Part shown: positions 1 to 31,820 of the stretch, in pieces
Layout of the letters: the number at the start of each line of letters is the position of its first letter
Position numbering within the stretch: the first letter of the stretch is position 1
Virus record (IMG/VR): IMGVR_UViG_3300030020_000069
Coordinates: 1 to 31,820 of that record
DNA: 31,820 bases
Reading direction: 5' to 3' (one strand)
From: a virus
Notes under the pieces: model-generated
Database searches by the model: none
Told to the model about the DNA's origin: nothing
What the model saw: the letters and a program-made list of their open reading frames with translations, nothing else
Position numbers and translations under genes: made by a program

Positions 1-24
1 GGATAATAGGTTGGAGGATGGAGG

Positions 25-285
25 ATGACTATGGAAACGCAAGCTGAGATGTTTGATAGGTTAAATAGGATTAGCAAGGATCATGAACAGACCTTGCGAA
101 TGTTGTATGAGGATAGTGGACCGGAAGGTGTAGTGGCTTACTTCACAGCTATGTGTGGAGCGTTGAGTACTGTGATTGATGTGAATAACGATTGCGAATT
201 GGCAATTGTACTTGCTAATATTTGCCGTACTACTGGGTACGAACTAGTAAAGCTTGGGATTGTAATCAAACTTATAAGGAGCTAA
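25..285 (+). CDS. Small early protein, unknown function
   Basis: Encodes 86 residues, acidic and mostly helical, with no domain I recognise. Two starts are equally supported: ATG 25 follows a GGAGG at 13-17, and ATG 31 follows a second GGAGG at 20-24, so the protein may begin METQAEMF. The codons are richer in A and T at the third position than in most later genes, which suggests a cargo gene of separate origin. The window opens with GATAAT (2-7), which resembles a -10 element whose -35 would lie outside the window; this is only a hint. It is followed after three bases by the next gene. Confidence 0.7.
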   Translation: MTMETQAEMFDRLNRISKDHEQTLRMLYEDSGPEGVVAYFTAMCGALSTVIDVNNDCELAIVLANICRTTGYELVKLGIVIKLIRS

Positions 286-288
286 CCC

Positions 289-729
289 ATGCTTACCTAC
301 CGTAAAATCGGCGGGCTACACTGGATATTCATCGGTCGCCTGCGGATCGCTTGGTGCGTGCGACGTCAAGGCAATCCCAACGTGCGAGCGAAGCGAGTTG
401 TACCCATGAACATACCAATGCCCCCGACCAAGTCTAGCCTGCAACGAATGGAGAGAACTATGAACATTGTCCAACTCACTGATGCTGGCAACTGCCCTGA
501 ATACGAATGGGTTAGCGCGGATAGTTGTCAGGTCATGCGGCGATCACCATTTAGCCACAAATGGCATAGAGCGACTATAGCTATAACCCATGAACACCTA
601 GCAAATTGGCATGAAGGCCGGTTAATCCAGAATGCAATGCCACATCTTACCGATGATGAACGGGAGTTCTTGATTACCGGAATTACCCCTAGCGAATGGG
701 CAGAGACATTCGGGGAAGGGGATGATTAA
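289..729 (+). CDS. Phage small protein (YRKIGGLH type) fused in frame to an 89-residue protein
   Basis: The frame is open for 146 codons. ATG 289 has a good ribosome site (AAGGAG, about 8 nt upstream). Residues 1-18 (MLTYRKIGGLHWIFIGRL) match a type of very short phage protein that usually ends after about 30 residues. Here no stop follows, and the frame runs into a second unit starting at ATG 460 (MNIVQLTDAG...), which has its own ribosome site GGAGAGAAC. The stretch 384-458 between them is nearly the same leader that precedes the next gene, where it is non-coding. Most likely two genes share this frame: a short one that lost its stop, and an 89-residue one starting at 460. Neither function is known. 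Confidence 0.55.
   Translation: MLTYRKIGGLHWIFIGRLRIAWCVRRQGNPNVRAKRVVPMNIPMPPTKSSLQRMERTMNIVQLTDAGNCPEYEWVSADSCQVMRRSPFSHKWHRATIAITHEHLANWHEGRLIQNAMPHLTDDEREFLITGITPSEWAETFGEGDD
384..398 (+). repeat. GCGA-type dispersed repeat, copy 1
   Basis: GCGAGCGAAGCGAGT. Identical copies occur at 744-758 and 4504-4518, and a 13-nt copy lies at 3467-3479. Copies 1 and 2 extend to 17 identical bases (followed by TG). Confidence 0.85.
437..462 (+). promoter_or_regulatory. Duplicated leader with ribosome site for an internal start at 460
   Basis: GCCTGCAACGAA (437-448) and GAGAGAAC (451-458) lie just before ATG 460. The same two blocks occur at 762-781 before ATG 785. The duplication supports real translation initiation at 460 inside the longer frame. 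Confidence 0.6.
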
Positions 730-743
730 TGCTCAATGATCCA

Positions 744-758
744 GCGAGCGAAGCGAGT
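744..758 (+). repeat. GCGA-type dispersed repeat, copy 2
   Basis: Same 15 bases as at 384-398. Here it lies between genes, 15 nt after the stop at 729, and is followed by the shared leader block at 762-781. Confidence 0.85.
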
Positions 759-784
759 TGGGCCTGCAACGAAGAGAGAACACA

Positions 785-1003
785 ATGACCAATCGTTACA
801 TGAAAGAATACTCCTCAGGCTATCGAGAAGCTACCGACAGTGGTGAGGCTTGGGGGAATCCTTATGTTTATCAAACTGTAGCTTGGCACGCTTGGGATTG
901 TGGGTTTAGAGCAGGTCAGCGAATGCTAAACCCTACCATCGATGATAACCACCTAGAGCTAGAAGCAGCTCTAGCGGCGTGGAGCGATGAAATATCTCGC
1001 TAG
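785..1003 (+). CDS. Small early protein, unknown function
   Basis: Encodes 72 residues beginning MTNRYMKEYSSGYREA. I chose ATG 785 over the in-frame TTG at 758 because GAGAGAAC stands just upstream and because the 758-784 stretch is a copy of the leader before ATG 460. The protein is rich in aromatic residues (several Trp and Tyr) and ends in an acidic helix. It is not recognised. A promoter-like site lies downstream, so transcription of the next gene may be independent. Confidence 0.65.
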   Translation: MTNRYMKEYSSGYREATDSGEAWGNPYVYQTVAWHAWDCGFRAGQRMLNPTIDDNHLELEAALAAWSDEISR

Positions 1004-1047
1004 CCCATCGTCCGATCGGTCCCGTGCAAAATTCCCGAAAATAATTC

Positions 1048-1076
1048 TTGCAATTCGGACCGGACGGGCGCATAAT
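1048..1076 (+). promoter_or_regulatory. Sigma70-like promoter
   Basis: TTGCAA (1048-1053) and CATAAT (1071-1076) are separated by exactly 17 nt, in the gap between two genes and about 40 nt before ATG 1115. This matches host sigma70 spacing, with a 5 of 6 match at -10 and 4 of 6 at -35. Confidence 0.55.
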
Positions 1077-1102
1077 AGGACATAATCGAGGTACATAGCA
1101 GA

Positions 1103-1117
1103 AGGACTTAGGTCATG
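1103..1117 (+). promoter_or_regulatory. Repeated translation leader, copy 1
   Basis: AGGACTTAGGTCATG, containing the ribosome site and start codon of the gene at 1115. It is repeated base for base at 1814-1828 at the start of the next gene. Confidence 0.7.
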
Positions 1118-1822
1118 CGCTTGTATAAACTCACAGATCAAAATGGTTACACAAGGCGGGGGAAAATTAATGAAACTCTTTGGGGGGAGAATGTCACACA
1201 TGAAGCGAAGGGTCAGGGTAATACTCTTTGCACTGATGGAGTCATTCATGCTTATACATCGTTGTACATTGCAGTATTGATGAATCCACACCACGCAAGA
1301 TTTAATGACCCCATTGCGTGGATTGCCGAGGGTGAGGTTATTGCCACAGATCACCAAATCAAGTGCGGAGTGAAATCTTTAACCACGGTTAAACAAATAC
1401 CATTGCCAATTATTTCACTTGAACAAAGGATTAAGATTGCGATTCATTGTTCGCTTAAAGTATATAAAGAACCAAAGTATATAGCTTGGGCTAAAAATTG
1501 GCTGAATGGCAAAGATAGAAATATTGCTTCCGCTTCCGCTTCTGCTTCTGCTGCTTATGCTGTTTCTGCTGCTGCTGTTTCTGATGCTTCTGCTTCTTAT
1601 GCTGCTTCTGCTGCTTCTGCTGCTTCTGCTGCTGCTTATGCTGCTTATGCTGTTTCTAATGCTGCTGCTGCTTATGCTGCTGTTTCTGATGCTTCTTATG
1701 CTGTTTCTGCTGCTGCTGTTTCTGATGCTTCTGCTTCTGCTTCTGCTTCTGCTGTTTCTGCTGCTTCTTATGCTTCGTATCTCAATCTCTCCGCCACCAT
1801 CCGTCAAGCCCTTAGGACTTAG
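1115..1822 (+). CDS. DUF7666-like protein with long Ala/Ser repeat tail
   Basis: Encodes 235 residues. Residues 1 to about 135 resemble the DUF7666 type of phage protein, seen in phrases such as KLTDQNG near the start, the WGE...THEA...TLCTDG stretch, AVLMNP, and AWAKNWLNGKD before the tail; this is recognition from memory, not a search. From about residue 137 to 220 the protein is almost only Ala and Ser with regular Val, Tyr and Asp, and the Ala codons are nearly all GCT. ATG 1115 has an AAGGA ribosome site and lies downstream of a promoter. The role is unknown. The tail could be a flexible or self-associating segment and is prone to length change by slippage. Confidence 0.8.
   Translation: MRLYKLTDQNGYTRRGKINETLWGENVTHEAKGQGNTLCTDGVIHAYTSLYIAVLMNPHHARFNDPIAWIAEGEVIATDHQIKCGVKSLTTVKQIPLPIISLEQRIKIAIHCSLKVYKEPKYIAWAKNWLNGKDRNIASASASASAAYAVSAAAVSDASASYAASAASAASAAAYAAYAVSNAAAAYAAVSDASYAVSAAAVSDASASASASAVSAASYASYLNLSATIRQALRT
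1526..1777 (+). repeat. GCT/TCT triplet and hexamer repeat tract
   Basis: About 250 nt made almost only of GCT and TCT codons with some GTT, TAT and GAT. Within it a perfect repeat of at least 42 nt occurs at 1556-1597 and 1697-1738, showing duplication of a block and not just drift to low complexity. Confidence 0.9.
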
Positions 1823-1828
1823 GTCATG
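1814..1828 (+). promoter_or_regulatory. Repeated translation leader, copy 2
   Basis: Exact second copy of AGGACTTAGGTCATG. It overlaps the end of the upstream gene, whose TAG stop (1820-1822) is formed inside the leader, so the stop and the next ribosome site come as one unit. Confidence 0.7.
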
Positions 1829-2053
1829 TCAGAACCATCCCTGTTCAATCTCGTCGCTAATGCCCTTGAACTCGAACCCAACCTTGCTATTCCACTAATC
1901 ACCCCGCGCTCCGCCAATATCATTCGCCATTACCAGCGCGAGCTAGACCGTGGCCGCCTAGATCGTAACACAGCCCTAGATCGTTGCCTTGGCGATATGG
2001 CTGGGAGGAATTACAAGCCTGGCCTAGAACAACGCAGCGAACCGCGCCTATAA
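1826..2053 (+). CDS. Small early protein, unknown function
   Basis: Encodes 75 residues with a helical N-terminus (SLFNLVANALELEP) and a basic, Arg-rich middle (RHYQRELDRGRLDR). The start follows AGGA at a spacing of 8 nt in the repeated leader, three bases after the upstream stop, so it is probably cotranscribed with the DUF7666-like gene. The basic charge could suit nucleic-acid binding, but no fold is recognised. A hairpin cluster follows it. Confidence 0.65.
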   Translation: MSEPSLFNLVANALELEPNLAIPLITPRSANIIRHYQRELDRGRLDRNTALDRCLGDMAGRNYKPGLEQRSEPRL

Positions 2054-2064
2054 GATTGCAAGCC

Positions 2065-2157
2065 CTAGCACATTTCCATGCGTGTGCTAGTACGAGCAAT
2101 CCCTTGCTCGACCGGAGCGGCATAGATCACCATGCAGCTAGGGGGCCTGTGCCCCCT
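2065..2157 (+). other. Cluster of three perfect hairpins between genes
   Basis: Three perfect inverted repeats lie in 93 nt: CTAGCACA/TGTGCTAG (2065-2072 and 2083-2090, loop 10), CGAGCAA/TTGCTCG (2093-2099 and 2104-2110, loop 4), and AGGGGGC/GCCCCCT (2140-2146 and 2151-2157, loop 4). None is followed by a T run, so they are not ordinary intrinsic terminators. They could be a structured leader, an RNA-processing site, a small RNA, or a replication signal. Which of these applies cannot be decided from sequence. Confidence 0.6.
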
Positions 2158-2205
2158 GTGACGCTCAGACTGATAGCCCGCGCCAAACACCAATAGAGGT
2201 ACCTA

Positions 2206-2841
2206 ATGGCAATTCTCAAAGTTCCTATCCTCAAAGCCGGCAAAGATGCCAGTCTCGACGTCGATACTGACGCCATTCCCCAAGACATGTATGCTCTGGT
2301 CGTCCTTGAAGGTCTCAAAGCCATCCTGAACACTAGAATGTCCAAGGTCGGCGCCGTGACCAAACTCGAAGGCACCGAGTTGGCCAAAGCCCACGACTTA
2401 GCCATGAAGATCGCCAGTGAGAACGCTGCAAAGCTCATGGCGGGCGAACTCAAGGCCAAGTCCAGCAAGTCCAAGTCTGACGTTCCCCGTGAAGTCCAGA
2501 CTGAAGCCCGCCGGATTGCGCGTGAGCTTGTCAAAAACGAACTGCGGAAGGCTAACATCAAGCCTTCCCATGTGGCGGCCGCAGATATCACCAAGGCCGC
2601 CGACGCTATGATTGCGTCCGACGCTACGATCCTGGATCAAGCCCGGGCCAATCTCGCCAATCGCGGTAATATCAAGTCCACGGTGGATCTTGCTGCGCTT
2701 GGTATCCACGAGTCCCCGAAGCTTGTCGCCAAGGCCAAGGAAGCGGCCGACGCCAAGAAAAAGGACAAGCCCCTATCCGCCAAGCAAGCCGGATTGGTCA
2801 AGCCCCGTGCGAAGCCCGCTGCTGCGCATGTCGCTCACTAA
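2206..2841 (+). CDS. Conserved-looking Lys/Ala-rich phage protein
   Basis: Encodes 211 residues. The N-terminal 80 or so residues (MAILKVPILKAG, then IPQDMYALVVLEGLKAILN) form a compact-looking domain. The rest is helical and very rich in Lys and Ala, ending in a basic KPRAKPAAAHVAH tail. I have the impression of similar proteins in other podovirus early regions, but know of no function; the basic tail would fit DNA or RNA binding (inference). The start follows a GAGGT site. The codons are C- and G-ending, like the core genes, so it probably belongs to the phage backbone. Confidence 0.8.
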   Translation: MAILKVPILKAGKDASLDVDTDAIPQDMYALVVLEGLKAILNTRMSKVGAVTKLEGTELAKAHDLAMKIASENAAKLMAGELKAKSSKSKSDVPREVQTEARRIARELVKNELRKANIKPSHVAAADITKAADAMIASDATILDQARANLANRGNIKSTVDLAALGIHESPKLVAKAKEAADAKKKDKPLSAKQAGLVKPRAKPAAAHVAH

Positions 2842-2994
2842 TCCAGCCCGTAGGTGGACTGGACTGGACTACTACCGTCAAGCACATTTGAGGTGCGACT
2901 GAACCTCTGCTGAGTGTAGCAATAGAGACTAGCACGAAGAAGCCTTCTCGGCCGATCTGCACAACAACTCTAGGATACCTCAGATCACCAGCAA

Positions 2995-3039
2995 CCGGAG
3001 CGAGCAATGAGCAACAGGTTATACTCAGGATCGCTCCGG
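2995..3039 (+). promoter_or_regulatory. Inverted repeat that would cover a ribosome site
   Basis: CCGGAGCGA (2995-3003) and TCGCTCCGG (3031-3039) pair perfectly over 9 bp. The left arm contains GGAG (2997-3000), the likely ribosome site for ATG 3007, so folding of the RNA would hide it. Confidence 0.4.
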
Positions 3040-3147
3040 CCCCACCCTTCCGAAGGCCCAGGGATTGCGACCACAGGTTGTTGGACTGGACAAACCCACC
3101 AAGCCAGCCGTTGGGTTGCTATAGCCCTTGACAAATGGAGATCATAA
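3007..3147 (+). CDS. Possible 46-residue protein
   Basis: ATG 3007 is preceded by GGAG at a spacing of 6 nt, and the frame stays open to TAA at 3147, two bases before the next start at 3150. The product begins MSNRLYSGSLRPHPSEG and is unlike anything I know. The support is the ribosome site and the tight fit against the next gene. Against it stand the short length and the lack of a recognisable family. Confidence 0.3.
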   Translation: MSNRLYSGSLRPHPSEGPGIATTGCWTGQTHQASRWVAIALDKWRS

Positions 3148-3149
3148 CA

Positions 3150-3932
3150 ATGTCTAACACTGATATGTCGATTTTCGATACCTTTATCGCCGCCAAGCAA
3201 GCTCTCGACGAGTTGCCCGCAGCTAGGGCAGAACTTGCCCAGGCCCGTAGTGACCATGAAGCGCTTAGAAAAGAGTCCCTTGAGCTTCTTGAAGAAATCA
3301 TCGACAAAGATAAAATCATCGCCAAGCTCAAAGCAACTCTTGCCAATGCGGAGGTTGAGTTAGCCTCCGCTACCTTTCGCGATAAGCAAAGCCAAGAGAC
3401 TCTTGATTCTCTCCGTGGGTTGCTGGGTATTCACGTTGGTAGTGTTAGCAGTGACAATGCACCCATGAGCGAAGCGAGTGTTACCCAGGCTCAGCCTAGC
3501 ACTGTCACTGAGCCTGCCGATATTGCCACGGGTTCCACCTATGAGCCTGCGAACCACGAGCGACCCATTATGGTCGATAGCGATGGGAAAACTCAGGGAA
3601 TCAGCGATACACAACTAAACCCTACGCCGCAATCGCCCTACGCCGCAGACTCAATCGTTGGCGACGATGGACACTATCCCGAAGCACTCCCAAGTAATGT
3701 TGAGCCCAGGAATCAGAGTGGAGCGGATCCTATCCATGCGACTGTGGAAACTACTTCTTCGATTGCGACTGGCCATACTGCCAAAGATGGTGAATCAATC
3801 AGGCCCTACGCCGATCGTCCTCATTGGCAGAAGCCCAGCGACCTCACATGGTCGCAATGGACCAATGGTGGCGGCGAGAAGCCTTATTGGATGACCGGCA
3901 AAGAAATTGATCCAGATATGCTAGACTTCTAA
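3150..3932 (+). CDS. Coiled-coil protein with disordered centre, unknown function
   Basis: Encodes 260 residues. I chose ATG 3150 (MSNTDMSIFDTF) over ATG 3135 because GGAG (3137-3140) lies at good distance only from 3150. Residues of about 10-90 form a clear coiled coil (heptad-rich AELAQARSDHEALRKE region). The centre (about 100-220) is rich in Ser, Thr, Pro and Asp and is probably disordered. The last 40 residues contain several Trp and look folded (SDLTWSQWTNGGGEKPYWM). One GCGA-type repeat lies inside the coding region at 3467-3479, read as SEAS. The architecture suggests a scaffold or adaptor role, but this is inference only. A strong hairpin follows the stop. Confidence 0.75.
   Translation: MSNTDMSIFDTFIAAKQALDELPAARAELAQARSDHEALRKESLELLEEIIDKDKIIAKLKATLANAEVELASATFRDKQSQETLDSLRGLLGIHVGSVSSDNAPMSEASVTQAQPSTVTEPADIATGSTYEPANHERPIMVDSDGKTQGISDTQLNPTPQSPYAADSIVGDDGHYPEALPSNVEPRNQSGADPIHATVETTSSIATGHTAKDGESIRPYADRPHWQKPSDLTWSQWTNGGGEKPYWMTGKEIDPDMLDF
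3467..3479 (+). repeat. GCGA-type dispersed repeat, copy 3 (inside a gene)
   Basis: GAGCGAAGCGAGT, 13 bases identical to the core of the copies at 384, 744 and 4504. Here it is translated as Ser-Glu-Ala-Ser in the disordered part of the coiled-coil protein. Confidence 0.75.
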
Positions 3933-3944
3933 CCTCTCCAATCC

Positions 3945-3973
3945 CTAGCCGGAAGGTGCGATCTTCCGGCTAG
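3945..3973 (+). terminator. Strong hairpin after the coiled-coil gene
   Basis: CTAGCCGGAAG (3945-3955) and CTTCCGGCTAG (3963-3973) pair perfectly over 11 bp with a 7-nt loop, starting 13 nt after the stop at 3932. No T run follows, so it may stabilise or process the transcript and not end it outright. Confidence 0.5.
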
Positions 3974-4010
3974 ACCGAGGGAGTCTGAGACTTCACTAGG
4001 AGCTTGACCC

Positions 4011-4109
4011 ATGCAACGCTTTACATTCCTAGATCAACTTGGTATGACCATGTATGCCGGGATCATATACCTATTCATCGGCGCTGCTATTCATATCATG
4101 TTCTATTAA
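4011..4109 (+). CDS. Tiny membrane protein, 32 residues
   Basis: ATG 4011 has a good ribosome site (AGGAG, spacing 8). The product begins MQRFTFLDQLGMTMYAGI, and about 20 of its last 22 residues are hydrophobic, ending IHIMFY, so it should span the membrane once. No family is known to me. Its position among small early genes suggests a host-interaction role (inference). Confidence 0.55.
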   Translation: MQRFTFLDQLGMTMYAGIIYLFIGAAIHIMFY

Positions 4110-4125
4110 TCCGTGGAACACCACC

Positions 4126-4212
4126 ATGCTCACTGACTCCCGCGCCCTAAAAGACTATTGGTTAATCAAAGAGTACCCAAACCACAAGGTTAAAGATCAT
4201 GGTGAAGACTGA
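4126..4212 (+). CDS. Possible 28-residue protein
   Basis: ATG 4126 opens a 28-codon frame (MLTDSRALKDYWLIKEYPNH...) that ends at TGA 4210-4212, overlapping the start of the next gene by 14 nt. Only a weak upstream GTGGAA is present. The spacing and overlap suit a coupled tiny gene, but support is slight. Confidence 0.3.
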   Translation: MLTDSRALKDYWLIKEYPNHKVKDHGED

Positions 4213-4504
4213 TACAAGGGCACTCTCCGCCGCCCCGCCCCGCGCCATCCTAATCTGGTCCGACGGCCGCGATCTCTACACCGAATTTCACGGCCCTGAT
4301 GGTGCCCCAATCGTAATCCGCTACCATCTAACCACAACCGGGCTGTCTCAAGTCCTTGGACTAGTCAAAGAACGTTCCTTCGACTGTGTTGACCATGCTT
4401 CCCCATTCAACATTGGCAATATACAGCCTACAAATCAACCCGGCACGCCCACGCAACGCGATAATGCACGCGCTGTATTGCGACAGATGAAGATTCTCGT
4501 ATAG
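4199..4504 (+). CDS. Small phage protein, unknown function
   Basis: Encodes 101 residues. The middle (AILIWSDGRDLYTEFHGPDG, then a basic strand and LSQVLGLVKER) looks like a compact beta-alpha domain of a type often seen as short hypothetical proteins in podovirus early regions. ATG 4199 has AAGG at a spacing of 9 nt. The TAG stop (4502-4504) runs directly into a copy of the GCGA-type repeat. No function can be given. Confidence 0.65.
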   Translation: MVKTDTRALSAAPPRAILIWSDGRDLYTEFHGPDGAPIVIRYHLTTTGLSQVLGLVKERSFDCVDHASPFNIGNIQPTNQPGTPTQRDNARAVLRQMKILV

Positions 4505-4518
4505 CGAGCGAAGCGAGT
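4504..4518 (+). repeat. GCGA-type dispersed repeat, copy 4
   Basis: Same 15 bases as at 384-398 and 744-758. Its first base is the last base of the upstream TAG stop. The next gene starts 18 nt after it. Confidence 0.8.
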
Positions 4519-4536
4519 GTACTAGGACCCCCGCCC

Positions 4537-4875
4537 ATGACCATTGAATCCGCACTCGACTCAGCCAGCGCCGATGGCTGTACCCTGACCCTTCGCCAAA
4601 CTCCCGATCGCTGGGAAGTCACCGCAACTCGCCCTTTACCTGCGGATCGTGAGGTAGTCCCTGAGTCCCCCAAGCGCTACATAAACGCCATCGGATTCAG
4701 TTCCTCCAAAGACCTAGCCACCGCCATCTACACCGCAGTCGATCTCTGTCTCCACGACTACGAAGTCCATACCTGGACCCTACAGCCCTTCGCCAATCGA
4801 CCTGCGGTTGACCTGCTGGATCTGCTAGGGATCAAGGAAGAATCAAAGTTACCAGTTATTACCAGGAGGTTATAA
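4537..4875 (+). CDS. Small protein ending in LPVITRRL, unknown function
   Basis: Encodes 112 residues with a beta-rich first half (CTLTLRQTPDRWEVTATRPL) and a helical centre (SSKDLATAIYTAVDLCLHDY). The C-terminus LPVITRRL carries the ribosome site of the next gene: the two Arg codons are AGG AGG, and the stop and next start share bases (TAATG, 4873-4877). A very similar end, LPVVTRRI, closes the gene at 7955-8209. The start at 4537 has no clear ribosome site. Function unknown. Confidence 0.7.
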   Translation: MTIESALDSASADGCTLTLRQTPDRWEVTATRPLPADREVVPESPKRYINAIGFSSSKDLATAIYTAVDLCLHDYEVHTWTLQPFANRPAVDLLDLLGIKEESKLPVITRRL

Positions 4876-5117
4876 TGTCCAAACGCCTTCCCTACTCCAC
4901 CTCCGCCGGCCAAGTCACCCGTTCCGAACTCCTGGCCCAGATCATTGAATATCTAATCTACCTGCAAGAAGCCTGCGCTATGTATGGCCATCTCTGCGCC
5001 ACCGAGGACAACCACATGGATAAGCTCCTCGCCAAAGGCTGGCTTGGGATGGCCGAGTTATTCAAACGCATGCAACACACTGTTGTTGAAATGGCAAAGG
5101 GAAAGTTGCACTCATGA
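4875..5117 (+). CDS. Small helical protein, unknown function
   Basis: Encodes 80 residues, nearly all helical (SELLAQIIEYLIYLQEACAMYG...). It starts inside a TAATG junction behind AGGAGG (4864-4869) and ends at TGA overlapping the next ATG (ATGA, 5114-5117), so it is translated as part of a coupled string of small genes (4537-5695). Not recognised. Confidence 0.7.
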   Translation: MSKRLPYSTSAGQVTRSELLAQIIEYLIYLQEACAMYGHLCATEDNHMDKLLAKGWLGMAELFKRMQHTVVEMAKGKLHS

Positions 5118-5314
5118 AACGCATGTCAATAGCTGAGCAAACACTCAAGAAACAAATTGACCGTATCGATAATAATATGGAAAAGCTCGATGATGAGATT
5201 ACAATACTGTCCGCTAGACGCGCTGAGTTGGTTACTGAGCGTAGTGCTGTTGAAACAGAGATGAACCGTCTCGAACGCCAGCGATTGGCAATGTCTAAGA
5301 AAAATACACCATGA
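5114..5314 (+). CDS. Short coiled-coil protein
   Basis: Encodes 66 residues. Almost the whole chain is one long charged coiled coil (QIDRIDNNMEKLDDEITIL...), so it should dimerise or bind a helical partner. It is coupled on both sides by ATGA overlaps (5114 and 5311). Codon use is more A/T-rich than in its neighbours, hinting at separate origin. No specific function known. Confidence 0.7.
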   Translation: MKRMSIAEQTLKKQIDRIDNNMEKLDDEITILSARRAELVTERSAVETEMNRLERQRLAMSKKNTP

Positions 5315-5523
5315 CCGCCCTCTACCGCAACGCCCTCGCCGTTCACCGCGAAATCGAACGCCTGATGTGGGAAAGCCATCTCTCCCTCGAATCCGCCGTT
5401 CGCGAAGTCTACTCCACCGCCTCACCCGACGTCACCACCGCCCTCGCCAAACTGGACTACGCCCATGACTCACGCTCCCTTACCAAAGCCCGACTCGCCC
5501 GCAAGCCCTACCGGGATGATTAA
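5311..5523 (+). CDS. Small helical protein, unknown function
   Basis: Encodes 70 residues, helical with a basic C-terminus (RSLTKARLARKPYRDD). Start codon overlaps the previous stop (ATGA). Codons are strongly C-ending, unlike the preceding coiled-coil gene. Not recognised. Confidence 0.65.
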   Translation: MTALYRNALAVHREIERLMWESHLSLESAVREVYSTASPDVTTALAKLDYAHDSRSLTKARLARKPYRDD

Positions 5524-5695
5524 GCCCGAGACCATCGCCGAAATTATCGATACCCTCGAATATCTAAAGCGTGAGTTCGAACGGGATGGCAAGATCGATA
5601 TCATCAATATGATCCACGTCTACGGTGCGCTTCGCATGGTTGATCATGCTCGACAACCCTCCGCCATCCGCGCGCGGCTCGGGAAGGAAGACTAA
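5516..5695 (+). CDS. Small helical protein, unknown function
   Basis: Encodes 59 residues from ATG 5516 (MIKPETIAEIIDTLEYLKRE). An ATG at 5465 is in frame but lies well inside the preceding gene with no ribosome site, while 5516 overlaps the preceding stop by 8 nt, the usual arrangement here. The protein is acidic-helical and then basic. No family recognised. Confidence 0.6.
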   Translation: MIKPETIAEIIDTLEYLKREFERDGKIDIINMIHVYGALRMVDHARQPSAIRARLGKED

Positions 5696-5699
5696 TCTC

Positions 5700-5954
5700 A
5701 TGCCCACCTGCACCATCTGCATCCTCGGTGGCCTTCCAGTCACCGTGGCCTACACCATCCAAGGCCCCGATCCCGATGTAGGCATCCCCTCCAGCTGGGT
5801 CGAGGAATTCGAAATCACTCACATCGCCGGCCGCAAGGTCAAAGGTAACCGGGCCAACTGGCTCTATGACAAGCTCGACAAGGATCGTAAAGCCTACGAC
5901 GCTGCAATCGACGCTATCTACCAATTATGGTCCGACGACAGCGAATACGACTAA
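5700..5954 (+). CDS. Small protein, unknown function
   Basis: Encodes 84 residues from ATG 5700 (MPTCTICILGGLPVTVAYT), which has GGAAGGAAG upstream. Upstream in-frame ATGs lie inside the previous gene and are not needed. The N-terminal CTIC is followed by a beta-rich segment and an acidic helical end (AIDAIYQLWSDDSEYD). Two Cys alone do not define a metal site. It is the last gene before the promoter at 5959. Confidence 0.65.
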   Translation: MPTCTICILGGLPVTVAYTIQGPDPDVGIPSSWVEEFEITHIAGRKVKGNRANWLYDKLDKDRKAYDAAIDAIYQLWSDDSEYD

Positions 5955-5958
5955 CTCC

Positions 5959-5987
5959 TTGACAAATCAGAGGCAATCGGGTATACT
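5959..5987 (+). promoter_or_regulatory. Strong sigma70-like promoter
   Basis: TTGACA (5959-5964), exactly 17 nt, then TATACT (5982-5987): a full-consensus -35 and a 5 of 6 match at -10. Transcription should begin near 5994. It drives the next small gene, the endolysin and probably the genes beyond, using host RNA polymerase. Confidence 0.8.
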
Positions 5988-6019
5988 CTAAGTATACAAT
6001 GACCCAGGAGTTAAGAACA

Positions 6020-6202
6020 ATGACCGAAGAAACAATCACAATCGCCAAGAAAGCCTACGATAGATTGATACGAGCCGAACGTATGCTTGAGGCTCTTCGA
6101 GAATGCGGAGTCGATAACTGGGAAGGCTACGCTGAGGCTGTACAGTTAGTCGGCGACCTTGAACTTGAACAAGGCGACCTTGCCGAAAAGGATACTCTAT
6201 GA
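6020..6202 (+). CDS. Short acidic helical protein
   Basis: Encodes 60 residues from ATG 6020 (MTEETITIAKKAYDRLIRAE). The ATG at 5999 would lie only about 5 nt from the expected transcript start, while 6020 has AGGAG at a spacing of 9 nt, so 6020 is preferred. The whole chain is helical and acidic. It is coupled to the endolysin gene by ATGA (6199-6202). It could be a small regulator of the gene it is coupled to, but that is only inference. Confidence 0.65.
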   Translation: MTEETITIAKKAYDRLIRAERMLEALRECGVDNWEGYAEAVQLVGDLELEQGDLAEKDTL

Positions 6203-6672
6203 CCGACTACCGCTTCACCCCCATCATCCCCATCGCCACCGCTTCCCACTCCAAATTCTACCCCCGAGGCCCATTTATCTCCATAATCCTCGCCCAATGG
6301 GCCATCGAATCAGCTTGGGGCCAGCACCAATCCGGCCGCAACAACTACTTCGGCATCAAAGCCACCCATGACCAGGTCGCCGCTGGCCAAGCCACCATCC
6401 GCTGGACCCACGAAACCATCAACGGTGTCTATCAAGCAATGCCTCAATACTTTGCCGACTACAACACCATCCAGGATGGTTTTGACGCACATGCTCGATT
6501 GCTAACCACACCCTGGTACGAACGCTGCATCGACGCTCAGTCCCCACAGGACTACGCCCACGCCCTGTGGCTTTGTCACTATGCCACAGGCATCCCCGGT
6601 CATCCCTACGATCAAGTCCTAATCGATCTAATGGATCAACAGGACCTTTATCAATTCGATAAGGCAGCTTAA
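6199..6672 (+). CDS. Glucosaminidase-type endolysin
   Basis: Encodes 157 residues, a single compact lysozyme-like domain of the glucosaminidase family (FlgJ/LytG type), which cuts the glycan strands of peptidoglycan. The key stretch is AQWAIESAWGQ at residues 32-42, with Glu37 as the expected catalytic acid, followed by NNYFGIKA (48-55), the usual second motif. No signal peptide, transmembrane segment or wall-binding domain is visible, so export would need a holin. It sits in the early plus-strand operon behind the promoter at 5959, not beside the holin-like genes on the minus strand. Its start overlaps the preceding stop. Function is well supported; which glycosidic bond is cut is not. Confidence 0.85.
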   Translation: MTDYRFTPIIPIATASHSKFYPRGPFISIILAQWAIESAWGQHQSGRNNYFGIKATHDQVAAGQATIRWTHETINGVYQAMPQYFADYNTIQDGFDAHARLLTTPWYERCIDAQSPQDYAHALWLCHYATGIPGHPYDQVLIDLMDQQDLYQFDKAA

Positions 6673-6673
6673 C

Positions 6674-7075
6674 ATGAACAACCTAGAATTACTCTATGGC
6701 AACTTCAAACACATTCGTATCGCTGAGGCTGTAAAGCATCCGTTTGATATCAACGCCGAAGCGCACGCTTTCACCACTGAGAAATACACAGCTATCTTTT
6801 GCGAGAACCCCGATGATGGCTATCGCAGTTCAGCCGATCTAATCATCGGTGGTGAAGATTTATCTTACACTGGCAATTGGCAATTCTATCGTGGTGACTT
6901 TCGTGTCGAGCCGTGGGTAAAGTCTGAATATGGCGAGCGTGCAGAGGGTATTCAGATTATTAACGCAGACAATAACTTAACCATTCTCCTTGCTGGTACA
7001 GACAACTGTAATGACTACTATCCGAGCTATACTTGGGATTGGAAACCCGAGAATCTTACCAACCAAAGCGAGTGA
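6674..7075 (+). CDS. Unknown 133-residue protein
   Basis: Acidic, rich in aromatic residues, and probably all-beta (GNWQFYRGDFRVEPWV, LTILLAGTDN). No family recognised and no signal peptide. ATG 6674 follows the endolysin stop directly, with AAGG 9 nt before. Codons are more A/T-ending than in the endolysin, suggesting an accessory gene. The last codons contain AAGCGAGT, a fragment of the GCGA-type repeat, just before the next GTG start. Confidence 0.65.
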   Translation: MNNLELLYGNFKHIRIAEAVKHPFDINAEAHAFTTEKYTAIFCENPDDGYRSSADLIIGGEDLSYTGNWQFYRGDFRVEPWVKSEYGERAEGIQIINADNNLTILLAGTDNCNDYYPSYTWDWKPENLTNQSE

Positions 7076-7079
7076 ACCC

Positions 7080-7442
7080 GTGAGTCTCACCACCGCCCGC
7101 GCCGCCTACACCGACTGCTACGATTTCTACTCCGCTGCCGCCGATACCCCTGGTGGCATCCGCATCCCTGTTGGCACCTCCAAAGATGCCCAGACCCTGC
7201 AAATGCGAATGAACATGGCCCGGCAGATTCAACGCAATGAATCCCGCCGGGTCTATCAAAGCGACCATCCACTCTACGATGTCTCCGAGTTCGACGATCT
7301 CAAGGTCCAGATCCGCGAAGACACCACCGGTGAATGGTGGATGTATATCTCCCCCCACGGTCGTCATGACCTGCTTGCCCTCGCTGAACCTATTGAGGAA
7401 CCCACTGATGACAATCAACCAGAAGAAGGTTTACGAGAATGA
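7080..7442 (+). CDS. Unknown protein ending in the PIEEPTDD repeat
   Basis: Encodes 120 residues from a GTG at 7080 (VSLTTARAAYTDCYDF). The frame is open upstream to 6990, but that part overlaps the previous gene, and GCGAGTGA stands before the GTG. The protein is mixed alpha/beta (FDDLKVQIREDTTGEWWMYI). Its C-terminus PIEEPTDDNQPEEG is encoded by the first copy of a 33-nt direct repeat. It ends in ATGA, coupled to the next gene. Confidence 0.6.
   Translation: MSLTTARAAYTDCYDFYSAAADTPGGIRIPVGTSKDAQTLQMRMNMARQIQRNESRRVYQSDHPLYDVSEFDDLKVQIREDTTGEWWMYISPHGRHDLLALAEPIEEPTDDNQPEEGLRE
7389..7421 (+). repeat. Direct repeat, left copy, around the cargo gene
   Basis: 33 nt, matching 7718-7750 at 31 of 33 positions. 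It encodes PIEEPTDD in the frame of the upstream gene. In another frame it contains an ATG (7408) giving a 12-codon stub MTINQKKVYENE that then stops, while the equivalent ATG in the right copy (7737) opens a full gene. Confidence 0.85.
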
Positions 7443-7765
7443 ATAAACTCAGAATTAACACTTTAAAAGGTGAATTAACTTATATATACCACGTAGATTT
7501 GGGTTCAGACTTACCCGCTTTTGATAACAATGGAGAGCAATATGAAGTATATACCGACCTGCTATATTCAAATGGCGCGTATGTATTGTGTCAAGTTGAT
7601 GAAGCTCTATGCAAGTTATCTGGCAATCAAGAAACATTTCGACTCGCTGAGCTTCGAGCTTGGATTGAGGGTTTGTGTGAAAAAGTTGGGTTGGATATAA
7701 ATACACTTGACATGAACCCTATCGAGGAACCCACTGATGACCATCAACCACCGCCTCTGGACTGA
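7439..7765 (+). CDS. Repeat-flanked cargo gene, unknown function
   Basis: Encodes 108 residues (MNKLRINTLKGELTYIYHVDLG...). The DNA from 7422 to about 7717 is clearly more A/T-rich than both sides and lies between two 33-nt direct repeats, so the gene looks inserted or duplicated into the junction. Its C-terminus (PIEEPTDDHQPPPLD) is supplied by the right repeat and mirrors the end of the preceding protein. It is coupled to that gene by ATGA and overlaps the next gene by 29 nt. No domain recognised. Confidence 0.65.
   Translation: MNKLRINTLKGELTYIYHVDLGSDLPAFDNNGEQYEVYTDLLYSNGAYVLCQVDEALCKLSGNQETFRLAELRAWIEGLCEKVGLDINTLDMNPIEEPTDDHQPPPLD
7718..7750 (+). repeat. Direct repeat, right copy
   Basis: Second copy of the 33-nt repeat (2 mismatches). 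It encodes the end of the cargo gene and, in another frame, the start codon and first residues (MTINH) of the gene at 7737. Confidence 0.85.
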
Positions 7766-7958
7766 ACTGTGGGCCCGAGCCGCACGCTCTGAGATGGGTA
7801 TTGCAGTGGTGGCTGAACCTGCCAACTACACCAAAGATTATCTAGTCAAGAACCGCCCTGATGACTTTAAGAACTACGTCGTGGCTCTCACCTCTGACCC
7901 CAACCTTCTATTCATCATCAAACCTGGAGTCACCCTCGATCAGGAGTTGCCGGAATGA
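7737..7958 (+). CDS. Small protein, unknown function
   Basis: Encodes 73 residues (MTINHRLWTELWARAARSEMG...). The start codon lies in the right direct repeat, 29 nt inside the preceding gene. The region IAVVAEPANY and the later VVALTSDPNLLFIIKPG suggest a small alpha/beta fold. It ends with ATGA, coupled to the next gene. Not recognised. Confidence 0.6.
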   Translation: MTINHRLWTELWARAARSEMGIAVVAEPANYTKDYLVKNRPDDFKNYVVALTSDPNLLFIIKPGVTLDQELPE

Positions 7959-8209
7959 CAGATCAAGCAATTAACGACATCAACACCCTTATGCAACGCA
8001 TTGAGGAAATCAACGCCAAGCCGGCGACCACCCTAACCGACTCGGACATCGACGACATCATCATCTACCACCGCCGCAACCGAGCCCGCAAGGCAGCTGG
8101 TGAAAAGTTCGAACGCCCCGCTACCCCCAAGCTCGATATCACGTCGTTGCTGAACCTGCCAGCACCCAAGATCCCAACAGGATTGCCGGTGGTCACGAGG
8201 AGGATTTGA
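7955..8209 (+). CDS. Small phage protein with YHRRNRARKAAG motif
   Basis: Encodes 84 residues. The central stretch DIDDIIIYHRRNRARKAAG resembles a short motif seen in many small uncharacterised phage proteins next to recombination genes (from memory). The C-terminus LPVVTRRI matches the end of the gene at 4537-4875, and its Arg codons AGG AGG supply the ribosome site of the next gene. The stop overlaps the next ATG (TGATG). Function unknown; the position suggests a helper of the recombination block. Confidence 0.7.
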   Translation: MTDQAINDINTLMQRIEEINAKPATTLTDSDIDDIIIYHRRNRARKAAGEKFERPATPKLDITSLLNLPAPKIPTGLPVVTRRI

Positions 8210-9246
8210 TGCCCGACCAATCCGTCAACGAATCCACCCTCACCACAGGCACCACCTCACCATTCCTTCCGGGGACCAAGGCGCAGTACGCCTGGGACTC
8301 CACGTCGCTAGGCTATATCAAGACCTGCCCAAGGCTTTACCAATATGTCATGCTCGACGGCTGGGCACCACGCGGCGAATCCGTCCACCTACGCTTCGGA
8401 ATGGAATATCATGCAGCGCTTGAGCAATTCGATCGCCTTATGGCGGATGAAAACCATGACCGTGAAGCCGCAATTCGAGTGGTTGTCCGCGGACTTATGG
8501 AGCGTGTCGCAGATTGGACCCCAGACCCGGCGACAAAGGCTGGACGTTACAAGAATCGTGAAACTCTGGTGGCTCTGGTGGTCGATTATCTGGATCATTT
8601 CGATCCCGACCCGGCCGAGACCTACATCAAATCCGATGGAACCCCCGCGGTAGAGTTGAGTTTTAGGTTTGAGCTTGATTGGGGGCCAAGGGCGGGTGAA
8701 TGCAAAGATGGCCTGGAGCCGGGTGACGTTGGCTACCCCGGACCTTCATATGAGTCCCAACCCTACCTTCTCTGTGGCCATCTCGACCGAGTCGTTAGCT
8801 TCAACGACCAACTTCTGGTAATGGACCGCAAGACCACTACCACCACCCTCAGCGGATATTACTTCAACCAATACGAACCCAACAACCAAATGACTCTGTA
8901 CACCCTCGCCGGTAAGATCATCATGGGCGCCCCTATCCGCGGAGTGATCATCGACGCTGCCCAAATCCTCTTAGAAAAACCCAACGCTTTCGCCCGTGGC
9001 TTCACCTATCGCACCGAGGATCAACTTGAAGAATGGCTTGCCGACCTTCGGGTACTATTGGAAAACGCCGAACGTTATGCGGAGAATGACTATTGGCCGA
9101 TGAATGATAGCTCATGCGATAAGTTTGGGGGTTGTCGCTATCGTGATATATGTTCAAAATCCCCATCAGTTCGAGAAAGATTCCTAGCCGCTGACTTCGA
9201 AAAACTGGAGCCTGATCAACGATGGAACCCATTGAAGAGCCGCTAA
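8209..9246 (+). CDS. PD-(D/E)XK nuclease with probable Fe-S cluster (Cas4/RecB-like)
   Basis: Encodes 345 residues from ATG 8209, behind AGGAGGA. The nuclease core is visible as GHLDRVV (Asp193), VMDRKTT (Asp206, Lys208) and the QMTLY motif (Gln227, Tyr231), the usual order of the RecB/Cas4-type PD-(D/E)XK family. Cys40 near the N-terminus together with Cys303, Cys309 and Cys315 (CDKFGGCRYRDIC) gives the four-Cys pattern that binds a 4Fe-4S cluster in AddB- and Cas4-type nucleases. The likely role is DNA end resection in phage recombination, working with the ATPase and ssDNA-binding proteins that follow. The in-frame TTG at 8206 is a less likely start. Confidence 0.88.
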   Translation: MPDQSVNESTLTTGTTSPFLPGTKAQYAWDSTSLGYIKTCPRLYQYVMLDGWAPRGESVHLRFGMEYHAALEQFDRLMADENHDREAAIRVVVRGLMERVADWTPDPATKAGRYKNRETLVALVVDYLDHFDPDPAETYIKSDGTPAVELSFRFELDWGPRAGECKDGLEPGDVGYPGPSYESQPYLLCGHLDRVVSFNDQLLVMDRKTTTTTLSGYYFNQYEPNNQMTLYTLAGKIIMGAPIRGVIIDAAQILLEKPNAFARGFTYRTEDQLEEWLADLRVLLENAERYAENDYWPMNDSSCDKFGGCRYRDICSKSPSVRERFLAADFEKLEPDQRWNPLKSR

Positions 9247-9434
9247 TCCCTTCCTGGCTCCGCTGGCCGCCCAACTGCTGCGAAACCTGCACAGGCTGGC
9301 GACAACACGCTGAGTTCGAGGGTCAATGTGAACAATCTGAATCCGGCAACTCCAGCAACATCACTGATTCCCGCTTCCGATGCCAAGACTTCAAAAGGAG
9401 ACCAGATGCCCAGCCTCAGCAACCATCACTCTAA
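9222..9434 (+). CDS. Small Cys-rich protein, possible zinc binder
   Basis: Encodes 70 residues. The centre holds Cys in the pattern CCETC...W, then a Cys after EGQ and a last Cys before QDFKR. Short phage proteins with C-x2-C...GxC...C-x-F spacing are common and probably bind one zinc ion. It overlaps the nuclease gene by 25 nt and the ATPase gene by 29 nt, so it is nested in the recombination operon. The ribosome site is weak (GGAG 11 nt upstream). Its first residues, MEPIEEP, echo the PIEEP of the direct repeat at 7389, probably by chance. Confidence 0.55.
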   Translation: MEPIEEPLIPSWLRWPPNCCETCTGWRQHAEFEGQCEQSESGNSSNITDSRFRCQDFKRRPDAQPQQPSL

Positions 9435-10281
9435 CGCCCTCGTCAAACTCCTGCTTCTCGGTGATGCAAAGTCCGGTAAGACATCATCTTTGGTATCCCT
9501 AGTCAAAGCCGGCTACAAACTCCGCATCCTCGACATGGACAACCTTCTCGATCCACTCAAATATCAAATCATGTCCCACTGCCCAGACAAGATCGAGAAC
9601 GTCGAGTACCACAGTCTTCGCGACGATTACAAAGTCACCCCCGCTGGCACCGTGGTCGACGGCAAGCCCAAATGCTGGATCGATTCGCTCAAGATGCTCA
9701 ACAACTGGACCTACACCGACTCAATCACCGGCGAAGTCATCGAGCTTGGCTCACCAGCAACTTGGCCCGACGACACCATTCTTGTCATTGACTCCCTCAG
9801 CCGCTGGTGCGACGCTGCTATGGAGTTCCATCGCAGCATGACCCCAGTTGGCAGAGGCGGTCAAGCCGACGGCCGAGCAATCTATGGCAACGCCCAAGAC
9901 GATGTCGAGAAGCAACTGGCCGGTCTCACCTCACCTAAATTTCGTTGCAACGTCATCGTCATCTGCCATGGCGTATACATGACCCTTGACGATGGCACAA
10001 CCAAAATCTTCCCTCAAGGCATCGGTCAGAAGCTATCCCCAAAGATCCCCACCTACTTCCCCAACTACATCCGCTACATCCAAAAGGCCGACAAGCGAAC
10101 CATCCAACTAACCTCAAACCAAATGATCTCCCTTGCCAACGGCCGCCCGGATGCCATGCCGGCCGAACTCCCCACCGACACCGGCCTCGCCGAATTCTTC
10201 GCGATATTAAAGGGACAACCCGCGAAGTCTGAGGCAACACCAGTTGCCAAACCCAAGTCCCTGACATTGAGACGAACATGA
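9406..10281 (+). CDS. Sak4-like RecA-fold ATPase
   Basis: Encodes 291 residues from ATG 9406, preceded by AGGAG at 5 nt. The frame is open upstream to a GTG at 9328 without a ribosome site. Walker A is GDAKSGKTS (Gly19 to Ser27) and Walker B is TILVIDSLS with Asp129. The architecture fits the AAA_24/Sak4 type of phage ATPase, which loads or anneals single-stranded DNA in recombination. The neighbouring nuclease and ssDNA-binding candidate support that role. The last residues (LTLRRT) are basic, and the stop overlaps the next start (ATGA). The family call is good; the exact activity is inferred. Confidence 0.8.
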   Translation: MPSLSNHHSNALVKLLLLGDAKSGKTSSLVSLVKAGYKLRILDMDNLLDPLKYQIMSHCPDKIENVEYHSLRDDYKVTPAGTVVDGKPKCWIDSLKMLNNWTYTDSITGEVIELGSPATWPDDTILVIDSLSRWCDAAMEFHRSMTPVGRGGQADGRAIYGNAQDDVEKQLAGLTSPKFRCNVIVICHGVYMTLDDGTTKIFPQGIGQKLSPKIPTYFPNYIRYIQKADKRTIQLTSNQMISLANGRPDAMPAELPTDTGLAEFFAILKGQPAKSEATPVAKPKSLTLRRT

Positions 10282-10478
10282 TTTCATACACGATGGAGAT
10301 AAAGAACTTAAGCATTGCGCTTGAGTGCTTGTCAAGAATTCGAGATACCAATACTTTATATCGTGAAGTAGAGAAACTTCTCGAAGCTACAATAGAAAAA
10401 CAGAAGGAGCTTTGCAAAGAACCAATGGCAGCATCGCCACCTAAGACAACTGCACCTGACGACAATATCCCCTTCTAG
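10278..10478 (+). CDS. Small protein with SSB-like acidic C-terminal tip
   Basis: Encodes 66 residues from ATG 10278, which overlaps the ATPase stop. The body is a short helical pair (IALECLSRIRDTN, then REVEKLLEATIEKQKE). The linker is Pro/Ala/Thr-rich, and the end reads APDDNIPF, almost the DDDIPF tip that bacterial SSB uses to bind its partners. No OB fold is present, so this is not an SSB itself. It may carry the docking tip alone, mimicking or recruiting SSB partners (inference). Codons are A/T-rich compared with both neighbours. Confidence 0.65.
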   Translation: MISYTMEIKNLSIALECLSRIRDTNTLYREVEKLLEATIEKQKELCKEPMAASPPKTTAPDDNIPF

Positions 10479-10487
10479 GAACCCAGC

Positions 10488-10673
10488 ATGAACCTCACTC
10501 AACCCACTCCACAACTCCTCACCAGCGACCTCCAAACCATCATGAGCATTCACAACTACCTACTCAACATCAGGGAGCCATCACCCGACATTCAAACCGC
10601 AATCACCCACATCGAAACCCAACTCCGCAATTTAATCACCGGCATTCTCGTAACCCAAGGACCCACACAATGA
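10488..10673 (+). CDS. Small helical protein, unknown function
   Basis: Encodes 61 residues, helical (SDLQTIMSIHNYLLNI...). AGGAA overlapping the previous stop is the ribosome site. The stop overlaps the next ATG (10670-10673). Codon use returns to the C-rich style. Not recognised; its place suggests a helper of the recombination block. Confidence 0.6.
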   Translation: MNLTQPTPQLLTSDLQTIMSIHNYLLNIREPSPDIQTAITHIETQLRNLITGILVTQGPTQ

Positions 10674-11113
10674 ACGAACGCGCCAATTTTGCCTCGATCC
10701 TCGACGAAGCCCCGACCGAAATCAACCGCCCGAAGCCGCTCCCCGAAGGCACCTACCTCTGCGTCGTGGGCCAGCCCGAGGAAGGGAAGTCATCGAAAAA
10801 AGGAACCCCGTTCGTTAAGTTCCCGCTGCGACCCATGAGCCCACTGGATGACGTGGATGGCGACGCCCTTGAAGAAGTCGGCGGCCTTGAGTCCAAGAAC
10901 CTCTCGTCCACCTACTATATCACCGACGACGCTGTGTATCGGCTCGATGAGTTCCACGCTCATTGTGGCCTGGACCTCAGCGAACCGCTCTCCCGTCGCA
11001 CCCGCAACGGCGAGGTGGTCAATTCTCAGGTACTCGCTGTGGTCAAGCATCGTATGTCTGAGGATGGAACTCAGGCGTTTGGGGAAGTGTCGAGGACGGC
11101 ACCGGCGGAGTAA
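10670..11113 (+). CDS. Putative phage ssDNA-binding protein
   Basis: Encodes 147 residues. The layout (FASILDEAP, then LPEGTYLCVVGQP...KKGTPFVKFPLRPMSP, then STYYITDDAVYRLDEFHAHCGL and a closing QVLAVVKHRM strand) fits a family of OB-like proteins that sit beside Sak4-type ATPases and nucleases in phages. I infer single-stranded DNA binding from this context and from the beta-rich pattern; there is no diagnostic catalytic residue to check. It lacks an acidic SSB tip, which is instead found on the 66-residue protein two genes upstream. Coupled to the previous gene by ATGA. Confidence 0.6.
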   Translation: MNERANFASILDEAPTEINRPKPLPEGTYLCVVGQPEEGKSSKKGTPFVKFPLRPMSPLDDVDGDALEEVGGLESKNLSSTYYITDDAVYRLDEFHAHCGLDLSEPLSRRTRNGEVVNSQVLAVVKHRMSEDGTQAFGEVSRTAPAE

Positions 11114-11124
11114 GGAGATAGCAA

Positions 11125-11379
11125 ATGGAAAATGAAAATAGCAGATCAATGACCTTCGGTGAGCGTGCTGTGGGTTTGTCTTTCAACCCCTCTAGCAATG
11201 GCGATGTTGATAAGCTTAAGATATTGTACGCAGACGTCATCGATCACATGAACGACTTTCGCAAGTGCTACATCGCTCGCGGTGATAACCCCGAAATGGT
11301 TCGTTTATGTTCAATCGCAATCACCGAGGCACAGACTGCTCAGATGTGGGCTGTTAAGGCTGTGACTTGGCGCGGTTGA
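11125..11379 (+). CDS. Acb2/Tad1-hairpin-like protein, candidate anti-defence sponge
   Basis: Encodes 84 residues with a clear AAGGAG ribosome site. Two blocks stand out: FGERAVGLSFNPSSNGDVDK near the start and SIAITEAQTAQMWAVKAVTW at the end, joined by a helical middle. From memory this is the small helical-hairpin family grouped with Acb2/Tad1. Characterised members bind cyclic oligonucleotide signals and so block CBASS or Thoeris defence in the host cell. Whether this branch binds nucleotides is not known to me, so the function is a prediction. Its codons are more A/T-ending than those of the genes on either side, as expected of an accessory gene. It is the last gene before the UUCG hairpin. 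Confidence 0.55.
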   Translation: MENENSRSMTFGERAVGLSFNPSSNGDVDKLKILYADVIDHMNDFRKCYIARGDNPEMVRLCSIAITEAQTAQMWAVKAVTWRG

Positions 11380-11396
11380 TCTAGCCTAAACCTCGA

Positions 11397-11414
11397 AGGG
11401 GGCTTCGGTCCCCT
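11397..11414 (+). terminator. UUCG-capped hairpin
   Basis: AGGGGGC, TTCG, GTCCCCT: a 7-bp stem with one G-U pair closed by the very stable C(UUCG)G loop, 17 nt after the stop at 11379. A TTTT follows 8 nt later, so termination may be partial. It separates the recombination block from the replication block. Confidence 0.6.
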
Positions 11415-11435
11415 CCGTCATTTTGGAGAGCCCAT

Positions 11436-11771
11436 TTGGAAGACGCAGCCCAAATCAAACGCTTGGTGAATACCTTGACTCAATCCAAATCCGAACCTGA
11501 TGCGACCATGGCCCTGCTCTCCGAGCGCGGCAAGACCCACGGAGACTTCGCCAACCACGCAGGCTGCACTCAGGAACTCAAGATCGCCATGCAGCATTGG
11601 GCCAGCGTCTCCGGTAAAGACTGGCAGACCCTCCCCAACACCCACCGTGAAGCCTTGGAGATGATCGCCCACAAGATCGGCCGCATCATCGCCGGCGACC
11701 CAGACTTCCGCGATCACTGGGACGATCTGGCAGGCTATGCAACTCTAATCGCACAAAAGTGTACAAAATGA
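11436..11771 (+). CDS. DUF6378-like phage protein
   Basis: Encodes 111 residues, started by a TTG at 11436 with GGAG at a spacing of 8 nt (MEDAAQIKRL...). The stretches LLSERGKTHGDF and REALEMIAHKIGRIIAGD followed by FRDHWDDLAGYATL are hallmarks of the DUF6378 type, all-helical proteins common beside phage replication genes. The conserved Glu, His and Asp residues recall MazG-like nucleotide hydrolases, so a nucleotide-pool role is possible, but that is inference. The next ATG in frame (11508) would cut off part of the conserved region. Confidence 0.75.
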   Translation: MEDAAQIKRLVNTLTQSKSEPDATMALLSERGKTHGDFANHAGCTQELKIAMQHWASVSGKDWQTLPNTHREALEMIAHKIGRIIAGDPDFRDHWDDLAGYATLIAQKCTK

Positions 11772-11781
11772 GGTGCAGCAA

Positions 11782-12912
11782 GTGACCCCCATCGTCCTTC
11801 TCGCCGAAGCCTACGGCGAAGCCGAAGCCCGCCACAACGCCCCACTGATCGGGGCGTCAGGCATTGAACTCCTACGGATGCTGGGGGAGGCCGGGGTCAT
11901 TGATCTATCCCCCGTCGACCGTGACCTAATCTCCCTCTACTACCGCACCAACGACAATCGCCGCATCATTGAGATCTGGTCCCATCACCCCGAAGTCCAC
12001 CGCACCAACGTCTTCAACATCCACCCTCCCGCCAATGACCTTGGGCATTTCCTTGGGGCGAAGTCTGATGCACTCCCCGGTTATCCAATGCTCAAGGTCA
12101 ATCCCCAAAAGGGTCGGCCGAAGCCTCAGGGGCCTTGGGTCCGAAAGGAGTTTGCCACAGAACTGGAGCGCCTCGCCGATGAGCTGTGCAATCACAATCC
12201 TAATATCGTGGTTTGTCTTGGCAACTGTAGTCTCTGGGCCCTTACTGGTAAGACTGGTGTCTCCAAGCTTCGGGGTACGACTCTGTTGTCTACTCATACA
12301 GTGGATGGTTTCAAGCTACTTCCTACTTACCATCCCGCTGCAATATTGCGGAACTGGGACAACCGCCCCGTAGTCATTGCCGACCTGATGAAAGCCCATC
12401 GCGAATCGCAGTTCCCTGAGATAAGGAGACCCCATCGTGAAATCTGGATCGAGCCGGCCATCGAGGACATTGATCGATTCATCCACGAACATATCTTGAG
12501 ATGCGGAATCTTATCTGTTGATATCGAAACAAGTGGAACACGCATTACGTGTATTGGCTTCGCCCCAACCTCAGGTCTTGCAATCGTTATTCCATTCGAT
12601 GACAACCGAACAAAGAACGGTTCTTTTTGGCCAACTGTACGGGATGAGGCTAGATGCTGGGAGCTTGTTCGATCAGTTCTCGAAGATGCTTCTACCCCCA
12701 AACTCTTCCAAAACGGCTGCTACGACATCGCCTTCCTCTGGCGGTCAATGAGGATCAAGGTTCTTGGTGCAGCCGAGGACACCATGCTCTGCCACCATGC
12801 GATTCAGCCTGAGTCGTTGAAGGGTCTAGGCTTCCTCGGCAGTATCTATAGTGACGAGGCCACCTGGAAAGGAATGGCAAAGCATGCGAAAACCATTAAG
12901 CGTGATGACTAA
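11782..12912 (+). CDS. Uracil-DNA glycosylase plus 3'-5' exonuclease half of a split DNA polymerase
   Basis: Encodes 376 residues from GTG 11782, which has AGGTG just upstream; GTG 11773 is the alternative. Residues 1 to about 215 form a family IV/V-like uracil-DNA glycosylase: LLAEAYGEAE and LIGASG near the start, and the closing YHPAAILRN motif. Residues from about 235 form the proofreading exonuclease: Exo I is VDIETSG (Asp247, Glu249) and Exo II is QNGCYDIAF (Asn311, Asp315). The protein stops before Exo III, which is found in the next gene. In SPO1-like phages the UDG, exonuclease and polymerase parts form one chain, so this gene and the next look like one enzyme cut in two. The stop and next start share a base (TAATG). 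Confidence 0.85.
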   Translation: MTPIVLLAEAYGEAEARHNAPLIGASGIELLRMLGEAGVIDLSPVDRDLISLYYRTNDNRRIIEIWSHHPEVHRTNVFNIHPPANDLGHFLGAKSDALPGYPMLKVNPQKGRPKPQGPWVRKEFATELERLADELCNHNPNIVVCLGNCSLWALTGKTGVSKLRGTTLLSTHTVDGFKLLPTYHPAAILRNWDNRPVVIADLMKAHRESQFPEIRRPHREIWIEPAIEDIDRFIHEHILRCGILSVDIETSGTRITCIGFAPTSGLAIVIPFDDNRTKNGSFWPTVRDEARCWELVRSVLEDASTPKLFQNGCYDIAFLWRSMRIKVLGAAEDTMLCHHAIQPESLKGLGFLGSIYSDEATWKGMAKHAKTIKRDD

Positions 12913-14417
12913 TGAGAATCATTAAAACCCACGAAACCGACCTGTCCTCCCTCCCCCCTTGGGACGCCGACATGGTCTACAACGGCCTCGATTGCTGTGT
13001 AACCCAGGACGTATTCAATGCCATCCACCCGCAACTCGACGAAGACACCGCGAGGACATATGAGTTCTCGAAAGCCCTCCAAGGTCCCGTATTGGAAATG
13101 CGGATACGTGGCGTCTTGGTCGACCAAGCGCGACGAATGGAAGTTGTTGATGAACTCTTCGAGCAAGCGGACGTTCTAGAAAGGCAGCTCAATCGCATTG
13201 TCCTTGACGGTGTCGGCCTTCCCACCTTCAACTGGCGATCCCCTGTCGATCTCCAGCGACTCCTCTACCACGAACTCGATATCAAACCCATCATCCGCGG
13301 AGGTCGACCCACTGTTGACCGTGGCGCAAGGGAGAAGATCGAATCCTACCCGATCGCCACGCAGATCATAAAGCATATCAACGCACTCACGGAACTTGGA
13401 GATAAACTCAGTGTTCTACGAACAGCGATCGATCCTGATGGACGAATTAGAACAAGTTATAACATTGCAGGTACGTCGACTGGCCGATTTAGCTCATCAC
13501 TATCCGAATTCGGCACAGGAGGAAATCTCCAAAATATTGAAGAATCTCTCCGTAGCGTATTCATTGCTGATCAAGGTTATAAATTCGCCAAATATGACGC
13601 CAAGTCCGGTGAGTCCTTCTGCGTCGGGGCGATCGAGTGGAATCGATTCGGGGATGGACGCTATCTTGAAGCCTGTGAGTCTGGAGACCCTCACACAGCG
13701 GTTGCAAGAATTATATGGCCAAACCTTGGGTGGACCGGCGACCTTCGACGAGACAAGGCTATTGCTGAAACACCTTATTTCCGCCACCATAGCCATCGCT
13801 TCATGTGTAAAAAGCTTGGCCACGGATCAAACTACGGAGGCAAGCCCACAACTCTTGCCGAGCAATCCCACCTCCCCATCAACGTCGTCGCAGAGTTCCA
13901 GCCCAAGTATTTCAGCGCCTTTCCAGCTCATCAACTTTGGCAAGCAGGGGTTGAGGATCAACTTCGTCGAGCCGGATTCCTTATTAGCCTTACTGGAAGA
14001 AAACGGTGGTTCTTTGGTAGAAGAAGTGACTCAAGTACCCTCAGGGAAGCGATTGCGTATGACCCTCAGTGTTCGTTAGCCGACATCGTCAACCTAGCCC
14101 TCCTCAAACTTTGGCGCCAGGGTCACACCATTGTTATGCACGACCACGACGCCTTGACGTTCATGTACCCCGAGAAACGTGAAGATGAGATCATTCCCAA
14201 ACTCATGGAAGCCCTTGTGGTGCCCATACCGCTGGCAAATGGCCGTACACTACGGATACCATATGATTGCGAGGTGGGATGGAATAAAGGACACTTTGAT
14301 TCTAAGTCTAACCCCGATGGACTACGAGCTTATTCGGGGACTGACACCCGCAAACGACAACCGATCCGTTCGATCTTGGACACCATAGTGACCAAACACA
14401 TTGCGAAAGTAGGCTAA
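12912..14417 (+). CDS. DNA polymerase family A, polymerase half
   Basis: Encodes 501 residues. It opens with the missing Exo III element of the proofreading domain (VYNGLDCCVT, Tyr23 and Asp27), then thumb, palm and fingers. Motif A is KYDAKSGE (Asp229, Glu234), motif B is RFMCKKLGHGSNYGG (Arg296, Lys300/301, Tyr308), and motif C is MHDHD (Asp411). The catalytic aspartates are present, but the Glu or similar residue that usually follows HD in motif C is His412. It should replicate phage DNA together with the upstream UDG-exonuclease protein, probably as a complex. It is coupled to genes on both sides by TAATG junctions (12912 and 14417). Confidence 0.9.
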   Translation: MRIIKTHETDLSSLPPWDADMVYNGLDCCVTQDVFNAIHPQLDEDTARTYEFSKALQGPVLEMRIRGVLVDQARRMEVVDELFEQADVLERQLNRIVLDGVGLPTFNWRSPVDLQRLLYHELDIKPIIRGGRPTVDRGAREKIESYPIATQIIKHINALTELGDKLSVLRTAIDPDGRIRTSYNIAGTSTGRFSSSLSEFGTGGNLQNIEESLRSVFIADQGYKFAKYDAKSGESFCVGAIEWNRFGDGRYLEACESGDPHTAVARIIWPNLGWTGDLRRDKAIAETPYFRHHSHRFMCKKLGHGSNYGGKPTTLAEQSHLPINVVAEFQPKYFSAFPAHQLWQAGVEDQLRRAGFLISLTGRKRWFFGRRSDSSTLREAIAYDPQCSLADIVNLALLKLWRQGHTIVMHDHDALTFMYPEKREDEIIPKLMEALVVPIPLANGRTLRIPYDCEVGWNKGHFDSKSNPDGLRAYSGTDTRKRQPIRSILDTIVTKHIAKVG

Positions 14418-15661
14418 TGCCCACTCCAAGCTCAGGGAAACGCCGCTGTGAATCATTCATTGACGTCTTCGTCGACTCCACCGCCAACCTCGGAGCCCCG
14501 AAGATCTTCCGCAAATGGACCGCCATCAGCCTAATCGCCGCAACCCTTGAGCAAAAGGTTTGGCTCCGCACTAGCCGGCCCCTCCACCCAAACATCTACG
14601 TGTTCCTAATCGCAGCTCCGGGTGTAGGCAAAACCCGAACCATCATGGAGGGCAAACGCCTCGCGATGGAACTGGAAGACTTCTACCTCGCCCCAGTTTC
14701 CATGACCTTTGCCAGTCTCGTGGACGCCCTTTGCAAATCCAAGCGCACCATCGTCCGCCAACCCGAGGGCGAACTAGTCTATAACACCATGTGGGTTGCG
14801 GCCGACGAACTCGGTGCATTCATTCACAAATACGAACCGGAGATGATCGATGGACTATCGCACTTCTACGACCCAACTCCCTACCAACAAGTCCGCCGCA
14901 CCAACGACATCGACATTCAAATCAATTCTCCTCAAATCAACATTCTTGCAGGGTCCACTCCGCAAAATCTCATGGGATTTATGCCAGACAAGGCGTGGGG
15001 TCAAGGATTTTCATCACGTGTTATTATGGTCTTTTCAGATGAACGGATCATCGTCGACGACTTTGGGGATTTTGGGCCTAGCCGAACCGCCGATCTGGTG
15101 CATGACCTTAAAATCATCAACGGGCTCTACGGGGAATTCACCGTCACCGAAGAGTATAAGGCGGCTGTAGGGTATTGGCGGGCGCAGGGCGAACCGCCAG
15201 TACCAGGGCATCCGAAGCTAATTCACTACACCACTCGACGCCGGGTCCATATCTACAAACTATCTATGATCGCCTCGATCACCAAGTCATCGGCTATGAT
15301 CTTGACTGAGGCTGACTTCTTGCAGGCTCTGGAATGGCTAGTGCAGGCTGAGACTTTCATGGAAGACATATTCAAAGCCGGGACCACTAATGCCGACGCG
15401 GCTGCAATGGATGAGATTCAGCATTTTGTGGTTATTAATGACCTTGGTACGGGAGTCTCTGAGCAGCGAATCGTGCACTTCGCCAGGGAACGTGTGCCAC
15501 TCACTAGCATCCTACGGATCATCGAGATCATGGAAGGCTCAGGACAAATCTTCGTCCGCCGACGGGATCGGAAGACCCAAGCTCGATACTACTCAGCCTC
15601 GCCCCTAGCGGCACCCATTGATGCACCCGAGGTGAAGCCGACGTTGAAGATCATGCAATAA
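14417..15661 (+). CDS. DUF3987-like ATPase, putative replication helicase
   Basis: Encodes 414 residues. Walker A is AAPGVGKT (residues 66-73), and VAADELG with Asp130/Glu131 is the likely Walker B. The regions SGSTPQNLMGFM and GFSSRVIMVFS are typical sensor and arginine-finger segments of DUF3987-type phage ATPases, which are often linked to primase-helicases. The C-terminal 90 residues look like a winged helix (LTSILRIIEIMEGSGQIFVR). No primase domain is present. Given its place directly after the polymerase (TAATG), a replicative helicase or loader is the best guess. It is the last plus-strand gene, ending 4 nt before the terminator hairpin. Confidence 0.78.
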   Translation: MPTPSSGKRRCESFIDVFVDSTANLGAPKIFRKWTAISLIAATLEQKVWLRTSRPLHPNIYVFLIAAPGVGKTRTIMEGKRLAMELEDFYLAPVSMTFASLVDALCKSKRTIVRQPEGELVYNTMWVAADELGAFIHKYEPEMIDGLSHFYDPTPYQQVRRTNDIDIQINSPQINILAGSTPQNLMGFMPDKAWGQGFSSRVIMVFSDERIIVDDFGDFGPSRTADLVHDLKIINGLYGEFTVTEEYKAAVGYWRAQGEPPVPGHPKLIHYTTRRRVHIYKLSMIASITKSSAMILTEADFLQALEWLVQAETFMEDIFKAGTTNADAAAMDEIQHFVVINDLGTGVSEQRIVHFARERVPLTSILRIIEIMEGSGQIFVRRRDRKTQARYYSASPLAAPIDAPEVKPTLKIMQ

Positions 15662-15664
15662 AAA

Positions 15665-15688
15665 TAGTGGGCTCGAAAGGGCCCACTA
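15665..15688 (-). terminator. Intrinsic terminator of the late (minus-strand) genes
   Basis: TAGTGGGCTC and GGGCCCACTA pair over 10 bp (one G-U) around a GAAA loop. On the minus strand the hairpin is followed directly by a TTTTTATT run (positions 15664 downward), the classic intrinsic terminator form. On the plus strand no T run follows, although the hairpin may still slow early transcription. It lies at the point where the two gene arrays converge. The remaining gap 15689-15770 holds nothing I can support. Confidence 0.8.
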
Positions 15689-15770
15689 GTCATAAGCACT
15701 GGTTCGAATCATCACCGATGCTATCGTCACCACACCACGGATCTATGCGCCACAGCGCGGGATGGTTTGG

Positions 15771-16166
15771 TCATTGCGTCGATCGCTCCACACCCAGCGA
15801 CTTAAAACCCTTAATGTCCTGGGTTGTATGCCGATTCATTTCATTCCGCAGTTGACTAATGTCATGCTCGTTGGTAACGATCGATGCTAAACTAGTCGAC
15901 TGCGCTTCTTCAACCGAATGCATTCGGTTATAGATCTTATCTAATGCTAGATCAAACCTCACATTCGATTGTGTCAACCCATCCATCGCCACGGCCATGC
16001 GATTTAGCGCCGTGGCTTGACTGTTCATCGCTTGATCTAAAGTACCTAGATGGTCTATGGTGTTCTTCTCCAACAACATAAACCCAGTACTTAGCAAACT
16101 GGCCAACGCTACAGCAACTGTTTGCCATGTAACAAATCCTTTTGCAACACTATCCCCGTCAGTCAT
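15771..16166 (-). CDS. Inner-membrane coiled-coil protein, i-spanin candidate
   Basis: Encodes 131 residues from ATG 16166 (MTDGDSVAKGF), with AAGGA 8 nt upstream; a GTG two codons earlier is the alternative. One transmembrane segment (about residues 13-32, VTWQTVAVALASLLSTGFML) is followed by about 100 residues of coiled coil. This layout matches inner-membrane spanins, which join with an outer-membrane lipoprotein to disrupt the envelope in Gram-negative hosts. The lipoprotein gene at 16502 is the possible partner. The assignment rests on topology and position only. It is the last gene before the late terminator. Confidence 0.6.
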   Translation of the reverse strand: MTDGDSVAKGFVTWQTVAVALASLLSTGFMLLEKNTIDHLGTLDQAMNSQATALNRMAVAMDGLTQSNVRFDLALDKIYNRMHSVEEAQSTSLASIVTNEHDISQLRNEMNRHTTQDIKGFKSLGVERSTQ

Positions 16167-16207
16167 TACCACAGTCCTTGAATTAGACTAGTTAGATTGA
16201 ATTTTAA

Positions 16208-16492
16208 TCACACCCCCGTATCTTTAGCGGCGGCCTCAAACGCTGCGTCGCACTGAGCATCCAGATCAGTCAGCGACTTCATCTGTGCATCCGTAACATT
16301 CCCCGACGCCTGCAACGCAGCGATTATGTTCTTGATCGGCGTTAGGAAATTTGAGGCATCCGCAGCAACAATCGGCACAATAGTCACCAGTGCCTCAACG
16401 ATCTTGCTGATTACATTCGTGGATGCCACCCCAAGTTCCGGCAGCAAGGCCTCGATCAAGGCCAAGAGGGTTTCAATTGCGGTTGAGATCAT
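16208..16492 (-). CDS. Small hydrophobic helical protein in the lysis region
   Basis: Encodes 94 residues with GAGGA 5 nt before the ATG. The first 60 residues are amphipathic to hydrophobic helices (IETLLALIEALLPELG, IVEALVTIVPIVAADAS) and the end is polar and acidic. The hydrophobic stretches are not strong membrane spans, so peripheral membrane contact is more likely. Similar proteins occur near phage lysis genes (general impression), but no function is established. Confidence 0.6.
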   Translation of the reverse strand: MISTAIETLLALIEALLPELGVASTNVISKIVEALVTIVPIVAADASNFLTPIKNIIAALQASGNVTDAQMKSLTDLDAQCDAAFEAAAKDTGV

Positions 16493-16501
16493 AGCAAATC
16501 C

Positions 16502-16891
16502 TCACTTCGAGCTGACGTTATACTGAGTGTAGATGCTCTGGAGAGTGCTGATAGATGCCTCCAGAGTATTATACGACGCAACCGGAATCGCGGCGCCACT
16601 ATTTGCATTCAGCAATCCTTCGATTGAGTTCCTAGCTGCTCGTCCCGATCGCACTGCGGGGATGATCTTAGCAGCCGCCGCCGAGTTCCGGCACACCACC
16701 ACGGTCCCACCACAGGGCGGCAGCTGCAAGTACCCTGTAGCGACCGCCTCGATAGCGTCGAAGCTATTTGCAGCTGCCAACGCATACTGTGCGGGGACTG
16801 AGGTGGAAGTCACAACGTCCCACGCTTGGGTGATCGACTGACATCCACTCAGGGCCAAGGCCAACCCACCAATAGCTAAAAGATTTTTCAT
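16502..16891 (-). CDS. Small lipoprotein, o-spanin candidate
   Basis: Encodes 129 residues from ATG 16891, which has GGAG at a spacing of 6 nt; the frame is open upstream to 16921 but without such a site. The N-terminus MKNLLAIGGLALALSGC is a lipoprotein signal with Cys17 in the lipobox, so the mature protein should be lipid-anchored. The rest is helical and Ala/Ser-rich with two more Cys (PPCGGTVVVCRN) that may form a disulfide. With the membrane coiled-coil gene downstream it could form a two-part spanin, although o-spanins are usually shorter and Pro-rich, so this is tentative. Confidence 0.65.
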   Translation of the reverse strand: MKNLLAIGGLALALSGCQSITQAWDVVTSTSVPAQYALAAANSFDAIEAVATGYLQLPPCGGTVVVCRNSAAAAKIIPAVRSGRAARNSIEGLLNANSGAAIPVASYNTLEASISTLQSIYTQYNVSSK

Positions 16892-16901
16892 TTCGATCTC
16901 C

Positions 16902-17072
16902 TTATTTAAGCCACCATGCAAGGATCAAGATTGCCTCAATAATCCACGCAACGACAATTGTTCCACCGAATTGGAACCCGCCGCTTACACTGTCAGACAT
17001 GGCATTGGCACCAATGGCAAGCGCCGTCCAAACAATGGCGCCAATGAAGCCGACGATTGCTAGGACGATCAT
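16902..17072 (-). CDS. Tiny membrane protein, 56 residues, two spans
   Basis: The ATG at 17072 overlaps the stop of the holin candidate (ATGA). The product begins MIVLAIVGFIGAIVWTALAI and ends AWIIEAILILAWWLK: two hydrophobic segments joined by a Gly/Ser loop. Position, coupling and topology point to a lysis accessory protein such as a second holin or antiholin (inference). It is short and easy to miss by automated calling. Confidence 0.65.
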   Translation of the reverse strand: MIVLAIVGFIGAIVWTALAIGANAMSDSVSGGFQFGGTIVVAWIIEAILILAWWLK

Positions 17073-17362
17073 TTCGGCACCACAGGCACAATTGGTGCAT
17101 CAACCTGCGGTGCTAGTGAGGTAGCTGCGACAACCTTCACACCATTATCGGCCGCATTTACCGATTGGATCATTGCTGTATGCGTGCGGGTCCATATGCC
17201 CCAGATAGTCGGCACAGCCGCCATAGCAGCACTGACTAAGCCTATAACCGCCGTTGCTAGCACAGCCGAATCGGCGGCCGAGATATAACCCTTAGTAGCT
17301 AGTGCGCCGGCGATGAATATAACAACCGATCTGATTAGCGAATTCCATTGGTCTTGATTCAT
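17069..17362 (-). CDS. Holin candidate
   Basis: Encodes 97 residues with a strong GGAGACC site. A polar N-terminus (MNQDQWNSLIRS) leads into two hydrophobic helices (about 12-28 and 33-56) followed by a polar tail ending PIVPVVPK. The order of segments resembles small phage holins of the Pam3-gp28 type (from memory). Holins open the inner membrane so that a signal-less endolysin, such as the one at 6199-6672, can reach the wall. Coupled to the tiny membrane gene downstream. Likely, but resting on topology and position. Confidence 0.65.
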   Translation of the reverse strand: MNQDQWNSLIRSVVIFIAGALATKGYISAADSAVLATAVIGLVSAAMAAVPTIWGIWTRTHTAMIQSVNAADNGVKVVAATSLAPQVDAPIVPVVPK

Positions 17363-17378
17363 TATGGTCTCCTTTCAG

Positions 17379-17543
17379 TTAGATCAACCCGAGCAAATGC
17401 AGGATCACCAGCAGCACGATAATCCCCACGATCCCACCACCCCAGCCATAGCTACCGCCAGGGAACGCGGTGTGCCAACCACTCCAGTATCCACCGCCAC
17501 CGACTAATAGCAACACGATAATCAAGACAACTAGAATGTTCAT
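17379..17543 (-). CDS. Tiny Gly-rich membrane protein, 54 residues
   Basis: ATG 17543 has AAGGAG 7 nt upstream. The product has two hydrophobic segments (VVLIIVLLLV and IVGIIVLLVILHLLGLI) around a Gly/Trp/Tyr-rich centre (GGGGYWSGW ... GSYGWGGG). This resembles the small DUF3309-type hydrophobic proteins (tentative). It lies between the giant ejection protein and the holin candidate and follows the same ribosome-site style as its neighbours, so it is probably real. Confidence 0.6.
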   Translation of the reverse strand: MNILVVLIIVLLLVGGGGYWSGWHTAFPGGSYGWGGGIVGIIVLLVILHLLGLI

Positions 17544-17555
17544 GATATTCTCCTT

Positions 17556-20500
17556 TCACCTATTCGGCAGGGAACGTCCTGCCATGTAATCCCTAAGCGT
17601 CGCGGAATGGCCCTTGAGGGTGCCATATCGACCAAGAACCAACCATCCCCAAGGCCCACGAGGGCGTTCGATGCCTTGGGAAACTCCATAGGCAGCCGAT
17701 CCAACCTTACCGATTTGATCTGGAACCCCAGTCAACGCCCCCGCGAAGTTCGATGCATCGCGGATGATCTTCTCAGAGTACTGAGTATTAAAGGCTTGTT
17801 TCTTATCAAGATCCCTCCAGACATCGAACAGCCGTTTACCTTCGGTCGAGAACAACCCAACCTCAGGTTCCTTACCTTGTAGCAAGGCGTTGGTGAACTC
17901 CCGCACAAACGGCATCGTAGCGCCTTCGGTGTACAGTATCGACTTCGCCGCCCGCTTGCCCCAGCTTTCATCTGGGCTGGACTGTTGCGGCGAGACGTAT
18001 TCCTCTACAATCGTGGGCCAGATTGCATAAGCAAACACCCCCGTTGCTACCGTTGCGCCCATCGCCATTGCGGATTTGTGATTGCCTTCTTTAGCTAAAT
18101 CAAGGGCTTCACCTGCTCGCCACACCGTTTCAAGTTGTCGATTGAATATATCGTTGAAGAAGTTGTACATTGAGGTAAACCCAGGGTCGATCTGCTGGGT
18201 GATTAATGGGCGATTGGTAATAGCCGTCGATCCATGTGCTCGACGCACTGAGTAGTCAGCCTCATACACAGCATCGCCGTGGGATTTACCTTCACCACGC
18301 GCCTGATCATAGCGGGCCAACCATGTCGGTACCGCAGACATCAAATCTGACAATGCCACTGGCTTCGAGCTAAGCTCCATAATGGTCTGTCGTAGTTGAC
18401 CATACTTTGATCCGGCCTGCAACTCACCGGTTGCCCCGTACAGATTCTCATGCCAGTTTCTACCGCGGCGTTGGAGTTCTAGGGAATTGTTCATGGCGAA
18501 TCGGTAGTTGCTATCTCCAGTTTCCTCATTAATGGTGAACATACTGCGCACGGCCTTGAGCAAAGGCATAGCACCGACTTCTTTAATACTAAGCCCAAGG
18601 GCGGTGGGGCCATGCTTTAATACTGTCCCGGGGTTAAGGCCAACCAATGCGGTGATCAGATTCTGTCGCATGAACTCGCTAACTGAACCCAGCACTCCCG
18701 CATCATGCATCGCGGCGTTTGAGGCATTGGCCACGCCACGAAGGTAAGGGATCAACTGCTCAACATATTCCTTACCGTAATGAGTCTGGATCGCCGCGCG
18801 AATCTCTGGATCCTTAAACACCTTCACCGCATTCAACACCGCAGGGCGAACCGCTGTGTTGTGGATCATCTGGGCGAGGCGGTTAGGCATTTGGTTAAGG
18901 GTTAAAGCTGTGGGTGCCGAGTATCCCGTTCGATCATTCTCATACCCGGCGCCCGGCATCGCCCGATCAAATCCTTCGAAGCCATCGCCCATCAGCCCAG
19001 CGTTGCCCATTAACTTGCGGCTGGTACCCTCAAATAGATCGTGGTAGATCATCGGGTAGTAGCCACCGCGATAGGTGCCGTGGGGTGTCTGCACCGGCAC
19101 CGCCTGGATTCGCTGTGCAGGCACTCCAGAGATCGACCGATACATCGTGTCCGATCGGTCCTTGGCTTCTTCGAATATATCCCAGATCGCCTGGACTCGA
19201 TCCCAATCGTGTTCGGTAGCGTTATTCCAGACCCAGCCCATAATAGCATCCGGCTCCAACCCCCAGCCCTTAGCCATCTTGGCGAGGTTGGATTTATTAC
19301 CGACGTTAAGCATGATCGAGTGGAGAGCCTCGCGGTTCATGGTCAGCAGATGGTTACCATATCGCTCAGGTGATTTAAACAAATCATTCGGCACATTACG
19401 ATTCATATCGTCAATGTCCTTGAGCGCCCCAAGCTTCTTTCCAAATTCCTTCTTCCAAGCATCGGACTGATTCACACCATCGACTAGATCACGAAGAACG
19501 TATTGCTTCCACGGCCCATTAACATCAAATCGATCCCATCGATTCAGTATGTTCTCCATCGCCAGGGTCCTAGCCAACATCGCTCGCGGAACCTTGGACA
19601 CAATCGACGACCCACCTTCGAGATTAGCCTCACTAGACTTGAACCTCTCGATGGATTGAATCATCTCCCGTTTCTTTTCCTCGCGATCCGCTTCGTCACC
19701 GGCCTTGATCAGCTTTCGTTCCTCGCGCCCATTATGGGCAATGGTCTCGATCGAATCGCGAACCGAACGAAACTCGGGGACTGAGAGTTCTTTATAGTTC
19801 TTCGTCCACTTCGGATCGTACAACTGATCCCAAACCGGCATAGCCTGCAACCATTGGGTTTTGTTCTGCACGAAGTCTTGTAGGGTCTTACTGGTTGATG
19901 CATCGATCTCACGTTGCAGATCATCACCGCTTCGCCGAACCTTCTTACCAATCTGGGCCATAATCTGGTGAACCCAGTTAGTATACTCCGGATCCATCGA
20001 GGGCTGAACTTGCTTCGCCAATCGCTTTGTGGTCTTATCGAACTTAGCGACTTCCTTCTCAACCGCCCGACCCTCAGCAGCTACCATAGCCCCCAGGGTC
20101 TGCCGCTGTAGTGCTTGGGTCGCGGTAGCGAAGTCACCGCTGACCAGTGCCTTCTCGGCGATCTTTGCCGATTTACCCATGTCCTGCATTAGCTTATAGG
20201 TATTAATACCATACGCCCGCATAGAGTTGATAACATTCTTAGCGGCCGACTTCATCACTTCTTTATCGACGATAGTGACCCCGGCCTTCATGGCAGTTGC
20301 CATTAGCTGTTCATGGAGCAGATTGATATTTGTCTCAGACAGGGCGGTGTCTTTAGCCTCGTCCATGATGTTGTCTTCAAGTCTACCGTACCGCATCTCC
20401 ATTCGCCGATCAGTCTCGGTTCCCACTAACTGATGCATGAAGTCCATCGACTGCATCCGGCCGCCCTCAGGAGTGCGCTTCATGGACTCGAGGGCGCCAA

Positions 20501-23324
20501 GACGTTGGATCATTTCATCGCCGGATCCATAACCAAACATTCCAGCGACCTGATCAACAGGCAGGCCATTCTTGGAGTAGTAATGATCTGGAAGCGCGGC
20601 CTTTTGTTCTGGGGTTAGGTCTTCCTCACGAAGCGTATAGCGCTGCTGAAGCTTCTTGCCGAACAACTCGCCCGACCCGAGGAACTGATCCGCTGCCACA
20701 TCCGGTCGCTGACGAATCTCCGCTCCAACTTCCTTTGCCATCTCGACCCGGTTTGCTTTCCATTCCTTGGTCTGGCGATGGGTTTCTTCCTTAGCGGCCC
20801 GTTTGGTCGCAGTCTCGAGATCTTCTTGATAGCGCTTGTCTAGGCCCGCCATTAGCTTATCAAAGGTCTTGCGATCGAGGCCGACCGATTGGGCTTGGAG
20901 ATTGTCGCGCCCTTCAAGAGACTCCCTAATATCAAACGCCCCCGCCGACCTAGGCTCTCCAGCCGGACGCTGGCCAACCTCACCGGAGTGTACCTTTGCA
21001 AATACATCTTCCCAGGTTGCCTCTGGGCCAAACCCAAGCTTGGCCTTAATCAAATCAAACAAATCCATAATCTTCTGGAACACTGCCCCGACACCGGTCT
21101 TCGGCCGAACATCCGGAGCTTGAGCCGCCCATTCTTGGAATGCCTTGGCGATGGATTCCTCAGTACGCCCGTCCTCAGTCACATGGGCGTAGCGATCGTT
21201 AATACCATAGCGATCCGCCCAACCTTCGGATTTGGCAGCATCGGCAAGAGTCGACCATTCTTTATCTGTGAAGAAATTATATCCGCGCAGAAAATGCACC
21301 GCCTCGTGGCGGCCAGTTGCTGTAACATCCGGCCTCAACAGATCCAACAAAATAGTAGGCGGTGCACCCCTGTTCGGCACATATGCTCCACCGGCCCAGC
21401 TGCCAGCCTTTTCACTATACAGACCGGTTGTAGGCTCAATCCCAACCTTCTTGCCGGTAATTCGCTGGAGCTCATCCATCGCAGCTTCGCCGAACTTGAC
21501 CTGTTCAGGGGTCCATTCGACTGAGGCGGCATCCTTGGCTAATAGTGAAGTGTTACCGTACCGATGCCAGCCGTTTGCTAGAATGTCTCGGCCCCGATTG
21601 TATTCTTCTAGCGACGGATCATCGACACTCAGCTTAACCTTCGGCAATGGCATCGGACCAAAGTCATTCGCACCTTCTCGTGCGCCAGACACTCTATGCC
21701 CAGTGATGTAGTCATAATCAGGATACAGCGCCTTGATCTGCCGCTTAAGGTCCATCATCAACGCTGGGCCAAACGAATTCGCCCACAGTCCACCCACGCC
21801 ATTGATCATGTTGACATACAGCGTCCGGTCCGCTCCCGGTGCAATCTCAATATCTCCGACATGCTTACCGTTCTCGTCCAGCATGTTCAAGGTTTCAAGC
21901 TTGCCGCCGAACTGCTCGGTGAACTGATTGTCCTCGGTGACCCCCTTTATTAGACTTAACTTCCGATCGCCGAGGCTAAACATTGGCTCAAGCCCCGATG
22001 ATCCCCTCACCGCGGCCAGAGGCGCATCCACCATGGCTTTGGGCTGGCTTTCCGCTGACTCGCCTGCTTCCCGTGCTGTGATACCACCCGGCCAGACTCG
22101 AATGTCATCATGAAGGCCCTTTGCTACTTGCGGATCGACCCGAGTTAACCAATCTTTGAGCGGAATGCTAATGTCGCTACCAATATCTCTAGCGGCCATC
22201 AGCTGCGATTCAATGTTCGGCGCCCACCCCAACAATCCATCATCAGGCATAGGAATCTTATCACCATATAATTTTAGCGCCGCATCGGAATGCACTCCCA
22301 GTGATATATCACCCAATGAACCAATAGTCTTAAACATCTCTGGACTACGTCCATGAGTAGCTGAAGCCTGTGCATTCTCAAGGTCAGCCTCAATTCTATC
22401 TACCACTGCCGCATTGACCTCGGCCTTGGCCCGATCAATCAGCGGATGCACTCCATTTGGTGGTTCAAGACCATTATCAGTCCATGGCTTAGCGGCATTA
22501 TAAGCTTCTTGAAACTGTATAAATGCTTCATGCTTAGCGGGATCAAGCAATGGATTAACAGGTTTAGCCCCAGCCTCTGGCGCATGCAGCGGAATATCTC
22601 CCCGCATCATAGCCCATTGGGTCATGGCTTCGGCTTCACGGCCCAGTTGCTCACCGCCGATCGCTGTACCGGCTTGCTTAGCAGCGCCAGTCGCAGCACC
22701 AGCCACAGCGCCCATACCAGCCGACGCCGCTCGTTCCAGCGCCTCCAGCACCAACCACCCAGCCGATGACGTGGCCCAAGCAAGTCGTTGGGTCTCGGGA
22801 TTGAAAGACTTTGAGGCAGCTTCACCAGCTTCCTGCCCTAGTGGAGCATCGCCCCAACCAGATTTAATTCCTTCCCACATTCCCTCGCTGGTACCGGCGA
22901 ATGGCGCACTAAGTGTGTCGCTTAACTCTTCCATCCAGTTTTTTGTTACAGCCAATGAACGAGTATACTTATCTAGGTTCCCCCAGTCGTCATTGGACAC
23001 TGACGCTGCCATCGGATGGGATTGCAGATAGGTTACTAAATCTGGATTGTTCAACACCAATTGCTGGGCAGCGAATTTCTTAATCTGATCCTTCTGCTGG
23101 TCAAGGTTGCTTAAGGTCCAAGGCGCTGGAGCACCTGTGATACTAGACAGATCAGTTGCCTCAGCGGCATCATCGGGATTCGCATCCAGTCCCCGATTAA
23201 TTTGATTCGCAGTCTCGCTGCGAAAACTCGCCAAGCCCCTTGCAACGTCATCCGACCCAACATAATACGGATCAATCGTTGGATCAAAGTCGGCCCCAGG
23301 ATCCATCGGAGTTAGCTTGTTCAC
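17556..23324 (-). CDS. Giant ejection/internal virion protein (gp16 position) with metallopeptidase motif
   Basis: Encodes 1922 residues, starting at a GTG that overlaps the previous stop (GTGA). It occupies the place of T7 gp16, the inner-core protein that enters the cell with the DNA, but is much longer. Visible parts: a Gly/Ala-rich hydrophobic stretch near residues 190-225; a GNAT-like region around 470-560 (ending TGHRVSGARE); an HExxH zinc site HEAVH at 673-677 with Glu722/Glu723 as possible third ligand; long coiled-coil regions from about 820; and a hydrophobic segment near 1770. This patchwork fits the large polyvalent proteins (LPD-type) of phages. No lytic transglycosylase signature was found. 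Roles in ejection and in the host cytoplasm are inferred. Confidence 0.8.
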   Translation of the reverse strand: MNKLTPMDPGADFDPTIDPYYVGSDDVARGLASFRSETANQINRGLDANPDDAAEATDLSSITGAPAPWTLSNLDQQKDQIKKFAAQQLVLNNPDLVTYLQSHPMAASVSNDDWGNLDKYTRSLAVTKNWMEELSDTLSAPFAGTSEGMWEGIKSGWGDAPLGQEAGEAASKSFNPETQRLAWATSSAGWLVLEALERAASAGMGAVAGAATGAAKQAGTAIGGEQLGREAEAMTQWAMMRGDIPLHAPEAGAKPVNPLLDPAKHEAFIQFQEAYNAAKPWTDNGLEPPNGVHPLIDRAKAEVNAAVVDRIEADLENAQASATHGRSPEMFKTIGSLGDISLGVHSDAALKLYGDKIPMPDDGLLGWAPNIESQLMAARDIGSDISIPLKDWLTRVDPQVAKGLHDDIRVWPGGITAREAGESAESQPKAMVDAPLAAVRGSSGLEPMFSLGDRKLSLIKGVTEDNQFTEQFGGKLETLNMLDENGKHVGDIEIAPGADRTLYVNMINGVGGLWANSFGPALMMDLKRQIKALYPDYDYITGHRVSGAREGANDFGPMPLPKVKLSVDDPSLEEYNRGRDILANGWHRYGNTSLLAKDAASVEWTPEQVKFGEAAMDELQRITGKKVGIEPTTGLYSEKAGSWAGGAYVPNRGAPPTILLDLLRPDVTATGRHEAVHFLRGYNFFTDKEWSTLADAAKSEGWADRYGINDRYAHVTEDGRTEESIAKAFQEWAAQAPDVRPKTGVGAVFQKIMDLFDLIKAKLGFGPEATWEDVFAKVHSGEVGQRPAGEPRSAGAFDIRESLEGRDNLQAQSVGLDRKTFDKLMAGLDKRYQEDLETATKRAAKEETHRQTKEWKANRVEMAKEVGAEIRQRPDVAADQFLGSGELFGKKLQQRYTLREEDLTPEQKAALPDHYYSKNGLPVDQVAGMFGYGSGDEMIQRLGALESMKRTPEGGRMQSMDFMHQLVGTETDRRMEMRYGRLEDNIMDEAKDTALSETNINLLHEQLMATAMKAGVTIVDKEVMKSAAKNVINSMRAYGINTYKLMQDMGKSAKIAEKALVSGDFATATQALQRQTLGAMVAAEGRAVEKEVAKFDKTTKRLAKQVQPSMDPEYTNWVHQIMAQIGKKVRRSGDDLQREIDASTSKTLQDFVQNKTQWLQAMPVWDQLYDPKWTKNYKELSVPEFRSVRDSIETIAHNGREERKLIKAGDEADREEKKREMIQSIERFKSSEANLEGGSSIVSKVPRAMLARTLAMENILNRWDRFDVNGPWKQYVLRDLVDGVNQSDAWKKEFGKKLGALKDIDDMNRNVPNDLFKSPERYGNHLLTMNREALHSIMLNVGNKSNLAKMAKGWGLEPDAIMGWVWNNATEHDWDRVQAIWDIFEEAKDRSDTMYRSISGVPAQRIQAVPVQTPHGTYRGGYYPMIYHDLFEGTSRKLMGNAGLMGDGFEGFDRAMPGAGYENDRTGYSAPTALTLNQMPNRLAQMIHNTAVRPAVLNAVKVFKDPEIRAAIQTHYGKEYVEQLIPYLRGVANASNAAMHDAGVLGSVSEFMRQNLITALVGLNPGTVLKHGPTALGLSIKEVGAMPLLKAVRSMFTINEETGDSNYRFAMNNSLELQRRGRNWHENLYGATGELQAGSKYGQLRQTIMELSSKPVALSDLMSAVPTWLARYDQARGEGKSHGDAVYEADYSVRRAHGSTAITNRPLITQQIDPGFTSMYNFFNDIFNRQLETVWRAGEALDLAKEGNHKSAMAMGATVATGVFAYAIWPTIVEEYVSPQQSSPDESWGKRAAKSILYTEGATMPFVREFTNALLQGKEPEVGLFSTEGKRLFDVWRDLDKKQAFNTQYSEKIIRDASNFAGALTGVPDQIGKVGSAAYGVSQGIERPRGPWGWLVLGRYGTLKGHSATLRDYMAGRSLPNR

Positions 23325-25156
23325 TGGGGAACCCTCTCAGTGGACTTGGGTTTGACTGGCTGCGAGGCTTGGCCGTATTTCATATAGATCATTCGCATTG
23401 CTAGATCGTTGACCAGCTTGCTATCCGCTTCGCTATCAAAGTCCGGGTCGCGGTTGTATTGCTGTCTAAATGCTGTTGTGCCCACCTTCTTGGCTTGCGG
23501 ACTGAACTCGATCATTGAATCGAACGGCTGTTTGGTGTTAATCTCACGCAGTCCACTGAACCAAGCGCCAGCGTTTTTATTAATTAAGCCCTGCGCAATC
23601 TCAGTCAACTCCTTGTCGTTCTTGACCGACCGTTCAGCGCCAAGACCATAAGCAACAATAGCATCATGATAGGCAGTTTGAAACTTGTTGTATTCGTCAG
23701 GGTTAGACTTCTTGTCAATTCCGTTATCCGTCAGCATCTGCTGCACCGACCCCAGCGTCAGCGCATGGGTCATGTTGGGGTTTTGTATCTGCCCGTTGAT
23801 GACCTCGCCTTGAACCTTCAACAATCCCTGACGCTGTTCACGAGTCAGCGAACTGAAGTTAGGGCTTAGCAGATCGGCATTGGCGAGATCATTTAACTCA
23901 TCCGGAGTTGATCCGGCATCTCGATTGATTCCAATCTGCATCAACTTGTAATACTGCAAGTCGCCTTGCTGATTATGTACCACTCCACCGACAGACTGGT
24001 TCTTGCGGATCTGTTGCAGCACCACGGACTGCGACTCAGGGGATAGCTCAAGGTAATGGCCCTTGAAGTCCGGATTCGCTGCCTCAGCCGCCTCAATGGA
24101 AACCGGGACCTTGCCATCTTTGCTATTAGTCCCGTCGATAGTCTGTAGCAACGACGAGCGAGCCATTTGCTCAGATTTGAAATCAACCTGTTGGCGGGTG
24201 TTCCAGAGAGTAACAGCGCGCTGCTCAGCATTGTCGGCAAGCTCACCGTTGCCGGGATCGGCCTTAGCCGCAGCACCCCTAGCCTTAGCGGCGATAGCGG
24301 CAGGCTTGGTGTCAGTGTCTGTGCCAACGTTGACAGTGTGCGCAATTGTGCTGGCGGTTTTATTCAACACCGCCGAGTCGATGCGGCCTTGGATAATATC
24401 CGCATCGGCAGGCTGCAACAACCCTTCCGAAGTCATCTTCTTGAAGAACGCCTTGCCATCGGCCGGGTCGGCGTTGCTGCGGGAGATGGCTACTTTAGCG
24501 ATTTGCTTGGACAGATAAGGTGCAGCAAGATTGTCATTATCCGGTGTGCCTGGAGCAAACCCAGTTAAATCATGTACGTGATTCGCGGCAGTTTGTTTAA
24601 TAGTATTAACTATATTATCGAAGTTTGGTCCGTCAGTAACATTTACAGTTGCTAACAGGTTCCCAGACGCATCAATTTTACCTAGGCTAGCTTGCTTCTC
24701 AGCCTCATCCATCCCCTGTCTAGCTAACAAACTACCATGCCAGATCATCATGGATTGAGCGCGTCGAGTGTCACTAAGATATGCTCGCGTACCGACTGGG
24801 CTTAGTCCATTAGCTCCGTCGTCCCTAATCTTATCCATATCAGTTTGATACTGTTTAAACCCGTCAATCCTTTCTTGACCCCTAAGCTGATCAAACTGCA
24901 AATAGCGTTCGTTCATCTTCATAAAGGCATCAGCCGAGGCTGCATCAGCCTTCATGCCTTCATTAAGCTCTTGCATCGCGTAGGCGCGGTCGAATAATTC
25001 CTTGCCTGCGCCCTGCACCACCTCGCCCATATGGGTGATGGCCCCGGCCGTAGCACCACCAAAGGCTGCAATAGGAGTATCAACATGAACTTGCGGCAGC
25101 GGGTTTAGCTGCGGAGCAACATCCATAGTGCCGCTGTAGGGGACTTGGCTAGCCAT
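23321..25156 (-). CDS. Internal virion protein, gp15-like by position
   Basis: Encodes 611 residues. It is mainly helical and charged, with a Pro/Gly-rich N-terminus, then long helices (KELFDRAYAMQELNEG...) typical of core proteins that form a channel through the envelope during DNA entry. It stands between the gp14-like and giant gp16-like genes, just where T7 gene 15 lies, and its size is close to T7 gp15 (about 750). It starts in a TAATG junction. The family link is by order and composition, not by a diagnostic motif. Confidence 0.75.
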   Translation of the reverse strand: MASQVPYSGTMDVAPQLNPLPQVHVDTPIAAFGGATAGAITHMGEVVQGAGKELFDRAYAMQELNEGMKADAASADAFMKMNERYLQFDQLRGQERIDGFKQYQTDMDKIRDDGANGLSPVGTRAYLSDTRRAQSMMIWHGSLLARQGMDEAEKQASLGKIDASGNLLATVNVTDGPNFDNIVNTIKQTAANHVHDLTGFAPGTPDNDNLAAPYLSKQIAKVAISRSNADPADGKAFFKKMTSEGLLQPADADIIQGRIDSAVLNKTASTIAHTVNVGTDTDTKPAAIAAKARGAAAKADPGNGELADNAEQRAVTLWNTRQQVDFKSEQMARSSLLQTIDGTNSKDGKVPVSIEAAEAANPDFKGHYLELSPESQSVVLQQIRKNQSVGGVVHNQQGDLQYYKLMQIGINRDAGSTPDELNDLANADLLSPNFSSLTREQRQGLLKVQGEVINGQIQNPNMTHALTLGSVQQMLTDNGIDKKSNPDEYNKFQTAYHDAIVAYGLGAERSVKNDKELTEIAQGLINKNAGAWFSGLREINTKQPFDSMIEFSPQAKKVGTTAFRQQYNRDPDFDSEADSKLVNDLAMRMIYMKYGQASQPVKPKSTERVPQ

Positions 25157-25689
25157 TAACTTGCTACCTGATTGTACTTAAGCCATTCGCTAGACACAGA
25201 ACTAACGCCACCAAGAATAGATGACGCAGCCCCAATCTCACCAGCAGACATAGCATTGGCTCCGGCCTGGGAATATAATTGAGCCTGCGCCCCGGCAACA
25301 GTGGCTTGTTCAGTGTAGCCATAGGCCGTTCTAGCTGCGTTAGATCTGATCACATCGGTATCGAGCTGATTTAGGTGTCGTTGGCTGTCTTGGACTTGTT
25401 TATTAGACCCTGAGTTTACATCAAATCCGCTGGAGGCCTGGGAAACCTTGATCTGGCCCATTTGTGTAGCTTGTTTGAGCCCAGCCTGCTGAGCCTGTTG
25501 CTCACCTTGCTGAGTGGCAAATGTAGCATTCTGCAGATCAATTTGTTGATTAAGATTTGCTATACCAGACTGATAGTTGTACATTGACTGATTAGCACTA
25601 CCAGACGATAGCGAGCCGAATGCGGACAGCAGCGATCCGGCACCGGTAGCGCCTTCAGTGACGCCAGCGATTGCACTAGGACTACTCAT
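25156..25689 (-). CDS. Internal virion protein, gp14-like
   Basis: Encodes 177 residues with a GAGGT ribosome site. The N-terminus is Gly/Ser/Ala-rich (ATGAGSLLSAFGSLSSGSA), followed by a Gln-rich coiled coil of about 80 residues and a second Ala/Gly-rich end (AMSAGEIGAASSILGGV). This is the layout of T7 gp14-type proteins, which insert into the outer membrane at the start of ejection. It overlaps the upstream gene by 8 nt. The order of neighbours (gp13-like before, gp15-like after) supports the call. Confidence 0.8.
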   Translation of the reverse strand: MSSPSAIAGVTEGATGAGSLLSAFGSLSSGSANQSMYNYQSGIANLNQQIDLQNATFATQQGEQQAQQAGLKQATQMGQIKVSQASSGFDVNSGSNKQVQDSQRHLNQLDTDVIRSNAARTAYGYTEQATVAGAQAQLYSQAGANAMSAGEIGAASSILGGVSSVSSEWLKYNQVAS

Positions 25690-26086
25690 GTTGTACCTCG
25701 ATGGTGAATTTAATTAGACCCAGTTCGACTGGACCGAACTGTGCGCCAAGCGATTTCAACCAAGCCATGCTACTGGGATGGCCCGTGCAATGGCCAAAGA
25801 GTTCGGGGTATCGATAATGAAATGCCGGTACCCAGCGCCGGGCCAATCGAGCCACCGCCAATCGATGATTGCTGGTGGCTTCGGTGGTGTGGACCCAAAC
25901 GTAGGCTGAATCGGATAGGGTTGAGGTTGGGACAAACCCAATAAACCCAAGCAGTTCATCGCCAAGTCTAGCCTCAAGTAACGGATCGGCCAACCTTGAG
26001 GCCGCGATCAAAGCAGCTGCACCAGTCCAGCCCTGGACCAAGCTTTGCAATCTAACTAAACTAATCGCCTCCATCCGCGCGTTCAT
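25682..26086 (-). CDS. GNAT-like protein, T7 gp13 counterpart
   Basis: Encodes 134 residues. The strand-helix pattern (DELLGFIGFVP, then SAYVWVHTTEA, RLARRWVPAFHYRYPEL, and SSMAWLKSLGAQF) follows a small GNAT acetyltransferase fold, as does T7 gp13, which also ends in a comparable WVGN...FLKTIGAVF stretch. No clear acetyl-CoA pyrophosphate loop is visible, so it may be structural and not an active enzyme. It lies after the tail tube B gene (ATGA overlap), as gene 13 does in T7. Confidence 0.78.
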   Translation of the reverse strand: MNARMEAISLVRLQSLVQGWTGAAALIAASRLADPLLEARLGDELLGFIGFVPTSTLSDSAYVWVHTTEATSNHRLAVARLARRWVPAFHYRYPELFGHCTGHPSSMAWLKSLGAQFGPVELGLIKFTIEVQHE

Positions 26087-28932
26087 GGATCATCCTCGGT
26101 TATTAGAGTTGGGAACACACCAAGAATAGTTGCGGGATAGGGATTAGCTTGTTCAATACAATACTGCCCCGGAACCGTGTAGGTTGGGTCCATATAAATA
26201 CGTGCATCCCCGGTGTACAATCCATTTACAACTTGCGACTGCTGCCCAGTGAGCATTGAGTTAACATTACCTTGCACAAGATCTTTCATGTTGGTTAGAT
26301 GATTGAAGTCATTACCAACCTTGAGCCCGAGGGTATTTGCCACCCTGACCACCACAGGGTCGATCTTCTTGAGCTTGCCCTGGATCTGGGTGCGGCTGGT
26401 GTCGATCGCTAGAGTTTGGAGTTTGCAAGTGTAGCCCAGACCGATCGTAACCACGGTATAGCCAGTTGCACCAACAGGTATCGGCGCAGGTAAGGTAAAC
26501 TGCCCTCCAATAGGCATGACGAACGGCGTGATGATTGTGATGTTGCCGAGATTATCGGTAGCCAGCCCGGTGACTGTGCAAGCATTGAGTTGTTCAGCGC
26601 CTTGAAAGCTTAAGGTTGCGGCGCCGTTGTATTGCAACCCAGCATCCACGCACCAAGCTCCAGCCAGTCCGTCGACCAAGGCGCGGTCGTCGTTGCGTTC
26701 GATATATTGAACTGTGTAGCCATTAACCACACGCTGTATACAGGTATATACAGCATCAACATTACCAGCATCCGAGGTGGCCTCGGTTACGGTGCAGACT
26801 GACTGGTATGTACCTTGCGTAACCTGGTGCGACCAGCCAACAAACTCTTGCTCTTTCAAGAACGTTAAGGTTAGCATCAACCCATCACTACGCGTGGCCC
26901 AAGCCACATAGAATGGCGACTCGGCCCACGCCCAGCCAGTGATGGTGTAGCCGAAGAATAGGTGAGAGGCTGTGACTGAGATGTCGGTACCGGTGAAGAC
27001 ATTGAAGTAGATATTGTAGGTCAAGTCCCGAACCGCCGAGCCCTTGGACTGCACAAACAGTACATCATAGTTGGCTACAATAGGCGGCACATCGCTAGTG
27101 CCAACATTGGACTGTACATTGGCGACGATGGCAGTGGGCGACACAGCAGATCCCGATGAGCCGCCATTGATAAGCCAAGTGGATTTATCGGTCAGCACTA
27201 GCATACCAGCTGTGGAGGACACAATAGACTTAATTGTGTTCAACACCCCAGATACCAACGTCTCGGTAATGGCATTGCTAGCAACAACCGGATCGGTGAC
27301 GTTGAAGTTGAAGTACGATCCGGGCTGAGACATGTAGAATGTTTGGGGAGCACCAAGAGGTGCAGCCAATACAAGTCGCTGCTGAAAAAAGCTCGGAACT
27401 GTAGGGTTGCCATTAGAGGTCGCTGTGAGCGTGGCAGTCGCTGCGGCTGCACCGGCGGAAAACACCGGAGTTGGCGCTGAACTATACCCAGCGCCTTGAG
27501 TTAGCACGATACCCTGTGTCACACCCCAAGTAACGGTAGCCGTGGCTCCCGTGCCAGCCCCAGATGTTGAGATTTGAACTATTGGATTACTAGGCGTTGA
27601 GCCGGAGGTAATAGATCCGGCATTAGCAATAGCCCATGAAGTGATTGTGCCGCCGCTAATAGTAAGCACAGTTAGCACTAAACCATTGCCAAAGTTAACC
27701 GTATCACCAATAACAAATCCGGTACCAGCACCAGTTATGGTCGGCACTGAGATTGCACCAAGACTGGCTATAGCTGTCGCGCCTATGCTAGGGGAGCCAC
27801 CGGAAAATGAAATTAGTGGAACGGTGGTATAAGTGCCTGTAGCAGTGATGGTTAGATAACCGAGTCCGCTACCGACAAATGGGTTCTGTGCGACTGGCGG
27901 TGACTGCGAGAAGTCTGCACCAATATTGGAGTCGATAAACTGTGTACCTTTGCAAGTACCAATGAATCCATAGCTAACACCACTCGGCACAACACCAAAG
28001 TAGCTAACTGACGATTCATAGACGTTATATGCTACCGCAGTTGTTACAGCACTCCACGAGATGCTGTTTGATCCAGCCACTGTGCGGATGTCTTGTTTGC
28101 CTGTCATAGATGCAGGTGTGGATAGACTAGATTCTTGACCATTAGAATCGATCGAAGTTACAGCGTAGGAATAATTCACCGAGCCGGAGGCCAATGTAGT
28201 CGATACACTAGGCGCAGCCGGTGCAGTTGCAGTAGAGCCAAAGACGATAGTGGTGATAGTCCAGTTTGTTGTGGTAACAACGGTTAACAACCTGGGGGCA
28301 TAGTTGGGATGACACAGAACCATTTCATTGGTTGACTGTGCGAATTTAATCATTGCCAGATCAGCTGCGGCGTATGGAGAGGCGATGGTGTAGATACGCT
28401 GGGAGGTACCGCCAGAGGTATAGGCAGTGTATGTTAGAGAATTGATGTTGTTACCATTTAAATCGCCAAGAGTAATGTTGTTACCAGCAACAGATTGTAT
28501 ATTAAAATATCGACCATTAAGCTGTGTCATACCCGCAATACCGGATACGTAAATCCAGTCGTTGGCTGAATAGGCGTGGCCGGGGATGGTTAGAACACAC
28601 GGATTGGCCTGGGAGGCAGCGGTGATGTTAATCGCGGTCTCGACGATCGGCGAGCCTTGGTAGTAGAATCGGATGTAATGGTCCCCAAACTCGAGGACGT
28701 AACCGACTGAGAAGCTAGCCTGGAAGGGAATCAATCGAACCGCGGTGGCGGATTTGTAAGCTTGAAGTATGTATCTAGTGCCTGGGCGAGTGCTAGCACC
28801 ACCCCGGTAGTCGATGTAGAAATTCTCCAACAACGCCGCGCCAGAGTGATATTTCTGGAGATCTACACGTGCGTATAGGTTTGGGCTCCATTCACCGCTA
28901 TTGAAGGATGCCTGTGCTACGATCTCACCCAT
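26083..28932 (-). CDS. Tail tubular protein B (gp12-like) with inserted repeats
   Basis: Encodes 949 residues; AGGAA precedes the ATG. The N-terminus SFNSGEWSPNLYARVDLQKY (9-28) followed by NFYIDYRGGASTRPGTRYI is the signature of the podovirus nozzle/tail tube B family. Residues of about 240-350 look like a fibronectin-type domain (APSVSTTLASGSVNYSYAV). Residues of about 355-505 hold Gly-rich beta repeats of the GxGY...P...GATA kind (GAGYSSAPTPVFSAGA). The C-terminal third returns to family-like beta structure. T7 gp12 is about 790 residues, so the extra length matches the inserted domains. It forms the lower tail tube and may carry surface-exposed insertions. Confidence 0.85.
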   Translation of the reverse strand: MGEIVAQASFNSGEWSPNLYARVDLQKYHSGAALLENFYIDYRGGASTRPGTRYILQAYKSATAVRLIPFQASFSVGYVLEFGDHYIRFYYQGSPIVETAINITAASQANPCVLTIPGHAYSANDWIYVSGIAGMTQLNGRYFNIQSVAGNNITLGDLNGNNINSLTYTAYTSGGTSQRIYTIASPYAAADLAMIKFAQSTNEMVLCHPNYAPRLLTVVTTTNWTITTIVFGSTATAPAAPSVSTTLASGSVNYSYAVTSIDSNGQESSLSTPASMTGKQDIRTVAGSNSISWSAVTTAVAYNVYESSVSYFGVVPSGVSYGFIGTCKGTQFIDSNIGADFSQSPPVAQNPFVGSGLGYLTITATGTYTTVPLISFSGGSPSIGATAIASLGAISVPTITGAGTGFVIGDTVNFGNGLVLTVLTISGGTITSWAIANAGSITSGSTPSNPIVQISTSGAGTGATATVTWGVTQGIVLTQGAGYSSAPTPVFSAGAAAATATLTATSNGNPTVPSFFQQRLVLAAPLGAPQTFYMSQPGSYFNFNVTDPVVASNAITETLVSGVLNTIKSIVSSTAGMLVLTDKSTWLINGGSSGSAVSPTAIVANVQSNVGTSDVPPIVANYDVLFVQSKGSAVRDLTYNIYFNVFTGTDISVTASHLFFGYTITGWAWAESPFYVAWATRSDGLMLTLTFLKEQEFVGWSHQVTQGTYQSVCTVTEATSDAGNVDAVYTCIQRVVNGYTVQYIERNDDRALVDGLAGAWCVDAGLQYNGAATLSFQGAEQLNACTVTGLATDNLGNITIITPFVMPIGGQFTLPAPIPVGATGYTVVTIGLGYTCKLQTLAIDTSRTQIQGKLKKIDPVVVRVANTLGLKVGNDFNHLTNMKDLVQGNVNSMLTGQQSQVVNGLYTGDARIYMDPTYTVPGQYCIEQANPYPATILGVFPTLITEDDP

Positions 28933-28941
28933 GGACAGTTC

Positions 28942-30042
28942 CTAACCGAATGTGGGCCACATGCCACCCCAGTCAAACCCAGTGAATGGCCCGCTATAGG
29001 GTTCAGCAAAGTCAACCCCGCGGATTCGTATCCAGTCAGGGGTGATGTCATTAATAGTAAGCCCTTCATTGCCATCAGCTTGGCGTGCTAGCATAATAGT
29101 TTGATTAGCTTCCTGCACAGCGAAGTTAGCGAGCTTCTTATCGCCGGTTAGAGGTATGGTAATGGTTGCCCCAACCAACTTCACGTATGCATCTTGGAAT
29201 AGATCATCCATTACATTGGGATCAACAACATCTTGGCAATACACCAGCGTAGCGTATTCTTGATTGGTTAATATCACTCGCTGCGGGGCCTGAGTGCCGT
29301 AAGTTAGATTGAAGGTTGCTCCGACTCCCGACCCAGAGGTTGATCCTTGCGGCACCGGATTGCTCTGCTGTGCAAAGTACGATCCGCCAATAACCTCCTG
29401 CGATCCAGCGGTGTCCCCAGTATACACCGTATTTACAACGGTGGCAGAGGTAATAACTCCCCCGGCCACCATTGCTACGAGCAACTGAACCGGGGCGCCG
29501 ATGGGAGGACTGGTCGTTGGTCCAGCTGGGAGGGTGATGAGATCGCCGACTCCATAACCAGTTCCTCCATTGACAACAGCGGCGGCCGTTACTGGGTAGA
29601 AGGTGTCGGTTTGAACTTTGTATTTGACTGGGGGACCTTGCCAGAAGCTGGACGCTCCCCCAGTAACCGCGGTGGTGATCGGCACACCACCAGCGAATCC
29701 GGTTTGGGTTGCTGGGATCATCCAACAAGGGCGAACACAGTCGACGGGGTATTGGTATTCATAGGCCCACGGTGGGACGGGCTGTCCGGGCTGCCACAGG
29801 GTCGTGGGCGCGGAGGTATTCTCAGGGGTCCCCGGCGATGAGGTGATGTAGACTAGATTCGCTGCTTTGACTGAACAATTCCACGGTGCCATTCGCAGCA
29901 AGCGCCGGCGAATGTTGGTCATGCAGAGGTTTAGTTGCAAAGCCTCGTTTGTTAGATTTCCAGCAAGTTCAGCGTCAGTTACGGACGTGCGTGTGCCGGG
30001 GACCTGTAGTGCGCGATTCGCAATGTCCGTGAGGGTGGTCAT
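28942..30042 (-). CDS. Tail tubular protein A (gp11-like) with an insertion
   Basis: Encodes 366 residues. The family marks are NIRRRLLRMAPWNC (43-56) and WAYEYQYPVDCVRPCW (about 92-107), and a C-terminal helical part with VDPNVMDDLFQDAYVKL. Tail tube A proteins are commonly near 200 residues. The extra length is explained by a Gly-rich beta insertion at about residues 150-246 (NGGTGYGVGDLITLPAG onward) that resembles the repeats in the next gene. It makes the ring between portal and nozzle. The ribosome site is weak (GGAAAG) and overlaps the preceding gene's last codons. Confidence 0.82.
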   Translation of the reverse strand: MTTLTDIANRALQVPGTRTSVTDAELAGNLTNEALQLNLCMTNIRRRLLRMAPWNCSVKAANLVYITSSPGTPENTSAPTTLWQPGQPVPPWAYEYQYPVDCVRPCWMIPATQTGFAGGVPITTAVTGGASSFWQGPPVKYKVQTDTFYPVTAAAVVNGGTGYGVGDLITLPAGPTTSPPIGAPVQLLVAMVAGGVITSATVVNTVYTGDTAGSQEVIGGSYFAQQSNPVPQGSTSGSGVGATFNLTYGTQAPQRVILTNQEYATLVYCQDVVDPNVMDDLFQDAYVKLVGATITIPLTGDKKLANFAVQEANQTIMLARQADGNEGLTINDITPDWIRIRGVDFAEPYSGPFTGFDWGGMWPTFG

Positions 30043-30045
30043 AGC

Positions 30046-30231
30046 TTAGTGCTTTCCCTGAGTTCCACAACAACCGTGGTTGGTACCGCTAGCGCCAACG
30101 TCGGTTTTGTTCTTGGGACCCACTGGCGGCGAATATGGAAGTTCCTTAACTTCCTTAACACCGCCAGAGGTAGCTCGCTTGTCGCCGGGTTTGGACTCGG
30201 GGCCATATTCAGAAAGAATATCTTTCGCCAT
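30046..30231 (-). CDS. Small basic protein ending NHGCCGTQGKH
   Basis: Encodes 61 residues with an AGGAG site; its start overlaps the preceding stop (TAATG). It is rich in Lys, Gly and Pro (LPYSPPVGPKNK) and lacks a hydrophobic core, so it is probably unfolded alone. Short proteins of this kind near the head-tail genes are a familiar feature of podoviruses (from memory), but their role is unknown. Its end resembles that of the protein at 30838-31044. Confidence 0.7.
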   Translation of the reverse strand: MAKDILSEYGPESKPGDKRATSGGVKEVKELPYSPPVGPKNKTDVGASGTNHGCCGTQGKH

Positions 30232-30827
30232 TAGATTCTCCTACCGGTGGGAGTGCTGTTAGGAGTGGTGCTGGGCGAGACGGGAGTGCCTATAAGTGGG
30301 GACTCAGTCTGAGGAGCATACGGAGCCGGGACTGGGTTGTTGTTGAACGTCGAGTTCGCATTACGTTCCTCAAGCCACTTCGATGAGCCTTCCGGCGGGG
30401 CGAATGGTTCAATAGCGGGACTGGCGGGAATGGCCCGAGGACCAGTGCCGGGATTAACATTCTGCTCTGCCAACACCCGAGCCTCAGCGTCAGTCTTGGG
30501 CTGGTCAGCAGCAAACTTATCCGCTTCGGAGATGGTCGCAGCGTCACGTTCGGCTTGCTGCTTGTCGAACTCAACTTGGTCGACACGTTCATGCGCACCA
30601 ACTGCACGCTGCGTTACGGTCTGACCCTGCACGATAGCTGCCTGCTCAGCAGCGATCTTGTCTTGATAAGCCTTACGATCAGCATACAATCGCTTAACTT
30701 CTTCATCAGAGTCGATCTGCATCTTGTTGATCTGTTCATCAACAAGAGTCTTCATGCCAGACAGCCGAGGATGGCCCTGGAGTTTTTCGGAAAGTGTAAG
30801 CAAAGTGAGTAGTGCGTTGATATCCAT
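30231..30827 (-). CDS. Coiled-coil protein with Pro-rich tail, unknown virion role
   Basis: Encodes 198 residues with an AGGAG site before the ATG. Residues of about 1-110 are helical and charged (SDEEVKRLYADRKAYQDKIA...), and the last 80 are rich in Pro, Asn, Ser and Thr (PLIGTPVSPSTTPNSTPTG), probably disordered. The position upstream of tail tube A is where head-completion or scaffolding genes lie, so a virion assembly role is possible but not shown. Confidence 0.7.
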   Translation of the reverse strand: MDINALLTLLTLSEKLQGHPRLSGMKTLVDEQINKMQIDSDEEVKRLYADRKAYQDKIAAEQAAIVQGQTVTQRAVGAHERVDQVEFDKQQAERDAATISEADKFAADQPKTDAEARVLAEQNVNPGTGPRAIPASPAIEPFAPPEGSSKWLEERNANSTFNNNPVPAPYAPQTESPLIGTPVSPSTTPNSTPTGRRI

Positions 30828-30837
30828 TGTAATTCTC

Positions 30838-31044
30838 CTAGTGTTTTCCTTGACTGCCTCGGGGGTGGTTCTGGCGACTGGCTACCGGGGCTTCATAGCC
30901 ACGGCCATCGTAGAGTTTGACAGATTTGGTTCGTACCTGATGCGCACCAAGGTCGGACACAGCGGCTAGGCTGACCGATTTGGACTTTGGCGCAACAGCC
31001 TTGGCCCCATCGACAATGTGTTGATTCGCGGTTCCCTGTTTCAT
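30838..31044 (-). CDS. Small basic protein ending NHPRGSQGKH
   Basis: Encodes 68 residues with a GGAGA ribosome site. It is basic and low in hydrophobic residues. The end NHPRGSQGKH parallels NHGCCGTQGKH of the 61-residue protein two genes on, which suggests that both present the same short motif to one partner. No family function known. Confidence 0.65.
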   Translation of the reverse strand: MKQGTANQHIVDGAKAVAPKSKSVSLAAVSDLGAHQVRTKSVKLYDGRGYEAPVASRQNHPRGSQGKH

Positions 31045-31045
31045 T

Positions 31046-31408
31046 TCATTCTCCGGTCTTGGGCAACTGCCGATTCAATGGCCAGCGATTGCCTGAGCGC
31101 TGGGTCATTTCTTGACGAACTCGTTCGAATGCGCCGGTGTCGGTGTTGAGATCCTCCAACAAATGGCGAAGGCGGTCATCGCATCGCTCAGCTTCTGCTT
31201 TGACATGGGGTGGAGCTTCGTGGCCGCCTTCGCGGTAGAAGTTAAGCATGTCATGGATGTCGTGCATGTACATAGCAAATCGGCGAATCTTTTCGGGAAC
31301 CTCAGACTCAGCATCGGCCTCGGCATTGTTGGATTGAATCAAGGACGATCGGATTTGGGCGATGTCCCTAGCGATGTTTTTGAGTATCTGAAGCTCCTCA
31401 TCGGTCAC
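31046..31408 (-). CDS. Helical acidic protein, unknown virion role
   Basis: Encodes 120 residues from a GTG at 31408 (MTDEELQILKNIARDIAQIR). It is helical throughout, with a central segment RRFAMYMHDIHDMLNFYREG containing several His and Asp. No metal site can be claimed. It lies in a tight minus-strand operon and is probably expressed late with the virion genes. Confidence 0.65.
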   Translation of the reverse strand: MTDEELQILKNIARDIAQIRSSLIQSNNAEADAESEVPEKIRRFAMYMHDIHDMLNFYREGGHEAPPHVKAEAERCDDRLRHLLEDLNTDTGAFERVRQEMTQRSGNRWPLNRQLPKTGE

Positions 31409-31462
31409 GGTTATTTACCTTTCTTCTTGAGCATCTTACCGCCGGCGGGCCGCGTAGGGCCT

Positions 31463-31714
31463 TCATTTCGTCGGGTCCGTCGCGGCCGGCGTCGGCTCGG
31501 CCTTCGGCTTGGCTGCGTCGATCTGCTTCTGTAAGTCCGCGATCTTCGCGTTGGCTTGCTGCATCTGGCCTGACAGCGCTGCAACACGACTATTGGCCTC
31601 GCCGAGCAACTGCGCGTAGGCCGAGATAATAGAATCTGACGGTGCGGTTGATGCTTGCTGCGCAATCGCTGGGGTAACTGCTAGCAGGCCAATGATGGCA
31701 AACCATTTTAACAT
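31463..31714 (-). CDS. Exported coiled-coil protein with signal peptide
   Basis: Encodes 83 residues from ATG 31714, with GGAGG 5 nt upstream; the frame is open to 31807 but the upstream part is not needed. Residues 1-18 (MLKWFAIIGLLAVTPAIA) form a cleavable signal peptide with AIA before Gln19. The mature part is a short coiled coil (RVAALSGQMQQANAKIADLQ) with a Lys/Pro/Thr-rich end. A periplasmic protein among head genes is unusual; it may act in lysis or superinfection control (inference). Confidence 0.65.
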   Translation of the reverse strand: MLKWFAIIGLLAVTPAIAQQASTAPSDSIISAYAQLLGEANSRVAALSGQMQQANAKIADLQKQIDAAKPKAEPTPAATDPTK

Positions 31715-31820
31715 CGCGTCCTCCACAGGGTCATTCAATATCCTAGGCATGTATAGAGAAAATCGTATGTTGCATTCGCCGTTAAATTTGCGCCACCAGT
31801 TGCCCAATAGAGGCTAGGCG
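31715..31820 (-). other. Window edge, no gene seen
   Basis: The last 106 bases precede the signal-peptide gene. No promoter with acceptable spacing and no frame with a ribosome site was found. The late operon promoter is probably further upstream, outside the window. Confidence 0.4.

Follow-up and report, generated by a model that had tools for sequence, protein, structure and literature searches.

A Phage Family-A DNA Polymerase Encoded in Two Genes, with the Break between Exo II and Exo III and a Uracil-DNA Glycosylase Domain on the First

1. Introduction

Can one catalytic site of a phage replication enzyme be divided between two proteins? The question is raised by two overlapping genes in the IMG/VR virus record IMGVR_UViG_3300030020_000069, of which positions 1 to 31,820 were analysed (31,820 nt, hereafter the window). 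As originally predicted, the first gene carries a uracil-DNA glycosylase (UDG) domain together with Exo I and Exo II of a proofreading exonuclease, and the second carries Exo III and polymerase motifs A, B and C; open reading frames, profiles and motifs agree on this arrangement. The features are collected in Table 1.

Table 1. Features of the split polymerase locus (window coordinates; fractions are the numbers of relatives keeping the residue).
Feature	Position	Strand	Basis or remark
Gene 1, UDG-like domain and N-terminal part of the 3'-5' exonuclease domain	11773..12912	+	
UDG domain, family-4/UdgX-like fold, aa 2-216	11776..12420	+	VIA-align and Pfam UDG
Exonuclease domain, gene 1 part, aa 220-371 (Klenow 324-478)	12430..12885	+	
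Exo I, D250-I-E252	12520..12528	+	D and E both 53/53
Exo II, N314xxxD318	12712..12726	+	N and D both 53/53
Gene 1 C-terminal tail, TIKRDD	12892..12909	+	new and conserved
TAATG stop/start overlap, the split point	12910..12914	+	one shared base
Gene 2, Exo III helix and family-A polymerase domain, 501 aa	12912..14417	+	
Gene 2 N-terminus, MRIIKT	12912..12929	+	new and conserved; predicted beta strand
Exo III, Y23xxxD27 (Klenow Y497/D501)	12978..12992	+	Y and D both 62/62
Motif A, D229...E234	13596..13613	+	D229 62/62, E234 61/62
Motif B, R296xxxK300xxxxxxxY308G	13797..13838	+	R296 and K300 both 62/62
Motif C, H412 D413	14145..14150	+	62/62
Third gene, DUF3987 / PHROG 14296, primase-like	14417..15661	+	profile matches

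2. Genomic Context

The window encodes a podophage-type tail and internal virion genes within its 31.8 kb. The polymerase gene is joined by a further TAATG to the primase-like gene at 14417-15661, and a primase-like gene likewise lies 3' of the fused polymerases in annotated relatives at about 30% identity. Upstream of the split pair, the plus-strand genes at 8206-9246 and 9328-10281 encode a PD-(D/E)XK exonuclease and a Sak4-like AAA protein, possibly a recombination pair. On the minus strand, 17556-23324 encodes what is likely a large polyvalent protein associated with the virion, 1922 aa long, with an LPD22 domain and a match to PHROG 9880. A 227-aa frame that opens from TTG in another frame within the polymerase gene (13396-14079, plus strand) is probably spurious. 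The search of host genomes returned a truncated contig in an actinomycete MAG as its sole match, so that no host is firmly indicated, and plasmid records gave ordinary distant polA matches only.

3. Domain Content of the Two Genes and the Position of the Break

The gene 1 product has 379 aa when read from GTG 11773 to the stop at 12910-12912. The start at 11782 that was proposed originally is equally possible, GTG 11782 having a better-placed GAGG. The protein matches Pfam UDG (2.8e-9), PHROG 17 DNA polymerase (1e-25) and, below that profile's cut-off, Pfam DNA_pol_A_exo1 (6.8e-4). Residues 2-216 superpose on 1ui1 with a VIA-align Z of 17.5 and an rmsd of 1.7, and among relatives E12 (50/53), H187 (52/53) and N88 are kept nearly without exception. 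The score against the NCBIfam family-4 profile is under its cut-off. Judged by its fold and motif residues, the UDG domain is family-4-like, and uracil excision is its predicted function. Residues 220-371 superpose on Klenow (1kfs/1kfd) with a Z of 13.1. A Foldseek search with the model of subunit 1 placed the phiLo family-A polymerase 9qhs at the top, and the match was set aside for its poor rmsd of 17 A.

The gene 2 product matches Pfam DNA_pol_A (1.6e-26) and PHROG 17 (4.6e-47), and motifs A, B and C with their catalytic residues identify it, at the level of sequence, as a family-A DNA polymerase. A match to DpoZ, the 2-aminoadenine polymerase, was set aside as lying far below the DpoZ cut-off. 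The polymerase profile aligns with Klenow from profile position 18, paired with residue 169 of the Klenow chain (492 in Klenow numbering), and this alignment equates D27 with D501.

The one-base TAATG overlap that had been predicted is present. The polymerase frame is closed by a stop upstream of 12906, hence protein 2 cannot start earlier and neither protein reaches the other's motifs. The break falls near Klenow residues 478-492, in the loop preceding the Exo III helix, so that the first chain carries three of the exonuclease carboxylates and the second carries the fourth (Klenow D501). Motif placement and the Klenow alignment thus agree with the prediction of a split between Exo II and Exo III. 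Where fused relatives read WKDEGKEWDxxTGEDQLWxYNCKD, the window has WKGMAKHAKTIKRDD, a stop and MRIIKTHETDLSSLPPWDADMVYNGLD. The DEDDy motifs (Exo I DxE, Exo II D, Exo III YxxxD) are all invariant, yet they stand on two proteins: the single chain that defines a DEDDy exonuclease is interrupted between Exo II and Exo III in the window and in the clade described below. By its motifs, then, the enzyme is a two-chain form and no ordinary DEDDy proofreading exonuclease.

Both chains end at the break in new sequences that relatives keep: T374 (51/53), I375 (47/53) and D378 (48/53) in the tail of gene 1, and I3 (61/62), I4 (59/62) and T6 (60/62) at the N-terminus of gene 2. This conservation suggests that the new termini have a job, perhaps docking.

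4. Conservation of the Split

A search for loci related to the polymerase gave 80 close ones (63-100% identity), and the polymerase profile matched 502 loci, of which the best 80 were retained. Of the clade loci, 94 have 400 nt or more of sequence 5' of the polymerase gene, and in every one of them a separate UDG-exo gene lies upstream on the same strand, in most cases more than 100 bases away; in seven further clade loci without it, the contig ends cut there. The same split was therefore found wherever close relatives could be compared. A search for close relatives with one continuous gene found none, fused forms appearing only at about 30% identity. The spacing between the two genes ranges from -4 to +1702 nt; among 89 clade loci, 27 have genes that overlap, by 1 or 4 nt.

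These data bear on the alternative that the original prediction had ranked first, a single-base sequencing error, or more broadly a sequencing or assembly error in one continuous gene. A one-base overlap combined with a shift of one frame is what an indel would produce. However, five contigs from other samples, 99-100% identical, share the junction, as do L013/L014 at 88% identity; in other members the genes stand 100-1700 nt apart, and both new termini are conserved. We regard an error as having practically no chance of being the explanation. The split is real and conserved: it is far from chance and present in every comparable close relative.

The spacers often hold unrelated small genes (HTH, endonuclease VII-like, LAGLIDADG-like, DUF3310, RNase H-like). 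Across the clade (e.g., L018, L019, L041, L048, L055, L076, L077 and L086) the split point looks like a landing site for varied small genes, and the spacers of L019, L041 and L077 encode a common small protein family of unknown function ending in VMRSL or IMRSL.

The spacers also weigh against the possibility that programmed frameshifting, an intron or a split intein joins the two frames into one final chain. Group I introns are known in phage polymerase genes, and a split intein is known in the family-B polymerase of phage MIJ3. In most relatives, however, stops and other genes occupy the spacer; the short stretch of the window where both frames are open contains no X XXY YYZ heptamer; neither the window nor 12 loci gave an Rfam intron match; and both proteins are steady in length, which leaves no room for intein halves. 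Joining into one chain is very improbable.

In close pairs, dN/dS is about 0.04-0.25 in the UDG, exonuclease, N-terminal polymerase and polymerase regions, and both genes are under purifying selection. The distances of the two genes correlate (r 0.89), as expected for linked genes. Gene fragmentation can be a sign of decay, and the pair might accordingly be the decaying remnant of a polymerase replaced by another one. The low dN/dS in all four regions and the retention of every catalytic residue among relatives differing at up to 60% of positions speak against this reading, to which we give hardly any credence.

5. Origin of the Split

A maximum-likelihood tree was built from 101 joined sequences; its root is uncertain, and its sampling favours sequences near the queries. 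The 72 split rows form one clade (SH-aLRT 99) without re-fusion, and the fused relatives fall in a separate group; L005, L006 and L007 sit on long branches. Relatives at about 30% identity are mostly single ORFs (29 loci). On this phylogeny, the split of the main clade is one ancient event.

Other members of the family are broken as well. L150 is nested among fused rows, with the fused L145 and L147 as sisters, and by its placement represents another break, of separate origin, at this very Exo II/Exo III junction. Its spacer (L150:7043-7333) holds the remnant of an HNH endonuclease (PHROG 3377, 1.3e-12). In L128 and L134 the break lies between the UDG and exonuclease domains, and the gap of the former (L128:1410-1650) contains another HNH endonuclease remnant (Pfam HNH_3, 3.8e-5; PHROG 1872, 5e-11). 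L006, L125, L129, L130, L131 and L136 are broken just before motif A, with inserts of 45-817 nt, resembling the split of phage MEP401, and in the distant relative L007 (MW202554) the break follows Exo III, with the polymerase in the second gene. Independent splits at several points mean that this polymerase family has been broken repeatedly. A stop near the end of the UDG region of L133 (6495-6499), with almost no gap, may be an error or a recent break.

Genes of T4-like phages are known to be split by the insertion of a homing endonuclease (PMC2988022). This pattern and the analogous splits of L150 and L128 suggest a homing-endonuclease origin for the main-clade split too. Endonuclease VII-like and LAGLIDADG-like genes occur in the clade spacers of L048 and L055. 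At the break in the window, where the genes overlap, there is no endonuclease, and none in the main clade can be traced back to the founding break. A single-chain UDG-exo-pol ancestor was probably broken when a free-standing homing endonuclease inserted; the endonuclease would have been lost afterwards, leaving a site that now appears to tolerate overlaps or various cargo genes.

6. Predicted Joint Fold and Proposed Proofreading in Trans

Since the frames of the window differ, its read-through cannot be modelled as one chain, and the relative L035 was used instead. In L035, gene 2 continues in the frame of gene 1 beyond the TAG stop, and reading this TAG as a residue gives a joined chain with a two-residue link. 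The AlphaFold2 model of this read-through has a pLDDT of 91.4 and a pTM of 0.86 and is weak mainly at 341-371. Residues 208-846 superpose on Klenow 324-928 (1kfd) across the break (Z 28.3, rmsd 3.4, 516 residues), in a model that is one tethered chain of a relative rather than the window's two chains, that had fused homologues in its alignment and that has low confidence at the junction. The strand predicted for the gene 2 N-terminus is seen at 374-377. Together, the two pieces are predicted to give the full Klenow-like exo-pol fold.

Alternatively, subunit 2 might replicate alone without proofreading and subunit 1 might act separately, in uracil sensing or as a degenerate exonuclease, with no joint site. 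The polymerase motifs are complete on subunit 2, and subunit 1 modelled alone is predicted to fold (pLDDT 90.7). But Y23 and D27 of Exo III would then be useless on subunit 2, and Exo I and Exo II incomplete on subunit 1, although all are invariant (Table 1), and the co-occurrence of the two genes is obligatory (94/94). Retention of these residues would be surprising in a chain that carried only an incomplete exonuclease; the exonuclease site is thus most likely common to both chains. We consider separate roles unlikely. The earlier proposal that the exonuclease site needs the assembly of both proteins finds strong support in the sequences and the model.

We therefore favour, with considerable though not complete confidence, a two-subunit family-A polymerase whose proofreading site would be formed in trans, with translational coupling, assembly of the chains and an endonuclease origin as parts of the same proposal. 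Translation of subunit 2 would probably be coupled through TAATG to termination of subunit 1. The two chains would assemble at the break, within the loop that precedes the Exo III helix, and restore an exonuclease domain like that of Klenow, to which subunit 1 would contribute three carboxylates and subunit 2 the fourth and the tyrosine, and proofreading would depend on this assembly. A speculative extension, which we think rather doubtful, is that proofreading and uracil sensing are separable and possibly regulated: subunit 2 alone would be exonuclease-free and the joining of subunit 1 would switch proofreading on, an analogue of Pol III alpha/epsilon reached by way of a broken active site.

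If proofreading in trans is correct, the locus is a natural experiment in which one catalytic site of a replication enzyme has been divided between two proteins, and the division has persisted in a phage clade that is both large and diverse (502 loci match the polymerase profile). The uncoupling of proofreading from synthesis in a family-A polymerase becomes testable, and protein complementation gains a ready-made site at which to divide the enzyme.

7. Comparison with Known Systems

The fused UDG-exo-pol polymerases of Microcystis phage Mel-JY34, MW202489, vir526 and SPO1-like phages have the same domain order at about 25-31% identity, and a DUF3987/primase-like gene lies 3' of the polymerase in Mel-JY34 and vir526 as in the window. 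They are, as the original prediction stated for SPO1-type relatives, one polypeptide, whereas the window has two. The cultured podophage Kuura of Caulobacter (OQ067476) falls within the split clade and has the same split at 36-39% identity, with two small genes between the gene 1 homologue Kuura_029 and the polymerase Kuura_026. In the Kuura record, the first half is annotated as hypothetical and only the second as polymerase, a warning for annotation. The parts of the Kuura description consulted contain no mention of the split (PMC9959647).

None of the open-access papers searched was found to describe a family-A polymerase that is divided between Exo II and Exo III and has UDG on its first chain. 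OM43 phages of the MEP401/MEP402 type distribute a family-A polymerase over two ORFs, separated by a small one. The exonuclease and the N-terminal portion of the polymerase are both encoded by the first of these, so that the break is inside the polymerase domain and the exonuclease site stays on one chain (PMC10580990). Split B-family polymerases, mentioned in the original prediction, are indeed known from gene 43 (43A/43B) of the T4-related Aeromonas phages 25 and 44RR; in phage 25 the two products co-purify with polymerase activity, and the split nrdA of phage Aeh1 is active (PMC2988022). In both cases an essential phage enzyme was broken by insertion and its chains reassemble into an active form (PMC2988022), as proposed here, but the former is a family-B polymerase and the latter a ribonucleotide reductase, with breaks unrelated to that of the window. 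Split phage polymerases are thus already known; what seems new is the break between Exo II and Exo III in combination with UDG.

The Klenow fragment of E. coli DNA polymerase I, unlike the window enzyme, is a single chain and has no UDG domain. Bacterial DNA polymerase III carries its whole exonuclease site on epsilon, separate from alpha. A second subunit helps to supply proofreading there, as is proposed for the window enzyme; in the window, however, the site itself is divided and the polymerase is of another family.
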